Assembly: GCF_010994755.1 (NCBI RefSeq)
Contig: NZ_WHSB02000004.1
Span: forward strand, 434,001 to 498,000
Direction of reading: 5' to 3'
DNA: 64,000 nucleotides
From: Shinella lacus
Lineage (GTDB): Bacteria; Pseudomonadota; Alphaproteobacteria; Rhizobiales; Rhizobiaceae
Shown here in pieces: positions 1 through 64,000 of this stretch; within the stretch, counting starts at the first letter, position 1; each line of letters starts with the position of its first letter. The notes beneath the pieces are model-generated. The model saw nothing but the letters and a program-made list of their open reading frames with translations, was not told where the DNA came from and searched no databases. Position numbers and translations under genes: made by a program.

Positions 1-1671
1 CCGCGCTCGCGCGTCGGCGGCGCGATCCTGATTACCGACGGCCAGGTGCACGACATTCCGGAGGCGTCCGCCTTTTCCGGCTTCGACGCGCCGATCCACG
101 GGCTGATCACCGGCCGGCCGGACGAGTTCGACCGCCGCATCGAGGTGGTCAGCGCCCCGCGCTTCGGCATCGTCGGCGAACCGCAGGAGCTGAAGTTCCG
201 CGTGGTGGACGATGGCGCCGGCACCGACGCGGCCGCCCGCGTCACCGTGCGCCTCAACGGCAACGAGATCGCCTCGGAGATCTCCGAGCCCGGCACCGAG
301 CAGCCGCTGGGCTTCACCGTTCCGCGCGGCGGCAACAACATTCTGGAATTCGAGGTCGCCCCGGTCGAGGGCGAGATCACCACGGCGAACAACCGCGCGG
401 TCCATGTCATCGAGGGCATCCGCGAGAACCTGCGCGTGCTGCTGGTCTCCGGCGAACCGCATGCAGGTGAGCGCGCCTGGCGCAATCTCTTGAAGTCCGA
501 CACGGCCATCGACCTCGTGCACTTCACGATTTTGCGGCCACCGGAAAAGCAGGACGGAACGCCGATCAACGAACTGTCGCTGATCGCCTTCCCGACGCGC
601 GAACTCTTCGTCGACAAGATCAACGAGTTCGACCTGATCATCTTCGACCGCTACCAGCACCGTGGCGTGCTGCCGATCCTCTACTACGACAACATCGCGC
701 AATATGTCGAAAACGGCGGCGCGCTGCTGATCGCGGCAGGGCCGGAACATGCGGGCAACGATTCGATCGCCAGCACGCCGCTGTCCGTCGTGCTGCCGGC
801 CAACCCGACCGGCTCGATGAACGAGGCCGCCTTCTATCCGCGCCTGTCCGAACAGGGCCGCAAGCACCCCGTCACCCGCGGGCTCGAAGGGGCCGGCGAA
901 GAGCCGCCGCGCTGGGGCCGCTGGTTCCGCACCGTCGACGTGCAGCGCCCCGAGGGCAATGTCGTGATGGAAGCGAACGAGGGCAAGCCGCTGCTGGTAC
1001 TGAACCGCGCCGGCAAGGGCCGCGTCGCCATGCTGCTCTCCGACCAGGGCTGGCTCTGGGCGCGCGGCTTCGAAGGCGGCGGCCCGCATGTCTCGCTCTA
1101 TCGCCGCACCGCCCATTGGCTGATGCAGGAGCCGGCGCTGGAAGAGGAAGCTCTGACGGCGCGCACGTTCGGCCGCACGCTCCAGATTAACCGCCAGACG
1201 ATCGGCGATGCGCCCGGTGAGGCGACGCTGAAGCTGCCCTCCGGCGCCACGCAACAGGTGGCGCTCACCGAAGCCGAGCCCGGCCTCTACCGCGCCGAAG
1301 TGCCGACCACCGAGACGGGCCTCTACGAGATCACCAATGACGATCTGAGCGCGCTCGTGCATGTCGGCGCGGTCGATGCGCCGGAATTCAAGGCGACGAT
1401 CTCGACGACGGAGACGCTGAAGCCCCTCGCCGACGCCACCAGGGGCACCGTGCGCCGCCTCGTCGACGAGAATGGCGACGCGATCTCGCTGCCGCCGCTC
1501 TTGCCGGTCACCGGCCAGGTGCGCACGGCGGATGCAAACCGCCTGTCGCTGCGAATGACGGACGAGACCGTGCTGAAGGGCATCAACTCGCTGCCGCTCT
1601 TCGCCGGTTTTGCCGGCGTCGGCCTGCTGTTGCTCGCCTTCTCCGCCACCTGGTATCGCGAAGGACGCTGA
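1..1671 (+). CDS. C-terminal part of a membrane-anchored, amidotransferase-like protein (5' truncated)
   Basis: The reading frame is open from base 1 (PRSRVGGAILITDGQVHDIP at the edge), so the start lies outside the window and at least 557 residues are visible. The strand-loop ILITDGQ at the edge resembles the end of a von Willebrand A-type fold. It is followed by a beta-rich region and then a class I glutamine-amidotransferase-like fold (LRVLLVSGEPHAGERAWRNL, later NGGALLIAAGPEH and GKGRVAMLLSDQGWLW). One hydrophobic helix lies near the C-terminus (LFAGFAGVGLLLLAFSATW), followed by a short basic tail. Large proteins of this type usually end MoxR/DUF58/Bat-like clusters in rhizobia. That assignment is inferred, because the upstream neighbours are not in the window. 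No catalytic Cys is evident, so an enzymatic amidotransferase role is unlikely. Confidence 0.7.
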   Translation, partial: PRSRVGGAILITDGQVHDIPEASAFSGFDAPIHGLITGRPDEFDRRIEVVSAPRFGIVGEPQELKFRVVDDGAGTDAAARVTVRLNGNEIASEISEPGTEQPLGFTVPRGGNNILEFEVAPVEGEITTANNRAVHVIEGIRENLRVLLVSGEPHAGERAWRNLLKSDTAIDLVHFTILRPPEKQDGTPINELSLIAFPTRELFVDKINEFDLIIFDRYQHRGVLPILYYDNIAQYVENGGALLIAAGPEHAGNDSIASTPLSVVLPANPTGSMNEAAFYPRLSEQGRKHPVTRGLEGAGEEPPRWGRWFRTVDVQRPEGNVVMEANEGKPLLVLNRAGKGRVAMLLSDQGWLWARGFEGGGPHVSLYRRTAHWLMQEPALEEEALTARTFGRTLQINRQTIGDAPGEATLKLPSGATQQVALTEAEPGLYRAEVPTTETGLYEITNDDLSALVHVGAVDAPEFKATISTTETLKPLADATRGTVRRLVDENGDAISLPPLLPVTGQVRTADANRLSLRMTDETVLKGINSLPLFAGFAGVGLLLLAFSATWYREGR

Positions 1672-1707
1672 CCCCTTTTCGGCTGGAATCGCCCGTGCCG
1701 TTCGGCC

Positions 1708-1802
1708 AAAGCATTTCCAGCCGAAGCGGCATCGCTTCGGCGTCGGACAATGCGTCAAAAACAAAAATCTAAAACATTTCCGGCGAACCGGAAATGTTTT
1801 AG
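1708..1802. repeat. Intergenic palindromic repeat (rhizobial type), two hairpins
   Basis: Two hairpins stand in series. The first has stem CCGAAGCG/CGCTTCGG at 1721-1740. The second has a perfect 15-bp stem at 1769-1783/1788-1802 around a CGAA tetraloop, ending in TTTTAG. The wording (GCATTTCC, GGACAATGCG, CGGAAATG) resembles a repeat scattered between genes in Rhizobiaceae. The second hairpin could also terminate transcription of the gene ending at 1671. Related copies are at 19259 and 31912. Confidence 0.6.
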
Positions 1803-1956
1803 CCTGGCCGCACGGCCGGAGGCGGCCGGCAGATCCGCGCCTTTCCAAGGCATGGCGAACGCCTCCCCAGAAAACCTTTCTCCACCGTTCATCGTTGGGC
1901 GAAGGCGTCGGCAATGCGGGCACTGACGAAGACTTCGCCGGAGATGAGGAACGGAT

Positions 1957-2493
1957 ATGCGCGACTATCGCGATGCCAAAACCATGGCGAAAACCCTGCG
2001 GGAGGCGCTCGCCGCCCGCACGATCGAGATCACCCACAGCGAAGCGCTGGAAATCGTCGCCCGCCAGTTCGGCGTCGAAACGTGGAACATCCTGTCCGCG
2101 AAAATCGAGGCGAAGCCGCCGGCGAGCGGTCCGCAATTCGAGCAGGCCGTGCCGATCGTGCGCATCTTCGATGTGGCGAAGGCGCATGAATTCTATCTCG
2201 GCTTCCTCGGCTTTTCCGTAGACTGGGAGCATCGCTATGGCGACAATTTCCCGCTCTACACCCAGGTGTCGCGCGGCGGGCTGCGGCTGCACCTTTCCGA
2301 ACATGCGGGCGACGCCACGCCGGGCGGCAACATGGTCGTCTACATGAAGGGCATCCGCGGCTTCCAGAAGGAGCTGATCGGCAAGGACTATCGCTACATG
2401 AAGCCGGGGCTGGAGGATGAAGGCTCGCGGTGGGAGGTGACCGTGACCGACCCCTTCCAGAACCGCATCCGCTTCATGGAATTGAAGGACTGA
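1957..2493 (+). CDS. Glyoxalase/bleomycin-resistance fold (VOC) protein with N-terminal helical domain
   Basis: 178 residues. Residues 1-50 form a helical segment (MRDYRDAKTMAKTLREALA) of the kind found in glyoxalase-related proteins. Residues 55-178 form a single vicinal-oxygen-chelate unit that begins with the typical VPIVRIFDVAKAHEFYLGFL and ends FQNRIRFMELKD. Proteins of this type are often annotated as bleomycin-resistance or glyoxalase superfamily members, but the substrate cannot be told from the sequence. The start is the ATG after GAGGAACGG. It stands alone: the gene before it ends 285 bp upstream and the next gene is convergent with no spacer. Confidence 0.8.
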   Translation: MRDYRDAKTMAKTLREALAARTIEITHSEALEIVARQFGVETWNILSAKIEAKPPASGPQFEQAVPIVRIFDVAKAHEFYLGFLGFSVDWEHRYGDNFPLYTQVSRGGLRLHLSEHAGDATPGGNMVVYMKGIRGFQKELIGKDYRYMKPGLEDEGSRWEVTVTDPFQNRIRFMELKD

Positions 2494-3027
2494 TCAATCC
2501 CGGCGGGGGGCTTGCCCCTCGTCGCAGCGCCAGGCGATGACGCCCTTCAGCCGTTCATGCGTATCCGTCGCAAAGGGCATGACCAGCACCCGCGCCGGAT
2601 CGACCGGCCCCGGAAATGTGAGCGCGTTCCACGCGACCTTCTCAAAGCCGAGCGGGCCGTAATAGGGCGGATCGCCGACGAGGACCACGGCTTCCGAGCC
2701 CTTGCGCTTGGCGGCGGCGCAGGCGATGCGCAGCAGTTCGCGGCCGATGCCCTGGTTCTTGTGCGAGGGGCGCACGGCGAGCGGGCCGAGCAAGTGGCCC
2801 TTCACGCCGCCGGCCAGCACCGGCGTCATGCGCACGGAGGCGATCGTCTCGCCGTCATCGGTGCAGATGAAGGAGAGCGACAGGTCGTGCGGGCCCTGCT
2901 CGCGGATGCGGGCGGCGGCGCGCACATGCCGGCCGGGGCCGAAGGCTTCTTCGTTGATGTGTTCGATGGCCGCGTCGTGGGACGCATCTTCCGTCAGGTA
3001 GACGAGATCGTGCTTGAGCATGTTCAT
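2494..3027 (-). CDS. GNAT-family N-acetyltransferase
   Basis: About 177 residues from the ATG at 3027 (MNMLKHDLVYLTED); a second ATG at 3021 is equally possible. The open frame continues upstream but has no family similarity there. The acetyl-CoA-binding motif A is clear: LGPLAVRPSHKNQGIGRELL (Q/R-x-x-G-x-G/A) followed by ACAAAKRKGSEAVVLVGDPP and YYGPLGFEKV. This layout is that of the YhbS-like acetyltransferases, whose substrates are mostly unknown. The gene is convergent with the VOC protein, touching its stop, and divergent from the glutathionyl-hydroquinone reductase gene. Confidence 0.85.
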   Translation of the reverse strand: MNMLKHDLVYLTEDASHDAAIEHINEEAFGPGRHVRAAARIREQGPHDLSLSFICTDDGETIASVRMTPVLAGGVKGHLLGPLAVRPSHKNQGIGRELLRIACAAAKRKGSEAVVLVGDPPYYGPLGFEKVAWNALTFPGPVDPARVLVMPFATDTHERLKGVIAWRCDEGQAPRRD

Positions 3028-3297
3028 GGGAAGCGAGAAACCGTATGCGAAGCTGTGGATGCGGGTGATCGCGCACCGTCGAAGGGTGCGTGCGGGGGCA
3101 TCAGCGTCGTCGTGGGCTTCCCGGGTAGAACATTCGTTCGTCTTCCTTGCCGGCCAATCGCGCCGGTCCTGACCAGCGCGGATAGCAGAAAATCGCCGCT
3201 TGTCAAAGAGCAAAACGCACTGTTCATCAAAATGCGCCTATCCACGCCCCGCCCATGCGCTATCTAAAAGCGAAGATACAAAGCGGAAGGAACGATC

Positions 3298-4269
3298 ATG
3301 GGCATGCTGGTGGACGGCGTCTGGCACGACGTCTGGTACGATACGAAGGCGACGAAGGGCCGTTTCGAGCGCGCCGCCTCGCAGTTCCGCAACTGGATCA
3401 CGCCGGATGGCGCGCCCGGCCCCTCGGGAGAAGGCGGCTTTGCGGCCGAAGCCGGGCGCTACCACCTCTACGTCTCCTATGCCTGCCCCTGGGCGCACCG
3501 CACGCTGATCTTCCGCAAGCTGAAAAAGCTGGAGGACTTGATCACCGTCTCCGTTGTCGATCCGCTGATGCTGGCGAAGGGCTGGGAATTCAAGGGCGAG
3601 AATGGCGGCACGCTCGACCCGCTGTTCGGCGCGTCCGCGCTCTACGAGGTCTACCAGAAAGCCGATCCGCATTATTCCGGCCGCGTCACCGTGCCCGTCC
3701 TGTGGGACAAGAAACAGAACCGCATGGTCTCCAACGAATCAGCCGAGATCATCCGCATGTTCAACACCGCCTTCGATGGCATTACCGGCTCGCGCGACGA
3801 CTTTTATCCGCAAGACCTGCGCGCCGAGATCGATGCGCTGAACGACACGATCTACGACAGCGTCAACAACGGCGTCTACAAGGCCGGGTTTGCCACGACG
3901 CAGGCCGCCTATGACGACGCTGTCGTAAAGATTTTCGAGACGCTGGACAGGCTGGAGACGCGGCTTTCCCAAAAACGCTACCTCACCGGCGACCGTATCA
4001 CGGAGGCCGACTGGCGGCTCTTCACGACGCTGGTGCGCTTCGATCCGGTCTATGTCGGCCACTTCAAGTGCAACATCCGCCGCATCGCCGATTACCCGAG
4101 CCTTGCCGGCTACCTGCGCGAGCTTTACCAGGTGCCCGGCATCGCCGGGATGGTGAACATGCGCCACATCAAGGAGCACTATTACCGCTCGCACACGGCG
4201 ATCAACCCGACGGGCATCGTGCCGGTCGGCCCGGAGATCGACCTCGAAGCGCCGCATGGCCGGGAGTAA
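3298..4269 (+). CDS. Glutathionyl-hydroquinone reductase (Xi-class glutathione S-transferase)
   Basis: 323 residues, the usual length of the YqjG/EcM4/PcpF group. The N-terminal thioredoxin fold carries the catalytic CPWAHR motif with Cys63, followed by the helical GST C-domain (residues about 170-300). These enzymes reductively remove glutathione from glutathionyl-hydroquinones in the cytosol. The cysteine in CPWAH, rather than Ser or Tyr, is what distinguishes the class. The start is the ATG preceded by GGAAGGAA. It is monocistronic: the gene upstream is divergent and the Nudix gene downstream is convergent, 16 bp away. Confidence 0.9.
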   Translation: MGMLVDGVWHDVWYDTKATKGRFERAASQFRNWITPDGAPGPSGEGGFAAEAGRYHLYVSYACPWAHRTLIFRKLKKLEDLITVSVVDPLMLAKGWEFKGENGGTLDPLFGASALYEVYQKADPHYSGRVTVPVLWDKKQNRMVSNESAEIIRMFNTAFDGITGSRDDFYPQDLRAEIDALNDTIYDSVNNGVYKAGFATTQAAYDDAVVKIFETLDRLETRLSQKRYLTGDRITEADWRLFTTLVRFDPVYVGHFKCNIRRIADYPSLAGYLRELYQVPGIAGMVNMRHIKEHYYRSHTAINPTGIVPVGPEIDLEAPHGRE

Positions 4270-4285
4270 CTCAAGGCCGCCTGAC

Positions 4286-4789
4286 CTACCAGAAATCCGC
4301 AAACGGCGCCCGGCCGGCGAGTTCCTCCAGCCGCCGGCTCGTGGCGAGCGTGGTGGCGACCGGCAGCGCATCCAGCGCAAAGAAGCCCGCCTCGACGATC
4401 TCGCGGTCCTTGAGGCGCGGCGCCGTCTGCGTGACGCCGTCGCAGCGATAGAGCAGCACATGGTCGCGCCGGCTGGTCTGCCGGTTGAAATAGACATGAA
4501 CGAGCGCTGGCGGCGCGCCGAGGGCGAGGTTGCCCTCCTCCCGCATTTCCTTCTCCAGCGCCTCCAGCGCCGTCTCGCCGCGCTCGATGCCGCCACCCGG
4601 CAGGTGCCAGCCGGGCACGTAGCTGTGGCGAACCAGGAAGACGCGGCCTGCATCGTCGAAACAGGCCGCGCGCACGCCCATCGTCATGCCGCGGGCAAGC
4701 GCGAAGTAACCATGCGCCATGCGCGTTACCAGCCGCGCCAGCAGGCGGCGGGTCGGCGGCGTAGTGCTTGTCGGCGTGTCGTGTTCCAT
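4286..4789 (-). CDS. Nudix hydrolase
   Basis: About 167 residues from the ATG at 4789 (MEHDTPTSTT); an in-frame TTG at 4819 would add ten residues. The Nudix box is intact around GGIERGETALEALEKEMREE (G-x5-E-x7-KE-x-x-EE; Lys replaces the usual Arg). It is preceded by the strand VFLVRHSYVPGWHLPGGG. The family hydrolyses nucleoside diphosphates linked to another moiety, and the substrate here is unknown. A basic N-terminal extension (RRLLARLVTRMAHGYF) could contact membrane or nucleic acid, but this is only a guess. Confidence 0.88.
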   Translation of the reverse strand: MEHDTPTSTTPPTRRLLARLVTRMAHGYFALARGMTMGVRAACFDDAGRVFLVRHSYVPGWHLPGGGIERGETALEALEKEMREEGNLALGAPPALVHVYFNRQTSRRDHVLLYRCDGVTQTAPRLKDREIVEAGFFALDALPVATTLATSRRLEELAGRAPFADFW

Positions 4790-4899
4790 TCTGGCACTTC
4801 GCCGGAACCTTTGGGCCAAATCAAGTCTTGCAGCGTCAAAGCGTCGCGAATATCCACGCCTTGCGTTTCCCTTAACGGCCTTATGCTCTAAGGAAAGGT

Positions 4900-5802
4900 A
4901 TGTTCAGACTTGCCCATATATCGGACGTCCATCTTGGGCCTCTGCCCGCCCTGACATTCCTGGAGCTGTTTTCTAAGCGCATCACCGGCTTCGTCAACTG
5001 GCACCGCAACCGCCGCCGGCACCTGTTCACCAACACGCTCGACCTGGTGCTCGACGATATCGAGCGGCGCGACCCGGACCATCTGGCAATCACCGGCGAC
5101 CTGGTGAACCTCGCCTCCTCGCTCGAATTCGCGGCCGTGAAGAAATGGCTGCCGGAAGCGGGCACGCCGGAGCACGTCTCGGTCGTGCCGGGCAACCACG
5201 ACGCCTATGTGCGCGGCGCCTACGAGAAGTCGACACGCGCCTGGTATCCCTACATGCGCGGCGACGCGGCCCCTGCGGAATGGGAAGAGGACGTGCACGT
5301 CTTCCCCTATCTGCGCGTGCGCGGCCAGGTGGCGATCATCGGCTGCTCGACGGCGGTGGCGACGCCGCCCTTTTCCGCTTCGGGCTATTTCGGCAGCCGG
5401 CAGGCGCGCGAGGCGGTCAACATGCTGCGCGCGGCGGGTGAAGCGGGCCTCTTCCGCGTCGTGATGATCCACCATCCGCCGATCCGCGGCGCGACATCCT
5501 TCCACAAGCGCATGATCGGTATCCGCCGCTTCGCCGCCACCATCTCCACCGGCGGTGCGGAGCTCGTGCTGCACGGCCACACCCATCTCAACACCGTGCA
5601 CTGGCTGCCCGGCCAGACGAAGCAGGTGCCGGTCGTCGGCATCGCATCCGCCTCGCAGGGACCTGGCGGCCACAAGCCGCCGGCCGGCTACAATCTCTTC
5701 TCGATTTCCGGTGCGCCGGGGAACTGGAACGTCATGCGCGAGCGCTACGCGCTGACCCAGGACGGCCTTGCGCTGACGCTCGCGGAGACGACGCGTTTCT
5801 AA
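4900..5802 (+). CDS. Calcineurin-like metallophosphoesterase
   Basis: 300 residues with all the metal-ligand blocks of the family: D-x-H in ISDVHLG (Asp9, His11), GDLVN, GNHDAY, HHPP and HGHTHLN. This is the 3',5'-cyclic-nucleotide phosphodiesterase-like (Icc/CpdA-like) branch of metallophosphoesterases, but the substrate cannot be settled from sequence. No signal peptide is visible. The start is the ATG after AAGGAAAGG. The gene is divergent from the Nudix gene, with about 110 bp between the two starts, and is followed by a separate TPR protein gene. Confidence 0.88.
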   Translation: MFRLAHISDVHLGPLPALTFLELFSKRITGFVNWHRNRRRHLFTNTLDLVLDDIERRDPDHLAITGDLVNLASSLEFAAVKKWLPEAGTPEHVSVVPGNHDAYVRGAYEKSTRAWYPYMRGDAAPAEWEEDVHVFPYLRVRGQVAIIGCSTAVATPPFSASGYFGSRQAREAVNMLRAAGEAGLFRVVMIHHPPIRGATSFHKRMIGIRRFAATISTGGAELVLHGHTHLNTVHWLPGQTKQVPVVGIASASQGPGGHKPPAGYNLFSISGAPGNWNVMRERYALTQDGLALTLAETTRF

Positions 5803-5933
5803 AGCGAGGCCGAATAAATCCCTCCCGCCATCCGTAACAACTCCTCAGAGAGACCTGCCTGCGATATGCAGGAAGGGCAGGTCCAAACGAGACGGCCAGC
5901 GCCCGGCAGACGATCCGATAGAGAGGGGAACCC

Positions 5934-6566
5934 ATGACAATGCTCCGCCACACCATGCTGCTTTCATTCTGCGCCGCCGCCTCGCTGACGGCGCTTGTCG
6001 CCGCCCGCGCGGCGGATTCCGACACCACGACGCCGCCGGTCGCCACCGAAACGACGACCACCTGCACGGACGGCAAGATCTGGAACGAGGAAAAGAAGGA
6101 ATGCGTCGCGCCCGAGGACCTGAAGCCGGCGGAAGTGACGCCGACCGAAGGCACGCCGGCCGAGGAAAAGCCGCCGGAAGGCGAAGAGAAGAAGAGCCAG
6201 ATCGAGATCGACAACAAGCTCTATGAGGCGGCCCGCGAATTCGCCTATGCCGGCCAGTACGAGAACGCGCTGCGGGCGCTGCGCGCCGCTTCCGACCAGG
6301 AAGACCCGCGCATTCTCAACTACATGGGCTACAACACCCGCAAGCTCGGCGACATGCAGCTCGGCATGACCTATTACAAGCGGGCGCTGCAGAAGGACGA
6401 AAACTACATTCTCGCCCGCTCCTATATGGGCCAGGCCCTGATCGAGCAGGGTGACATCGAGGGTGCCCGCGTCCAGCTCGTCGAAATCCGCGATCGCGGC
6501 GGCGAGAACACCTGGGCTTACCGCGCCCTGCTCCAGTCGCTCGGTGGCGAGCGCACCACTTACTGA
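5934..6566 (+). CDS. Secreted tetratricopeptide-repeat protein
   Basis: 210 residues. An N-terminal signal peptide (about residues 1-27, hydrophobic LLSFCAAASLTALVAARA) is followed by a Thr/Pro/Glu-rich linker (about 28-85). Two to three TPR units then cover residues about 90-190 (YEAAREFAYAGQYENALRAL, ILNYMGYNTRKLGDMQLGMT, ILARSYMGQALIEQGDIEGA). The product is likely periplasmic and a protein-interaction scaffold. A strong ribosome site (GAGAGGGGAA) precedes the ATG. It is followed by the ECF sigma factor 194 bp downstream and is not obviously co-transcribed. Function unknown. Confidence 0.8.
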   Translation: MTMLRHTMLLSFCAAASLTALVAARAADSDTTTPPVATETTTTCTDGKIWNEEKKECVAPEDLKPAEVTPTEGTPAEEKPPEGEEKKSQIEIDNKLYEAAREFAYAGQYENALRALRAASDQEDPRILNYMGYNTRKLGDMQLGMTYYKRALQKDENYILARSYMGQALIEQGDIEGARVQLVEIRDRGGENTWAYRALLQSLGGERTTY

Positions 6567-6760
6567 CATCGCTGGCCGCGCCGTCCGAAAACGGGACGGC
6601 GCCGGCCAACAAAAGATCAATCGTTGAGGGAACGCGGGAAACTGCGCTCCGGGTTGCCGTTCATGCTTGCAGAGCTTAGGAAGAATGTTTCATATCAGAC
6701 ACTCGCTGCCCACCCGGGGGCGAATAGAGTTTTGATCCCGAACGTTTCCTTGGAAAAGCA

Positions 6761-7279
6761 ATGCGTCCGACGGCAGAATCGAATGAGTTCCGACGAGAAT
6801 TGGTCAATTTGCTGCCGAAGCTGCGTCGTTTCGCCATGACACTGACGCGAAACGGCAGCGATGCCGACGACCTCGTACAGGAGGCATGCGAGCGAGCCAT
6901 CACGCGAAGCCATCTCTGGAACGGGGAAGGCCGGCTGGAAAGCTGGGTTTATGCCATGACGCGCAATCTCTGGGTGGACGAAATCCGCAAGCGAAAGGTC
7001 CGCACAGGGTCCGGCACGGTAGATGTTGCCGAGCAGGATAACCTGCATGTCGAGGCATCAGCGGACAAGGCGGTCTATGCCAAGCAGTTGCACAAGTTGA
7101 TCATGACCATGCCGGAAGGCCTTTCGAGCGTCTTCCTCCTGGTGAATGTGGAAGGCCATAGCTACCGGGAGGCAGCGGATATCCTGGGGATACCGATCGG
7201 CACCGTGATGAGCCGGCTTTCGGCGGCCCGCATCAGGCTTGCGGCCATGATCTCCGAACAGATGGAAAGGAGGGCCTGA
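6761..7279 (+). CDS. ECF RNA polymerase sigma factor
   Basis: 172 residues with region 2 (LRRFAMTLTRNGSDADDLVQ, then WVYAMTRNLWVDEIRKRK) and region 4 helix-turn-helix (HSYREAADILGIPIGTVMSR). Region 3 is absent, as in all ECF factors. It directs RNA polymerase to stress or envelope genes and is expected to be held inactive by the product of the next gene, which starts 2 bp after its stop. The ribosome site (GGAAAAGC) is weak. The general stress factor EcfG is usually found beside nepR/phyR; those are absent here, so this is a different ECF factor. Confidence 0.88.
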   Translation: MRPTAESNEFRRELVNLLPKLRRFAMTLTRNGSDADDLVQEACERAITRSHLWNGEGRLESWVYAMTRNLWVDEIRKRKVRTGSGTVDVAEQDNLHVEASADKAVYAKQLHKLIMTMPEGLSSVFLLVNVEGHSYREAADILGIPIGTVMSRLSAARIRLAAMISEQMERRA

Positions 7280-7281
7280 TC

Positions 7282-8136
7282 GTGGAAAGCACACAGGGTC
7301 TCCCGCTCGAAGTACGCTTGTCGGCCTATCTCGATGGCCAGCTTCCGGATTCGGAAGTGGACGAAATCAACGCCATCCTCGCCGAGGACGACGACGCGCG
7401 CGGCGTCTACGAGAAACTGAAGCTCGGCAGCGAATTCGGTGCGCGCGCCTTCGACAGGCTGTTGCAGGAACCGATCCCGCTCGATCTGGTGCGCAACATC
7501 AAGGACGCCGGCAAGACCGAGGACGAACCGCCGAAATCGGGTTTCGCCGCCATTCCGATCGCCACCGCCGCCCCGCGCAGAAAATCGCCGTTCTGGCCGA
7601 AGGCGCTTGCCGCCTCGATGGCGCTGTTCATCGCCGGCGGTGCCGCCGGCTACCTCGTCTCCGAGCAGCGGGACGCCGCGCAGGAACTCGCCTCCACCCA
7701 GTTCGCCCCTGCCCGCACCTGGCTCGACGACATCGCCGACTATCACCGCATCTATTCGCGCCAGACGCGCCATCTCGTGGAAGTGCCGGCGAGCGAGCAG
7801 GATCACATCGTCGAATGGCTTTCGGCCAGCACCGGCGTGAATTTTGCCCTGCCCGACCTGTCCGGCCAGAACCTCACGTTCGAAGGCGCACGCCTGCTGG
7901 TCGCCGGCGGCAAGCCGACAGCGCAGCTTCTCTACCGCAACGCCGAAAACGAGATCTTCGCCATCTGCTTCCTCCAGAGCGACCCGGTCGGAAGCGCGAC
8001 GGCCCTCTCCGAGAGCATGCGCAACGACATCGGCCTCGTCTCCTGGCAGAAGGGCAACGCCTCCTATGTAGTGGTCGGCCCCTCGGCCGATCCTGGGCTG
8101 GAGCGGCTGGCGGAAACCGTGTCCGCGTCGATCTGA
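7282..8136 (+). CDS. Membrane-anchored anti-sigma factor (no zinc motif)
   Basis: 284 residues beginning with GTG, translationally linked to the ECF gene before it. The cytoplasmic N-terminus (LSAYLDGQLPDSEVDEINAI) matches the anti-sigma domain typical of alphaproteobacterial transmembrane regulators (RsiW/FecR-like start). It lacks the HxxxCxxC zinc motif. One transmembrane helix lies at about residues 110-133 (LAASMALFIAGGAAGYLVS). The roughly 150-residue periplasmic part has no recognised domain. The signal that releases the sigma factor is unknown. Confidence 0.8.
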   Translation: MESTQGLPLEVRLSAYLDGQLPDSEVDEINAILAEDDDARGVYEKLKLGSEFGARAFDRLLQEPIPLDLVRNIKDAGKTEDEPPKSGFAAIPIATAAPRRKSPFWPKALAASMALFIAGGAAGYLVSEQRDAAQELASTQFAPARTWLDDIADYHRIYSRQTRHLVEVPASEQDHIVEWLSASTGVNFALPDLSGQNLTFEGARLLVAGGKPTAQLLYRNAENEIFAICFLQSDPVGSATALSESMRNDIGLVSWQKGNASYVVVGPSADPGLERLAETVSASI

Positions 8137-8149
8137 CGGCAAAACAGAA

Positions 8150-8177
8150 CCGGCCGGATTCGTTGGAATCCAGCCGG
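8150..8177. terminator. Bidirectional hairpin between convergent genes
   Basis: CCGGCCGGATTC pairs with GAATCCAGCCGG around GTTG, with one mismatch. It lies between the convergent anti-sigma and chemoreceptor genes. There is no T-tract, so termination is inferred from position only. Confidence 0.4.
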
Positions 8178-8199
8178 CTTGATCAGATCGCTGCAACGA

Positions 8200-10119
8200 T
8201 CAGAAGTCTTCCCATTCGCTCGCCTTGAGGGCCGCATTGCCGTGTGACGCCGGTGCGGAACGCCGTGCCGGCGCGGAGCGGGCCTGCGACGACGCAACCG
8301 CTGCCGGGCGGCGCTGGCCGCCGTCGCGGAACTGCGCGAGCAGGCCGGAAAGCGAGACGGATTCGCTTGCAAGCGTCTGGCTGGCGGCGGATGTCTCCTC
8401 TACCATCGCCGCGTTCTGCTGGATCGACTGGTCCATGCTGTTGACGGCGGCGTTGATCTCCTTCAGCGCGGTCGCCTGCTCACGGGCAGCCTCCACGATC
8501 GAGACGACGTGACGGTTGATCTCCTGCACGCCGGAGACGATGCCCGTCAGCGCCGTGCCGGTCTGCCCGACGAGGGACACGCCGGCGCGGACCTGTTCGC
8601 CGGAACTGTTGATCAATTGCTTGATCTCCTTTGCCGCCGTGGCGGAGCGCTGGGCGAGTTCACGGACCTCCTGCGCGACGACGGCAAAACCCTTGCCCGC
8701 CTCGCCGGCCCGCGCCGCCTCGACGCCGGCATTGAGCGCCAGCAGGTTTGTCTGGAAGGCGATGTCGTCGATGACGCTGATGATGTTGTTGATCTCGGTG
8801 GACGAGCGCTCGATCTCGCCCATTGCGGCAACCGCCTGGGCGACGACGTCACCGGACTTTTCCGCGTTGCGGCGGGTTTCGGCAACGAGCGAGCCCGCCT
8901 CTTCCGCCCGCTTGGTCGAGTCGGCGACCGTCGTCGATATCTCGTCCAGCGCCGCCGCCGTCTCCTCGACGGAGGCCGCCTGCTGCTCCGTGCGGCGGGC
9001 GAGATCGTTGGTGGCACCGCTGATCTCGCGGGCACCGGCATCGATGGAGCCGGCAATGCGGCCGATCGCCTCGACGGTCTCCTGCAACTTGCCGATCGAG
9101 GCGTTGAAGTTGACGCGCAGCGTATCGAGTTCGGCGTCGAAGCCCTGCGTGATGCGGTAGTCGAGGCGGCCGTTTGCCATCTCTTCGAGGGCGAGCCCGA
9201 TCTCGCCGACAGCGGTCGCGGTGCGCGAGGCCTGGATGGAGCGGGCATCCGCATCGGCGCTCATGCGGGCATGCTCGGCGGCGGCGCGGTCTGCATCGAC
9301 ACGCGAGCGTTCGTCAGCCCGGGCGCGGGTCGCATCGCGAACCTCGGCAACGGCGCGCGCCAGGTCGCCGATCTCGTCCTTGCGGCCGTCGGTCACCGAC
9401 TAGCTGTCCAGTTCGCCGCGGGCCATTGCCCCAAGCGTGGCGCGCAGCTGGCCGACCGGGCGCGTGATCGAGCGGCTCGCCAGGAAGGCAGCGGCAAGCG
9501 CCAGCACGACGGCGACCGAAAGCTCGATCATCGCCAGGTTCCCGAAGCCGCTCGCCGACGTGCGGACATCGCCGCCGATCGTCTTGTTGAGGTTCTCTTG
9601 GTAGTCGATGAACTTGTTGATGGCGCCGAGCCAGGAGACGAAGAGCGGACGGGCCTTTTCGAGCAGCACAGTATGTGCGTTTGCCGCGTCGCCCTTGGCG
9701 ATCAGATCGATGATCTCGGCCACGAGCGGATTGGTCTTCGCCTGGATGTCGGCGATTTCCGCGAGGATCGTGCGTTCCTCGGCGGTTGCACCATCGGGCG
9801 GCGTCACCATGTCCGCCATCTTCTTTTCGTTTTCGGCATAGGTGGCGGCGAGCTTGTCGATCAGCGCGATCGCCTCCTTGCGCTCGTCGTCCGAACTGAC
9901 GAGCACCACGTCACGGATGGCGATGGCGCGGTCGTGCACGCTGCCGCGATAGTTGATCGCGAAACGCTGCTTGACGCTGTTAACATCGTTGATGCGGCCA
10001 AGGTCGTGGTTGATGCTGTTGACCTGCGAGACCGATGTCCACGTCAACACCATCATCAAAACGACGAGAAAGCCGAAGCCTAGCCCGAGACGGGTGGAAA
10101 TTCCGAAGCGCATGCCCAT
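8200..10119 (-). pseudogene. Methyl-accepting chemotaxis protein, interrupted by an in-frame amber codon
   Basis: A complete chemoreceptor reading frame of about 639 positions is broken only by TAG at 9402-9400 (codon 240). Upstream lie a start ATG at 10119 (MGMRFGISTR), a first membrane helix (LGFGFLVVLMMVLTWTSV), a helical-bundle sensor domain, a second membrane helix (LSVAVVLALAAAFLASRS) and the start of the HAMP domain ending GELDS. Downstream, in the same frame, lie the rest of HAMP ([12 protein letters not shown]) and a full signalling domain with the conserved hairpin tip region ([20 protein letters not shown]). The C-terminus ends in EWEDF, a CheR/CheB-tether-like pentapeptide. The spacing across the stop fits an intact HAMP, so this is a point nonsense change, not an indel. 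A GTG at 9396 could restart a soluble fragment. It could also be a sequencing error. Confidence 0.88.
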
Positions 10120-10360
10120 AGTCACATCTCCCCCGATGAGTAGCCACGCGACATGGCCAGCCATAAGCCGGGTCGCGACTGGCATTCCGTAATGTCCTGA
10201 AAAGCAGAAATTTGCGGCTTTTCGCGCCGCGCACGCAATGGGTATCGGCCGCCAGAGGCAGCTCCGCGATCAAGCAATCATTGCCGCCACCTCATCGATC
10301 GAGGCAGCCTTTCGCTATGAACTATAATATTTCACAGGATAGTTAAGAATGTACTGATAC

Positions 10361-10389
10361 AAAAAACCCCGGCCGCAAGGCGACCGGGG
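10361..10389 (-). terminator. Rho-independent terminator of leuA
   Basis: Read on the minus strand, CCCCGGTCGC and GCGGCCGGGG form a GC-rich stem around CTT, followed by six T. It lies 28 bp after the leuA stop. Confidence 0.85.
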
Positions 10390-10416
10390 CGCATTCGATT
10401 GTGACGCGCAAACGGC

Positions 10417-12126
10417 TCAGCCGCGGATCGCGAGCACGCGGTTGGCGGCCGAAACGATGGCTTCGAGCGAGGCCGTCACGATGTTGGTGTTGATGCCGAC
10501 GCCGAACAGTTTGCCGCCCGGATGCTCGACTTCCACATAGGCGATGGCGGCGGCGTTCGAGCCGTGCTGGAGCGAATGCTCGGAATAATCCGCCACGGAC
10601 ATCGGGATGCCGAGATAGATCGACAGCGCGTTGATGAAGCCGTCGATCGGGCCGGTGCCCTTGCCTTCGATGCGCTTCGTCTCGCCGCCGTCGGTGACCT
10701 CGGCCGCAACGATGCGCGTGCCTTTCTGACCGGCATCGTCCGGATAGGTGTGGTGATCGACGAAGCGCAGGCGCGTGCCGGGCTGCGTGACATACCGATC
10801 CATGAAGCTCTGGTGGATGCGCTTCGAGGGCAGCTCCACGCCCTCCTCGTCGGTGATGCGCTGGATTTCCTCGCGGAACTCGACCTGCAGGTTGCGCGGC
10901 AGGTTGATGCCGTAGTCTTCCTGCAGGATATAGGCGATGCCACCCTTGCCGGACTGCGAGTTGATGCGGATGATCGCCTCGTAGGAGCGGCCGACATCCT
11001 GCGGGTCGATCGGCAGGTAGGGCACTTCCCAAAGCGGCTTGTTGGCCTTCTTGATGGCCTTCATGCCCTTGTTGATGGCGTCCTGGTGCGAGCCGGAGAA
11101 GGCCGTGTAGACAAGTTCGCCGACATAGGGGTGGCGCTCGGGAATGGCCATCTCGTTGGAATATTCGTAGACCGCCTTGATGCGCTCGATGTCGGAGCAG
11201 TCGAGCTTGGGATCGACGCCCTGCGTGTACATGTTCAAGGCCAGCGTGACGACGTCGACATTGCCGGTGCGCTCGCCATTGCCGAACAGCGTGCCTTCGA
11301 CGCGGTCCGCACCCGCCATCAAGGCGAGTTCGGTGGCGGCGATGCCGGTGCCGCGGTCGTTGTGCGGGTGCAGCGAGATGATGACGTTCTCGCGGTTGTC
11401 GATGTTGCGGCACATCCACTCGATCTGGTCGGCATAGATGTTGGGCGTCGCCATCTCGACGGTCGAGGGCAGGTTGAGGATCAGCTTGTTGTCGGCCGTC
11501 GGCTTGACGATCTCGACGACCGCGTTGCAGATCTCGAGCGCCACTTCCAGCTCGGTGCCGGTGAAGCTTTCCGGCGAATATTCGAAGCGGTAGCCGCCGC
11601 CGGCCATGGCGGCCATGTCGGTGATCATCTTGGCCGCATCGGTCGCGATCTGCTTGATGCCGGAAACATCCTTGGCAAACACCACGCGGCGCTGCAACTC
11701 GCTGGTGGAATTGTAGAAGTGGATGATCGGGTTATGCGCGCCTTCCAGCGCCTCGAAGGTGCGGGTGATCAGCTCCGGCCGGCACTGCACCAGCACCTGG
11801 AGGGAAACATCCTTTGGCACGTTGCCCTGCTCGACGCACCAGCGGGCGAAGTCGAAATCGGTCTGCGAGGCGGAGGGGAAACCGATCTCGATTTCCTTGA
11901 AACCCATGTCGAGCAAGAGCTGGAACATGCGGGCCTTGCGGTCGTGGCCCATCGGGTTGATCAGCGACTGGTTGCCGTCGCGCAGGTCCACCGAACACCA
12001 GATCGGCGCCTCGGTGATCACCTTGCCGGGCCAGGTGCGGTCCGGGATGTTGATGGTCGGGTAGGCCTGGTACTTGGCGGCGGCCTCGGGCATGCCCTGC
12101 TTGGGCGTATGGGTCTTCAAAATCAT
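10417..12126 (-). CDS. leuA: 2-isopropylmalate synthase
   Basis: 569 residues from the ATG at 12126 (MILKTHTPKQ). It condenses acetyl-CoA and 2-oxoisovalerate, the first committed step of leucine synthesis. The catalytic TIM barrel occupies about residues 30-320, with the substrate/metal motifs SVDLRDGNQ, GFKEIEIGFPSAS and HPHNDRG. A linker and the C-terminal allosteric leucine-binding domain follow (SFMDRYVTQPGTRL to VVSAANRVLAIRG). The length and the IPDRTWPGK start mark the long LeuA type. It is monocistronic, with its own terminator downstream. A 389-bp upstream region holds a candidate leucine-rich leader peptide at 12291-12416. Confidence 0.95.
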   Translation of the reverse strand: MILKTHTPKQGMPEAAAKYQAYPTINIPDRTWPGKVITEAPIWCSVDLRDGNQSLINPMGHDRKARMFQLLLDMGFKEIEIGFPSASQTDFDFARWCVEQGNVPKDVSLQVLVQCRPELITRTFEALEGAHNPIIHFYNSTSELQRRVVFAKDVSGIKQIATDAAKMITDMAAMAGGGYRFEYSPESFTGTELEVALEICNAVVEIVKPTADNKLILNLPSTVEMATPNIYADQIEWMCRNIDNRENVIISLHPHNDRGTGIAATELALMAGADRVEGTLFGNGERTGNVDVVTLALNMYTQGVDPKLDCSDIERIKAVYEYSNEMAIPERHPYVGELVYTAFSGSHQDAINKGMKAIKKANKPLWEVPYLPIDPQDVGRSYEAIIRINSQSGKGGIAYILQEDYGINLPRNLQVEFREEIQRITDEEGVELPSKRIHQSFMDRYVTQPGTRLRFVDHHTYPDDAGQKGTRIVAAEVTDGGETKRIEGKGTGPIDGFINALSIYLGIPMSVADYSEHSLQHGSNAAAIAYVEVEHPGGKLFGVGINTNIVTASLEAIVSAANRVLAIRG

Positions 12127-12290
12127 CGTCTTCGTCTCTTCGTCGTCCCGGCATTCGCGAAAGCGTCTTAGCGCAAGCGTGCGCATTTTGCGACGGCGAA
12201 TGCTGGCCGTGGGCGGCCAAACCGGAATTAATGCGTAGGGTGAAACGAGGAGCTATGGCCTGGGCGGGCTTTTCGGCCGCCGGGCGCTCC

Positions 12291-12416
12291 TCAACGAACC
12301 CGGCAACCGCGCGTAAGGCCGAGAAGAAGAAGCGAGGAGAAGCCGCGCGAACGCTCACGAACAGCTGCGCTGCCGCGGGAAACTCGTTCGATGATCTGTG
12401 CGCTGGTCTTCAACAT
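12291..12416 (-). CDS. Candidate leucine-rich leader peptide upstream of leuA
   Basis: A 41-codon frame runs from the ATG at 12416 to the TGA at 12291, entirely upstream of leuA. Codons 29-34 are CTT CTT CTT CTC GGC CTT, giving SSLLLLGLTRG. CTT is an uncommon leucine codon in this GC-rich genome, whose genes mostly use CTG and CTC. A run of rare codons for the pathway's own product is the hallmark of attenuation leaders. Hairpins follow between here and leuA (TGGCCG/CGGCCA near 12205; GCGCA/TGCGC near 12178), but no clear U-tract terminator is visible. The mechanism is therefore open, and the ribosome site is weak. Confidence 0.45.
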   Translation of the reverse strand: MLKTSAQIIERVSRGSAAVRERSRGFSSLLLLGLTRGCRVR

Positions 12417-12460
12417 GAGGCCGTCTATACCGGCGGGAGGCGCAAAGCGCAAGCGCCCAA

Positions 12461-12490
12461 AAGAAAAAGCCCTCCACGACGGGAGGGCTT
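12461..12490 (-). terminator. Terminator of the clpP paralogue
   Basis: On the minus strand AAGCCCTCC and GGAGGGCTT form a perfect stem, followed by TTTTCTTTT. It starts 26 bp after the clpP stop and separates it from the leuA leader region. Confidence 0.85.
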
Positions 12491-12515
12491 CGTCAATTCG
12501 GAAAGGCGGAAAGCC

Positions 12516-13094
12516 TCAGATGTCGCCCTGCGAGGTGACGATGCGTGAGACCAGGCCGTAGCCCTTGGCCTCTTCGGCCGAAAGCCAGTAGTCGCGGTCC
12601 GTGTCCTTGGCGATCTTCTCGATCGGCTGGCCGGTGGCCTCGGCGAAGATCCGGTTCAGGCGCTCGTTCATCTTGATGATTTCGCGGGCCTGGATCTCGA
12701 TGTCAGACGCCATGCCACGGGTGCCGCCCGACGGTTGATGAAGCAGGAAGCGGGTGTTCGGCAGGCAAAGCCGGCGTTCCTTCGGCGTCGCGACATAGAT
12801 CAGCGCACCGGCGGAGGCGACCCAGCCCGTGCCGATCATCCAGACCTTCGGCTTGATGAACTTGATCATGTCATGGATCGAATCGCCCGATTCGACATGG
12901 CCGCCCGGCGAATTCACGTAGATGCGGATGTCCTCGTCGCTGGCGGCGGCGAGCGCCACGAGCTGCGAGCAGACCTTCTGCGCCAGTTCCTGGTTGATCG
13001 GCCCATAGATGAAGATCGAACGCGACTTGAAAAGGTTCGCCTCCGTTTCCTTGCCCAGGGGCAGTTCCGTCTTCTTGTCGTCCTCGTCGCTCAT
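12516..13094 (-). CDS. clpP: ClpP-family ATP-dependent protease subunit (divergent paralogue)
   Basis: 192 residues, with the serine-protease triad readable as Ser94 (GWVASAGAL), His119 (FLLHQPSGG) and Asp168 (TDRDYWLS). The chamber-forming subunit degrades proteins unfolded by ClpA or ClpX. The region around Ser94 differs from the GQAASMGA of main ClpP enzymes, and the N-terminus ([20 protein letters not shown]) is acidic and lacks the usual processed propeptide. It is thus probably one of the extra ClpP copies that rhizobia carry. It is not next to tig or clpX, the usual context of the main copy. Whether it assembles alone or with another ClpP is unknown. Confidence 0.85.
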
Positions 13095-13337
13095 GCAAAA
13101 TCTCCGATTGCTCGTCAGAATAGTCCTGTCGCTGTCAGATAATGCGACTCACCGGCCAAGACAATGCAACAAAACCGATAGCGCGCGATAGAGCACGTCC
13201 GCGCCACCGGAAAACAGGGTAAATGCCGCCGCCCGCACTTACGCAATTTGCGTATGGACTTGCCCGGAGCCTAGCTCCTAGGATGCGGTTCTCATTGACA
13301 AAACGCCGGGGCTCCCACCGGCGCAACAGGGGACACC

Positions 13338-13916
13338 ATGATCAGACGCATCACGCTGGCGCTTGCAGCGCTCGCCGCCACGACGGCACCGGCCTTTGCC
13401 CATCTCAACCCGCAAGAGCACGGCTCCTTCATGGCCGGCTTCTCGCATCCGCTGTTCGGCCTCGACCATATCCTCGTCATGGTCGCCGTCGGCCTCTGGG
13501 CGGCGCAGATCGGTGGCAAGGCGCTGTGGGCCGTGCCCACCGCCTTCGTTGCGACCATGGCGCTCGGCTTCAGCCTTGCGCTCGCCGGCATCGCCCTGCC
13601 CTTCGTCGAGCCCGCCATCCTCGCCTCGGTCGTGGCCCTAGGCCTGCTCGTCGCCATGGCGGTGAAGCTCGACACGGTCGTGTCGGCCGCGATCGTCGCT
13701 GTCTTCGCGCTCTTCCACGGCCATGCCCATGGCGGCGAACTCGGATCGGCCGGCGCGCTGTCCTTCGGCATCGGCTTCGTCATCGCGACCGCGCTGCTGC
13801 ATGGCGCCGGCATCGGGCTTGGTCTCGGCATCGCGCGGCTTTCCGGCGGCGCGATCGCGGCCCGTATCATCGGTGGCGCAACGGCACTCGCCGGCCTCGC
13901 CCTCGCCTTCGGCTGA
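13338..13916 (+). CDS. HupE/UreJ-family membrane protein
   Basis: 192 residues. A signal peptide (residues 1-22, cut near FAHLNP) is followed by six predicted membrane helices. The family hallmark HPLFGLDHILVMVAVGLWAA is at about residues 34-54, and a histidine-rich loop FHGHAHGGEL is at about 129-138. Family members transport nickel or cobalt or support hydrogenase and urease maturation. No hydrogenase or urease genes are nearby, so the metal and the target are unknown. It is monocistronic and convergent with queF. Confidence 0.85.
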   Translation: MIRRITLALAALAATTAPAFAHLNPQEHGSFMAGFSHPLFGLDHILVMVAVGLWAAQIGGKALWAVPTAFVATMALGFSLALAGIALPFVEPAILASVVALGLLVAMAVKLDTVVSAAIVAVFALFHGHAHGGELGSAGALSFGIGFVIATALLHGAGIGLGLGIARLSGGAIAARIIGGATALAGLALAFG

Positions 13917-13925
13917 TTTTTAAGA

Positions 13926-13945
13926 GGCGGCGGGCAACCGCCGCC
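13926..13945. terminator. Hairpin between convergent HupE-like gene and queF
   Basis: GGCGGCGG and CCGCCGCC form a perfect 8-bp stem around GCAA in the 32-bp gap between the two stops. There is no strong T-tract on either strand. Confidence 0.45.
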
Positions 13946-13948
13946 GCC

Positions 13949-14419
13949 TTATCCGCGTCCGCGATAGGGCTGCACGCCCTGGTCGGGCAGCCAGACGCCC
14001 TTCGGCGCCTCCCCCGTCTGCCAGAACACGTCGATCGGAATGCCGCCGCGCGGATACCAGTAGGCGCCGATCCTCAGCCATTTCGGCTGCAAGAGATCGA
14101 CGAGCCGCTTGGCGATGTCGATCGTGCAATCCTCGTGGAAGGCGCCATGGTTGCGGAAGGAATGCAGGTAAAGCTTCAGCGACTTCGATTCGACCAGCCA
14201 GCCATCCGGCACATAGTCGATGACGATATGCGCGAAGTCCGGCTGGCCGGTCATCGGGCAGAGCGAGGTGAATTCCGGCGCCGTGAAGCGCACGACGAAA
14301 TCCGTGCCGGCGTGGTTGCTCGGCACCTTTTCCAGCACCGCGGTGTCCGGATTGACGGGAAGCTCCACCGCCTGCCCCAGTTGCGACAGTCCCGATACGT
14401 CCGTCTTGCTCATCGTCAT
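13949..14419 (-). CDS. queF: NADPH-dependent 7-cyano-7-deazaguanine reductase
   Basis: 156 residues, the short single-domain type of QueF. It reduces preQ0 to preQ1 for queuosine in tRNA. The catalytic Cys54 and Asp61 sit in [14 protein letters not shown], and the QueF motif [12 protein letters not shown] follows at about residue 77. The start codon overlaps the stop of the upstream CDF transporter gene by 4 bp (ATGA), so the two are translated from one message. The other queuosine genes are not in the window. Confidence 0.95.
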
Positions 14420-15342
14420 GCCTCCTCGATCTTGACCCTGATACCATGCGCCTTTTCCGTCTCGGGCTCGACATGGATGGCGATCTGCGCGCCGGGCTGG
14501 ACGGCGCGGATGGCATCCTCCAGCCGGTCGCAGATATCATGCGCCTGCCCGACCGGCATCGACGCCGGCACGACCAGATGGAAATCGACGAAGGTCGCCG
14601 AGCCTGCCCGCCGCGTCTTCAGGTCGTGCACGCCGAGCGAGCCCGCGCCATGGGCGGCGATGGCCGCCTGGATGGCATCGGCTTCCTCCGGCTCCACCGC
14701 ATGGTCCATCAGCCCGTCGACCGAATGCGCGATGACCTTCCAGCCCTGGTAGAGAATGTTGAGCGCAACGAGCACCGCCAGCAGCGGATCGAGCACCGCA
14801 TAGCCCGTCGCGATCGCCAGCACGAGGCCGACGAGCACGCCGATCGATGTGACGACGTCGGACAGGATATGCTGGCCATCCGCCGACAGCGCCGGCGAGC
14901 GATAGCGCCGGCCGGCGCGGATGAGCACGAAGGCCCAGATCGCATTGATGACGCCTGCCAGGAAGTTGATGGCGAGGCCGAGCGCCGGCGCTTCGATCGG
15001 CGTCGGCGCCATGACCGCGGGCAGCGCTTCCGCAACGATAAGCAGCGCCGCGACGACGATCAGCACGCCCTCCAGAACCGCCGAAAGATATTCCGCCTTG
15101 TGGTGGCCGAAGGGATGCGTCTTGTCGGCGGGCTTTGCCGCATAGGTGATGGCCGCGAAGGCGACGATGGCGGCAACCACGTTGACGCTCGATTCCATGC
15201 CATCCGAGAGCAGCGCCACCGAACCCGTCACCCACCAGGCGACGAGCTTCAGCCCCATCACGCCGAGCGACAGCGGAATGCCCCACAGCGCCAGCCGCTT
15301 GACCGTCTTGCTATCCGTGTTTTCCATGGCCGTTCTTTCCAT
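14416..15342 (-). CDS. Cation diffusion facilitator transporter
   Basis: About 308 residues from the ATG at 15342 ([10 protein letters not shown]); a second ATG at 15327 is possible. Helices 1-2 hold [15 protein letters not shown], helix 5 holds [16 protein letters not shown], and a His/Asp pattern ([10 protein letters not shown]) lies between. These are the metal-binding signatures of the family (Zn, Fe, Co or Mn export). A cytoplasmic ferredoxin-like C-domain follows ([20 protein letters not shown]). It is co-transcribed with queF, overlapping by 4 bp. The substrate metal cannot be told. Confidence 0.9.
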
Positions 15343-15382
15343 GCAGATGCAACCGAGTTGCAAAAGCCGTGCCCATCAACGC

Positions 15383-15416
15383 AAAACCGCGCGCACGGGG
15401 ACGTGCACGCGGTTTT
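15383..15416 (-). terminator. Terminator of trpE(G)
   Basis: AAAACCGCG pairs with CGCGGTTTT with an inner GCAC/GTGC stem. The symmetric sequence works on either strand. It lies 45 bp past the trpE(G) stop and before the CDF gene. Confidence 0.7.
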
Positions 15417-15460
15417 CTCTTGGGCCTGCTATCGGCCAGTTCGGCCGTTTTGTCAAAGCC

Positions 15461-17650
15461 TCAGGCGGCTTTTACCTTGGCTTTTTTGGACAGGTGCGCC
15501 ACCACGTTCTCGATCATGCGCATGCCGGCATCCTGGCCGAGCGTCATGATCGATTCCGGATGGAACTGCACCGCGGCGACCGGTTCGCTGGCATGTTCGA
15601 TGCCCATGATCGTGCCGTCCTCGCTCTCCGCCGTGATGATGAAATCGCGCGGCAGGGTCGAGGGATCGGCGAAGATCGAGTGGTAACGGCCGACCGTCAC
15701 CTCGCGGCCGAGGCCGGAAAAGACGATGCCGGGCTCCAGCACGCGGATGCGCGAGGGCTTACCGTGCATGGGAATGGCGAGCTGGCGCAAATCCCCGCCA
15801 TAGGCCTCGGCGAGCGCCTGGAGGCCGAGGCAGACGCCGAAGATCGGGAGGTTGCGGGCGCGCGCCTTCTTGATCGTCGCCTTGCAGTCGAAATCCTTCG
15901 GCGTGCCGGGGCCGGGCGACAGCACGACGAGGTCCGGCTTCAGGCGGTCGAACACCTCCCCCGGCACCGGCGTGCGCACCGTCGTCACATTCGCGCCGGT
16001 CTGGCGGAAGTAGTTGGCCAGCGTGTGCACGAAGCTGTCCTCGTGGTCGACGAGCAGGATGTTCACCCCCGCCCCGACGGAGGCGACGTCGCGCTGGACC
16101 TTCGCGGCATTGCCGGCCTTGGCGTCACGGATGGCTGCAATCATGGCGGATGCCTTCAGTTCGGTTTCGGCTTCTTCTTCTTCCGGGTTCGAATCGTAGA
16201 GCAGCGTCGCGCCGGCCCGCACTTCCGCAATGCCGTCCTTGATGCGGATGGTGCGCAGCGTCAGCCCCGTGTTCATGTCGCCGTTGAAGCCGACCATGCC
16301 GATTGCCCCACCATACCATGCGCGCGGGCTCTTCTCATGCGCCTCGATGAAGCGCATCGCCCACAGCTTTGGTGCGCCGGTGACGGTGACGGCCCAGGCA
16401 TGCGACAGGAAGCCGTCGAAGGCGTCCATGTCGTCGCGCAGGCGGCCTTCAATATGATCGACGGTGTGGATGAGGCGCGAATACATCTCGATCTGCCGGC
16501 GGCCGATGACCTTGACGGAGCCCGGCTCGCAGACGCGGCTCTTGTCGTTGCGATCGACGTCCGAGCACATGGTGAGCTCGGATTCGTCCTTCTTCGAATT
16601 GAGCAGCTTCAGGATCTGTTCCGAATCGGCGATCGGGTCTTCGCCGCGCTTGATCGTGCCGGAGATCGGGCAGGTCTCGATGCGCCGGCCGGACACGCGC
16701 ACGAACATTTCCGGCGAGGCGCCGACGAGATATTCCTGGTTGCCGAGATTGATGAAGAACGAATAGGGCGACGGATTGATCGCCTTGAGCCGCTTGGAAA
16801 TTTCCGACGGCTTGCTCTCGCAGCGCTCGAAGAATTTCTGGCCAGGCACCACTTCAAACAGGTCGCCGCGGCGAAAACTTTCCTTCGCCTTGACGACGAG
16901 CTCGGCATATTCGCCGGGGCGATGATCGCCATGCGGTGGGATGACATCGACCGTCTGGAACGGCTCGGGCTCGATCGCCTCGCCCTTGCCTTCCGTCGAA
17001 AGCCCGTCCTTGGCGAAATCATAGCGGTCGATCCAGGCCTTGGCGGCATAGTGGTCGACGACGAGGATTTCGTCCGGCAGAAAAAGCACCATGTCGCGCT
17101 GGTCGTCCGGGCGCTTCAGCTTCAGGTCGATCGCGTCGAACTGGAAGGCGAGGTCGTAGCCGAAGGCGCCGTAGAGGCCGAGGCTGGCATCCTGGTCAGA
17201 ATGGAAGAGGTCGGTGACGGCGCGCAGCACCGTGAACACCGTCGGCATCTTGGAGCGCTCTTCCTCGGTGAAGACCCGGTCGGGCAGGTTCACGTCGAGA
17301 TCGAGACGCGTCGCCGTGCGGGCGCCGAGAGCGAGTTCCGGCACCGCGGCCAGGCGATCGGCGATCAGGGAAAGCAGCACCTCGCCGCGCGCATTATACG
17401 CTTCGATCCAGACGGCGCGGCCGAAGGAGGAGATGCCGAGCGGCGGATCGACGACGGCGGTGTCCCAGCGGGTGTAGCGGCCGGGATATTCATAGTTCGA
17501 CGAGAAGACCGCGCCGCGCCGCTCGTCGAGCTTGTCGACATAGGCGGAAATCGAGTTCGCGTAATCTGTGGCGCGACGACGACGCGTGACGGTCACGCCG
17601 CCCTTCGTCTCGTAGGCTTCCGCGCCGTCTTCCAGAATTTTCGTGGCCAT
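15461..17650 (-). CDS. trpE(G): Anthranilate synthase, fused TrpE-TrpG
   Basis: 729 residues. TrpE (residues 1 to about 520) makes anthranilate from chorismate and carries [25 protein letters not shown] and the [20 protein letters not shown] block. TrpG (about 535-729) is the glutamine amidotransferase, with nucleophile Cys in [12 protein letters not shown] and His/Glu in FHPESIMT. The fusion in one chain is characteristic of rhizobia. The start ATG at 17650 follows ACGGAG. Expression is controlled by the upstream trpL leader and attenuator (17692-17809), so high charged tRNA-Trp should stop transcription before the gene. No other trp gene lies downstream. Confidence 0.97.
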
Positions 17651-17691
17651 TCCCCAACTCCGTTTCAGGCCCGCTCCCTTGAAGGCGGCTT

Positions 17692-17729
17692 AAAAAAGCA
17701 AAAGCCGCCTCGAAGGTTTCGGGCGGCTT
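17692..17729 (-). terminator. trp attenuator hairpin (3' end of rnTrpL)
   Basis: Minus-strand stem AAGCCGCC/GGCGGCTT with an inner CGAA/TTCG pairing around ACC, followed by TTGCTTTTTT. A third copy of AAGCCGCC at 17691-17684 can pair with the same GGCGGCTT arm, giving an alternative structure. Confidence 0.85.
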
Positions 17730-17764
17730 GTCGTCTCAATCACGCATGACTGGTCAAGGCCGCC

Positions 17765-17809
17765 TCAGCGAGCCCACCACCAACCAGCAATGATGATCAT
17801 CTTTTCCAT
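17765..17809 (-). CDS. trpL: trp operon leader peptide
   Basis: A 14-codon gene encoding MEKMIIIAGWWWAR. Three consecutive TGG codons let translating ribosomes sense tryptophan and decide between the attenuator at 17692-17729 and read-through into trpE(G). The length and the WWWAR end match the S. meliloti peptide as I remember it, while the first nine residues differ. No ribosome site precedes the ATG, and the promoter places the transcript start at or next to the A of ATG. Confidence 0.9.
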   Translation of the reverse strand: MEKMIIIAGWWWAR

Positions 17810-17818
17810 GGCGACGAG

Positions 17819-17846
17819 TGTTAGCCTGAAGTTTTGCGGCGCGCAA
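17819..17846 (-). promoter_or_regulatory. trpL promoter placing a leaderless start
   Basis: On the minus strand TTGCGC (17846-17841), a 16-bp spacer and CTAACA (17824-17819) form a plausible sigma-70 promoter. The ATG of trpL begins 9 bp after the -10 box, so the transcript would start at the start codon. Confidence 0.55.
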
Positions 17847-18047
17847 GACCGATTGCGGCCGTTTACCGCTGGCTTTCCGGATGTTGCGCCGGCGCACCAC
17901 CGGCCGTTACACACCATGCGTGGCGGCTTAGTGCGGCGAAACAATCTGTCAATATGGCGAATTTTCACCATGCCGCGGCATTTGCTCCTTTCTTGAGCAT
18001 GTGCTAATGGCGGCCAGAGAAGAGTATTGATATCAAGGTAAATACCC

Positions 18048-18356
18048 ATGGTTTCCGTCATGGTGGAACAGTTCCGCGAAATGCAGCTCCTGCTGGCGGA
18101 TACGATCGAGCAATACGAGTCCCCCGAATTCAAGGCGCTGGACGGCCGCATCGCCAGCGTCTTCGATGCGATCTATCGCCATGAGCCGCGCACGGTCGAC
18201 GAGGCGCACGCCATGGTGCGGCTGTTCCTCGAGCTCATCGAAAACAACGACGCCGGCGACAGCATCCACCTCATCGAACGCGTGCGCACGATCATCGACG
18301 ACTGTGCCGGCTCCTGCCCGCCCTCCATGGAAATCGTGTACGGCGCCGGCATCTAA
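18048..18356 (+). CDS. Small conserved-looking hypothetical protein
   Basis: 102 residues, cytosolic and mostly helical (EQFREMQLLLADTIEQYE, EAHAMVRLFLELIENNDAG). No signal peptide or membrane segment is visible. AAGGT stands 8 bp before the ATG. I do not recognise the family. Two cysteines near the end (DDCAGSCPPSME) form a CxxxC pair. It lies divergently from trpL and upstream of the extensin-like gene, separated from that gene by paired palindromes. Confidence 0.6.
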   Translation: MVSVMVEQFREMQLLLADTIEQYESPEFKALDGRIASVFDAIYRHEPRTVDEAHAMVRLFLELIENNDAGDSIHLIERVRTIIDDCAGSCPPSMEIVYGAGI

Positions 18357-18396
18357 CGAAAATCCGGCAACCAAATCCATTCCCCGGCGTTTCCCC

Positions 18397-18433
18397 GCTG
18401 ATACGATCAGCCTGTCGGCTGATATAATCAGCC
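18397..18433. promoter_or_regulatory. Two adjacent near-identical palindromes
   Basis: GCTGATACGATCAGC (18397-18411) and GGCTGATATAATCAGCC (18417-18433) are separated by 5 bp. They share GCTGAT/ATCAGC arms with different 3-bp centres. They lie directly upstream of the extensin-like gene and read as a double operator or twin hairpin. No T-tract follows. Confidence 0.5.
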
Positions 18434-18488
18434 GGGGGACGGACCCATCGCAACGCTCCATCGCATAGTTCTGCTTGCCGCCACGCTG

Positions 18489-19244
18489 GTGCTCACCGGC
18501 GCTGCCGACCTGCCGAAGGAAGGCCCGCTGCCCGCTACCCGGCCGGAACAGCAGGTCAAGGAAGACGCCAAGGAGACGCCCGATCAAGCCGTGCCCGACA
18601 AGGCCGTAAAGGACGACGCCGCGAAGGCCGAGGCCGCGCGCAAGGCGAAGGAAGAGGAAGACAAGGCCAAGGAGCGCCCGCAGGAAGACGGCCAGGAACA
18701 GGCGGCGTGTCGGGCGGAGCTCAAAACCATCGGCGCGACCTTCGAGGAGGCGCCCGCCGTCGAGGATGGCAAGGCCTGCGGCATCGACAAGCCGGTGCTG
18801 CTAAAGGGCCTGCCGGGCGGCATCAAGGTCGAGCCCGAGGCGACGGTGCGCTGCGACACCGCGCTCCAGCTTTCGCGCTGGATGGAAGGATCGGTCAAAC
18901 CGTCGCTCGAAGCCGCCATGCCGGGCGAGACGATCACGGTCCTCGCCCAGGCCTCCGCCTATGTCTGCAAGAACCGCAACGGCGCCGAAGAGGGCAGGAT
19001 TTCCGAACACGCTTTCGGCAATGCGGTGGATGTGGCGGGCTTCACGCTGAAGAGCGGCAAGACCCTCACCATCCGCCCGGCCGACAAGGATTCCACCATG
19101 GAAGGCGCCTTCCAGCGCGCCATCACCGAGGCCGCCTGCCTCTATTTCACGACCGTGCTCGACCCCGGCAGCGACGCCGCCCACCAGAACCACCTGCATC
19201 TCGACGTGAAGGAACGGCGCGGCGGCTACCGCTATTGCTGGTAG
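18489..19244 (+). CDS. Extensin-like (M15-type fold) exported protein; start uncertain
   Basis: The mature part is clear: a charged Lys/Glu/Ala linker (about residues 20-75) followed by an extensin-like C-terminal domain. That domain has the zinc-peptidase-like motif SEHAFGNAVDVAGF and a final HQNHLHLDVK, plus cysteines at CRAEL, CGIDK, RCDTA and VCKNR. These proteins resemble D-Ala-D-Ala carboxypeptidases and probably act on peptidoglycan or polysaccharide. The GTG at 18489 is the first standard start but cuts into a good signal peptide that the frame encodes upstream (RIVLLAATLVLTGAAD, from about 18462). No ATG, GTG or TTG lies before that segment; the frame opens after TGA at 18420. ATC at 18447 follows GGGGGACGG and sits where an ATG would be expected. 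Confidence 0.75.
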   Translation: MLTGAADLPKEGPLPATRPEQQVKEDAKETPDQAVPDKAVKDDAAKAEAARKAKEEEDKAKERPQEDGQEQAACRAELKTIGATFEEAPAVEDGKACGIDKPVLLKGLPGGIKVEPEATVRCDTALQLSRWMEGSVKPSLEAAMPGETITVLAQASAYVCKNRNGAEEGRISEHAFGNAVDVAGFTLKSGKTLTIRPADKDSTMEGAFQRAITEAACLYFTTVLDPGSDAAHQNHLHLDVKERRGGYRYCW

Positions 19245-19258
19245 GCAGCGTTTATTTC

Positions 19259-19364
19259 CTAGAGTAATTCCAGCAAAAGTGCGCAGCGGTTTTGCGTCCG
19301 GAATTTCGTTAAAACAAAGAGATAGGGCGTTTTCGCGATTCGAAGAAAAGCGGAAATGTTCTAG
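19259..19364. repeat. Intergenic palindromic repeat (rhizobial type)
   Basis: About 106 bp bounded by CTAG, with AATTCC/GGAATT arms around GCAAAAGTGCGCAGCGG and a second GCGTTTTCGC/GAAAAGCGG part ending GAAATGTTCTAG. It is the same family as 1708-1802 and 31912-31955. It lies between the extensin-like and DUF1993 genes and has no coding content. Confidence 0.6.
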
Positions 19365-19447
19365 CGCTCCTCAAAAGGCGGTGTGGCGGCACCTATCTGT
19401 AGGGCGGCCGGCTCCGGCCCAATCATTCCACCTCAAAGGTCCCCACC

Positions 19448-19954
19448 ATGTCGATCTCCCCCTACGAAATCTCGATCCCTACCTTCCAGCGCGGCTTCAC
19501 CGTGCTGACGAAACTGCTGGACAAGGCCGAGGCCTTTGCGGAAGAAAAGAAGATCAAGACGGACGTGCTGGTGAATGCCCGCCTCTCGCCCGACATGCTC
19601 TCGCTCGCCGGCCAGATCCAGCGCCTGAGCGACACGGCAAAGGGCGCCGCCTCCCGCCTCACCGGCACGGACGCTCCGAGCTTCCCCGATGACGAGACGA
19701 CGCTGGCCGACCTGCGCACCCGCATCGCAAAGACCGTCTCCTATCTCGCCACCGTGCCGGAATCGGGCTTCGAGGGTGCCGCGGAACGCACGGTCGTCAT
19801 AAAGTCGCGCGGCCAGGATGTGACCTACACCGGCAAGGACTATCTGCTGACCTTCGCGCTGCCGAATTTTTACTTCCACCTCACGACCGCCTACGCGATC
19901 CTGCGCCACAACGGCGTGCCCGTCGGCAAACTCGACTTCCTCGGCCGCACGTAA
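19448..19954 (+). CDS. DUF1993 family protein
   Basis: 168 residues, all-helical, starting MSISPYEISIPTFQRGFTVL and containing the family pattern ARLSPDMLSLAGQIQRLSDT near residue 40 and NFYFHLTTAYAILRHNGVPV near the end. The fold is DinB-like (four-helix bundle). The function is not established. No signal peptide. A good terminator follows. It is monocistronic and convergent with fhs. Confidence 0.85.
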   Translation: MSISPYEISIPTFQRGFTVLTKLLDKAEAFAEEKKIKTDVLVNARLSPDMLSLAGQIQRLSDTAKGAASRLTGTDAPSFPDDETTLADLRTRIAKTVSYLATVPESGFEGAAERTVVIKSRGQDVTYTGKDYLLTFALPNFYFHLTTAYAILRHNGVPVGKLDFLGRT

Positions 19955-19965
19955 GCCGAAAGCGA

Positions 19966-19991
19966 GAGGGGCGCCGAAGCGCCCCTCTTTT
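19966..19991. terminator. Strong terminator between DUF1993 gene and fhs
   Basis: GAGGGGCGC, loop CGAA, GCGCCCCTC, then TTTT on the plus strand. It serves the plus-strand gene and may also stop fhs transcripts, although fhs ends just beside it. Confidence 0.85.
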
Positions 19992-19993
19992 CG

Positions 19994-21673
19994 TCAGAAC
20001 AGGCCCTCGATAAAACCTTCTTCGTTCAAAAAGATCTTCTCTGAGGACGGCACCTTGGGCAGGCCCGGCATGGTCATGATCTCGCCCGTGATGACGACGA
20101 CGAAGCCGGCGCCGGCCGATAGCCGCACCTCGCGCACCGGCACCGTATGGCCGGAGGGCGCGCCGCGCAGGTTCGGGTCGGTCGAGAAGGAATATTGTGT
20201 CTTCGCCATGCACACCGGCAGGTGGCCGTAACCCTGGTCCTCCCAGACACGCAACTGGTCGCGCACCGACTTGTCGGCGATGACCTCGCCGGCATGGTAG
20301 ATGTCCTTGGCGATCGTCTCGATCTTCTGGAACAGCGGCATCTCATCCGGATAGAGCGGCGAGAACTGCGACAGGCCGGATTCCGCAAGCTCGACGATCC
20401 GGTGCGCCAGCGCCTCGATGCCAGCGGAGCCCTGCGCCCAGTGTTTGCAAAGGATCGCCTCGGCACCGAGCGTCGCCACATAATCCTTCACCGCCTGGAT
20501 TTCCGCATCCGTATCCGAGATGAAGTGGTTGATGGCGACGACGACGGGCACGCCGAACTTCTTGACGTTCTGCACATGGCGGCCAAGGTTCGCGCAGCCC
20601 TTGCGGACCGCTTCGATATTCTCCTTGCCGAGTTCATCCTTCTTGATGCCGCCATTCATCTTCATGGCGCGCACGGTGGCGACGATGACCGCCGCATCCG
20701 GCTTCAGCCCGGCCTTGCGGCACTTGATGTCGAAGAATTTTTCTGCCCCGAGATCGGCGCCGAAACCGGCTTCCGTCACCACATAGTCGGCAAGCTTCAG
20801 TGCCGTGGTCGTCGCGATCACCGAGTTACAGCCATGCGCGATATTGGCGAAGGGGCCGCCGTGCACGAAGGCCGGGTTGTTCTCCAGCGTCTGCACGAGG
20901 TTCGGCTGCATGGCGTCCTTGAGCAGCACCGTCATCGCCCCGTCCGCCTTGATATCGCGGGCGAAGACCGGCGACTTGTCGCGGCGATAGCCGATGATGA
21001 TGTTGCCGAGGCGCTTTTCGAGATCCTTGAGGTCCATCGAAAGACACAGGATCGCCATGACTTCGGAGGCCACCGTGATGTCGAAACCCGTCTCGCGCGG
21101 ATAGCCGTTGGCCACGCCGCCGAGCGAGCCGACGATGTGGCGCAGCGCCCGGTCGTTCATATCCATCACGCGCCGCCAGGCGATGCGGCGGATGTCGATG
21201 TTCTGCTCGTTGCCCCAGTAGATATGGTTGTCGATCAGCGCGGAGAGCAGGTTGTGCGCCGAGGTGATGGCGTGGAAATCACCGGTGAAGTGGAGGTTCA
21301 TGTCCTCCATCGGCACGACCTGCGCATAACCGCCGCCGGCAGCCCCGCCCTTCACGCCGAAGCACGGGCCGAGCGAGGCTTCGCGGATGCAGGTGATGGC
21401 CTTTTTGCCGATGCGGTTGAGGCCGTCGCCAAGCCCGACCGTCGTCGTCGTCTTGCCCTCGCCCGCCGGCGTCGGATTGATGGCGGTGACGAGGATCAGC
21501 TTGCCGTTCTTCTTGCCCTTCTGCGCGGCGATGAACTCGGCGCTGATCTTCGCCTTGTCATGGCCATAGGGCAGCAGGTGCTCGGGCGGAATGCCGAGCT
21601 TGCCGCCGATCTCGATGATCGGTTTCTTGCTTGCGGCGCGGGCAATTTCGATGTCGGATTTCACGTCGGCCAT
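19994..21673 (-). CDS. fhs: Formate-tetrahydrofolate ligase
   Basis: 559 residues from the ATG at 21673 ([10 protein letters not shown]); 27 more codons are open upstream but are not part of the family. It makes 10-formyl-tetrahydrofolate from formate, THF and ATP. The P-loop is [18 protein letters not shown] (about residue 68), followed by [16 protein letters not shown] and [20 protein letters not shown]. The family consensus is continuous to the C-terminus. It is monocistronic. In rhizobia it supports one-carbon metabolism and serine-linked demethylation, including that of betaine. Confidence 0.96.
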
Positions 21674-21846
21674 GCAGTGTCGCTCCCTTTTGGCAAAACG
21701 TCCGCAGCCGGGTCTCCTCTCCCGAAGGCGGCGTTTTCCCTTGTTATTTGCCACGCCATTTCAGCGTGAAGCCGCCCGCCGCGCCACGCCGGAATTTGCC
21801 GCTTGCTGGGTTAAAAACGACACGGAGCGATAAATTTGCGGCGGAA

Positions 21847-21905
21847 GTGAATAGCGAATGGCGAATAGAATTTAGCCCTATTCGCTATTCGCCATTCGCC
21901 ATTCG
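21847..21905. repeat. Seven-base tandem repeats arranged as a palindrome
   Basis: Variants of GCGAATA and GCGAATG run head to tail on one side of a short AT-rich centre and in reverse complement on the other (CTATTCGC, CATTCGC). This makes a long stem just after the stop of the DUF2333-like gene. No coding content. Confidence 0.65.
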
Positions 21906-21906
21906 C

Positions 21907-23058
21907 TCACCGTGCCAGCACGTCGCGCATTTCGACGAGGTTGGAACGCACGCGCAGGATATAGAAACCCATCGTCGCCAGATGCGTCGGCATGATCCAG
22001 CCATCCTCGCGGCCGTTCGAGATGATGGCCGGCTGGATGCTGAGCGCGGAGCGCAACTGCTTGATGCTTTCCGCCCAGATCGGCTCGATGCCGCGCGCCT
22101 TGATGACCGCGTCGAAATCCGCGCCGGCCGCAGACAAGATGCCGTAATAGCCATAGAGCTGGCCATAGGCGAACCAGAAGCGATCGTCGGCGCGCGTATC
22201 GAACCAGCCGCCATTGTGGAATTCCGAGCGCTCGCGAATGATCGCGGAGGTCGAGCCGATGTCGTTGGCGATGCGGTCGAGGAACTCGATCAGGTTGTCC
22301 GAGCGGCCGTCAAAGATCGCCTCGCAGGATTCGAGCGAAGTGTTGAACTTGCGCAGGTCCGCCATCGCCGTACGGTAATAGTTCGGCGTCGGCGTCTTCG
22401 GCAAAAGCGAATCCGAGCCGAAATACCAGGTCTCCTCATCGAACTGGATATTGCCGCGGGCGCGCTGGAGATCGGCGTTGATGCCCGACGTGCCGCGCAC
22501 GCGGCCGAGGGAATCGACGAGCTCGACGGAGGTGCGGCGCACCGCCTGGTTGATGCCGCGCTGGAACGACGCCTTGTTGTCGAACCACGGCGTCTTGTCC
22601 CAGTCGAGCCCGAACAGCCCGAGCTTGTAGAGCAGCATCGAGGAGATCCAGGCATTCTGGTTGACATTGTAGTCGATCAGGTCCGCCGTGACGTCGACGA
22701 TTGCCGAACGCACGCAGGTCTTCGGCTCCGGCTCCGCCACCTCGCCTGCTGCCGGCGTGGTTGCGGCCGCACCCGTCGAGGCGACGCCGGCATCCTGCTT
22801 GCGCTGGGCGAGATTGTAATTGTTCACATAATCCGGGTTGAAGCCGCTCCACACCTGGGCCTGCCAGATGAAATAGGCATAGAGGCCGAAGAGGACCAGC
22901 AGGCCGATGCCGATCGGCCCCTTGATGATCCAGCCGCGCGCCCGATACCAGTTCGCCGCCGCCATGAACGGCCAGAGGATCCAGGCGATCACCAGGCCGA
23001 TGCCCCGGCCGATGGCCGCGAAGATGCGCTGGAAAAACGCCACGATCGGGTCAAGCAT
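21907..23058 (-). CDS. DUF2333-like membrane-anchored protein
   Basis: 383 residues. A basic amphipathic N-terminus (FFQRIFAAIGRGIGLVIAWI) is followed by a clear membrane helix at about residues 47-66 (GPIGIGLLVLFGLYAYFIW). The remaining roughly 315 residues face the periplasm and are rich in helices and aromatic residues (NVNQNAWISSMLLYKLGLFG, GWFDTRADDRFWFAYGQLYG). I assign DUF2333 from overall pattern, not from a search. The start overlaps the stop of the upstream 433-aa protein gene by 8 bp, so both are translated together. It is the last gene of the AAA+ cluster and the only clear membrane component, which suggests the machine works at the inner membrane. Function unknown. Confidence 0.75.
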   Translation of the reverse strand: MLDPIVAFFQRIFAAIGRGIGLVIAWILWPFMAAANWYRARGWIIKGPIGIGLLVLFGLYAYFIWQAQVWSGFNPDYVNNYNLAQRKQDAGVASTGAAATTPAAGEVAEPEPKTCVRSAIVDVTADLIDYNVNQNAWISSMLLYKLGLFGLDWDKTPWFDNKASFQRGINQAVRRTSVELVDSLGRVRGTSGINADLQRARGNIQFDEETWYFGSDSLLPKTPTPNYYRTAMADLRKFNTSLESCEAIFDGRSDNLIEFLDRIANDIGSTSAIIRERSEFHNGGWFDTRADDRFWFAYGQLYGYYGILSAAGADFDAVIKARGIEPIWAESIKQLRSALSIQPAIISNGREDGWIMPTHLATMGFYILRVRSNLVEMRDVLAR

Positions 23059-24352
23059 TGGTATCGTCCTCTCTGATGCCGTACAGCTTTCGGCGGAAGC
23101 CAGCCTTGTCTTGCAGATAGGTCCGCGTCAACGTCGCAACAACGTACTCGCGGAACTTTTCGCTATATTGCTCGTAGGCCGCGTAGAAACCCTGCTTGTC
23201 GAAGACGAAGCGTGACACAAAATCATAAGGAACCATCTGTGAAATCAGGCGGTTGACCAGCCACTGGTCGGGATGTTCGGGGGCTGCGCGCACCACGAGG
23301 AAACGCCGTTCCGGCGGCACCTCGTTGATCTTGATCTCGCCGGTCGCCGCCACCGTGCGGATCGCCTCCTGCAGGAACGGATAGGTGCCGTCGCGCGCCA
23401 CAAGCTCCGAATTGCGGTGCATCCAGGTCTGCAGCCAGATCCTGTCGGCCTTTTCAAGATCGCTCGTCGGATCGCCCTGGTTGACGAGATTGACGACCGT
23501 CATGTCCGCGCGATGCTGGAACAGGCCGGACTGCTCGACCCAGGAGGCGCGCGGCAGTTCCAGCCGTTTGGTCGAGGAGAGGAACTCGAAGATGCGCTTG
23601 TGGTCGTTCAGCGCGATGTAGCTCACCTGCCAGGGCCGCGAGCGACGAAAGCCCGGTACGGCCGGATCACAGATCACCGTCGTCGTCTTGTCGTCGAGGA
23701 AGACATAGACGCCACCGAAATGGTTCGCCCAATAGGCCTCGTGGCGGAAGACGAGCTGGTCGGGCACCAGCGCATTCTGGCGGATGTCTCCGGTCTGCTT
23801 GGCAAGCTCCACCATGCGGTTGAGCATGGCATCGTCCGACCAGGCATTCGGCACGGTCTTCAGCCGATCGACCAGCCCGCGCAATTCGCCTGCCTTGCCG
23901 AGCATGTCCTCGGCCGACAGCACCTTGAAGCGCACCTCGTTGATCGACAGCAGGTCGTCGATATCGTTGACCACCGAGACCGAATCCTCGATCTCGCCAT
24001 AGAGCGCATCGCGGATGGTGATCGCGTTGATCGCCCGGGCATTGGCCGAAAAGAACTCATGCATCAGGGCCGCGGTGTTCGAAAAGCTCGTATGCACCAC
24101 CGGCAGGTTCACCTGCTCCGGCGTCATGATGACGAAGCGACGGTTGACGCGGTTCGGATCGAGATAATCCCGATCGCCGAGTTCATCGGCGATCTCCGGC
24201 GAAAACCCCGTCATGTCGATGCGAAAACTCGAAAGCGCCGTGCGCCGCATGCCGAACCCGTCCAGCGCCTTGTTGTAGCGCTCGACCAGATGCGGCTCGT
24301 CGACCGGCAACAGCCGCCCGTAGATCAATTCGGCTTCGAGGAGGCGTTTCAT
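23051..24352 (-). CDS. Conserved protein of the AAA+ cluster (433 aa, possibly DUF6638)
   Basis: 433 residues, soluble, with no signal peptide or membrane segment. It is a mixture of helices and strands with no motif I recognise. Segments such as RRFVIMTPEQVNLPVVHTSF, NHFGGVYVFLDDKTTTVICD and RPWQVSYIALNDHKRIFEFL look like a globular enzyme or adaptor fold. Acidic and Asn-rich spots (DLLSINEVRF) suggest protein contacts. It starts 10 bp after the XRE antitoxin stop and overlaps the DUF2333-like gene by 8 bp. The DUF name is tentative. Confidence 0.65.
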   Translation of the reverse strand: MKRLLEAELIYGRLLPVDEPHLVERYNKALDGFGMRRTALSSFRIDMTGFSPEIADELGDRDYLDPNRVNRRFVIMTPEQVNLPVVHTSFSNTAALMHEFFSANARAINAITIRDALYGEIEDSVSVVNDIDDLLSINEVRFKVLSAEDMLGKAGELRGLVDRLKTVPNAWSDDAMLNRMVELAKQTGDIRQNALVPDQLVFRHEAYWANHFGGVYVFLDDKTTTVICDPAVPGFRRSRPWQVSYIALNDHKRIFEFLSSTKRLELPRASWVEQSGLFQHRADMTVVNLVNQGDPTSDLEKADRIWLQTWMHRNSELVARDGTYPFLQEAIRTVAATGEIKINEVPPERRFLVVRAAPEHPDQWLVNRLISQMVPYDFVSRFVFDKQGFYAAYEQYSEKFREYVVATLTRTYLQDKAGFRRKLYGIREDDTNA

Positions 24353-24362
24353 GCGTCTTGGA

Positions 24363-24770
24363 TCACTCGCTTACCGGCCGTTTGCTGTCCTCGCCCCAGA
24401 AGAGATCGTCGAGATCGACACGAAGCGCCTTGGCGATGCTCCTGAAAACCGAAATGCTGCCTTCCTTCTTGCCGGTCTCGATCTCGGAAAGATAGCCCGC
24501 ACTTATTCCGATCGCCTTTGCCAGGTCCTTGCTCGTCATGCCACGGAAATCGCGCCAGACACGGATCGGGTTTTCTCCATCGATCAGCCGGTCGACGAAT
24601 TCGGAAGGAACCAGTAGATCATCGCCCTCTGCGATGCGCCGTTTCGCTTCATCGTATGCGGCCACGTCCTCAAGCATTTCCGCCATTTCGACGAGCGCAT
24701 CATATTCGGCGCGCGCAAGCACGACCATCTCCTCACCGCTCGGCGTGGTAAACTTGGTTACCTTGTTCAT
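24363..24770 (-). CDS. XRE-type antitoxin
   Basis: 135 residues from the ATG at 24770, preceded by GGGAG at the right distance. The N-terminal half (FTTPSGEEMVVLARAEYDAL) looks like a toxin-binding strand-helix region. The C-terminal half (about 70-125) is an HTH-XRE domain (WRDFRGMTSKDLAKAIGISA, GYLSEIETGKKEGSISVFRS). It pairs with the RelE-like toxin gene located 12 bp upstream, and the order toxin then antitoxin is that of HigBA-type modules. It should neutralise the toxin and repress its own promoter. Confidence 0.85.
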   Translation of the reverse strand: MNKVTKFTTPSGEEMVVLARAEYDALVEMAEMLEDVAAYDEAKRRIAEGDDLLVPSEFVDRLIDGENPIRVWRDFRGMTSKDLAKAIGISAGYLSEIETGKKEGSISVFRSIAKALRVDLDDLFWGEDSKRPVSE

Positions 24771-24782
24771 CACACGCTCCCT

Positions 24783-25031
24783 TCAGTAAATGCTTCCGCG
24801 ACTATCAACTTCAAGTACGTCAAGAACGTCGCCATTCTCGTCGAAAATCACACGCCAGTTTCCAACCCGCAATCTGAAGCCCGTCCGTCCCTGGAGCTTC
24901 TTCACATTCGCCTTCAGCGCCTCCGGATCAGCAGCATACTGATAAATCTTCGCTCTGATCCTGTCGGCCTCGTTTCGCGGTATGCGCGCGAGCGTCCGCA
25001 AGGCAGGGGCATGGAAAACAACCTGTTTCAT
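24783..25031 (-). CDS. RelE-family toxin
   Basis: 82 residues from the ATG at 25031 (MKQVVFHAPALRTL); a GTG two codons upstream is possible. The sequence fits the RelE/ParE fold: helix RTLARIPRNEADRIRAKIYQY, then LKANVKKLQGRTGFRLRVGN, then WRVIFDENGDVLDVLEVDSR. RelE-type toxins usually cut mRNA on the ribosome. It lies 60 bp after the AAA+ ATPase gene and 12 bp before its antitoxin, on the same strand as the cluster around it. Confidence 0.85.
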   Translation of the reverse strand: MKQVVFHAPALRTLARIPRNEADRIRAKIYQYAADPEALKANVKKLQGRTGFRLRVGNWRVIFDENGDVLDVLEVDSRGSIY

Positions 25032-25091
25032 AGACACTAAGCCCCGCCATCGGAACAGGCAATAGAATTCGCTGTCAGCTAATCCCCACCT

Positions 25092-27002
25092 CTACCACCG
25101 CCCCTCCGCCTTCATCGCCTCCATCTCGCGGATCGCCTTTTCGCGCTGGCGTTCGCGGCGGATGATGTCGGTGACGGCGGCATCGTCGGATTTGTCGGTG
25201 TAGCGGAATTCGGAATCGGCGTAACGGTTGATCTCCTGGAGCACCATTTCCATCGAGATGGGGCCGCGCAGTTCCTCGATCATCGCCTTCTTCTCGTCGT
25301 AGCCCTTGTGCATGAAGGCGTCGGCGGTGGTGAACCAGTCGTCCGGCAGTTCCACGTCCATGGCGCGCATCTTGATCGCGTCGGTGATGTTCTTGATGGC
25401 GCGGCCGGTGAAGCGCGGTTCGGCGATCTTGATGCGGTGCAGGTAGGCGCCGACATCGGCGAGCGACTTGACCGCGCCGTGCTCCTTCTCATGCGCCTCC
25501 CAGACGGCAAGCAGGCCGTCTTCCTGGGGTTTCGCATGCTGCTCGTAGGAGGTCGAGACGGCGCGCTTGATCTCCTGGCCTTCGAAGAGCTTGTGCTCGC
25601 CGAGCGGAATCGAATGGTTCTTGCCGACCAGCATCGCAAAAATGTCGATATAGTCGTCCTCGGTTTGCGGGCCGTCCACCAGCCAGCGGGCGCCGGCGCG
25701 CTGACGCAGAGCGTCATCAACGTTTTCCGGATAGTTGGAGAACATGCCGAAGGTGCAGTTGCCGCGAATGACCGTCGAGGCACCGGCAAAACTTTCCATC
25801 AGCACCGCCGTCACCTCGTGCTGGCCGGCAGACGCGCGATCGTCGGAGCGTTTGGCCGCGACCTGGTCGACGTCGTCGATCGTGCCGAAGCCGATTGCCT
25901 TGGGGTTGATGACGTTGTTGACGAATTCCTTGCAGTTCTGGCCGGATTTGCCCTGATAGGAGGAAATCTGGTCGACGCCGAAATTCTCGTAATGGAAGGC
26001 GTAACCGGCGGTCTGGCAGTAATCGTTGACGAGGCCGGCGAGCATCTGGATGAGGATCGTCTTGCCGGTGCCGGGCATGCCGTCGCCGATGAAGGTGAAG
26101 AGGAAGCCGCCGAGTTCGACGAAGGGATTGAGCTGCCGCTCGAAATCATAGGCGACCAGCATCTTTGCGAGCTTCATCGCCTGGTATTTGGCGATGTGGT
26201 TGCCGATGATCTCCTCGGGCTTCTTGAAAGTCATCGTCAGCGGCTTGCGCTTCTGGCCGGGCGCGACGTCGAAGCCGGAAAGCGTGAAATCGTCCTGCTC
26301 GATGCGGATATGCGCATTCTCGAACCCGGCAAGGCCGGTGAAGCGCGCGCGGCGGGAAATCAGGCCCTCGATGGCGACGCGCGAAAAGGCGCGCGCGCGG
26401 CTAACGAGTGCTGCATCGTCCGGCGCACCGGCGATCGTGTGCTCGAGGCCGGCGATCATGCTTTTCAGCGCATCCTGCGGCGTGTCGAACAGGTAGTCCG
26501 GCTCGCCGCCATCCTCCACCGGCTCGCCCTCACCCGGCAGCGTCGCGCCGAGATAGGCGGCGAAGGTGAAGGCGGCGATATAGGCGGAGGCGGCGAGCAA
26601 TGCCTTAAACTGGTTCGCCTCGTCGCCCGCCAGGGGCGAGGCAAGATTGCGCGATTGCAGGCCTTCAAGATTTGTCTGACGGGAGAAGGCGTCAGTGACG
26701 GCGAGCGCCACTTGCAAGCCGCGCCGCGAGCGGAACAGCACGGCATGCTGCTGCGGCGAGAGCAGCGGATCGGCGGCGCGCACGGACTGGATGGTCTTTG
26801 CCAGTTCCACCTCGCGGGTGCGCCGCGTGCCCGCCGTCGAAACGGTGGAGACGAAACGCCGGCCCGTGCCGGCGAGCGTCGTGCCGCTCTTGCCGTCCTC
26901 GCTTTCGAGGATGACGAGCTTGGTGACGAGGCTCTGCGCCGCCGCCTGATGTTTGGCGATGTCGTCTTCGTGGATCGTCGTCAGTCCGGCATTGAGGCTC
27001 AT
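25092..27002 (-). CDS. AAA+ ATPase of uncharacterised cluster
   Basis: 636 residues. An N-terminal region of about 250 residues, mostly helical, has no known domain. The ATPase core follows: Walker A GDGMPGTGKT (306-315, Lys314), Walker B IGFGTIDDVDQ (about 370-380, Asp376/377), sensor-1 Asn423 in MFSNYPENVDD, and Arg433/435 in ALRQRAGARW as candidate arginine fingers. A helical lid and C-terminal region follow. A large loop containing QISSYQGKSGQNCKEFVNN between Walker A and B may be a pore or substrate loop. It is flanked by the 382-aa protein (35 bp upstream) and the toxin-antitoxin pair. It probably remodels a partner in the same cluster. Confidence 0.85.
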   Translation of the reverse strand: MSLNAGLTTIHEDDIAKHQAAAQSLVTKLVILESEDGKSGTTLAGTGRRFVSTVSTAGTRRTREVELAKTIQSVRAADPLLSPQQHAVLFRSRRGLQVALAVTDAFSRQTNLEGLQSRNLASPLAGDEANQFKALLAASAYIAAFTFAAYLGATLPGEGEPVEDGGEPDYLFDTPQDALKSMIAGLEHTIAGAPDDAALVSRARAFSRVAIEGLISRRARFTGLAGFENAHIRIEQDDFTLSGFDVAPGQKRKPLTMTFKKPEEIIGNHIAKYQAMKLAKMLVAYDFERQLNPFVELGGFLFTFIGDGMPGTGKTILIQMLAGLVNDYCQTAGYAFHYENFGVDQISSYQGKSGQNCKEFVNNVINPKAIGFGTIDDVDQVAAKRSDDRASAGQHEVTAVLMESFAGASTVIRGNCTFGMFSNYPENVDDALRQRAGARWLVDGPQTEDDYIDIFAMLVGKNHSIPLGEHKLFEGQEIKRAVSTSYEQHAKPQEDGLLAVWEAHEKEHGAVKSLADVGAYLHRIKIAEPRFTGRAIKNITDAIKMRAMDVELPDDWFTTADAFMHKGYDEKKAMIEELRGPISMEMVLQEINRYADSEFRYTDKSDDAAVTDIIRRERQREKAIREMEAMKAEGRW

Positions 27003-27037
27003 GGCGGAGTCCTTTTGAAAATTCGGCGGGAAGGGCT

Positions 27038-28186
27038 CTACCCCTCGCTGATCACCTGGTTTCCGGAAATAACATGCACCTTGTAGGCGCCGAAGATGCC
27101 GGCGGTCTCGCCTGCGGCGTAAAGCGCCTGGTAGGCATCGTGCGGCACAAGCGCATGTTTTTCGTATGTGCTGACGCCCATGCGGGCGGCTTCGAGATCA
27201 TTGGTCTCGATGTGGAATTCCTCCTGCGCCGGGGTGGAGCTCCAGAAACCCTTCTGCGCGGGGCGCTCGGCCTTGGAAAACACCTCCTGCACCGTCCAGG
27301 TCAGCAGCCAGGCGTTTTCCGGCTTGCGCACCTTGGAGAGGATCTCGTTGACCCGCGCATTGTTCTCGGTGATGCCGGCCGAATAGAACGGGCCGAGCAC
27401 GATGCGGCGCAGTTGCTTGGGGTGCAGCGTCGGGAAATCCTTGTCTAGATTGGTGGCGATCGTCGCGGGCGTCAGCGAATAGGCGCTGTTCTTCAGCGTG
27501 AAATCGTCGAAGCGGCTGGCAAGCTCCGGATTGAGCAGGCCGCCGACGGGCAGCGGGATGTCGACGTCCGGGTTGAGCTTGCCGTCCTGCCCCACCAGCA
27601 TCTTCACGACGTTCTCGCTCGAATCCTCGATGGTCGCCATGTAGACCATCGGCAATGTCGCAGTGCCGTCGAAGGCGCCCCAGCAGACGATGTAATAGGG
27701 CCGCATGGTCTTGGGGTTGACCGCGACGCGGATCGTCTCCGGCAGCACGAAGGGCGAAAAGATGTCGCCCTTGCCGATCTGTTCCAGATAGAGCCGCTCG
27801 GCCATGCGCCCCTGAAGATCGGTCGGGAAAGCCTTCTGGCGCAGGATGAAATCCGCCATCTCGCCGCGCAGCTGGTCGGCATTCGGAATGGCGGCGAGCC
27901 GCTTTTCTGCCGTCTGTCGGTCGTTTTCCAGTTCCAGCACGTTCTGGAACACCGGAAAGCCGCTTTCGGCGCGCGAGACGCGGAACTGGTCGATGAAGCC
28001 GATGCGGTTCTCCCAGCAGGCGAAGGACGCCTTCAGCCGGGCGAGATAAGGCACGACGATCTCGCCGACCACGGAGTTGCGGTAGAGCGGCGAGTTGCGG
28101 TCGGCCAGGAAGATTTCGAGGCCACCGAGGGCGGAGCGGATGGTGGAGAAATACTGCGCGACGGCGCTGTCGGCGGGGGCGTTCAT
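27038..28186 (-). CDS. Unknown protein of the AAA+ cluster (382 aa)
   Basis: 382 residues, soluble, with no recognised domain. The N-terminal third is helical (YFSTIRSALGGLEIFLADRN, NVLELENDRQTAEKRLAAIP). The middle is beta-rich (RVAVNPKTMRPYYIVCWGAF, TLPMVYMATIEDSSENVVKM), and a further alpha/beta part ends AYKVHVISGNQVISEG. Its stop is 35 bp before the AAA+ ATPase start, so the two are almost surely co-transcribed. The upstream gene is separated by 226 bp carrying a repeat element. It could be an adaptor or substrate of the ATPase. Confidence 0.6.
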   Translation of the reverse strand: MNAPADSAVAQYFSTIRSALGGLEIFLADRNSPLYRNSVVGEIVVPYLARLKASFACWENRIGFIDQFRVSRAESGFPVFQNVLELENDRQTAEKRLAAIPNADQLRGEMADFILRQKAFPTDLQGRMAERLYLEQIGKGDIFSPFVLPETIRVAVNPKTMRPYYIVCWGAFDGTATLPMVYMATIEDSSENVVKMLVGQDGKLNPDVDIPLPVGGLLNPELASRFDDFTLKNSAYSLTPATIATNLDKDFPTLHPKQLRRIVLGPFYSAGITENNARVNEILSKVRKPENAWLLTWTVQEVFSKAERPAQKGFWSSTPAQEEFHIETNDLEAARMGVSTYEKHALVPHDAYQALYAAGETAGIFGAYKVHVISGNQVISEG

Positions 28187-28214
28187 TGGGGGTGTACCCC
28201 TTCAGAGGAGAATA

Positions 28215-28368
28215 CCCCCCTCTGCCCTGCCGGGCATCTCCCCCACAAGGGGGGAGATTGAAAGAGGCCAGGTTTTCGCCAATCCCGAACGCCGAAATAT
28301 GAGGAGTGCCATTGCACCTTGCCGATCTCCCCCCTTGAGGGGGAGATGCCCGGCAGGGCAGAGGGGGG
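28215..28368. repeat. Mosaic inverted-repeat element (RIME-like)
   Basis: Two 44-bp arms (28215-28258 and 28325-28368) are inverted copies differing at one base, with a 66-bp unique centre. Each arm holds its own smaller hairpins (CCCTGCCGGG; CTCCCCC/GGGGGAG). The wording fits the intergenic mosaic elements described in rhizobia. It lies between the helical-protein gene and the 382-aa gene of the cluster. Confidence 0.75.
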
Positions 28369-28412
28369 TGAAACGGCACCCGATAGCAAACCCGGCGTCG
28401 GCATGCGAACCA

Positions 28413-29501
28413 TCACTGCTTCACGTAATTCGCAGTGTTGTGCTTGTCCATCACCGCCTGGAACCGCCGCGCAAAAGCATCGTCCGCGAGCTTCTTGCGG
28501 CGCTGGATATCCTGCGTCGACAGCATGTTCTTCTCGTGCATTTCGAGAAGGTCGCCGATATGGCGCTGGGCGGCCGAGCCGATGCCGGCCATGGTCTCTT
28601 CCGCCGCGGTATCGACCTGCGAACCGAGCGTGTTGATCTTGTGCGCCACGTCCTGCTGGGCGGCCGTCTTCAACGAATCTTCCAGCGCCTTGTAGAGCAC
28701 GATGCGCTGCTCGGTATCGATCGTCAGCTTGTTGATCAGCGTGTTCTGCGCGGCGATTTGGTTGTTGAGCGAATCGACGAAGGTCTGGAACATCGAGGTG
28801 TAGCGTTCCAGCGTCTGGCTTTCGGCCAAAAGCTCCTGCTCCTTCGCCTGCATCATGTTGTATTCGGTCGCCAGCGCCGAGCGTTCGCCTTCGAGTTCCG
28901 TGCGGCTCTTCTGGTCGGTCGAGGCGGCGATGCGGTTTTCGAGGTCCATGAGCAGTGGGTTCAGCTCCTCGATACGCTTCTGGGTCGCTTCGAGGTTAAC
29001 CATCGTGCCCTTGCGGCGCTCGATCACCTGCACGAGGCTCGCTTCCGAGGTCTTGTAGCGCTGGTCGAGGATCGACTTCTGCTCTTTCAAAATGCCGACG
29101 ATCGTGTCGGACTTGGAGAGCAATTCCTGAAGGTTGCCGGCGAGCGACATATTGCGCACGCGGTCGGTGCGCATGCGCTGCATCTTCTGCTTGGAGAAGA
29201 TGCCGATGAACTTTTCATAGCCCGTATAGCTCTTCATGCTCTCGAATTCGGTGCCGAAGATGTTGGTCGCATCCTCCAGCCCGATGATGAGATCGGCAAT
29301 ATTGCCCTCCATCACCTTCTGCTGGTTGATGACATCCGAGATACGGGCGTTCTCTATGTCGAAATTGACGTCGCCGAGCTTGGTGTCGGCCTTGGCGAAC
29401 TGGTCGAGCACGACGCCCGACTGCTCCATCTTGCTGCGCATCTGGCTGACGACGCTGCGGGTCTTCTCGATTTCCGCATCGAAATTCTGAAGTGTGGCCA
29501 T
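28413..29501 (-). CDS. Long helical coiled-coil protein of the AAA+ cluster (TelA-like?)
   Basis: 362 residues, almost all helix with heptad patterns, few prolines and no membrane segment. Stretches such as RYKTSEASLVQVIERRKGTM, TQKRIEELNPLLMDLENRIA and EQELLAESQTLERYTSMFQT are long coiled coils. The helical body and its C-terminal part (IVLYKALEDSLKTAAQQDVA, ending in basic RRKKLADDAFARRF) recall the TelA/KlaA toxic-anion-resistance fold and, more loosely, PspA-type helical proteins. Both are suggestions from pattern only. It is the first gene of the cluster, with GGGGACA before the ATG. Confidence 0.65.
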   Translation of the reverse strand: MATLQNFDAEIEKTRSVVSQMRSKMEQSGVVLDQFAKADTKLGDVNFDIENARISDVINQQKVMEGNIADLIIGLEDATNIFGTEFESMKSYTGYEKFIGIFSKQKMQRMRTDRVRNMSLAGNLQELLSKSDTIVGILKEQKSILDQRYKTSEASLVQVIERRKGTMVNLEATQKRIEELNPLLMDLENRIAASTDQKSRTELEGERSALATEYNMMQAKEQELLAESQTLERYTSMFQTFVDSLNNQIAAQNTLINKLTIDTEQRIVLYKALEDSLKTAAQQDVAHKINTLGSQVDTAAEETMAGIGSAAQRHIGDLLEMHEKNMLSTQDIQRRKKLADDAFARRFQAVMDKHNTANYVKQ

Positions 29502-29676
29502 GCCTTGTCCCCTTGAAACTCTCCACGGCAGACGTCTTCGCCGCCCGATTTATTCCGTTGCGGCAACACTATACGATTTCAGACGGATAGGAACCTGCCC
29601 GACGGCGTTACCGGAACAAGATGTGGGACAGTACGGGACGCCCGCAAGGCCGGCGGGCAAAAATTCTTGGGCACGC

Positions 29677-30054
29677 CTACTCTTGCGCCGGGCTCTTCAA
29701 GTAGGCAATGAGATTGGCGATGTCCTCGATCTTCTTGAGCCCGGCGAAGGTCATGCGCGTGCCCGGCACCATCGCCTTGGGCGCCGTCAGATATTCGGCG
29801 ATCAGCCCCTCGCTCCATTGCTTGCCGCCCTCGGCAAAGGCCGTCATGGCCGGGGAATAGCCGTAATCCGCGATGGAGGCGACCGGCCGGCCGATGATGC
29901 CGGACAAGGTCGGCCCAACCTTGTTGACCGGCTCCGTCGAGTGGCAGGCCATGCATTTCTTGAACACCGTCTTGCCGGCGATTGGATCACCCTCCGCCAG
30001 CGCGGAGGTGGTCAGACAGAGGAAAGCGGCTGCACCTGCAAGAAGATGTTTCAT
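29677..30054 (-). CDS. Class I c-type cytochrome (cytochrome c2/c550-like)
   Basis: 125 residues from the ATG at 30054 (MKHLLAGAAA), with a signal peptide cut near ALAEGD. The heme motif CMACH is at about residues 36-40, and the distal Met ligand is in MVPGTRMTFAGL. KVGPTLSGIIGRPVAS and IANLIAYLKSP are standard for soluble periplasmic electron carriers. It starts 26 bp after the thymidine kinase stop. The redox partner is unknown. Confidence 0.9.
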   Translation of the reverse strand: MKHLLAGAAAFLCLTTSALAEGDPIAGKTVFKKCMACHSTEPVNKVGPTLSGIIGRPVASIADYGYSPAMTAFAEGGKQWSEGLIAEYLTAPKAMVPGTRMTFAGLKKIEDIANLIAYLKSPAQE

Positions 30055-30080
30055 CGTCCGTCCTTCGCCGCTCGATGCCG

Positions 30081-30668
30081 TCAATCGGCGTTCATGATGT
30101 CGTCCCAGTGGCGGCGGCAGTAGGAAACGTACTTGTCGTTGCCGCCGATTTCCACCTGTGCGCCCTCGCGTGCCACCTTGCCGTCCGCGCCGAGCCGCAC
30201 GACCATCGTCGCCTTGCGGCCGCAATGGCAGATGGTGCGCACTTCGCGCAGCTCGTCGGCGATGGCGAGCAGCGCCTGCGAGCCCGGAAAGAGCTTGCCC
30301 TGGAAATCGGTGCGCAGGCCATAGGCCATGATGGGGATGTGCAGGCGGTCGGCGGCACGGGCGAGCTGCCAGACCTGCTCTTCCGACAGGAACTGCGCCT
30401 CGTCGACGAAGACGCAGGCGACCTCGCCATCGCCATCGCCGTTCAGCTGTTCGATATGGCGGTAGAGATCGTCCGTATGGTCGAAGGCGATGGCATCCGA
30501 GGTCAGCCCGATGCGTGACGAGATGCGGCCCTGGCCGGCGCGATCGTCGAAGGAGGCGATGAAGATCGCCGTGCGCATGCCGCGTTCACGGTAGTTGTAG
30601 GACGCCTGCAGGAGCAGCGTCGACTTGCCCGCGTTCATCGTCGCGTAACTGAAATAGAGCTTGGCCAT
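30081..30668 (-). CDS. tdk: Thymidine kinase
   Basis: 195 residues from the ATG at 30668 (MAKLYFSYAT). A type II enzyme: P-loop MNAGKST, Walker B region CVFVDEAQFLSEEQ, and a structural zinc site with cysteines in TICHCGRKATM and VSYCRRHW. It phosphorylates thymidine with ATP for pyrimidine salvage. It is co-directional with the cytochrome gene downstream and divergent from choX. Confidence 0.95.
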   Translation of the reverse strand: MAKLYFSYATMNAGKSTLLLQASYNYRERGMRTAIFIASFDDRAGQGRISSRIGLTSDAIAFDHTDDLYRHIEQLNGDGDGEVACVFVDEAQFLSEEQVWQLARAADRLHIPIMAYGLRTDFQGKLFPGSQALLAIADELREVRTICHCGRKATMVVRLGADGKVAREGAQVEIGGNDKYVSYCRRHWDDIMNAD

Positions 30669-30896
30669 GATTTTCTCCGTCCCCGCGTCATGGCGCGGGA
30701 ACGCACGATTTTCCAGCCGCAAAGGGCGGAAAACCACAGAAAACAGCGCGGCCCATCCGTTGCGACATTCATGGGCGCAATTGCGAACAGGCGCGAAATT
30801 TATTGGACGTTTCAGTGGCTTCGGGCTACGCCAAGGTGCTTGAAAGCATGTCGTTTTGATGATTGGCTATACCACCAATTATAAGGGGAGCAAAAA

Positions 30897-31856
30897 ATGA
30901 AGACTGCATCACCATTCAAAACCATTCTTGCCGCAGCCGTATCCGTCCTCGCCCTCGGCGTCGCCCATGTTTCGGCCGCCGAAGCCGAAAGCTGTGGCAA
31001 GGTTCGGTTCTCGGATGTGGGCTGGACGGACATTACCGCCACGACCGCGACGGCCGCCACCATCCTGAAGGGCCTCGGCTACGAGACGGAAACCACCGTT
31101 CTCTCCGTGCCGGTCACCTATACCTCGCTGAAGAACAAGGACATCGACGTCTTCCTCGGCAACTGGATGCCGACCATGGAAGCCGACATCAAGCCGTTCC
31201 GCGAGGACGGCTCGGTCGAGACCGTGCGCGAGAACCTCGAGGGCGCGAAGTACACGCTCGCGACCAACGCCAAGGGCGCCGAACTCGGCATCAAGGATTT
31301 CAAGGACATCGCCGCGCAGAAGGATGCGCTCGGCGCCAAGATCTACGGCATCGAGCCGGGCAATGACGGCAACCGCCTGATCATCGACATGGTCTCGGGC
31401 GATAAGTTCGGCCTCACCGGCTTCGAAGTGGTCGAATCCTCCGAGCAGGGCATGCTGGCGGAAGTCGCCCGCGCCGAGCAGGATGGCACCCCGGTCGTCT
31501 TCCTCGGCTGGGAACCGCACCCGATGAACGCCAACTTCAAGCTGACGTATCTCACCGGCGGCGACGACGTCTTCGGCCCGAACCTCGGCGGCGCGACCAT
31601 CTACACCAACGTGCGCCAGGGCTATGTCGCCGAATGCCCGAATGTCGGCAAGTTCCTGCAGAACCTCAAGTTCTCGCTGGAAATGGAAAACCAGATCATG
31701 GGCAAGATCCTGAACGACGGCAAGGACCCGGAAGCGGCTGCGACCGAGTGGATCAAGGCCAACCCGGCGGCCATCGAGCCGTGGCTTGCCGGCGTCACGA
31801 CCAAGGACGGCAGCGGCGAGGCCCTGCCGGCCGTAAAAACGGCACTCGGTCTCTAA
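30897..31856 (+). CDS. choX: Choline-binding protein of the Cho ABC transporter
   Basis: 319 residues with a signal peptide (cut near VSAAEA). The type II periplasmic binding fold has aromatic residues placed as in S. meliloti ChoX (Trp in DVGWTD, Trp in FLGNWMPTM, Tyr in AKYTLA, Trp in LGWEPHP), which form the box around the choline trimethylammonium. It is the first gene of choXWV. A strong ribosome site (AAGGGGAG) and a hairpin just after its stop suggest more binding protein is made than permease. Confidence 0.95.
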   Translation: MKTASPFKTILAAAVSVLALGVAHVSAAEAESCGKVRFSDVGWTDITATTATAATILKGLGYETETTVLSVPVTYTSLKNKDIDVFLGNWMPTMEADIKPFREDGSVETVRENLEGAKYTLATNAKGAELGIKDFKDIAAQKDALGAKIYGIEPGNDGNRLIIDMVSGDKFGLTGFEVVESSEQGMLAEVARAEQDGTPVVFLGWEPHPMNANFKLTYLTGGDDVFGPNLGGATIYTNVRQGYVAECPNVGKFLQNLKFSLEMENQIMGKILNDGKDPEAAATEWIKANPAAIEPWLAGVTTKDGSGEALPAVKTALGL

Positions 31857-31867
31857 CAGGCCAGAAT

Positions 31868-31898
31868 AGGGCGGGAAGGAAACTTTCCCGCCCTTCTT
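31868..31898 (+). terminator. Hairpin after choX, partial terminator
   Basis: AGGGCGGGAA pairs with TTCCCGCCCT around a 7-base loop, followed by TCTT. It lies between choX and choW, whose transcription must pass it. Confidence 0.65.
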
Positions 31899-31911
31899 GC
31901 CTCTGGATACT

Positions 31912-31955
31912 GCAATTCCAGCAAAAGTGTGCAACGGTTTTGCACCCGGAATTGC
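31912..31955. repeat. Short palindromic repeat between choX and choW
   Basis: GCAATTCC...GGAATTGC ends around an inner AAAAGTGTGCAACGGTTTTG. It is a partial copy of the family at 19259. Confidence 0.55.
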
Positions 31956-32002
31956 GCGGGCATTTCTGCTCATCCTCAACCTCCAGAACGGGGCTTGCTG
32001 CC

Positions 32003-32878
32003 GTGGATTGGCTTACCGTTTCTAAAATTCCGATCGGCCCGATTGCCAAGGAAGCCGTCAACTGGCTGACGACGAATGGCAAAGGCCTGTTCGATTTCCT
32101 GAAGGTCTTCCTGCAGGCCGGTATCGATGCCGTGCTCTTCCTGCTGCAGGGGCCGTTCATCACCAGCGCCGGCGGCAAGCTCGCCTATGCGTTCTTCTTC
32201 ATCGCGCTGGTGACGGGGCTGAGCTGGTATTTCCGCCGCTCGCTGGGCGTCGCGATCTTCACCTTCCTCGGCCTGCTGCTCATCGTGAACCAGGGCTACT
32301 GGAAGGAGACGACGGAGACGCTGGCGCTCGTGCTGGCCGCGACCGGCGTCAGCATGATCGTGGGAGTGCCGCTCGGCATCGCCGCCGCGCGCCGGCCCTG
32401 GTTCTACTCGATCCTGCGGCCGATCCTCGATCTCATGCAGACGATCCCGACCTTCGTCTACCTGATCCCGGCGCTCATCCTCTTCGGCCTCGGCATGGTG
32501 CCCGGCCTGATCGCCACCGTGATCTTCGCCATTCCCGCGCCGATCCGCCTCACCCGCCTCGGCATCATCTCCACGCCGCCTTCGCTGGTCGAAGCCGCCC
32601 AGGCGTTTGGCGCGACGCCGAGCCAGGTGCTGCGCAAGGTGGAACTGCCCTATGCCACGCCGCAGATCATGGCGGGCCTCACGCAGACCATCATGCTGTC
32701 GCTGTCGATGGTGGTCATCGCAGCACTCGTCGGCGCCAAGGGGCTTGGCGTTCCCGTGGTGCGCGCGCTCAACACCGTGAACATCTCCATGGGCTTCGAG
32801 GCCGGCCTCTGTATCGTCATCCTGGCGATCATCCTCGACCGCCTCTTCCGCTCCTCCGATGACGGAGACGCCCAATGA
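32003..32878 (+). CDS. choW: Choline ABC transporter permease
   Basis: 291 residues from GTG at 32003 (VDWLTVSKIP). The frame is open much further upstream, but that part runs through the repeat and choX. Six or more membrane helices are predicted. The permease signature is at SLVEAAQAFGATPSQVLRKV, with AALVGAKGLGVPVVRALNTV after it. The N-terminal cytoplasmic segment (KEAVNWLTTNGKGLFDFLKV) is typical of the ProW/OpuAB group. The stop overlaps the choV start by 4 bp (ATGA). Confidence 0.92.
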   Translation: MDWLTVSKIPIGPIAKEAVNWLTTNGKGLFDFLKVFLQAGIDAVLFLLQGPFITSAGGKLAYAFFFIALVTGLSWYFRRSLGVAIFTFLGLLLIVNQGYWKETTETLALVLAATGVSMIVGVPLGIAAARRPWFYSILRPILDLMQTIPTFVYLIPALILFGLGMVPGLIATVIFAIPAPIRLTRLGIISTPPSLVEAAQAFGATPSQVLRKVELPYATPQIMAGLTQTIMLSLSMVVIAALVGAKGLGVPVVRALNTVNISMGFEAGLCIVILAIILDRLFRSSDDGDAQ

Positions 32879-33915
32879 CCGACACCGTCATCTTCCAGAA
32901 CGTCTCGATCATCTTCGGCGACAGCCCGCAAAAGGCGCTCGCCATGGTCGATGCGGGCAAGACCCGCGACGAGATCGGCGCGGAAACCGGGCTAGTTCTC
33001 GGTGTCGCCGATGCGACCCTGTCGATCACCGAGGGCGAGATCCTCGTGCTGATGGGCCTGTCCGGCTCCGGCAAATCGACGCTGCTGCGCGCCGTCAACG
33101 GGCTTGCCCCGGTGGTGCGCGGCGATGTGCAGGTGAAGGCCGGCAACGGTTCGGTGAACCCGTATAAATCGACGCCCAAGGCGTTGCGCGATTTCCGCAT
33201 GCACACCGTCTCCATGGTGTTCCAGCAGTTCGCGCTCCTGCCCTGGCGCACCGTGGCCGACAATGTCGGCTTCGGCCTCGAACTCGCCAACGTGCCGGAC
33301 AACGAGCGCAAGGCGCGCGTCGCCGAACAGCTCGAACTCGTCAACCTCACCAAATGGGCGAGCCGCAAGGTGAACGAGCTGTCGGGCGGCATGCAGCAGC
33401 GCGTGGGCCTCGCCCGGGCGTTCGCCACCGGCGCGTCGATCCTGCTGATGGACGAGCCGTTCTCCGCGCTCGATCCGCTGATCCGCACGCGTTTGCAGGA
33501 CGAGCTTCTGGAATTCCAGCGCCGGCTGAAGAAGACCATCCTCTTCGTCAGCCACGATCTCGACGAAGCCTTCCGCATCGGCAACCGCATCGCCATCATG
33601 GAGGGCGGGCGGATCATCCAGTGCGGCACGCCGCAGGATATCGTGAAGAACCCGGCCAACCAGTATGTCGCGGATTTCGTGCAGAACATGAACCCGATCA
33701 ACATGCTGACGGCACAGGACGTCATGCAGCACGGCGCCTCCAACAATGGCGGCGTCACCGCGACGGCAACACCTCAGACGCCTCTCATCGACATCCTCGA
33801 CGCCATGTCGCGCACGCCCGGCAATGTCGGCGTCGTCGACAACGGCACGGTGATCGGCACGATCAGCGCGCAGGATGTCGTCAACGGTTTGACGCGGCAC
33901 CGCCGCCGCGGCTGA
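32875..33915 (+). CDS. choV: Choline ABC transporter ATPase
   Basis: 346 residues. Walker A GLSGSGKST, signature LSGGMQQR, Walker B LLMDEPFSALD and the His switch SHDLDE are all intact. The ATPase is of the ProV/OpuAA type and ends with a CBS-like region (TPLIDILDAMSRTPGNVGVV) that may sense ionic strength. It energises choline uptake for betaine synthesis or carbon and nitrogen supply. It is the last gene of choXWV, and a terminator follows at 33938. Confidence 0.95.
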   Translation: MTDTVIFQNVSIIFGDSPQKALAMVDAGKTRDEIGAETGLVLGVADATLSITEGEILVLMGLSGSGKSTLLRAVNGLAPVVRGDVQVKAGNGSVNPYKSTPKALRDFRMHTVSMVFQQFALLPWRTVADNVGFGLELANVPDNERKARVAEQLELVNLTKWASRKVNELSGGMQQRVGLARAFATGASILLMDEPFSALDPLIRTRLQDELLEFQRRLKKTILFVSHDLDEAFRIGNRIAIMEGGRIIQCGTPQDIVKNPANQYVADFVQNMNPINMLTAQDVMQHGASNNGGVTATATPQTPLIDILDAMSRTPGNVGVVDNGTVIGTISAQDVVNGLTRHRRRG

Positions 33916-33937
33916 CAGCCGCCCTCAATCGGACTAG

Positions 33938-33970
33938 AAAAGGCAGCGCTCCGCAAGGGCGCTGCCTTTT
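33938..33970 (+). terminator. Terminator of choXWV
   Basis: AAAGGCAGCGC pairs with GCGCTGCCTTT, loop TCCGCAAGG, ending in TTTT. Confidence 0.85.
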
Positions 33971-33997
33971 GCATTCGCGATACGGGGAGCAAGCACC

Positions 33998-34762
33998 ATG
34001 GCCGAGAAGGACAAACCCAGCGTTCTGCGCGAAACGGACGACGACGCCCGCCGCCTCGCGCGCACGCTGCTGCGCTCGGCGCGAAGCTGCGCGCTTGCGG
34101 TCATCGAGCCGGAAAGCGGCGCGCCCTTCGCCAGCCGCACGCTGACCGGCACCGATACGGACGGTACGCCGGTCATCCTCGTCTCGGCGCTGTCCGTCCA
34201 CACCCAGGCGTTGCGGCGCGATCCGCGCGCCTCGCTCCTCGCCGGCGAGCCCGGCAAGGGCGATCCGCTCGCCCATCCGCGCCTCACCGTCATCTGCGAG
34301 GCCGAGGAGGTGGCGCGCGAAAGCGATTCGCATGCGGCGCTGCGCGAACGCTTCATCCGCCGCCATCCGAAGGCCAAGCTCTATGTCGATTTCCCAGATT
34401 TCGCCTTCTTCCGCCTCGTGCCGCTGCGCGCCCATCTGAACGGCGGCTTCGGCAAGGCCTTCCTGCTCACCGCCAACGACCTGCTGATTCGCTCGCCCGC
34501 CCGCGGCGCGCTCGCCGAGATGGAAACCGGCGCCGTCGAGCACATGAACAGCGATCATGCGGAGGCAGCCGGCATCTATGCCCGCCATTATTGCGGCGCA
34601 AAGGACGGCGAATGGATCATCGTCGGCCTCGATGCGGCCGGCGTGGACCTTGCGAGCGGCGATAAATTGAAGCGATTGGAATTTTCACGCGAACTTGATC
34701 AGGCGTCGGAACTCAGGGGCGAGCTTGCGCGTTTGCTTCGCGAAGCACGGGCGGCTGGCTGA
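33998..34762 (+). CDS. HugZ-like heme utilisation / pyridoxamine-phosphate-oxidase-fold protein
   Basis: 254 residues. The N-terminal split-barrel (about 20-150) has the PPOX pattern SCALAVIEPESGAPFASRTL and PVILVSALSVHTQALRRDPR. The C-terminal DUF2470 domain carries GAVEHMNSDHAEAAGIYARH, the histidine-bearing motif of HugZ/HutZ proteins. The family binds heme and some members break it down. No iron-transport genes are near, so the heme role is by family only. It is monocistronic. Confidence 0.85.
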   Translation: MAEKDKPSVLRETDDDARRLARTLLRSARSCALAVIEPESGAPFASRTLTGTDTDGTPVILVSALSVHTQALRRDPRASLLAGEPGKGDPLAHPRLTVICEAEEVARESDSHAALRERFIRRHPKAKLYVDFPDFAFFRLVPLRAHLNGGFGKAFLLTANDLLIRSPARGALAEMETGAVEHMNSDHAEAAGIYARHYCGAKDGEWIIVGLDAAGVDLASGDKLKRLEFSRELDQASELRGELARLLREARAAG

Positions 34763-34902
34763 AAAGCGGCGTTTCCGCGTCCGTCCGCTTTGGCGTGTTC
34801 CGGGTTTTCGGCCTGCGCCTATCGCTATGCGTGCAGCATACCCCCATTTCTGGCTCTTGATGAGGGGTATTTTGTTTATATGCTAACAAGCGGATTCACA
34901 TA

Positions 34903-34916
34903 AAATCATATGATTT
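34903..34916. promoter_or_regulatory. Perfect 14-bp palindrome before nolR
   Basis: AAATCATATGATTT ends 28 bp before the nolR start codon. About 20 bp further upstream, on the minus strand, TTAG-N9-AA (near 34872-34886) resembles the reported NolR box. Either could serve autorepression. Confidence 0.45.
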
Positions 34917-34944
34917 GAAGCGGAAACGCCCAAAGGAGTTTCAG

Positions 34945-35283
34945 ATGGACAAGATTTCAGACGCAGAACACGCGCAGGCCGAAGTTGCATCGGACTTTCT
35001 TTCCGCCATGGCGAACCCCAAACGCCTGCTCATCCTGAAAGTGCTGGTCGAAGGCGAGATCGCGGTCGGCGCCCTGGCAAACCAGGTCGGCCTCAGCCAG
35101 TCGGCGCTGTCCCAGCACCTTTCGAAGCTGCGCGCACAGAACCTGGTGACCACGCGCCGCGATGCCCAGACCATCTATTATTCGAGCAAGTCGGATGCCG
35201 TGCTGACCATCCTCGACGCGCTCGAGCGCATCTATCGGGCTTCCGGCAGCGGCGCCGCCGAAAAGAAGCTGCGCATCGCCTGA
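34945..35283 (+). CDS. nolR: ArsR-family regulator, NolR orthologue
   Basis: 112 residues from the ATG at 34945 with AAAGGAG before it. The winged helix FLSAMANPKRLLILKVLVEG / VGLSQSALSQHLSKLRAQNL / TTRRDAQTIYYSSKSDAVL is nearly that of rhizobial NolR as I remember it. No metal-binding Cys pair of ArsR/SmtB is present. NolR represses nodulation genes and also controls growth and exopolysaccharide genes in Sinorhizobium. It is found in non-nodulating relatives too, so it does not prove symbiosis. A terminator follows. Confidence 0.85.
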   Translation: MDKISDAEHAQAEVASDFLSAMANPKRLLILKVLVEGEIAVGALANQVGLSQSALSQHLSKLRAQNLVTTRRDAQTIYYSSKSDAVLTILDALERIYRASGSGAAEKKLRIA

Positions 35284-35309
35284 ACAGAATGAAATCACCC
35301 GGCATAGGC

Positions 35310-35337
35310 CGCCCCGGATGTCCGTCCGGGGCGTTTT
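35310..35337 (+). terminator. Terminator of nolR
   Basis: CGCCCCGGA pairs with TCCGGGGCG around TGTCCG, followed by TTTT. Confidence 0.88.
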
Positions 35338-35466
35338 GCATGGCTGCGTGCCCAAGGCTGCTTGACGCCCCGGGGCGCCTTGATACTTTGACCGCCGGGT
35401 AAAATTTGCCATCCGCATGGCCCCGCATTCAAAAGCCCCCGCATTCAGAAGCACCGGAGAGACCGC

Positions 35467-36792
35467 ATGTCCAACCGCCTCAACACCCCCAACGATCTGC
35501 GCGCCTTCTGGATGCCGTTCACGGCGAACCGGCAGTTCAAGAAGGAACCGCGCCTCTTCGTCGGCGCCAAGGACATGCACTACACGACCCATGACGGCCG
35601 GCAGGTGCTCGACGGCACGGCGGGCCTCTGGTGCGTCAACGCCGGCCACTGCCGCCCGAAGATCACCGAGGCGATCCGCGAACAGGCCGGCGAACTCGAC
35701 TATGCCCCCGCCTTCCAGCTCGGCCACCCCAAGGCCTTCGAGCTTGCCAACCGCCTGGTCGACATTGCTCCCGAGGGCATGAACCACGTGCTCTACACGA
35801 ATTCCGGCTCCGAATCGGTCGAGACCGCGCTGAAGGTGGCCCTCGCCTATCACCGCGCCAAGGGTGACGGTTCGCGCTTCCGCCTGGTTGGCCGCGAGCG
35901 CGGCTACCACGGCGTCAATTTCGGCGGCATCTCCGTCGGCGGCATCGTCTCGAACCGCAAGATGTTCGGCACGCTGCTCACCGGCGTCGACCACATGCCG
36001 CACACCCACTTCCCGGACAAAAACGCGTTTTCGCGCGGCGAGCCGGAACATGGCGGCGACATTGCCAGCGAACTCCAGCGCATCATTACCCTGCACGACG
36101 CCTCGACGATTGCCGCCGTCATCGTCGAGCCCGTCGCCGGCTCCACCGGCGTGCTCATCCCGCCGAAGGGCTATCTCCAGAAGCTGCGCGAGATCTGCAC
36201 GCAGCATGGCATCCTGCTGATCTTCGACGAAGTCATCACCGGTTTCGGCCGCCTCGGCGCGCCGTTTGCCGCGCAATATTTCGACGTGAAGCCGGACATC
36301 ATCACCACCGCCAAGGGCCTCACCAACGGCGTGATCCCGATGGGCGCCGTCTTCGTGACCTCCGAGATCCATGATGCCTTCATGAATGGCCCGGAGCACA
36401 TGATCGAGTTCTTCCACGGCTACACCTATTCCGGCAATCCGCTGGCCTGCGCCGCAGCCCTCGGCACGCTCGATACCTACAAAGAAGAAGGCCTACTGAC
36501 CCGCGCCGCCGAACTCGCCTCCTACTGGGAGGACGGCCTGCATTCGCTGAAGGATTGCCCCAACGTCATCGACATCAGAAATGTCGGCCTGATCGGCGCC
36601 GTCGAACTCGCGCCCATCGCCGGCGAGCCGACCAAACGCGCCTTCAACGCCTTCCTCAAGGCCTATGAAAAGGGCCTGCTCATCCGCACGACGGGCGACA
36701 TCATCGCGCTCTCCCCGCCGCTGATCATCGAAAAACACCATATCGACGACCTGTTCGGCAAGCTGCGCGAGGTCTTGCAGAACAATATCTGA
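35467..36792 (+). CDS. Omega-amino acid:pyruvate aminotransferase (class III)
   Basis: 441 residues, PLP-dependent. GSESVETALKVALAYHRAKG and RERGYHGVNFGGISVGGI set the cofactor pocket. The Asp in LLIFDEVITGFGR and the Lys in ITTAKGLTNGVIP are the cofactor-binding pair. The start (AFWMPFTANRQFKKEPRLF) is typical of beta-alanine/omega-amino acid:pyruvate transaminases. It is monocistronic, between nolR and the repeat at 36811. The substrate preference is inferred from family. Confidence 0.9.
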   Translation: MSNRLNTPNDLRAFWMPFTANRQFKKEPRLFVGAKDMHYTTHDGRQVLDGTAGLWCVNAGHCRPKITEAIREQAGELDYAPAFQLGHPKAFELANRLVDIAPEGMNHVLYTNSGSESVETALKVALAYHRAKGDGSRFRLVGRERGYHGVNFGGISVGGIVSNRKMFGTLLTGVDHMPHTHFPDKNAFSRGEPEHGGDIASELQRIITLHDASTIAAVIVEPVAGSTGVLIPPKGYLQKLREICTQHGILLIFDEVITGFGRLGAPFAAQYFDVKPDIITTAKGLTNGVIPMGAVFVTSEIHDAFMNGPEHMIEFFHGYTYSGNPLACAAALGTLDTYKEEGLLTRAAELASYWEDGLHSLKDCPNVIDIRNVGLIGAVELAPIAGEPTKRAFNAFLKAYEKGLLIRTTGDIIALSPPLIIEKHHIDDLFGKLREVLQNNI

Positions 36793-36810
36793 TCGCCACC
36801 GCCCCTCCTC

Positions 36811-36888
36811 CGTCATGGTCGGGCTTGACCCGACCATCCATTCACCCGATTACGCCAGTGGATCCTCGGCTCAAGGCCGAGGATGACG
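36811..36888. repeat. Mosaic palindromic element
   Basis: Hairpins ATGGTCGGGCTTGACCCGAC (36815-36834) and ATCCTCGGC/GCCGAGGAT (36862-36884) stand inside outer CGTCAT/ATGACG ends. They share wording with the element at 63533-63679. Confidence 0.65.
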
Positions 36889-36955
36889 TTGTGGGTGGGG
36901 CAAGGTTTGGCAACCGATCGAAATGGCGGCCTCGGCCGCCATTTTCGTTTGGGGG

Positions 36956-38578
36956 TTAAATTCGTCGCAGGCGGCCGGAATAGTGCACGATGGTGCCGAT
37001 GCCCGGCAGCGCGATCGGCACGTCGAAGCAGAAATCCTCGCCCTCCGCCCATTCCCGCGCCTCGCTGCGCGGCGCGAGCCATAGCGGCATGGGGATGCCA
37101 AGGACGGACCATCCGCGCATCACCATCGTGAGGCCGGTGGCGTCCGAAGGCAGGTCGAAGGAGAAGCGCATCGGGCCGAAACGTTCGGTGAGACGGTCGC
37201 CCTTCTGGCTGAGTTCGCTCGTGAAAGCATGGCCAGCAAAATCGCGCGTCCAGCGCTCGGCGCCGTCACGCTCCTCAAAGAAGACATGCAGGTCGTGTTC
37301 GCCTTCCGGGGGAAAGCGCATGACGGCGCAGACGATACCCGCGGGCAGCGAGGTTCCACGCCGCACCCTCGCCCGCCCGGCGGCGCCGGCATCGCCGATC
37401 AGGTCGTGCATCGCGCGAACGGGTTGCGGCAGTGTCGCATAGGCCGGGCCGATGACGCGGCGGTAAAGTGGCTCATAGGTCTGGTTTTCGACTGCCCGGA
37501 AGATGGCGAGCTTGTTGAAATGCGGGCTGAAATCGTCAAGCACCACCTCGCCCGCCGTATGGCGCGCGCCTGGCACCAACCGCCCCACCGCCACGGCATT
37601 CGCCAGCACATGCGCGGCAATCGTCGGAATCTCCGGCCCGTCGCCGTTCTCGGCAATCAGCGTCCAGCGGCGCACCGACGCCTCGCCCCCGGAAAATCCC
37701 TTGAGCTCGACCGCCATGGCGGAACGATCCGTGCCGAAACGAGCGCTCAGCTTCTGGAGCGGCAGCAGCCATCCGGCGAAGGGTGAAAGCGAGCGAACCC
37801 AACCCCATTTCACCGGCCAACTCAGGAGCCAGAGCGTCAGGAGCTGGAAGGCGAATTCTGGCCCCGCACGAAAAACCGTGGCCGGCCTTCCGGGGATGGT
37901 GGCTGGCACGATATCGTGGTCCGGCACATCCGCGAGCGCCACCAGCCGACGGATCGGCGCCCGGCCGGCAATGTGATAGCGCGCGACATGCAGCCGGTGC
38001 CAGCCGGTCTCCTGCCGAGAGCGCCGTCCGCGCCACAGCCGCACCGGCTTTCCGACATAACTCAGGATCGCCGCCGCGACCGACGCGCCCGCCGTTGCCC
38101 GGTTGGAGGCGCTGATCGAGGTTTCGACCGAGCACACAGCCTCTATGTCCCGCGACAATTCCGCAATGACGGCGCCGGAAAGCGCTGGCACGCTGGAACC
38201 ACCGGAGATGACCGCGACACCGGCTGCCCGCGCCGCATCATCCAGCCGCCCGATGCCGCAGACGAAATCCCGTGCATCCGCAAGGTCGAGATAGTGCACG
38301 CCGCAGGCGATGCAGGCTTCCGCGACCTGGTAGCCGCTGCCCTGGAACGGCCCGGCCGCATCGACCAGCAGGAAGGGACTATGGGCTTCGAGGAGTGGGC
38401 GAAGGTCGGCATTGCGATCCGCCACCAGCGCGCGGGCATTGGGCAGGTCCGCGGCAAGGCGCTCGGCCGCGGGACCGTTGCGGCCGGCGACCAGCACCGC
38501 CCAGCCATCCGCTGCCAACCGTCTCGAAAGCCGGGCACCAAAACCGCCATAGCCGCCGAGCACGATGACGCTTTTCAC
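36956..38578 (-). CDS. Saccharopine dehydrogenase-like Rossmann protein with DUF4166
   Basis: 540 residues from GTG at 38578, overlapping the stop of the DCC gene by 4 bp (GTGA). The N-terminal Rossmann domain VIVLGGYGGFGARLSRRLA (about 1-120) is of the saccharopine-dehydrogenase NADP-binding type. The C-terminal about 170 residues (PVRAMHDLIGDAGAAGRARV to PIALPGIGTIVHYSGRL) match DUF4166. A central hydrophobic stretch (FQLLTLWLLSWPVKWGW) may touch the membrane. The lysine-pathway activity is unlikely; the substrate is unknown. It is in an operon with the DCC thiol protein. Confidence 0.8.
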   Translation of the reverse strand: MKSVIVLGGYGGFGARLSRRLAADGWAVLVAGRNGPAAERLAADLPNARALVADRNADLRPLLEAHSPFLLVDAAGPFQGSGYQVAEACIACGVHYLDLADARDFVCGIGRLDDAARAAGVAVISGGSSVPALSGAVIAELSRDIEAVCSVETSISASNRATAGASVAAAILSYVGKPVRLWRGRRSRQETGWHRLHVARYHIAGRAPIRRLVALADVPDHDIVPATIPGRPATVFRAGPEFAFQLLTLWLLSWPVKWGWVRSLSPFAGWLLPLQKLSARFGTDRSAMAVELKGFSGGEASVRRWTLIAENGDGPEIPTIAAHVLANAVAVGRLVPGARHTAGEVVLDDFSPHFNKLAIFRAVENQTYEPLYRRVIGPAYATLPQPVRAMHDLIGDAGAAGRARVRRGTSLPAGIVCAVMRFPPEGEHDLHVFFEERDGAERWTRDFAGHAFTSELSQKGDRLTERFGPMRFSFDLPSDATGLTMVMRGWSVLGIPMPLWLAPRSEAREWAEGEDFCFDVPIALPGIGTIVHYSGRLRRI

Positions 38579-38985
38579 AGCACCCGATCCGCATCGTCCG
38601 GCGATGGCACCCAGCAGGCTTCGCGCCGCCCGAAAATGCGGTAGCGGTTGCGCGCAAGCCAGCGATAGGCCGGGTCGCGCAGGAAACGGGGAACGAAGCG
38701 CAGCGCCGCAAAAGCCTTCCATGGCCAGCCGAGGCCGGCATAGATCGCCAGCACCGCATCGCTATCCTTGAAGAGCCGGTCGCCTTCGACGACGATCATC
38801 GATTCGGGATCGGCCGGATCGATGCCGAAGCGGCGGTAGAGGCTCGCACCCACCGCGTTCTGCATGGAGGCGAGGCGGAAACGGCGGGCGTGATCGTGCC
38901 GGAGCACGAATTGCGCATTGGCCGAGCAGAGAATGCACTCCGCATCGAAGACGATGATCGGGCCTGCCGCGTCGTTCCGGTTCAT
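38575..38985 (-). CDS. DUF393 (DCC-family) thiol oxidoreductase-like protein
   Basis: 136 residues from the ATG at 38985 (MNRNDAAGPI). The family motif is FDAECILC (D-x-x-C-x-x-C), followed by the usual RFRLASMQNAVGASLYRRFG and a hydrophobic YAGLGWPWKAFAALRFVPRF region that may lie in the membrane. Proteins of this group have a thioredoxin-like fold and unknown targets. It overlaps the DUF4166 gene by 4 bp. Confidence 0.85.
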   Translation of the reverse strand: MNRNDAAGPIIVFDAECILCSANAQFVLRHDHARRFRLASMQNAVGASLYRRFGIDPADPESMIVVEGDRLFKDSDAVLAIYAGLGWPWKAFAALRFVPRFLRDPAYRWLARNRYRIFGRREACWVPSPDDADRVL

Positions 38986-39023
38986 GACCTGAACATATGG
39001 TGCCGGCCTCGCGCCATCAACCA

Positions 39024-39518
39024 CTATGCGGTGGGGACAAGCGTCTTTTCATAGCGCCAGACGTCGAGATCGAACGGCCCTTCGATCGTGTCCGTCCTGA
39101 TGGTGACGGTGCCTGTCAGCTTCCAGCCGCATTTTTCATAAAAGCGCGCGGCCCTGTCATTGCCGATCGCGCAGGCAAGCCAGGCGGTTGTTACGCCATC
39201 GGCGGCAAGCCGCTCTTCGGCATGGGCGACGAGGGCTGCGGCGATGCCCGCACCGCGCCCGTCCGGTGCCACGAAAAGCTGGTCCAACTCGTCATGCTTG
39301 ATGTAGCAGAAACCGAGCAGCGCGCCGGGCTCGCCGATGACGCGCACGTCGTCCAGCATGGCCGGCAGGCGGTCTTCGAAACTTCTGAGCGTGCGCAGGC
39401 GGGTCAGTTCGACTGGCAGCAACGCCGCATGGCCATCCTGCCAGCCGGCATGCCAGAGCCGCGCAAGGGCGGGGATCTCCGAGGTCTCGGCGGGGCGTAT
39501 GGTATGTGCCGTCTGCAT
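39024..39518 (-). CDS. GNAT-family N-acetyltransferase
   Basis: 164 residues. The ATG at 39518 (MQTAHTIRPAETSEIPALAR) is preferred because GGAG stands 7 bp before it; an ATG 12 bp upstream is possible. Motif A is QLFVAPDGRGAGIAAALVAH, followed by LACAIGNDRAARFYEKCGWK. It ends 38 bp before the DCC gene starts and may be co-transcribed. Substrate unknown. Confidence 0.88.
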   Translation of the reverse strand: MQTAHTIRPAETSEIPALARLWHAGWQDGHAALLPVELTRLRTLRSFEDRLPAMLDDVRVIGEPGALLGFCYIKHDELDQLFVAPDGRGAGIAAALVAHAEERLAADGVTTAWLACAIGNDRAARFYEKCGWKLTGTVTIRTDTIEGPFDLDVWRYEKTLVPTA

Positions 39519-39623
39519 ATCGTTCTCCATGCGGGGCCGAAGGTTAGCCGTGCCCTGATACCACTTGCAAGCCCGCCCGGTTTCGGGGCTATTGTGCCCA
39601 CGATAAAACCAGGGGAGAGCCTC

Positions 39624-40493
39624 ATGCCGACCATCACCCGCATAGAGAACGACCACCTCTCGATCGATGTCTCCTCGCTCGGCGCCGAAATGCAGGCGAT
39701 AACATCGCGCGACGGGGCGAACTGGCTGTGGAACGGCGACGCCGCCTTCTGGACCGGGCGCTCGCCGGTGCTCTTCCCGATCGTCGGCAAGGCGCCGGAC
39801 GACACCCTGCTGATCGACGGCAAGCCCTACCCCATGGCGCAGCACGGCCTCGCCCGGCGGCGGGAATTTTCGCCCGCCGGCGCCAGCGCGACGGCCTGCC
39901 GCTTCACGCTGGATGCCTCCGAGGACACCCTCGCCATCTACCCGTTCGATTTCCGGCTTTCCGTCGAACACAGCCTCGATGGCGCCACGCTGACCGTCGC
40001 TGCCGAGGTGGAGAACCGCGGGCAGGACCCGATGCCCTTTGGCTTCGGCTTCCACCCCGCCTTCGCCTGGCCCCTGCCCGGCGCGGAAGGCAGGGCGCAC
40101 AGCGTCATCCTCGACAACGGCGCTGAGCCGGACCGCCAGCCGCTGGAAAACGGCCTGCTCTCCCCGGAGCGTCAGGCCTCGCCCTTCAACAAGGGCCGGC
40201 TCTTGCTCGCCCACGGCCTGTTCGAGAACGACGCGCTGGTCTTCCCCGAAGGCGCGGGCGACGGCCTGACCTACGAAGCCGAGGGCGGGCCGGCGCTGAA
40301 ATTCCGCTTCGAAAACCTGCCGAACCTCGCACTCTGGACAAAACCCGGCGCACCTTTCCTCTGCGTCGAGCCGTGGCACGGCACCGCGGCGGAATTGGGC
40401 AGATCGCGCGAGCTGAAAGATCGACCTTCTACGACGGTGCTTGCCAGCGGCGAAACGAAGCGCTTCGCTTTTTCCGTCACCTTCCCGGTCTAG
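39624..40493 (+). CDS. Aldose 1-epimerase family protein (YeaD/LacX-like)
   Basis: 289 residues from the ATG at 39624, after AGGGGAGAG. The beta-sandwich fold includes LSSLGAEMQAI-type start wording (SIDVSSLGAEMQAITSRDGA), the sugar-binding HGLARRREF, GFGFHPAFAWPLP with the active-site His, and CVEPWHG with the general-base-like Glu. The open frame continues far upstream, but that part is antisense to the acetyltransferase. The sugar is unknown (galactose or hexose-6-phosphate epimerisation is usual). Monocistronic. Confidence 0.88.
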   Translation: MPTITRIENDHLSIDVSSLGAEMQAITSRDGANWLWNGDAAFWTGRSPVLFPIVGKAPDDTLLIDGKPYPMAQHGLARRREFSPAGASATACRFTLDASEDTLAIYPFDFRLSVEHSLDGATLTVAAEVENRGQDPMPFGFGFHPAFAWPLPGAEGRAHSVILDNGAEPDRQPLENGLLSPERQASPFNKGRLLLAHGLFENDALVFPEGAGDGLTYEAEGGPALKFRFENLPNLALWTKPGAPFLCVEPWHGTAAELGRSRELKDRPSTTVLASGETKRFAFSVTFPV

Positions 40494-40568
40494 CAATTCG
40501 GCGCGCCGGCCCTTCCCTCTCGCCGCCGCGCCGCTAGAGTCTCTGCAAAAGGATTCGGAGACTTTGCC

Positions 40569-42263
40569 ATGACCGACTTGGAACGCTTCATCGACCAGGG
40601 GACCGGACGCGAACCGGCCGATATCGTGCTGAAGGGCGGGCAGTTCTTCGATCTCGTGACGGGCGAGCTCGTCGCCTCCGACATCGCGATTTCCGGCGAG
40701 CGCATCGTCGGCACTTGCGGCGATTACACCGGCCGCACCGAGATCGACATTTCCGGCCGCATCGTCGTGCCGGGCTTCATCGATACGCATCTCCACATCG
40801 AATCGTCACTGGTCACGCCGCATGAATTCGACCGCTGCGTGCTGCCCTATGGCGTGACGACGGTGATCTGCGATCCGCACGAGATCGCCAACGTGCTGGG
40901 CACGGAGGGCATCCAGTTCTTCCTCGACAGCGCGCTGGAAACCATCATGGACATCCGCGTGCAGCTTTCGAGCTGCGTGCCGGCAACGCATCTGGAGACC
41001 TCCGGCGCCGACCTGCCGATCGAGCGCCTGCTGCCCTTCCGCGACCACCCGAAGGTTATCGGCCTTGCCGAATTCATGAATTTCCCCGGCGTCGTCCACA
41101 AGGACCCGATCTGTCTCGCCAAGCTCGAAGCCTTCCAGGGCGGCCATATCGATGGCCACGCCCCGCTTTTGCGCGGCAACGACCTCAACGGCTATCTCTC
41201 CGCCGGCATCCGCACCGAGCATGAATGCACGACGGCCGAGGAGGCGCTGGAAAAGATCCGCAAGGGCATGCACATCCTCGTGCGCGAGGGCTCGGTCTCC
41301 AAGGACCTGCTGGCGCTGCTGCCTATTATCACCGAGCGGCTGTCACCCTTCATCGCGCTCTGCACGGATGACCGCAACCCGCTCGACATCGCCGAGCAGG
41401 GCCATCTCGACTATATGATCCGCACCGCGATCGGCCATGGCCGTGCGCCGCTCGCCATGTATCGCGCCGCCTCGATCTCCGCCGCCAAGGCCTTCGGGCT
41501 CGGCGACCGCGGCCTCGTGGCACCCGGCTGGCGCGCCGACCTCGTCGTCATCGACACGCTGGAAAACTGCAAGGCGGAGATCGTGTTCTCCGCCGGCCGC
41601 AGGGTCGACGACGCACTGTTTGCAACGCGCCAATCCGTCGCCCCGGTCGGCCTCGACAGCGTCAAGGCGCGACCGGTCAATGCCGCGCATTTTGCCGTGC
41701 CGGTCACGGATGGCGAGACGCCGGTCATCGGCGTGCTGCCGGGAAAGATCATCACCGAGCACCGGCGCTACCAGCTGCCCGCGAAAGGCAACCAGACGAC
41801 CGTCGATCTCGCGCAGGATATCATCAAGGTCGCCGTCATCGAGCGCCACGGCAAGAACGGCAACCACGCCAACGGCTTCGTCCAGGGTTTCGGCCTGAAG
41901 AAGGGCGCGATCGCCTCGACGGTCGGCCATGACAGCCACAATATCTGCGTCGTCGGCGTCGACGAGGACGACATGGCGCTCGCCGCCAACCGTTTGGGCG
42001 AAATCAAGGGCGGCTTCGTCGTGGTCGAGGACGGCAAGGTCACCGGCGAGATCGCACTGCCCGTCGCCGGCGTGATGAGCCTCGAACCCTACGAGACCGT
42101 CCGCGACACCCTGCATCACCTGCGCCAGGCCGCCTTCGCGCTCGGCGCGACGCTGCAGGAACCCTTCCTCCAGCTCGCCTTCCTGCCCCTGCCGGTGATC
42201 CCGCATTTGAAGATTTCGGACAAGGGCATGGTGGATGTGGACCGGTTTGCGCTGATCGGGTGA
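40569..42263 (+). CDS. ade: Adenine deaminase
   Basis: 564 residues of the amidohydrolase superfamily: metal ligands in [20 protein letters not shown], the [10 protein letters not shown] block, [20 protein letters not shown] and the catalytic CTDDRNP. The C-terminal domain ([20 protein letters not shown]) is family-specific. It converts adenine to hypoxanthine and ammonia (Mn/Fe enzyme). The xanthine dehydrogenase-type genes at 62 kb could act on downstream purines, though those cluster with bdhA. Confidence 0.95.
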
Positions 42264-42316
42264 GGTTTGCATTCCGGCGCCCCCTTCGCGTACAATACGT
42301 ACGATAAGGAGTGTGC

Positions 42317-42517
42317 ATGACAAAACTGGAGCAAATCGAGAAGAGCGTCTCAGAGCTTAGCCCAGACGAGTTCGAGCGATTCTCGGCCTGGTTTGAGGCG
42401 CTTCAGGCTGAACGTTGGGACCGGGATCTGACCGAAGACGCCGCCAACGGAGCATTGGACGAGTTCGCTGAGCTCGCCTTGTCTGAGTTCCGCAGCAATC
42501 GGACCCGCCCGCTTTGA
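42317..42517 (+). CDS. Small antitoxin-like protein
   Basis: 66 residues from the ATG at 42317 with AAGGAG 7 bp before. Acidic (KLEQIEKSVSELSPDEFERF, then DLTEDAANGALDEFAELALS), the usual make-up of antitoxins for RelE/ParE toxins. Its TGA overlaps the TTG start of the toxin gene by 4 bp. A short ACGTAC-rich palindrome (CGTACAATACGTACG, about 42289-42303) directly upstream may be the operator. AT content is above that of its neighbours. Confidence 0.75.
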   Translation: MTKLEQIEKSVSELSPDEFERFSAWFEALQAERWDRDLTEDAANGALDEFAELALSEFRSNRTRPL

Positions 42518-42783
42518 AACATCACGCCACGAACGCGTTCTGGACGTGTTACGAGGCACTGCCATCGCACATACGCGAACAAGCCGACAGGAATTTTGCT
42601 CTCCTCAAGGCCAACCCGGCTCATCCATCCTTGCAGCTCAAATCCGTCGGCCGTTTCTGGTCCGCGCGCGTCGGCATCTCCTGGCGTGCGCTTGCCGTCA
42701 GGGATAGCGACACGGAGACACTCATCTGGTTCTGGATCGGCTCACATGCCGAATACGACCGGCTCGTCGGGCGAAAACGCTAA
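42514..42783 (+). CDS. RelE/ParE-family toxin
   Basis: 89 residues from TTG at 42514, overlapping the antitoxin stop. The pattern ALPSHIREQADRNFALLKAN, SVGRFWSARVGISWRALAV and LIWFWIGSHAEYDRLV is that of the short ParE/HigB-type toxins. The two genes form a complete type II pair. Its stop overlaps the convergent alpha-glucosidase stop by a few bases. The target (mRNA or gyrase) cannot be told. Confidence 0.82.
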   Translation: MKHHATNAFWTCYEALPSHIREQADRNFALLKANPAHPSLQLKSVGRFWSARVGISWRALAVRDSDTETLIWFWIGSHAEYDRLVGRKR

Positions 42784-44423
42784 ATCCGCACGCAAGCCAT
42801 ATCCAGCCCATCCAACTCGATCGTCCCATCCTTCAGCTTCGCGCCAAACCCGGGCACCGGCAGCGGTTCGCCGAGCTTCAGCGACTTTGCCGGCACGAAC
42901 TCCGCCTTTTCACGCGTCAGGTTGAAGACGAAGAGCAGTTTTTCGCCGCCCTTCTCGCGGGTGAAGGCGAGGATATCCTGGTTGGAATGGAGGAAGGACA
43001 TGTCGCCGTCGTGCAGCGTCTCGTGTTCCTTCCGGAAGGCGAGCGTGGCGCGGTAGTGGTTGAGCACGGAGCCGGAGACCTTTTCCTGCGCGTCGACGGA
43101 GAGGCGCGAATGTTCCTCCGGCACCGGCAGCCAGGGTTTTCCCGTGCTGAAGCCGGAATGGGCCTCGCTGCGCTGCCAGGGCATCGGCGTGCGGCATCCG
43201 TCGCGGCCCTTGAAGGCCGGCCAGAAGCGGATGCCGTAGGGATCGCGCAGGTCCTCGAAGGCGAGGTCCGCCTCCGTGAGCCCGAGCTCTTCGCCCTGGT
43301 AGAGGCAGATCGAGCCGCGCAACGTCGAAAGCAGGGTGACCGCGAGCTTGGCAACGCGCTCGCGCTCCTCCGGCGTCTTGATGAAACGGCTGACATGCCG
43401 GTTAACGTCGTGGTTGGAAAAGGCCCAGCAGACCCAGCCGTCCGTCACCGCTCGCTGGAAACTCTGCACGCATTTGCGCACATGTTCTGCCGTAAAGTCC
43501 GGCCCCAGCAGGTCGAACGTGTAGCACATGTTGAGCTTGTCGCCGCCGCTCGTATACTCGGCAACCGTTTTCAGCGAACGTGCGCCATCGCCCACCTCGC
43601 CGACCGTCATGCGGCCCTCGTATTCATTGAGCAAAGCGCGAAACCGCCGGAGAAACTCGACATTCTCCGGCTGCGTCTTGTCGTAGCGGTGTGTCTGCAT
43701 GCCATAGGGATTGACGTCCGGCGCGTCGAGGCCGACCCCGTCGGGATCGGGTTCATGGGGCGGGTTGTCGCGCAGCTTCTTGTCGTGGAAGTAGAAATTC
43801 ACCGTGTCGAGCCGGAAACCGTCCACGCCACGGTCGAGCCAGAAGCGCACGGTTTTCAGCAAGGCCTCCTGCACATCCGGGTTGTGGAAGTTGAGATCCG
43901 GCTGCGACATGAGGAAATTGTGCATGTAATATTGCTTGCGCACGCCGTCCCATTCCCAGCCCGGCCCGCCGAAGATCGACAGCCAGTTGTTGGGCGCCGT
44001 ACCGTCCGGTTTCGGATCGGCCCAGACATACCAGTCGGCCTTGGCATTCGTGCGGCTGGAGCGGCTTTCGACGAACCAGGGATGTTGGTCGGAAGTGTGC
44101 GAGATCACCTGGTCGATGACGACCTTGAGGCCGAGGCGGTGGGCTTCGGAAAGCATCGCGTCGAAATCGGCAAGCGTGCCGAACATCGGGTCGACGTCGC
44201 AATAATCCGAGACGTCATAGCCCATGTCGGCCATCGGCGACTTGAAGAAGGGCGACAGCCAGATCGCATCGACACCGAGCGAGGCGATGTGCCCGAGCCG
44301 CTTGGTGACGCCCCGAAGATCCCCCATGCCGTCGCCGGTCGTGTCCTGGAACGAGCGGGGATAGACCTGGTAGATGACCGCGCCGCGCCACCAGTCGTCG
44401 GCCTTCTTGCGGGGCTTTGCCAT
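42780..44423 (-). CDS. aglA: Alpha-glucosidase (GH13)
   Basis: 547 residues from the ATG at 44423 (MAKPRKKADDWWRGAVIYQV). The nucleophile is Asp206 in DGFRLDTVNF, the acid/base is Glu276 in TVGEVGDG, and His338/Asp339 in FSNHDVNR completes the site. GDLRGVTKRL and VVIDQVISHTSDQHPWF are the usual conserved blocks. It resembles AglA of S. meliloti, which cleaves alpha-glucosides such as sucrose and trehalose. Here it stands alone without the aglEFGK transport genes, so the symbol is by similarity only. The frame is open well upstream, but that stretch is antisense to the Ldh gene. Confidence 0.88.
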   Translation of the reverse strand: MAKPRKKADDWWRGAVIYQVYPRSFQDTTGDGMGDLRGVTKRLGHIASLGVDAIWLSPFFKSPMADMGYDVSDYCDVDPMFGTLADFDAMLSEAHRLGLKVVIDQVISHTSDQHPWFVESRSSRTNAKADWYVWADPKPDGTAPNNWLSIFGGPGWEWDGVRKQYYMHNFLMSQPDLNFHNPDVQEALLKTVRFWLDRGVDGFRLDTVNFYFHDKKLRDNPPHEPDPDGVGLDAPDVNPYGMQTHRYDKTQPENVEFLRRFRALLNEYEGRMTVGEVGDGARSLKTVAEYTSGGDKLNMCYTFDLLGPDFTAEHVRKCVQSFQRAVTDGWVCWAFSNHDVNRHVSRFIKTPEERERVAKLAVTLLSTLRGSICLYQGEELGLTEADLAFEDLRDPYGIRFWPAFKGRDGCRTPMPWQRSEAHSGFSTGKPWLPVPEEHSRLSVDAQEKVSGSVLNHYRATLAFRKEHETLHDGDMSFLHSNQDILAFTREKGGEKLLFVFNLTREKAEFVPAKSLKLGEPLPVPGFGAKLKDGTIELDGLDMACVRI

Positions 44424-44573
44424 GCGTTCTCGCTCCGGTTTCCAATTGCGTTCAACAAGATGTAACGCGCGCACCCTAGGGCGTAAACGGCACAACCCGC
44501 GATTTTTCGAAGGTTGACGAAGGGCGGATCGGTCGGGATGATGCCGGCGATTTCCAGAGAGAAGGCTGACCGC

Positions 44574-45578
44574 ATGACCGATGACGTCACCCTTTCCCCC
44601 GCGGAAGCCATCGAGCTTGCCAAAACGGCGCTGATGCGCGTCGGCATGGTCGAGGCGGGGGCCACAGCCCTTGCCGGCGCCACGGTGGATGCCGAAATGG
44701 CCGGCAAACGGGCGGTCGGCTTCGCCCACCTGACGGACTATCTCAGGAGCCTCGTCGATGGGCGGATCGTCGCGCGCGCCGAACCCCTCCTCACCTCGCC
44801 GGTGCCGGCGATCCTCAAATGCGATGCGATGGGCGGCGTGGCGCAGCACGGGTTTTCCGTCGCGCATGAAGAACTGGTGACGAAGGCGAAGGCGCTCGGC
44901 ATCGCGATCTTCACCGCGCACAACAGCTACACGACGGGCGAACTCGGCTGGTATGTCGCCCGGCTGGCGCAGGAGGGCCTTGTGGCCATCGCCGCGACCA
45001 ATGGGCCGGCGCTGCTTGCCGGGTCCGGCAGCCGCCAGCCGGTCTATTGCACCAATCCGCTCGCCTTCGCCGCTCCCCTCCACGACGGGCGCTTCCTGCT
45101 GATCGACCAGGCCTCCAGCGCCACCGCCTTTTTGAAGATCCGCGAGGCGGCGGCACGCGGCGAGGCTATTCCCGAGGGTTGGGCGCTCGACCAGGACGGC
45201 GAGCCGACCATCGATCCTTTCGCGGCCATGCAAGGCGCGCTGCTGGCCTTCGGCGGAGAGCGCGGCGCCAATATCGCGCTGATGGTGGAAGTGCTCGCCG
45301 CCGGCCTCACCGGGGCGAACTGGTCGGTCGATGCGCCGGATTTCCAGGCGGGCGAGACCTCGCCCGGCGCCGGCCTCTTCGTGCTGGCGCTCGCGCCGCA
45401 GCTTCTCGCCGATGGATTTTCCGCCCGCCTCGCCGCGCATGTGGAGCGGCTTTCGGGCGAATACGGCGTGCATATTCCCGGCATCGGCCGCGTGGAGCGG
45501 CAACGGCAGGCGGAAAGCGCCGGCATCGTCTTGCCCCGCCAACTCTTTGACAGTATTTCCTCTTTCCGGCGGAATTAG
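44574..45578 (+). CDS. Ldh/malate-ureidoglycolate dehydrogenase family oxidoreductase
   Basis: 334 residues from the ATG at 44574 (MTDDVTLSPAEAIELA). The NAD(P)-binding, non-Rossmann family fold shows in HLTDYLRSLVDGRIVARAEP, CDAMGGVAQHGFSVAHEELV, AHNSYTTGELGWYVARLAQE and YCTNPLAFAAPLHDG. Members reduce 2-keto acids or imino acids (delta-1-piperideine-2-carboxylate, ureidoglycolate, malate). The KDG kinase starts 16 bp after, so a sugar-acid role is possible. Substrate not established. Confidence 0.82.
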   Translation: MTDDVTLSPAEAIELAKTALMRVGMVEAGATALAGATVDAEMAGKRAVGFAHLTDYLRSLVDGRIVARAEPLLTSPVPAILKCDAMGGVAQHGFSVAHEELVTKAKALGIAIFTAHNSYTTGELGWYVARLAQEGLVAIAATNGPALLAGSGSRQPVYCTNPLAFAAPLHDGRFLLIDQASSATAFLKIREAAARGEAIPEGWALDQDGEPTIDPFAAMQGALLAFGGERGANIALMVEVLAAGLTGANWSVDAPDFQAGETSPGAGLFVLALAPQLLADGFSARLAAHVERLSGEYGVHIPGIGRVERQRQAESAGIVLPRQLFDSISSFRRN

Positions 45579-45594
45579 CCGGGAGGATTTCGAC

Positions 45595-46509
45595 ATGGCG
45601 GGACGGCTGCTCTCGATCGGCGAGTGCATGGTGGAACTGATGCAGGCGGACGGCGGCCTGATGCGCAAGAGTTTCGCCGGCGACACCTTCAACACCGCCT
45701 ATTATGCCCGCCAATACCTGCCGTCCGACTGGAGCGTCGACTATTTCTCCGCCGTCGGCACCGACATGATTTCAGACGAGATGCTCGCCTTCATGGCCGG
45801 CCACGGCATCGGCACCGACCATGTCGCACGCATCGAAGGCCGCTCACCGGGCCTCTACATGATCCACCTGAAGGACGGCGAGCGCAGCTTCTCCTACTGG
45901 CGCTCCGTCTCCGCGGCAAAACTGCTCGCCCAGGACGGCGACCGGCTGCGCGCCGCCATCGAGGCCTCCGACGTGGTCGTCTTTTCCGGCATCACGCTGG
46001 CGATCCTGCCGGCCGAGGATATCGAAACCCTGCTCGCCGAGCTTCGCCGCGGCAAGGCCGCCGGCAAGCGCATCGTCTTCGACCCCAACATCCGCCCGCG
46101 CCTCTGGGACGATGCCGAACGTATGCGCGCGACGATCACCGAAGGCGCGCGCGCCGCAACGCTGGTCATGCCGAGCCTCGACGACGAAACCACCCATTTC
46201 GGCGATGCCGGGCTGGAAGAGACGATCGCCCGCTACCGCGCGCTCGGCGTCGGCGAGATCGTCGTGAAGGATGGCGCCGAGGGCGCAACGCTGGTCTTCG
46301 GCGGCGCGCGCAGCCACGCGCCCTCCGCAAAAGTCGAAAAAATCATCGACACGACGAGCGCCGGCGACAGCTTCAACGGCGCCTTCCTCGCCCGCCTGGT
46401 AACGGGCGCACGCCCGGACGAAGCGGCCCGATTTGCCGCCGATGTCGCGGCCAGCGTCATCCAGCACCACGGCGCGCTGGTGGCGAAGGACAAGCTGCCC
46501 GGCTGCTGA
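45595..46509 (+). CDS. kdgK: 2-dehydro-3-deoxygluconokinase (PfkB family)
   Basis: 304 residues, with GGGAGGA before the ATG. The PfkB sugar-kinase signature is IIDTTSAGDSFNGAFLARLV, with the catalytic Asp in GDSF. The N-terminal SIGECMVELMQADGGLMRKS and FNTAYYARQYL are close to KDG kinases. It phosphorylates 2-keto-3-deoxygluconate from pectin or gluconate for the Entner-Doudoroff route. It is in an operon with the Ldh-type dehydrogenase. Confidence 0.88.
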   Translation: MAGRLLSIGECMVELMQADGGLMRKSFAGDTFNTAYYARQYLPSDWSVDYFSAVGTDMISDEMLAFMAGHGIGTDHVARIEGRSPGLYMIHLKDGERSFSYWRSVSAAKLLAQDGDRLRAAIEASDVVVFSGITLAILPAEDIETLLAELRRGKAAGKRIVFDPNIRPRLWDDAERMRATITEGARAATLVMPSLDDETTHFGDAGLEETIARYRALGVGEIVVKDGAEGATLVFGGARSHAPSAKVEKIIDTTSAGDSFNGAFLARLVTGARPDEAARFAADVAASVIQHHGALVAKDKLPGC

Positions 46510-46606
46510 TTGATCGGATCGGTGCCAAAATCGATCGATCTCGCGCCGACCGTTGCCATGAATCGTCCTAGTTTCTCCCCGTTACCCCCGAAGACGGAAA
46601 GAAACC

Positions 46607-47158
46607 ATGACGACATCACGCTTCATGGCGGCCTTCGCCGCCGCGCTCTCCCTTTGCCCGCAGGCCGGCTTATCGGCCGATTTCACCGTTACCAGCGCTG
46701 CCTTCGCCTCCGGCGCCGTGCAGAAGGAACAGTTTGCCGACAGCATGGGCTGCACCGGCGGAAACATCTCGCCGGATATCCGCTGGTCGAACGCACCGGT
46801 AGGGACCAAAAGCTTCGTCGTGACGATCTACGACAAGGATGCGCCGACCGGCTCCGGCTGGTGGCACTGGGTTGTCATCGACCTGCCTGCCGACGCAAAC
46901 TCGCTTGCTGCGGGTGCCGGCAACGGCAAGGCGGCGCTGCCGCACAGCACGCGCATGACGCCAACGGACCTGGGCACACCCGGCTTTCTCGGAGCCTGCC
47001 CGCCGGACGGGCCGGAGCATGACTACACGATCACGATAAAGGCGCTCGGCATCGAGAGGCTGCCGGTGCCGGACGACGCCACGCCCGCCATGGTCGGCTT
47101 CGTCAGCAACATGAACACGCTTGCCACCGCAACAATCTCCGCCAAGGGCAAGCGCTAA
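46607..47158 (+). CDS. YbhB/YbcL family (PEBP/RKIP-like) exported protein
   Basis: 183 residues with a signal peptide (residues about 1-24, MAAFAAALSLCPQAGLSA). The PEBP fold is marked by MGCTGGNISPDIRWSNAPVG, YDKDAPTGSGWWHWVVIDLP and ACPPDGPEHDYTITIKALG. The ligand pocket residues (Asp in DKDAP, His in WWHW) are intact. Probably periplasmic; the role is unknown for bacterial members. It lies between kdgK and an AraC regulator. Confidence 0.88.
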   Translation: MTTSRFMAAFAAALSLCPQAGLSADFTVTSAAFASGAVQKEQFADSMGCTGGNISPDIRWSNAPVGTKSFVVTIYDKDAPTGSGWWHWVVIDLPADANSLAAGAGNGKAALPHSTRMTPTDLGTPGFLGACPPDGPEHDYTITIKALGIERLPVPDDATPAMVGFVSNMNTLATATISAKGKR

Positions 47159-47210
47159 CAATCCTTGCCCGGGCTCAGCCAACGGGGATAGGCGCGGGCG
47201 GGACGACAGG

Positions 47211-48077
47211 ATGAACCGGATGAACATCGCCATACGCCCGGAAATCGGCGCTTCTGCCCGCATCGTGCAGTATAACCGGCTGCGTTATGCAAACATCCTG
47301 ATCACCCGCCCTCTTCTCATCCTCGTCGAACACGGCACCAAGATCCTGCGCGCCGGCGAAGAGGAATGGGGCGTTCCGGCCGGCGGCTGCATTGCGCTCG
47401 CCCAGGGCGAGACGTTCGACGTGATCAATGCCGCGGATGGTGCGAGCGCCTATGTCGCGCGCTGGATCGCCTTCGAACCGGAAACCGTGGCCGCCTTTGC
47501 CGCAACACCCGGCAAAGGCCGCCCTTTCGAGCGCGCCTTCACGATCGACCACCCGCATCGCGGCTTTCAGGACGCCTTCGCGGATTGTGCGCAGGCAATC
47601 ACGGAACCCGCCAGCATCCCCGTCGAAATTGCCCGCCACCGGCTTTCCGAACTGCTGCTTTGGCTCGATCTCGCGGGCGGGCGTTTCGTTGTGCCAAAGC
47701 CCGCGGGCGTCAGCGACCGTGTGCGCGCTATCCTCTCCGCAGAACCGCACGCGAATTGGACAAGTACCGATCTCTGCCGGGCGCTGAATGTCAGCGAGGC
47801 GACGCTGCGGCGAAAGCTTGCCGCCGAAAGGTGGTCTTTTCAGTCGCTGCTGATCGATGTGCGCATGTCGCTCGCCATGCAGCTCCTGCAATCGACGGAG
47901 CTTTCCATCCTCAGCATTGCGCAAACCGTCGGCTACGAATCGCAATCGCGGTTTGCCACGCGCTTCCGCGCCCGCTTCGGCTTCCCGCCGAGCGCGATCC
48001 GCGGGCACATGAGGCCCGACCCGAAAATCAGCGCCGCTTCTTCGCCTTGCTGGCGAACGGATTGTCCGACGCCTTGA
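47211..48077 (+). CDS. AraC-family transcriptional regulator
   Basis: About 288 residues from ATG at 47211, or 285 from 47220 where AGGA gives a better ribosome site. The N-terminal cupin-like sensor ([40 protein letters not shown]) is followed by the double HTH ([60 protein letters not shown]). Inducer and target are unknown; the neighbours are PEBP upstream and der downstream. Its 3' end overlaps the der 3' end by 50 bp on the opposite strand. Confidence 0.88.
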
Positions 48078-49461
48078 AGTGGATGCGGATCGGCACGCCG
48101 GGCAGGTTGAAGTCGTTGCGCAGGCCGTTCGTCAGGTAGCGGATATAGGATTCCGGCAGCGCATCGGGGCGCGTGCAGGAGATCATGAAACCCGGCGGGC
48201 GGGCTTTGACCTGCGTCATATATTTCAGCTTCAGGCGGCGGCCGGAGACGGCCGGTGGCGGATGCTGGATCTGTTGCGCATCGAGCCAGCGGTTGAGCTT
48301 GGCGGTGGAGATGCGGCGGTTCCAGGTGCGGTCCGTATCGATGACGGCCTGCATCAGCTTGTCGAGGCCGCGGCCGGTCTGGCCGGAGACCGGCACGGCG
48401 CGGATGCCGCGTGCCTGCGGCAGCAGCCGGTCGGTCTTTTCGCGCAGTTCCGCGAGGACGGCCTGCGGGTCGTCGATCAGGTCCCACTTGTTGAAGGCGA
48501 GCACGGCGGCGCGGCCCTCGCGCAGCACGAAATCGACGATCTGCAGATCCTGCTTTTCGAAGGGGATCGTCGCGTCGAACATGATGACCACGGTCTCGGC
48601 AAAGCGGATCGCGCGCAGCCCATCGGCGACGGAGAGCTTTTCCAGCTTCTCCTGCACGCGCGCCTTGCGCCGCATGCCGGCCGTGTCGAACATTTTTATC
48701 GTGCGGCCTTTCCAGTCCCATTCGACGGAAATCGAATCGCGCGTGATGCCGGCTTCCGGGCCGGTCAGGAGCCGGTCCTCGCCGAGGAAGCGGTTGATCA
48801 GCGTCGATTTGCCGGCATTCGGGCGGCCGACGATGGCGACGCGCAGCGGCTTCGTCTCGTCATATTCCGGCTCGAAATCCTCGTCCTGCTCCGCGCCTTC
48901 GGCAGCGGCTTCCGCGCGCACGTCGACATCGGTTTCGGCCTCGTCGTCCTCGGGATAGGCGCGCTCCTCGCCGATCGCGGCAACGATCGCGTCGCGCAGG
49001 TCCAGCATGCCCTGGCCGTGTTCGGCAGAGATCGGTGTCGGCTCGCCGAGACCGAGCGTGTAGGAGTCGTAGAAGCCGCCGTCGGAGCCGCGGGCTTCCG
49101 ACTTGTTGGCGACGAGCACGACCGGCTTGCCCTTGCGGCGCAGCATGTCGGCGAGCGCCGTGTCGACGGGCGTGAGGCCCGTCTTGGCATCGACGACGAA
49201 GAGCGACAGGTCGGCCTCGTCGATCGCCGCTTCCGTCTGGGCGCGCATGCGGCCCTGCAACGTCTCGGGTGCTGCCTCTTCCAGGCCGGCCGTGTCGATG
49301 ATGCGGAATTTCAGGTCGATGAGGCGCGCGTCGCCGGGACGGCGGTCACGGGTGACGCCGGGCGTGTCGTCGACGAGCGCGAGCTTCTTGCCGACGAGCC
49401 TGTTGAACAGGGTGGACTTGCCGACATTGGGGCGTCCGACAATGGCGACCGTGAAGCTCAT
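48028..49461 (-). CDS. der: Ribosome-assembly GTPase Der (EngA)
   Basis: 477 residues with two GTPase domains in tandem. GD1 has [18 protein letters not shown] and NKSE. GD2 has [22 protein letters not shown] and NKWDL. They are linked by an acidic 40-residue stretch and followed by a KH-like C-domain ([20 protein letters not shown], ending KAKKRR). It is required for 50S subunit maturation. Its upstream neighbour on the same strand is a YfgM-like protein, as in many proteobacteria, though bamB is not between them here. Confidence 0.97.
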
Positions 49462-49497
49462 GATGTGTTCCGTTCAGGTGAACCGGCGAAGGCCGGT

Positions 49498-50169
49498 TTA
49501 GGAGGACAGCTTGCCGCTTGCAGCAATCAGGTCAAGCAGCATCTGCGCGCGGTTGGCGACATTGCGCGGGCTTTCGCTGTCGGCGAGGATCGCGTCGAAC
49601 CATTCCTTGGCGCGCGCATAGTCCTCGTGTTTATAGGCGGAGAGGCCGAGAACCTCGCGGGCCGAGTGGCGCAGCGCGCTCTGCGGCGTGGCGAGCTGTT
49701 CAGCCTCGGCGGAAACCTGGTCGTAGGTGCCGGTATCGACGAGCAGGTAGGCGGCGCGCAGGCGGGCTGCATCGCGCAGCGCCTGCGGCACCGAGGTGTC
49801 CTTGGAAATCGCGGTGAAGGCGCTGACGGCGCCTGCGGCATCCGTCGTCGCCAGAAGCGAGGCGGAGCGCATGCGGGCAAGCACCGGATAGGAGCCGAAA
49901 CCGTCCTTTTCCAGCGCGGTCAGCGCGGCAAGCGCTTCCTCGTTCTTGCCTTCGCGGGCAAGCGTGAGGGCGGCGAGGAAGCTGTCGCCGGCGGCGGATG
50001 CCTCGCTGTCGCGCCAGTAATCGTAGCTCACCTTGCCGATCGTGCCGAGAACGACCAGCACGGCGATGCCGATGAGGATACGACCAAAACGCCTCCAGAC
50101 CAGACGCATCTGGTCGGAGCGGAGTTCATCGTTGACCTCGCGGATAAAGCTGTCGTCCTGATTTACCAT
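49498..50169 (-). CDS. YfgM-like TPR membrane protein
   Basis: 223 residues from the ATG at 50169 (MVNQDDSFIR). The cytoplasmic N-terminus carries EVNDELRSDQMRLVWRRFGR, followed by one membrane helix at about residues 30-46 (ILIGIAVLVVLGTIGKV). A periplasmic TPR-like domain follows (LTLAREGKNEEALAALTALE, ALRHSAREVLGLSAYKHEDY). In E. coli YfgM works with the periplasmic chaperone PpiD at the SecYEG translocon. That link is inferred from position and shape. It is transcribed before der, 36 bp apart. Confidence 0.85.
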   Translation of the reverse strand: MVNQDDSFIREVNDELRSDQMRLVWRRFGRILIGIAVLVVLGTIGKVSYDYWRDSEASAAGDSFLAALTLAREGKNEEALAALTALEKDGFGSYPVLARMRSASLLATTDAAGAVSAFTAISKDTSVPQALRDAARLRAAYLLVDTGTYDQVSAEAEQLATPQSALRHSAREVLGLSAYKHEDYARAKEWFDAILADSESPRNVANRAQMLLDLIAASGKLSS

Positions 50170-50271
50170 TCCCTGCCCGGCTCTTGCTGACGATTGGAGT
50201 TTGCGCCTTCTACTCCATTTTGGCCGCAAAGTAAGGGGGCAGGCGCGAAAAGCCCGGGATCAGCGCGCCGA

Positions 50272-50856
50272 TCACGCCATCGGTGCGACGCCGATCACCC
50301 ACTCGTGAAGCCAGAAGACGATGACGACGTAAAGCGCGAGGCCGACGACGACGGCAATCAGGTCGTTTTTCGCCGAGACGAAGACCGGCAGTTTCGTCTC
50401 GCCGGCAGCGATGCGCTTCTTCAGCGATATGCGCAGGATGACCGCCCAGGCGAGGATCGTCACGAAGAGCAGGACCGAATAGCTCTCGCCATTCGCCAAA
50501 AGATGGGCGAGCGCCCAGATCTTGATGGCGACGAGGATCGGGAACTTCAGCTTCGTGCGGATATGGCCGGCCGGCAGGAAGCCGGCGACGAGACAGATCG
50601 AGGCGATCAGCATCAGCGTCAGCGCGATATGCGACATGAAGGTCGGCGGGTAATAGAGCATCGCGCCGCCATTCGCCCGCGCCTCGACAAAGCCGTAGGC
50701 GATGAGCACGAGGCTTGCGAGCGATACGATGCCGTGCAGCGCCATCCAGGCGGGCTTGCCGAGTGCGTCGATACCGGCATTGCGCAGGCCGGGCGCGAAG
50801 GGGCGGATGAGATGGGTGACGATGAAGAGAACGAGACCGGCGATGAGCAACGTCAT
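50272..50856 (-). CDS. NnrU family membrane protein
   Basis: 194 residues with about five to six membrane helices (LLIAGLVLFIVTHLI, AWMALHGIVSLASLVLIAYG, HIALTLMLIASICLVAGFLP, LIAVVVGLALYVVIVFW). The N-terminal HLIRPFAPGLRNAGIDALGK is characteristic. NnrU is linked to nitric-oxide/denitrification clusters, but no nor or nir genes are nearby, so that role is not supported here. Monocistronic. Confidence 0.85.
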   Translation of the reverse strand: MTLLIAGLVLFIVTHLIRPFAPGLRNAGIDALGKPAWMALHGIVSLASLVLIAYGFVEARANGGAMLYYPPTFMSHIALTLMLIASICLVAGFLPAGHIRTKLKFPILVAIKIWALAHLLANGESYSVLLFVTILAWAVILRISLKKRIAAGETKLPVFVSAKNDLIAVVVGLALYVVIVFWLHEWVIGVAPMA

Positions 50857-50995
50857 GGAAATGTCCCTGGAAAAAAGGCGGCGCGTGGCCGATCCCGTCT
50901 GGAATAGCCGTCAAGGCCGGACAATTCCAGCCCGATCAAAGGATTGCCGCATTCGGAAACCATGACAGACCCTTTGCAAATTGCCGCAGGTGCCC

Positions 50996-52009
50996 ATGTC
51001 TTTCGCAATATCGTCCCGAATCCTCCCTTCCCTTCTCGCCGCCGGCCTCATCGCCGGTCCGGCGCTTGCCAAGGACGACACGATCGGGACGACCAAGCGC
51101 AAGCAGCTCGTCATCGTCTCCTTCGACGGCGCGCATGACAACCTGCTCTGGGAGAAGAGCCGCGCCATGGCAAAGCGCACCGGCGCGCATTTCACCTATT
51201 TCCTCTCCTGCACCTTCCTCTTCCCGAAGGACGAGCGCGCCAAATACCAGGCGCCGCATGAAAAGCGCGGCCGCTCCAATGTCGGCTTTTCGCCGGACCG
51301 GGAGGACACGATCCTGCGGCTCGGCGAAATCTGGCTGGCGAAGCTGGAGGGCCACGATATCGGCAGCCACGGCTGCGGCCATTTCGACGGCGGCAAGTGG
51401 AGCGCGGACGACTGGAAGGCCGAGTTCGCCTTCTTCCACGAGGCGCTGAAGAACGGCTGGAAGAATGCCGGTGTCGGCGAGCGCGAGCCCGCGGACTGGC
51501 AGCGTTTCGTGAAGGAAGACATCAAGGGCTTTCGCGCGCCCTATTTTTCCGCCGGCAGCGGGCTGGTCAAGGCGCTGGAGGCCAATGGCTTCACCTACGA
51601 CGCCAGCCTCGTTTCGAAGGGGCCGGCCATGCCGGTGGCAAGCGGCGCGCTCGCCCGCTTCGCGCTCCCCCTCGTTCCGGAAGGCGACGCACAGCGTCCG
51701 GTCATCGCCATGGACTACAATCTCTACGTCCGCCATTCCAAGGGCAAGGAGAAGCCGGAGAAGAGCGCCGCCTTCGAGGAAAGCACGCTAAAGGCCTATC
51801 GCGACGCCTTCGCCAAACAATATGACGGCGACCGCATCCCCCTCCAGCTCGGCTTCCACTTCGTCGAGATGAATGCCGGCGCCTATTGGCGCGCACTCGA
51901 CCGGTTCCTGACGGAGACCTGCGGAGAAAAGGACGTCGCCTGCGTCAGCTATGTCGAGGCGATGGACATTCTCGCAAAAGAAAAGAGGGCGACTGGCGCC
52001 GCCCTCTAG
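50996..52009 (+). CDS. Exported polysaccharide deacetylase family protein
   Basis: 337 residues from the ATG at 50996 (MSFAISSRILPSLLAAGLIA), with GCAGG 5 bp before it. Signal peptide cut near ALAKDD. The deacetylase fold shows in LVIVSFDGAHDNLLWEK (catalytic-type Asp in SFDG), DIGSHGCGHFDGGKW (the His pair of the metal site), FRAPYFSAGSGL and GFHFVEMNAGAYWRAL. The first motif is SFDGAHD instead of the common TFDDG. The substrate may be a surface polysaccharide or peptidoglycan, unknown. Convergent with bacA. Confidence 0.85.
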   Translation: MSFAISSRILPSLLAAGLIAGPALAKDDTIGTTKRKQLVIVSFDGAHDNLLWEKSRAMAKRTGAHFTYFLSCTFLFPKDERAKYQAPHEKRGRSNVGFSPDREDTILRLGEIWLAKLEGHDIGSHGCGHFDGGKWSADDWKAEFAFFHEALKNGWKNAGVGEREPADWQRFVKEDIKGFRAPYFSAGSGLVKALEANGFTYDASLVSKGPAMPVASGALARFALPLVPEGDAQRPVIAMDYNLYVRHSKGKEKPEKSAAFEESTLKAYRDAFAKQYDGDRIPLQLGFHFVEMNAGAYWRALDRFLTETCGEKDVACVSYVEAMDILAKEKRATGAAL

Positions 52010-52033
52010 GTCTGTTATCCGCGCGGAGGCCGA

Positions 52034-53302
52034 TCAGGCGGGCTCGGCGTCTTCTTCCGTCTGGCGTGCCAGGTAACGCTGGTCGATCTCCGGCAGCGGC
52101 TTGTCGTCGATCGCTGCCTCGAAGGCCTTCAGACGTTTGTGGATCGACAGCAGTTCGACGATCGTCGACCAGTAGTTCACCAGATACTGGAAGGAATTGC
52201 TCACCTCGCCGAAGGCGGTGGCGATCTGCTGCCAGGTGCCCATGGTGATGCGGCCGGCCACGATGGTCGGGATCAGGATGAAGTTCAGGAAGATCGCGTC
52301 GAGCTGGCCATAGCCGAAGCGCGCCACGTTGAAGTAGCAATAGTGCCAGTACATGCGGAAATAGTTGCGCCGCACGTTGGAGAAGAGCTCGCGCACGCTG
52401 ACGGGATCTGCACGGTCCGCATGGTCCTCACCATAGACGAGCTCCTTACGATAGGCCGCCTCGACGCGCTGGTTGCGGAACTGCAGGCCTGGCAGCTTGA
52501 TACCGGCGACAGCCAAGAGCACCGTACCGAACAGCGACCAGCCGATCGCCAGCCAGAACAGCGAATGCGGCACGGCGCCGAGTATCGGCAGGTCGCCGAC
52601 GAATTCCGACATGCGGAAGAGCAGCGGCAGGAACACGACCAGCGTCATGATCGAGTTGATGAAGGTGACGCCCAGCCCTTCGAGAATGTTGGCAAAGCGC
52701 ATCGTGTCTTCCTGCACACGCTGCGAGGCGCCTTCGATGTGGCGCAGCTTCGGCCACATGGACATGTAATAGTCGTTCATGGCGGTGCGCCAGCGGAAGA
52801 CATAGTGGTTGGTGAAGAACGCCGTGATCACGTTGAGCGCGACGCCGACCATGCCGATTTCCAGAAAGCGCAGCTGCAACGAGAAGAGCTGCTCGGCCGT
52901 GACGTTGCCCTGTTTCGACAGCGCCCCCTGGAACAGGTCGAAGAACGGCCCGCGCCAGTTGTTCAGCGCCACCGATACCTGGACGGAGAAATAGGCGATG
53001 AAGATGATGAAGGCGGAGCCCCAGATCGACCAGTTCGTCCAGGGATGGTCACGCGCGATCACCTTCCAGGCGAGGCCGAAGATCAGCACGAAGATCGTGA
53101 AGTAGAGGTAGAACCAGAGGTTATCCGGCGAAACGAAATAGGCAAGGCCGATCGCGGCCTTCTCATTCGGGCCGAGCGGCGGCAGGCCGATCGCGGCGCC
53201 GATTTGCGGCCCCACCGTATACCAGACGGCGATACACACGGCGGCCCAGAGGATGCCGGAGGTAAAGAACAACTTCGGCTGCGGGAAGAAGGAGTGGAAC
53301 AA
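52034..53302 (-). CDS. bacA: Peptide transporter BacA (SbmA family)
   Basis: 422 residues with seven or eight membrane helices and no ATPase domain. The start FFPQPKLFFTSGILWAAVCI, the DLFQGALSKQGNVTAEQLFS loop, and GASQRVQEDTMRFANILEGL and KELVYGEDHADRADPVSVRE are strongly conserved in BacA. It imports peptides, including plant NCR peptides and bleomycin, using the proton gradient. In Sinorhizobium it is needed for bacteroid survival; it also affects lipid A. It is present in many free-living relatives, so it does not prove symbiosis. Confidence 0.93.
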   Translation of the reverse strand: MFHSFFPQPKLFFTSGILWAAVCIAVWYTVGPQIGAAIGLPPLGPNEKAAIGLAYFVSPDNLWFYLYFTIFVLIFGLAWKVIARDHPWTNWSIWGSAFIIFIAYFSVQVSVALNNWRGPFFDLFQGALSKQGNVTAEQLFSLQLRFLEIGMVGVALNVITAFFTNHYVFRWRTAMNDYYMSMWPKLRHIEGASQRVQEDTMRFANILEGLGVTFINSIMTLVVFLPLLFRMSEFVGDLPILGAVPHSLFWLAIGWSLFGTVLLAVAGIKLPGLQFRNQRVEAAYRKELVYGEDHADRADPVSVRELFSNVRRNYFRMYWHYCYFNVARFGYGQLDAIFLNFILIPTIVAGRITMGTWQQIATAFGEVSNSFQYLVNYWSTIVELLSIHKRLKAFEAAIDDKPLPEIDQRYLARQTEEDAEPA

Positions 53303-53397
53303 GGTGCGAAACTCTCGTTTGCATAGGGCGGCAACGCCGCCGGTTCGCGCAGAACCTAGAGGAGTTTGCGCATCGCAACAATCGTTCGCGACTTGTA

Positions 53398-54594
53398 TTA
53401 CCGAGATTTAATGGAAAGCGCCCCACCGGCGACGGTGATGGCGGCAGCCAGAAGCAGCGTGCCGGCGGCGGCGAGGCTCGGCAGCACGTAGCTTCCCGTG
53501 CGCGCCGCGAGAAAGCCCGCGCCGAGCGGCCCGAGGATCTGCCCCACGCCGAACGCCGCCGTCATCAGCGCCAGCACACGGCGCGGGCTTTCGCTGGCGA
53601 GTACCCGGCCGAGCTGCAAGCCATAGGCGGTGATGACGATGAAGGTGAGGCCGAGCAGCGCGCCGCCAATCAGCGCCGAGGCGGGAAAGGGCAGCGTGAC
53701 CGTGACCGCGACGCCCACCATCTCCAGGAGGAGCGCCGCGAGATAGGCCCTCGCCACGCCGTAGCGCCGCTCCATCGGCTTCCAGGCCATAAGGGAAATC
53801 GCCGCGCAGGCACCGGTAACGAGCCAGGTGAGGCATTCGAGCAGCGGGCTTTGCGCGCCCTCCCGCGCGATGGCGACGATGAAGGTGGCCGTCACGACAT
53901 AGCCGATGCCGAACAATCCATAGCTCAGCGTCAGCGCCACCATGGGCCGGGTCCACACGATGGCAGGCTCGCGCACGGCCGTTGCACCACCCACCGGGCG
54001 CGGCAGCAGCAGCATGACGACGGCGAGGCCGATGGCACCGAGCACGGCGCCTGCAAGCCAGTCGACGCGCCAAGGCGCAATCGTCGAGACGTGGACGAGC
54101 GACAGCAGGTAGACGAGCACCGCCGACACCGCGATGCCAATGCCGACGCCGGAAAAATGCGCCATCTGCACGCGCGGATCCCGATGCGCGAGGCCGACGG
54201 AAAGCACGATGCCGGTTGTGAAGATCAGGGCGAAGGCGCTGGCGAGACCCGCGAGGAAGCGTACGACGGAGAGCGCGGCCACCCCGGATAGCAGGCTCAT
54301 GGCGAGGAGCAGCAGCACCGTAGCGACCAATGAGCCGAGCGCCAGGCGCCGCTCGAAGCCGGCCGCCCAGCCATAGGCGGCGAGCACCGCACCGAGCAGG
54401 TAACCCGCGAAATTCGCCGCCGCGATGATGCCGGCATCGGCGGCGTTGAGCCCGAGGCCGGCCATCATGCCGGGCAGCACGGGCGTATAGAAGAAGCGGC
54501 CGAGCCCCATGGCGACGGCCATGGCGAGCGCGCCGGCAATGGCCGCCCGGACGGGTTCGCGCGACAGGACGGGCGTGCTTTGTATCATCGTCAT
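53398..54594 (-). CDS. YbfB/YjiJ family MFS transporter
   Basis: 398 residues from the ATG at 54594 (MTMIQSTPVLSREPVRAAIA), about twelve membrane helices. The family mark is GLGRFFYTPVLPGMMAGLGL in the first loop and AANFAGYLLGAVLAAYGW after it. Other helices: LAGAVLGAIGLAVVMLLLP, ALIGGALLGLTFIVITAYGL. Substrate unknown. It lies between bacA and map on the same strand but is separated by 95 and 74 bp. Confidence 0.88.
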   Translation of the reverse strand: MTMIQSTPVLSREPVRAAIAGALAMAVAMGLGRFFYTPVLPGMMAGLGLNAADAGIIAAANFAGYLLGAVLAAYGWAAGFERRLALGSLVATVLLLLAMSLLSGVAALSVVRFLAGLASAFALIFTTGIVLSVGLAHRDPRVQMAHFSGVGIGIAVSAVLVYLLSLVHVSTIAPWRVDWLAGAVLGAIGLAVVMLLLPRPVGGATAVREPAIVWTRPMVALTLSYGLFGIGYVVTATFIVAIAREGAQSPLLECLTWLVTGACAAISLMAWKPMERRYGVARAYLAALLLEMVGVAVTVTLPFPASALIGGALLGLTFIVITAYGLQLGRVLASESPRRVLALMTAAFGVGQILGPLGAGFLAARTGSYVLPSLAAAGTLLLAAAITVAGGALSIKSR

Positions 54595-54668
54595 GCCGCG
54601 ACCTTCGCACTGCAACATGAGAGCGGCAAACGACAATTATTGATCGACGGATCAGCGCCGGTGAAGGC

Positions 54669-55421
54669 TTAACCTGGCAGCGTCACGACGATCGGCCCGC
54701 TGCGGGTGGCAACGACCGTATGCTCGAACTGCACCGTCGGCGCACTCGGCTCGCTGTAGAGCGTCCATTCGTCCTTCGTGCCGCTTTCCGCCCAGTTGGC
54801 GCCGAGCGACAGGAACGGCTCGACGGTGAAGACGAGGCCATCCGTCATGCGGCGCTTTTCCTGCGGATCGGGCCAGGTGGCGATTTCCGTCGGCTCCTCG
54901 TGCAGCGAGCGGCCGACGCCGTGGCTCGCGAGGTTCGCGATCAGCGTATAGCGATTCTTGCGCGCGAATTCGCCGATGGCCTTGCCGACTTCGGCGAGCG
55001 GTTTGCCGGCTTTCACTTCCTTGAGGCCGACCCAGAGCGCCCGCTTGCCATCGCGGCAAAGGCGCTCCACGGCCGGCGTCGAGCGCCCGACGGTGAAGGA
55101 GGCGCCGGTATCGGCGAAATAGCCGTCGAGCTCGGCGGAGACGTCGATGTTGATGAGGTCGCCCTGCTTGATCACCCGGTCGCCCGGAATGCCATGCGCC
55201 ACCTCTTCATTGATGCTGATGCAGGTGGCGCCCGGAAACTTGTAGCAGCTCTCCGGTGCAGAAACTGCCCCCGCCGCCTCCAGCATGCGCCGGCCGATGA
55301 GGTCCAGTTCGGCGGTGGTCATGCCCGGCTGGATGGAGGTCGACATGTGCTGGAGCACATTGGCGCAAATCCGCCCGATCGCCTTCAGGCCGTTGAGGTC
55401 TTCATCGTTTTCCAGGGTCAT
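54669..55421 (-). CDS. map: Methionine aminopeptidase (type I)
   Basis: 250 residues. Metal ligands are readable in order: Asp in INIDVSAELDGYFADTGASF (two Asp), His in NLASHGVGRSLHEEP, Glu in FTVEPFLSL, and Glu in VQFEHTVVAT. The start MTLENDEDLNGLKAIGRI has no zinc-finger extension. It removes the first Met from new proteins. The length is short for the usual rhizobial main copy, so this may be a second gene; not decidable from one window. Confidence 0.92.
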   Translation of the reverse strand: MTLENDEDLNGLKAIGRICANVLQHMSTSIQPGMTTAELDLIGRRMLEAAGAVSAPESCYKFPGATCISINEEVAHGIPGDRVIKQGDLINIDVSAELDGYFADTGASFTVGRSTPAVERLCRDGKRALWVGLKEVKAGKPLAEVGKAIGEFARKNRYTLIANLASHGVGRSLHEEPTEIATWPDPQEKRRMTDGLVFTVEPFLSLGANWAESGTKDEWTLYSEPSAPTVQFEHTVVATRSGPIVVTLPG

Positions 55422-55434
55422 CGCATCTCTCTTT

Positions 55435-55459
55435 CGCGGGCGGTCTTATCACGCCCGCG
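55435..55459 (-). promoter_or_regulatory. Hairpin between luciferase-like gene and map
   Basis: CGCGGGCG pairs perfectly with CGCCCGCG around 9 bases, 14 bp before the map start. No T-tract. It may limit read-through from the upstream gene or affect map translation. Confidence 0.35.
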
Positions 55460-55467
55460 GGTGCTTG

Positions 55468-56520
55468 TCAGGCCGAAGCGGCCGCCGGCACCTCCGCCAG
55501 CATCTCGCGCACCAGCGGCGCGACCTTCGTGCCGTAAAGCTCGATGCCACGCATGATCTTGTCATGCGGCATCTGGCCGATCGCCATCTGGAGCAGGAAT
55601 CGGTCGTTTTTAAAAATCCGCTGATGCGCGGCGATCTTCGTCGCCACCGTCTCCGGATCCCCGAGGAAGAGGTGCCCTGTAGGCCCGGTCGACTGGTCGA
55701 ACTGCACCCGGCTGGTCGGCCCCCAGCCACGCTCGCGGCCGATGCGGTTCATCACCTCGGCCTGCGGGCCGTAGAAGGCATCGGCCGCAGCCTCCGTCGT
55801 GTCGGCGATGAAGCCGTGCACGTTGATGCTGGTCTTCAGCTTCGCCTCGTCCTGCCCGGCGCGGCGCGCGGCCTCGCGGTAGAGATCGAAAAGCGGCGCA
55901 TAACGCGACGGCGTGCCACCGATGATGGCGAGCGCCAGTGGCAGGCCATAGGCGCCCGCGCGCGCCACCGATTGCGGCGTGCCACCGACGGCAATCCAGA
56001 TCGGCAACCTGCCATGCGCCGGGCGCGGATAGACACCAAGCCCCGGTAGCGGCGGCCGCATCGTGCCGTTCCACGAGACCTTTTCGCTCTCGTTCAGTGC
56101 CAGCAGCAGGTCCAACTTCTCCTCGAAGAGCTGGTCGTAATCATCGAGTGCATAGCCGAAGAGCGGGAAGGATTCGATGAAGGAGCCGCGCCCCGCCATG
56201 ATCTCCGCCCGGCCGCCGGAAATGAGATCGACGGTCGAATATTGCTGGAAGACGCGCACCGGATCGTCCGAGGACAGAACCGTCACGGCGCTCGTCAGCC
56301 GGATGTTTTTCGTGCGCGCGGCTGCGGCCGCCAGCACGACGGCGGGTGCCGAGGCGGCATAATCCGGCCGGTGATGTTCGCCCAGCCCGAAGACATCGAG
56401 CCCCACCTGATCGGCAAGCTCGATCTCTTCCAGCAGGTTCTTCAGCCGCCGCTCCCCTTCCCGCCCCTTGTCGGCGGCATTGGGATCGACGTCGGCGAAT
56501 GTATAGAGGCCAAGTTCCAT
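55468..56520 (-). CDS. Luciferase-like (LLM) flavin-dependent oxidoreductase
   Basis: 350 residues, bacterial luciferase TIM-barrel type. [17 protein letters not shown] is the usual start of this subgroup, and [20 protein letters not shown] holds the conserved Glu-His. [40 protein letters not shown] and [19 protein letters not shown] match the flavin-binding and substrate parts. The reduced-flavin-dependent substrate is unknown. It is transcribed toward map but has its own 47-bp gap with a hairpin. Confidence 0.9.
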
Positions 56521-56613
56521 GGGATGTTCCGCGCAGGAGGGATTTGACCGGAGATATGTCCCGCGGCGGCGGTTTGAAAGGGCGGATCGGGAAACAGTGT
56601 GTTTACCGATAGG

Positions 56614-56639
56614 GAACGGGGCGGTTACCCGCCCCGTTC
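56614..56639. terminator. Hairpin after the START-like gene
   Basis: GAACGGGGCGG and CCGCCCCGTTC form a perfect 11-bp stem around TTAC, seven bases past the stop at 56646. It has no T-tract but a very stable stem. Confidence 0.55.
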
Positions 56640-56645
56640 ATCCGT

Positions 56646-57131
56646 TCAAAGCTTCGAGGCAACCTCTTCGAGCTGCGTGGCAACCTGCCCCCAGCCTTCA
56701 TGGAAGCCCATCTTTTCATGCGCCTCGGCATCCTCGACATTCCAGTGGCGGGCGATGGCCGTGTAGCGGGTCTGGCCGTTGCCGAGGTCGTCGAACAGGA
56801 TTTCCGCGCTGAAGAAGGCCTTTTCCGTCGGCTTCCAGTCCGGGCCGAAGGCATCCGTGGTGATGATGCGCTTGTCCTGCTCCACCTTCAGGAACACGCC
56901 GGTGCTGTCCATGTGGAAACCGTCCGGGCCGGTCATGACAGTGCGGAACTTGCCGCCGTCGCGCGGCTCCATGTCGACGAGCGCCAGCGCATAGGGCTTC
57001 GGCATGAACCACTCCTTCAGGATTTCCGGCGTCGTCCAGGCCTTGAAGAGCTGGGCAGGCGTGGCGTTCAGCACGCGGGTCAGCACCAGTTCGCGGTTGT
57101 TGGCGGGCTTGATTTCGTTGATCTCGGTCAT
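56646..57131 (-). CDS. SRPBCC/AHSA1-type START-like protein
   Basis: 161 residues from the ATG at 57131 with GAGGAAACGG before it. The hydrophobic-cavity fold is marked by ELVLTRVLNATPAQLFKAWT, WFMPKPYALALVDMEPRDGG, DSTGVFLKVEQDKRIITTDA and GFHEGWGQVATQLEEVASKL. Members bind small lipids or help Hsp90; many are unknown. It lies 80 bp after the ECF42-type sigma gene on the same strand. Such proteins often accompany this sigma group, so it is likely part of the same regulon or operon. Confidence 0.88.
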   Translation of the reverse strand: MTEINEIKPANNRELVLTRVLNATPAQLFKAWTTPEILKEWFMPKPYALALVDMEPRDGGKFRTVMTGPDGFHMDSTGVFLKVEQDKRIITTDAFGPDWKPTEKAFFSAEILFDDLGNGQTRYTAIARHWNVEDAEAHEKMGFHEGWGQVATQLEEVASKL

Positions 57132-57212
57132 GGTCCGTTTCCTCTTTGGGTGTGATCGGTTGGTTCGTATCAAGGACGGCCGGCGGGCGGCAGAACCGAC
57201 ATCGAAGCCGCA

Positions 57213-58469
57213 TTATTTTTCCGCATTCGCCATCTCGCGCTGCACGCTGTCGAGATGCTGGCGGATATGGGCCGCCTCGGCCGGCGTGGTGGCGAGCGCA
57301 ATGGCGCGGTCGAAGGCCTCATGCGCCTCGCGGTAGCGGCCGAGCTGCTTCAGAAGGCCGCCGCGCAGGCCGTGGAAATAGAAATAGCCGTTGAGTTTGT
57401 CCGCCAGCGGCTCGACCAGCGCTAGCGCCGCCTCCGGCCCTTCCCGCTTCGAAACGGCGACCGCCCGGTTGAGCCGCACCACCGGCGATGGCTGCAGGCG
57501 TTCGAGCGTCTGGTAGAGCAGGTCGATCTGCAACCAGTCCGTCTCCGCCGCCGTTTTGGCGCGGGCATGCAGGGCTGCGATTGCCGCCTGGATCTGGAAG
57601 GCGCCCGGCATGCGGTGCCGGATCGCCTTGTCGATCAGCACCAGCGCCTCGTCGATCAGCCCGCGATCCCAGAGCGTGCGGTCCTGGTCTTCGAGCAGCA
57701 CGATCTGGCCTTGCCTGTCGAAGCGCGCATCGAGCCGCGAATGCTGGATGAGGATCAGCGCCGTCAGCCCCATGATCTCCGGCTCGGAGGGAAAAAGCGT
57801 GAGCAGCAGCCGGCAGAGCCGGATCGCCTCCGCGCAGAACGGCGCGTCCGCCCGCTCCGGCACGCCGGCCGAATAGCCCTCGTTGAAGACGAGATAGATC
57901 ATCGCCGCGACGATGCCGAGCCGCTCAGCGCGCGCCACCGCATCCGGCGTCTCGAAGGGAATGCCGGCCGCCCCCACCTTCGCCTTCGCCCGAGTGATGC
58001 GCTGCTCCATCGCCGCTTCCGAGACGAGGAAGGCCCGCGCGATTTGCTTCACCGAAAGGCCGGAGACGATGCGCAGCGCCAGCGCGATCTGCTGTGTGGC
58101 CGGCAGGTCCGGATGACAGCAGACGAAGAGCAGGCGCAGGATATCGTCGCGGTAATGCGCGCCGTCCAGCCGGTCCGCGAGGTCGCTTTCGGTATCCTCC
58201 AGATCGGACAGAACCTCTTCGGGCGGAAGCGGCTGGTGCTTGGCGCGTTTGCGCACCTGGTCGATGCCGCTGTTGCGGCCGACGAAGATCAGCCATGCTG
58301 CCGGATCGCGCGGCGGACCTTTTTCGGGCCAGTTTTTCAGCGCGCGAAGGCAGGCCTCCTGAAAAGCCTCCTCCGCAAGGTCGAGGTTGCGGAAGTAGCG
58401 CAGAAGCGCCCCCATGGCCTGCGGCCGTGCCGACGTCAGCGCCAGATCGATCCAGGCAAGCTCTGTCAT
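57213..58469 (-). CDS. ECF42-type sigma factor with C-terminal TPR domain
   Basis: 418 residues, much longer than usual ECF factors. Region 2 is at about 10-75 (AMGALLRYFRNLDLAEEAFQ, AAWLIFVGRNSGIDQVRKRA). Region 4 is at about 110-165 (SGLSVKQIARAFLVSEAAME). A roughly 240-residue helical TPR-like extension follows (LFPSEPEIMGLTALILIQHS, LRGGLLKQLGRYREAHEAFD). This architecture, with a DGPF protein gene next to it, is the mark of the ECF42 group, which lacks a classical anti-sigma factor. It is thought to be controlled through its C-terminal extension. The start overlaps the DGPF gene stop by 4 bp. Confidence 0.9.
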   Translation of the reverse strand: MTELAWIDLALTSARPQAMGALLRYFRNLDLAEEAFQEACLRALKNWPEKGPPRDPAAWLIFVGRNSGIDQVRKRAKHQPLPPEEVLSDLEDTESDLADRLDGAHYRDDILRLLFVCCHPDLPATQQIALALRIVSGLSVKQIARAFLVSEAAMEQRITRAKAKVGAAGIPFETPDAVARAERLGIVAAMIYLVFNEGYSAGVPERADAPFCAEAIRLCRLLLTLFPSEPEIMGLTALILIQHSRLDARFDRQGQIVLLEDQDRTLWDRGLIDEALVLIDKAIRHRMPGAFQIQAAIAALHARAKTAAETDWLQIDLLYQTLERLQPSPVVRLNRAVAVSKREGPEAALALVEPLADKLNGYFYFHGLRGGLLKQLGRYREAHEAFDRAIALATTPAEAAHIRQHLDSVQREMANAEK

Positions 58470-58840
58470 TTTATGGGACCTCCCGGATTGAAGAACTGCA
58501 ACGGCCGGATTTCATAGGTGCCGTTGGCCGGATTGGCGGCGGAAAGCTCGCGCGCAAAAGTGATCGCCTCCTCCAGCGTTTCCACCTGGATGACGAAGAA
58601 GCCGAGGAACTGTTCCTTGGTTTCGGCAAAAGGCCCGTCCATGACGATATCGTCCGTCGCACCCTTGCGTACCGTGACCGCCGCCGTCGTCGGCATCAGC
58701 CGCGCGACGGGACCGAGCTTGCCCGCCTCCGCATAGCGCTGGTTGACGGCGCCGAGATCGGCCATGACCTTGTCGTCCAGCTCCTTGCTCCAGGCGCTGA
58801 CTTCACTTTCGCTATCATAACAAAGAACGGCATACAGCAT
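58466..58840 (-). CDS. YciI-like (DGPF) protein, partner of the ECF42 sigma factor
   Basis: 124 residues. The DGPF motif DIVMDGPFAETKEQFLGFFV is at about residues 66-84, and VETLEEAITFARELSAANPA is the usual end helix. Small ferredoxin-like alpha/beta fold. It is translated together with the sigma factor (ATGA overlap). Members of the family are the main targets of ECF42 factors in other bacteria. Enzymatic activity is not established. Confidence 0.9.
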   Translation of the reverse strand: MLYAVLCYDSESEVSAWSKELDDKVMADLGAVNQRYAEAGKLGPVARLMPTTAAVTVRKGATDDIVMDGPFAETKEQFLGFFVIQVETLEEAITFARELSAANPANGTYEIRPLQFFNPGGPIK

Positions 58841-59016
58841 GGTGAACTCCCGTTGGTTGGAAGACGTAGAAGTAGCGTCTCAGCCGACAGGGCGGAACGG
58901 AATATTTTTGATTTTTGGATCAGGGTGGGCGGAGGAGAGGGTGCGGGCGCTGATCTCCAGGTCGCCTTCCTGTGCAGCCCACTTCTAGCCGGAACAGAGA
59001 AAGAGGTAAGCGCGTA

Positions 59017-59514
59017 ATGAATAAGAAAGCCCATGTGGGTGATGTTTTTTTGATCCCCATCGACGGTTCCCGGTTCGGAATCGGTCAGATTGCCGGTGAC
59101 TGGATAGGCGAACTTTACATCGTCATTTATGATGCTGTTCATTCCACCGAAGATGTCGATCCCAACAGTGTCGCCTCCGAGCAGCTTTTGTTGGCGGCAC
59201 TGTCACTCGATGCAAAAATCCACTGTGGCGATTGGCGGATAATCGGCAATGTTACCGACAATCTCGACCGCATTCCGCAGCCGGTTTTCAAGGTAAATCA
59301 AGATGGGCAGGTCTTTCTGGAGTCGCGCGATCGTTCGATCACTCGTCCTGCATCTCGTTCCGAATCCGAGACGCTGAGGCTCAGAACCGTGGTAGCGCCG
59401 GTTCGTTTGGAGAATGCCCTCAAAGCCTTGAAGGGCGTCGGCGACTGGAATGCAAAATATGACGAATTGCGAGTGGATTATGTGCTCGAATCCTCTCGTC
59501 TTAACATTGGCTGA
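59017..59514 (+). CDS. Imm26-like immunity protein, orphan
   Basis: 165 residues. The N-terminus VGDVFLIPIDGSRFGIGQIA has the G-D-x-F-x-I-P-x-x-G-x-x-x-x-G-Q pattern of the Imm26 immunity family, which protects from polymorphic toxins. The rest includes CGDWRIIGNVTDNLDRIPQP and a Val/Leu-rich end. Base composition is visibly lower in GC than the neighbours (runs such as GATGTTTTTTTGATC), suggesting transfer. No toxin gene lies beside it: the sigma/DGPF operon is upstream and divergent, glpK is convergent. Start with AAGAGGTAAG before the ATG. Similarity is from pattern, so the family call is moderate. Confidence 0.65.
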   Translation: MNKKAHVGDVFLIPIDGSRFGIGQIAGDWIGELYIVIYDAVHSTEDVDPNSVASEQLLLAALSLDAKIHCGDWRIIGNVTDNLDRIPQPVFKVNQDGQVFLESRDRSITRPASRSESETLRLRTVVAPVRLENALKALKGVGDWNAKYDELRVDYVLESSRLNIG

Positions 59515-59567
59515 ACATCTCGGTGAAAGTGTCCCTAACTGGCAGGGAGAGCTTTTGATGTTCGCTC

Positions 59568-61061
<1,494 letters not shown>

Positions 61062-61142
61062 GCTTGCCTCCCAGCTGAAGGTCGCTCCCAGACCCTTCGG
61101 AATCTTCAATACGACATCAAAACGAATGTCAAAGGAAAATAA

Positions 61143-61207
61143 AACGCAAATCGCGTTACCCGCCCCACGCCACTCTACAGCGCGGAAAACGCAATTGTCA
61201 TCGCGTT
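61143..61207. promoter_or_regulatory. Two AACGC...GCGTT inverted repeats between glpK and bdhA
   Basis: AACGCAAATCGCGTT (61143-61157) and AACGCAATTGTCATCGCGTT (61188-61207) share the same arms with spacers of 5 and 10 bp. They lie between divergent genes, and the second is about 50 bp before the bdhA start. They look like operators of a DeoR/LacI-type regulator, identity unknown. Confidence 0.45.
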
Positions 61208-61256
61208 GTTTTTAGGCGTAGGCTGACGCGAAGCAGCATATCGGGAGTTGAAAAGC

Positions 61257-62030
61257 ATGAAGAGTGTCGTCGTAACCGGCTCCACCAGCGGCATCGGCCT
61301 CGCCATCGCCACCGCCTTTGCGCAAAGCGACGCCAATGTCGTCATCAACGGTTTTGGCGCGGCCGACGAGATCGAGGCGGCCCGCGCGAAGCTCGACGGC
61401 CTCGGCAAGGGCCGCGTCATCTACCACCCGGCCGACATGACCAAACCGCACGAAATCTCCGACCTTATCCAGACCGCCGTGGAACAGTTCGACGGCGTCG
61501 ACATCCTCGTCAACAATGCCGGCATCCAGCATGTCGAGAAGATCGAGGACTTTCCGCCGGAAAAGTGGGACCAGATCATTGCGATCAACCTGTCGAGCTC
61601 GTTCCACACCATCCGCAACGCCATTCCGCATATGAAGCGCAAGGGTTTTGGCCGCATCATCAACGTGGCCTCCGCGCACGGCCTCGTCGCCTCGCCGTTC
61701 AAGGCGGCCTATGTCGCGGCGAAACATGGTATCATGGGCCTCACGAAGACCGTGGCGCTCGAAATCGCCGAAAACGGCATCACCGCGAACGCGATCTGCC
61801 CCGGCTACGTGCTGACGCCGCTCGTCGAAAAGCAAATCCCCGACACGGCGAAGGCGCGCGGCATCAGCGAAGCGCAGGTGAAGTCCGACGTCATGCTGAA
61901 ATTCCAGCCGACCAAGGAATTCGTCGGCGTCGACGAGGTGGCGGCCATCGCGCTTTTCCTCGCGTCCGATGCGGCAAAATCGATCAACGGCACCCATATA
62001 TCCGTCGATGGCGGCTGGACCGCCCAATAA
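61257..62030 (+). CDS. bdhA: 3-hydroxybutyrate dehydrogenase (SDR)
   Basis: 257 residues from the ATG at 61257, with GGGAG before it. Short-chain dehydrogenase: NAD site TGSTSGIGLAIATAF (7-21), NNAG (87-90), catalytic Ser139 (NVASAHG), Tyr152 and Lys156 (AAYVAAKHG). GVDEVAAIALFLASDAAKSI and ISVDGGWTAQ end the chain. It oxidises (R)-3-hydroxybutyrate to acetoacetate, as in poly-3-hydroxybutyrate breakdown. The next gene, xdhA, starts 8 bp later; the bdhA-xdhA2-xdhB2 order is known from S. meliloti. Confidence 0.93.
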   Translation: MKSVVVTGSTSGIGLAIATAFAQSDANVVINGFGAADEIEAARAKLDGLGKGRVIYHPADMTKPHEISDLIQTAVEQFDGVDILVNNAGIQHVEKIEDFPPEKWDQIIAINLSSSFHTIRNAIPHMKRKGFGRIINVASAHGLVASPFKAAYVAAKHGIMGLTKTVALEIAENGITANAICPGYVLTPLVEKQIPDTAKARGISEAQVKSDVMLKFQPTKEFVGVDEVAAIALFLASDAAKSINGTHISVDGGWTAQ

Positions 62031-62038
62031 GGATAAAG

Positions 62039-63514
62039 ATGCACACGGACACCGGCAGCATCCGCTTCATCATGAATGGCGAGGACATCGCGCTCCGCCA
62101 TGTGCCGCCGACGGGCACCCTGCTCGACTGGCTGCGGCTCAGCCGCCGCCTCACCGGCACGAAAGAAGGCTGCGCGGAGGGCGACTGCGGTGCCTGCACC
62201 GTGCTGGTCGGCCGCGTGGTCGAGGGCCGGCTCGCCTATGAAAGCGTCAATGCCTGCATCCGCCTGCTGGGCTCGATGAATGCGACCCATGTCGTCACCG
62301 TCGAGCATCTGGCGGGTGCGGACGGCGTGCTGCATCCCGTGCAGCAGGCGATGGTAGACTATCACGGCTCGCAATGCGGCTTCTGTACGCCCGGCTTCGT
62401 CATGTCGCTCTACGGCCTCTGGCTTGCCGATCCGGCGCCGGGCCGCGCGCGCATCGAAAAGGCGCTGCAAGGCAATCTCTGTCGTTGCACCGGCTACGAG
62501 CCGATCGTGCGCGCCGCCGAGGCGATTGCCGCCGCGCGGCCGAGCGCCGTGTTCGATCCCATCGAGCGCACGCGGGCGGCGGTGCTGGCGAAGCTCACCG
62601 CCATGGCGCCGGCGGAAACCATTCGCATCAGCGAGGGCGACGGCCGGGTGATCGTGCCCGCCTCGCTCGACGATCTCGCCGGCATCCTCGCTGAAGAACC
62701 GAAGGCGACCGTCGTCGCCGGCTCCACCGATGTCGGCCTCTGGGTGACGAAACAGTTCCGTGACCTCAACCCCGTCGTCTTCATCAACCACCTCACCGAG
62801 TTGCAATCGATCGAGGAGACGGCGGACGGTGTGCGCATCGGCGCCGGTGTCACCTATAGCCAGGCCTTCGACGCGCTCTGTCGCATGATCTCGCCGTTGC
62901 GGCCGCTGATCGACCGCATCGGCGGCGAGCAGGTGCGCAACATGGGCACGATCGGCGGCAACATCGCCAACGGCTCCCCCATCGGCGATACGCCACCGCC
63001 GCTGATCGCGCTTGGCGCCACGCTCACCCTGCGTTCCAAAGACGGCCGGCGCGACCTGCCGCTCGAAAGCTACTTCATCGACTACGGCAAGCAGGACCGC
63101 CGCGCGCACGAGTTCGTCGAAAGCTTCTACGTGCCCGCCCTGCCCGCGAACACTCACTTCGCCGTCTACAAGATCACGAAGCGCCGCGACGAGGACATTT
63201 CAGCACTGTGCGGCGCCTTCCGCATAACACTTTCGCCGGACGGGACCGTCACCGACGCCCGCCTCTGCTTCGGCGGCATGGCCGGCACGCCGAAGCGGGC
63301 GAGTAATGTCGAGGCAGCACTGATCGGCAAACCCTGGACGGAAGCCACCATCGACGCCGCCCGGACAGCCTTCGACGCGGACTACAAGCCGCTGACCGAT
63401 TGGCGCGCCACGGCCGACTACCGCATGCTGACGGCCAAGAACCTGCTGACGCGGTTCTATCTCGAAACCTCCGGCGAAATCGCGCAGGTGCGGCGGTTCG
63501 AGGAGGTGGCATGA
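62039..63514 (+). CDS. xdhA: Xanthine dehydrogenase small subunit (FeS-FAD)
   Basis: 491 residues from the ATG at 62039, GGATAAAG before it. First [2Fe-2S] cluster: Cys45, 50, 53 (GCAEGDCGACT) and Cys73. Second: Cys113, 116 (SQCGFCTPGF) and Cys148, 150 (GNLCRCTGYEPI). The FAD-binding domain has VVAGSTDVGLWVTKQFRDL and NMGTIGGNIANGSPIGDTPP. It passes electrons from the molybdenum subunit (xdhB) for purine oxidation. Second gene of bdhA-xdhA-xdhB; 223 bp with a repeat element precede xdhB. Confidence 0.95.
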   Translation: MHTDTGSIRFIMNGEDIALRHVPPTGTLLDWLRLSRRLTGTKEGCAEGDCGACTVLVGRVVEGRLAYESVNACIRLLGSMNATHVVTVEHLAGADGVLHPVQQAMVDYHGSQCGFCTPGFVMSLYGLWLADPAPGRARIEKALQGNLCRCTGYEPIVRAAEAIAAARPSAVFDPIERTRAAVLAKLTAMAPAETIRISEGDGRVIVPASLDDLAGILAEEPKATVVAGSTDVGLWVTKQFRDLNPVVFINHLTELQSIEETADGVRIGAGVTYSQAFDALCRMISPLRPLIDRIGGEQVRNMGTIGGNIANGSPIGDTPPPLIALGATLTLRSKDGRRDLPLESYFIDYGKQDRRAHEFVESFYVPALPANTHFAVYKITKRRDEDISALCGAFRITLSPDGTVTDARLCFGGMAGTPKRASNVEAALIGKPWTEATIDAARTAFDADYKPLTDWRATADYRMLTAKNLLTRFYLETSGEIAQVRRFEEVA

Positions 63515-63532
63515 GAGCGAGCACATTCGGAA

Positions 63533-63679
63533 GGTGGATCCTCGGGTCAAGCCCGAGGATGACGGAGGGGAGGACATGGAGGCGCCTGCGAAGCGGACTT
63601 CCGGATAAGGCGGCGCTTCTTCCTGTCCCTCGCACCACCCTCTATCCCGTCATCCTCGGGCTTGACCCGAGGATCCACC
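63533..63679. repeat. Perfect 33-bp inverted repeats flanking 81 bp, inside xdh operon
   Basis: 63533-63565 and 63647-63679 are exact reverse complements; each arm is itself a near-palindrome built on CCTCGGG-TCAAG-CCCGAGG. The element lies between the xdhA stop and the xdhB start and has no coding content. Its arms share wording with the element at 36811-36888. Confidence 0.8.
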
Positions 63680-63737
63680 CGCACGGCACGCCGCCCACCG
63701 CTTTCGTCGTGGCATCCGGTACAGGAGGACCCCGCTG

Positions 63738-64000
63738 ATGGACCAGTCCACCTTCGAAGACCGCAAGACGATCTCCGCGCCCATGCACGCATCGCTGCGC
63801 CACGATTCGGCGCACAAGCATGTCACCGGCACCGCCGACTACATCGACGACATGCCGGAGCCCGAAGGCACGCTGCATGCGGCGCTCGGCATGAGCGACC
63901 GGGCGCATGCTGACATCCTTTCCGTCGATCTTTCTGCCGTGAAGGCCTATCCCGGCGTCGTCCTCGTCCTGACCGGCGCCGACATGCCTGGCGTCAACGA
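63738..64000 (+). CDS. xdhB: Xanthine dehydrogenase large subunit, molybdopterin-binding (3' truncated)
   Basis: The first 87 codons are visible, with ACAGGAGGA before the ATG; the gene runs off the window. MDQSTFEDRKTISAPMHASL starts it, then HDSAHKHVTGTADYIDDMPE and LSAVKAYPGVVLVLTGADMP match the N-terminal part of the large subunit (the aldehyde-oxidase/xanthine-dehydrogenase hammerhead domain). With XdhA it oxidises hypoxanthine and xanthine. Confidence 0.93.
   Translation, partial: MDQSTFEDRKTISAPMHASLRHDSAHKHVTGTADYIDDMPEPEGTLHAALGMSDRAHADILSVDLSAVKAYPGVVLVLTGADMPGVN

Follow-up and report, generated by a model that had tools for sequence, protein, structure and literature searches.

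What do five genes of little or no assigned function, one of them encoding an AAA+ ATPase, do together in the genome of Shinella lacus, and do they form a unit? The genes lie in a window of 64,000 nucleotides (the whole stretch of DNA that was analysed), and the initial annotation had read them as an envelope-associated ATPase machine, perhaps acting in membrane stress or remodelling. We call them A to E, in the order in which they are read; the features of the region are the following.

28413..29501, minus strand: gene A, 362 amino acids, an all-helical protein without a Pfam family, in whose structure model helices 120-193 and 197-295 form a predicted coiled-coil hairpin.
27038..28186, minus strand: gene B, 382 amino acids, a predicted alpha/beta protein with no hydrophobic segment and no family (mean pLDDT of the model 90.9).
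25092..27002, minus strand: gene C, 636 amino acids, a classical-type AAA+ ATPase (PF00004; Walker A at residues 307-315).
24783..25037, minus strand: ParE-like toxin of a type II toxin-antitoxin pair, inserted and not part of the core (PF05016, E 2.8e-6).
24363..24773, minus strand: HTH antitoxin of the inserted pair, likewise outside the core (PF01381, E 6.5e-12).
23051..24352, minus strand: gene D, 433 amino acids, a DUF6638 protein with no hydrophobic segment (PF20343, E 3.9e-81).
21907..23058, minus strand: gene E, 383 amino acids, a DUF2333 protein with a hydrophobic N-terminal part followed by a large domain (PF10095, E 1.1e-17).

All five genes are open frames on the minus strand, and the 35-bp spacing between B and C as well as the 8-bp overlap of D and E were recovered as first noted. 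The genes share a strand but do not form a contiguous cluster: a toxin-antitoxin pair (24363-25037) has been inserted between C and D, and it was not found in many C-D gaps of other loci.

Beyond the nearest relatives, the order A-B-C-D on one strand is kept in all 32 C-bearing loci compared, Vibrio included, so that the co-occurrence outside close relatives on which the earlier reading had been made to depend is indeed found. They come from 30 genomes out of 48 further ones with C (3 in the family of the window) and from two plasmid records. Among the near relatives, which were taken as the best 80 of 291 by C, with matches covering 200 residues or fewer excluded from the comparison of C identity, A-B-C-D plus E stand in order at 79 of 80 loci, and the exception (L060) is ended by its 3.9-kb contig. 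Gene A was present in each of the 20 C-bearing genomes when 299 genomes of the phylum were searched, and A and E were both present in all 88 C-bearing genomes among 151 of the family. The co-occurrence of A with C in these 151 genomes is far above chance (Fisher p 2e-36, by a test that ignores the relatedness of the genomes). As the loci were picked for holding C, they document the linkage from the side of C; from the side of A it is documented by two of the searches only. Of 72,556 plasmid records, an identical set of 10 was matched by each of A, B, C and D; it includes chromosome-sized records and near-copies (4 from Vibrio, 4 from Sinorhizobium). In the loci examined the linkage of A-B-C-D is strict. 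Alignments of the five genes contained the window and 33 loci selected from 100 (13 of the best 80 and all 20 of a second set); rows with an in-frame stop were excluded (2 for C, 1 for D), E is represented in 23 of the 33 loci, and L042 has broken frames in several genes.

Four genomes from two genera have lost the middle of the set. Counterparts of A and E (A′ and E′) are still in place there between OpuAC and FTHFS, and B, C and D were undetectable in these genomes, profile searches included; with three genomes in one genus and one in the other, the deletion loci stand for at most two events if there was one per genus. Identity to the window genes at these sites is 23-30% for A′, 64-66% for E′ and 82-84% for FTHFS. 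A′ retains 18-27 of the 60 residues that are invariant in 34 A orthologues, and 2-4 of the 16 invariant residues within positions 275-346. Five control A proteins encoded beside B-C-D keep 46-60 of the 60 and 14-16 of the 16 at 38-57% identity, and the Vibrio protein keeps 46 of the 60; the 60 residues were defined from the 34 A rows, so independence is limited to the five added controls, three of which (L184, L187 and L189) resemble rows of the defining alignment. Divergence of A, but not of E, accompanies the absence of B, C and D. The best profile stretch of A′ ends at position 274 (at 170 in the fourth genome), and pairwise alignments reach residues 343-357, with gaps. Since A′ is still an open frame, with 55-74% identity among three of the deletion genomes, it may serve another use and not merely have been released from constraint.

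The prediction that A is almost entirely helical was upheld; its proposed kinship with TelA- or PspA-type proteins was not. Pfam gave only sub-threshold coiled-coil matches for A. Searched at E up to 1, the window protein matched neither PspA_IM30 nor Snf7, and these families, like TelA, were not among the 25 of 29 Pfam families listed for 23 aligned A relatives (E up to 0.1). With no profile match, the reading of A as PspA/Snf7 is not supported, and neither is that of A as TelA (PF05816): the window protein had no Pfam match, and hhalign gave profile-profile probabilities of 2.0% and 1.1% against an alignment of TelA relatives from just 7 of 13 places (left out were L231, L236 and the four weak rows L232-L235). 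TelA is all-helical like A and similar to it in length. It occurs as a separate gene in some of the genomes that also carry the gene set (G257, G292 and G533), and a search of the genome of the window with PF05816 found no TelA. The structure model of A (mean pLDDT 81.7) had no match in the PDB at E 0.001 or better. Its top PDB rows are alpha-pore-forming toxin components, SMC arms, chemoreceptors and syntaxin complexes, with PspA lower, its entries standing at Z about 9 amid many unrelated helical chains. Judged from the model, these matches are of the kind given by long helical bundles, and because the best of them are so generic, polymer formation by A is a guess.

For gene B there was no Pfam match, and profiles of A, B and D searched against the sequences of solved structures returned nothing credible. 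The model of B reached a best E of 0.24 in the PDB, with urate oxidase giving the best Z (5.1; rmsd 3.9 over 125 residues), and a best E of 0.01 in BFVD (probability 0.16). B is a confident model with no convincing solved match when compared as a whole chain with the PDB and BFVD, which falls short of a claim to a new fold. Mutual duplication of B and D was considered and rejected (hhalign 1.4%).

Genes D and E and an alternative fifth gene belong by profile to DUF6638, DUF2333 and DUF1523, respectively, all Pfam families of unassigned function. D scores 273.6 bits with PF20343 (cut-off 27), and a literature search found no mention of DUF6638. E scores 64.4 bits with PF10095 (cut-off 22) in two stretches. 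The DUF2333 likeness of E was therefore correctly recognised, but in place of one membrane helix hydropathy gives two hydrophobic stretches, 12-30 and 49-69; each of the 24 aligned E members has one or two. The gene 3′ of D encodes a DUF2333 protein at 12 of the 32 loci, a DUF1523 protein at 18 and neither at two. At 30 of the 32, the next gene on the strand of D thus belongs to one of two membrane-protein families, with the matched stretch at most 738 bp from D and never both families in one locus. Proteins of both families carry hydrophobic segments; a single family embracing the two was rejected (hhalign probability 1.0%), so that two alternative membrane families share one place. The two loci with neither are the Vibrio and R. 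leguminosarum plasmid loci, from which it follows that a linked membrane gene is not obligatory. E also occurs in 27 of the 63 family genomes that lack C and so has a life of its own. No A-D genes were found at 15 DUF2333 loci of other genomes, a weak result as E itself was missed in four of them. For Pseudomonas fluorescens, published passages list a DUF2333 gene next to genes for an amidase and a NUDIX protein. What had been described as a five-gene unit is better read as a linked four-gene core, A-B-C-D, with an exchangeable partner.

The envelope-associated ATPase machine is still the reading we favour: A-B-C-D are kept in every complete C-bearing locus examined, and a gene of a membrane family follows D in 30 of 32. 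A-B-C-D and the usual membrane gene probably form a machine at the inside of the cell envelope. To a more specific version we give slightly less than an even chance, namely that A-B-C-D are a module with a lineage-specific membrane partner, E, in which C remodels A at the inner membrane by means of the adaptors B and D. C would form an AAA+ ring whose substrate is assemblies of the coiled-coil protein A; binding mainly to the conserved second half of A, the ring would load, extract or dismantle them. B and D, obligatory and soluble, would act as adaptors, either handing A over to C or determining where and when it acts. The protein in fifth place (DUF2333 here, DUF1523 elsewhere) would bring the complex to the inner membrane, and it could report on the envelope. 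We infer ring formation, physical contact, polymers of A, the direction of the reaction, the placement at the membrane and the purpose, which may be a role in membrane stress or remodelling.

C might instead be a soluble unfoldase or assembly chaperone. A would then be a structural scaffold or else a client, each of B and D would be either an adaptor or a client, and the membrane gene would merely lie nearby and serve another process. Hydrophobic segments occur in none of the 34 aligned A rows and none of the 33 D rows, in 2 of 34 B rows and in 8 of 32 C rows, and the nearest PDB sequences of C are AFG2, i-AAA and proteasomal ATPases; both findings suit a soluble chaperone, as do the plasmid loci lacking either membrane family and the widespread occurrence of E without C. 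We nevertheless regard it as rather unlikely, given that two unrelated membrane families alternate after D in nearly all loci and that E accompanies C in every C-bearing genome of the family.

Pfam AAA (PF00004) matches C with E 4.7e-10 and 40.5 bits (cut-off 21.2), with one AAA domain over the cut-off. Among 32 aligned orthologues, Lys314 lies within an invariant GDGxPGTGKT, and sensor-1 Asn423 and Arg433/435/439 are invariant. Walker A and sensor were accordingly intact as initially annotated, but Walker B is altered: it reads TIDDID, with Asp377 at the position of the catalytic glutamate in 32 of 32, in a region that aligns with the DE of AFG2. C therefore shares the profile, the Walker A lysine, the sensor-1 asparagine and the arginine fingers with classical AAA ATPases (AFG2, FtsH-type i-AAA and proteasomal) and differs from them in the catalytic glutamate. 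On sequence grounds Asp377 lowers the claim that C is a strong hydrolase and leaves the claim of an AAA fold. With aspartate at this place hydrolysis may be slow or absent, so that C could act mainly as an ATP-dependent switch or a scaffolding ring instead of a motor, with the working complex made up of A, B and D around it. The D2 domain of NSF has aspartate there as well, and the strict conservation of Asp377 agrees with such a role; a mere scaffold, however, would hardly need the invariant Walker A, Asn423 and Arg433/435, and aspartate in the position of the Walker B glutamate can support slow hydrolysis. We consider a switch or scaffold improbable. The N-terminal part of C, about residues 1-260, is weakly conserved and had no credible match in Pfam or among PDB sequences; an MIT domain was not matched by Pfam in the window protein at E up to 1. 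Gene C may correspond to SMc02733 of S. meliloti, if locus tags are counted from the choline transporter genes; this possible match was not used as evidence. A ChvI-bound fragment lies inside SMc02733, according to passages of one study (PMC3687685).

The distribution of the genes bears on a last alternative. Within the order, C was found in 38 of the 297 genomes searched, one of them being that of the window, and in none of 161 other genomes from the class of G533; plasmid records from both Vibrio and R. leguminosarum carry the gene set. The Rhizobiaceae loci listed have it mostly at one chromosomal place, near a transporter gene and FTHFS. Its carriers include model bacteria of soil and symbiosis, Sinorhizobium meliloti among them. 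Relatives of C were absent from 50,697 phage records, and none was confirmed in viral contigs by a short-pattern scan. As a described defence system the gene set had no match in PADLOC-DB 2.0.0, where only C matched, weakly, to TRIP13 (E 6e-7), and A, B, D and E matched no defence model at E up to 1. A role in phage defence or in another conflict, to which the patchy presence, the plasmid records, the toxin-antitoxin pairs in the C-D gap and the TRIP13 match would point, is highly improbable in view of the mostly constant chromosomal place, the phage and viral searches and the lack of matches for the other four genes; an effector gene may lie in the neighbourhood.

For the envelope machine, evolution has supplied two natural experiments: a deletion that tells the parts dependent on the ring genes from the independent ones, and an exchange of the membrane partner. 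Few machines pair an AAA+ ring with a coiled-coil protein dedicated to it, and those that do are informative; here two further constant partners of unassigned function accompany such a pair. The proposal can be tested by ordinary genetics in Sinorhizobium meliloti, and functions would be assigned to several families of unknown function together.

Associations of PspA/Snf7 proteins with AAA+ ATPases have been described in bacteria; the passages of that work that bear on them do not describe the gene set A-B-C-D and name no counterpart of B and D (PMC11237479). A does not match the PspA/Snf7 profiles, and C, with its DD Walker B, differs from the ATPases of both the PspA/Snf7-AAA+ and the Vps4/ESCRT-III systems. 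It is possible, if unlikely, that the locus represents an undescribed class of bacterial AAA+ machine, ESCRT-like and of independent origin, in which a polymer of coiled-coil protein at the inner membrane would be remodelled by a slow DD-type ring. Two new adaptor families would take part, B perhaps with a new fold, and evolution would have exchanged the membrane receptor between unrelated families. With Vps4/ESCRT-III and the PspA/Snf7-AAA+ systems, as portrayed in passages of the same paper (PMC11237479), the locus has in common a classical-type AAA+ gene that is coupled, in one operon, to the gene of a long helical protein, as well as a connection with the membrane.

The positions that the initial annotation claimed for the five genes were confirmed by checking the reading frames in the window:
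28413-29501, minus strand, gene A, helical protein of 362 aa
27038-28186, minus strand, gene B, protein of 382 aa
25092-27002, minus strand, gene C, AAA+ protein of 636 aa
23051-24352, minus strand, gene D, DUF6638 protein of 433 aa
21907-23058, minus strand, gene E, DUF2333 protein of 383 aa
Downstream of the cluster lies a formate-tetrahydrofolate ligase gene (FTHFS), and upstream an OpuAC-type transporter gene together with a small reading frame for a cytochrome c. The source is a Shinella-like bacterium of the Rhizobiaceae, the nearest named matches of C being Shinella records (97%).

The linkage of A-B-C-D was observed directly. A scan of the genome collection gave 291 relatives of C, of which the best 80 were kept; by title these are mostly from Shinella, Rhizobium, Sinorhizobium/Ensifer, Ciceribacter and other Rhizobiales, and 79 of their 80 loci have the order A-B-C-D-E with a variable C-D gap, the remaining one being a short contig. 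A wider set of loci came from 30 of 48 other C-bearing genomes in class, order and phylum samples (three of these genomes belong to the window's family) and from one plasmid record each of Vibrio vulnificus (L252) and Rhizobium leguminosarum (L254). Profiles found the order A>B>C>D on one strand in all 32 of these loci. Among 20 of these loci, just one (L139, from the window's family) also has FTHFS and the transporter beside the cluster, so general synteny does not explain the linkage. In whole-genome samples, C occurs in 20 of 299 genomes of the phylum, always with A, and a diverged A occurs without C in four more; in the window's family 88 of 151 genomes carry C, and all 88 have both A and E. 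Five of the 151 have A without C, four of these copies being diverged and the fifth coming from a 68% complete assembly (G846), and E is present in 27 of the 63 family genomes that have no C. A search of 72,556 plasmid records gave one and the same set of 10 for all four genes A to D, and this set includes chromosome-sized records and near-copies. Judged from gene order and co-occurrence, the unit is A-B-C-D.

The cluster is uncommon elsewhere, being found in 38 of 297 genomes of the order and 3 of 190 of the class (both including the window's own), and in G533 alone among 162 genomes of that genome's class. No C relatives were found in phage records and none were confirmed in viral contigs. 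On plasmid pRlX5 of R. leguminosarum TP16 (L254), A-B-C-D are 50-67% identical to their counterparts in the window and have no E nearby, and three genomes of the same family, all of one genus, have no chromosomal B-C-D; A-B-C-D may be transferred as one unit. The A-B gap is about 1 kb in L066, L067, L076, L077, L078, L081 and L087 and below 400 bp in the other relatives. In Rhizobium sp. RCAM05350 (L042) several cluster genes and FTHFS have broken frames, which may reflect faulty sequencing and not decay.

The gap between C and D is an insertion hot spot, with small inserts in the window (24363-25037, a ParE-like/HTH toxin-antitoxin pair) and in relatives. Grouping the frames of this gap by BLAST across 100 loci placed ParE/RelE-like frames in 28 loci, HTH antitoxin in 21, DUF559 endonuclease-like frames in 15 and ribbon-helix-helix frames in 12, the names being taken from one cluster member or the window's own pair. 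This pair is only one kind of insert among several, and the gap is below 150 bp in 46 of the 100 loci, so the pair does not belong to the machine. In S. meliloti Ak57 the gap also holds an ISRm16 transposase gene.

A swap of membrane families was seen after D. The next recognised same-strand gene encodes DUF2333 in 12 of the 32 wider loci and DUF1523 in 18, neither being found in the two plasmid loci and both together in none of the 32; the matched stretches lie at most 738 bp from D (422 bp for DUF1523). All six DUF1523-type proteins that were tested matched PF07509, and a profile comparison of the two families gave no match (probability 1.0%). A Kyte-Doolittle scan found one or two hydrophobic segments in all 24 DUF2333 and all 10 DUF1523 sequences, none in 34 A or 33 D sequences, and one in 2 of 34 B and 8 of 32 C sequences. 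Six loci have a small gene of about 88-100 aa between D and the fifth gene; that of L187 encodes two hydrophobic stretches.

The family match of C is AAA, and its matches in the PDB are AFG2, i-AAA and proteasomal ATPases. In all 32 aligned sequences Walker A, Asn423 and Arg433/435/439 are unchanged, and Walker B reads TIDDID, Ile/Val/Leu variants aside, so that Asp replaces the catalytic Glu, presumably as in the D2 domain of NSF. Invariant positions number 91 of 200 in residues 261-460 and 7 in residues 1-260. The A model, a bundle of helices of which two span 74 and 99 residues, has generic structural matches. The initial annotation had likened A to TelA or PspA; neither Pfam nor profile-profile comparison with TelA bore this out, and the comparisons run do not support membership of either family. 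B was modelled with high confidence, and neither the PDB nor the viral models gave a convincing match to it. Between Rhizobiaceae and Vibrio, the window's A and C share 37% and 40% identity over almost the full length, and B and D match a Shinella record at 28% over 75% and 34% over 49% of the protein, respectively. The Vibrio record has two small genes (90 and 279 aa; L252, 5169-6369) upstream of A, with no Pfam match or hydrophobic segment in their products, which could be further partners.

The dependency of A on B-C-D is visible in four genomes of the window's family (three share a genus, the fourth is from a different one), in which the site flanked by the transporter gene and FTHFS has no B, C or D; profiles of these genes gave no match at this site. 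FTHFS is retained there at 82-84% identity, and the counterpart of E (E') at 64-66%, within the 60-95% spanned by the 79 cluster-bearing loci. The counterpart of A (A') has 23-30% identity to A, against 84-99% in those 79 loci, all near relatives. A fairer yardstick is provided by the 60 residues that are shared by all 34 A proteins of an alignment, 16 of these residues lying within 275-346: the four A' proteins retain 18-27 of the 60 and 2-4 of the 16, whereas five A proteins that occur with B-C-D and lie outside the alignment retain 46-60 and 14-16, the lowest being the Vibrio protein (46 and 14, at 38% identity). A' has kept an open reading frame; among three of the deletion genomes A' shares 55-74% and E' 83-91% identity. 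The simplest reading of these comparisons is that B, C and D hold the sequence of A in place, and not that of E. A' has possibly been recruited to a new use, and the loss of B-C-D may represent only one or two events.

In the leading model, C would be a ring ATPase acting on A assemblies, while B and D would serve as adaptors and the fifth gene product as membrane anchor or sensor; the contacts, polymers, chemistry and purpose of such a machine we infer. The gene set matched no described defence system in PADLOC except for a weak TRIP13 match of C. A literature search, mostly of papers outside subscription, found no function for the DUF families in the A-E context. A DNA fragment bound by ChvI was reported within SMc02733 of S. 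meliloti (PMC3687685). By locus-tag order SMc02733 could be gene C, in which case the cluster would be linked to the ExoS/ChvI system. The closest published idea, in the portion of the literature covered, is the association of PspA/Snf7 proteins with AAA+ ATPases in bacteria; the passages covered contain no match to A-B-C-D (PMC11237479).
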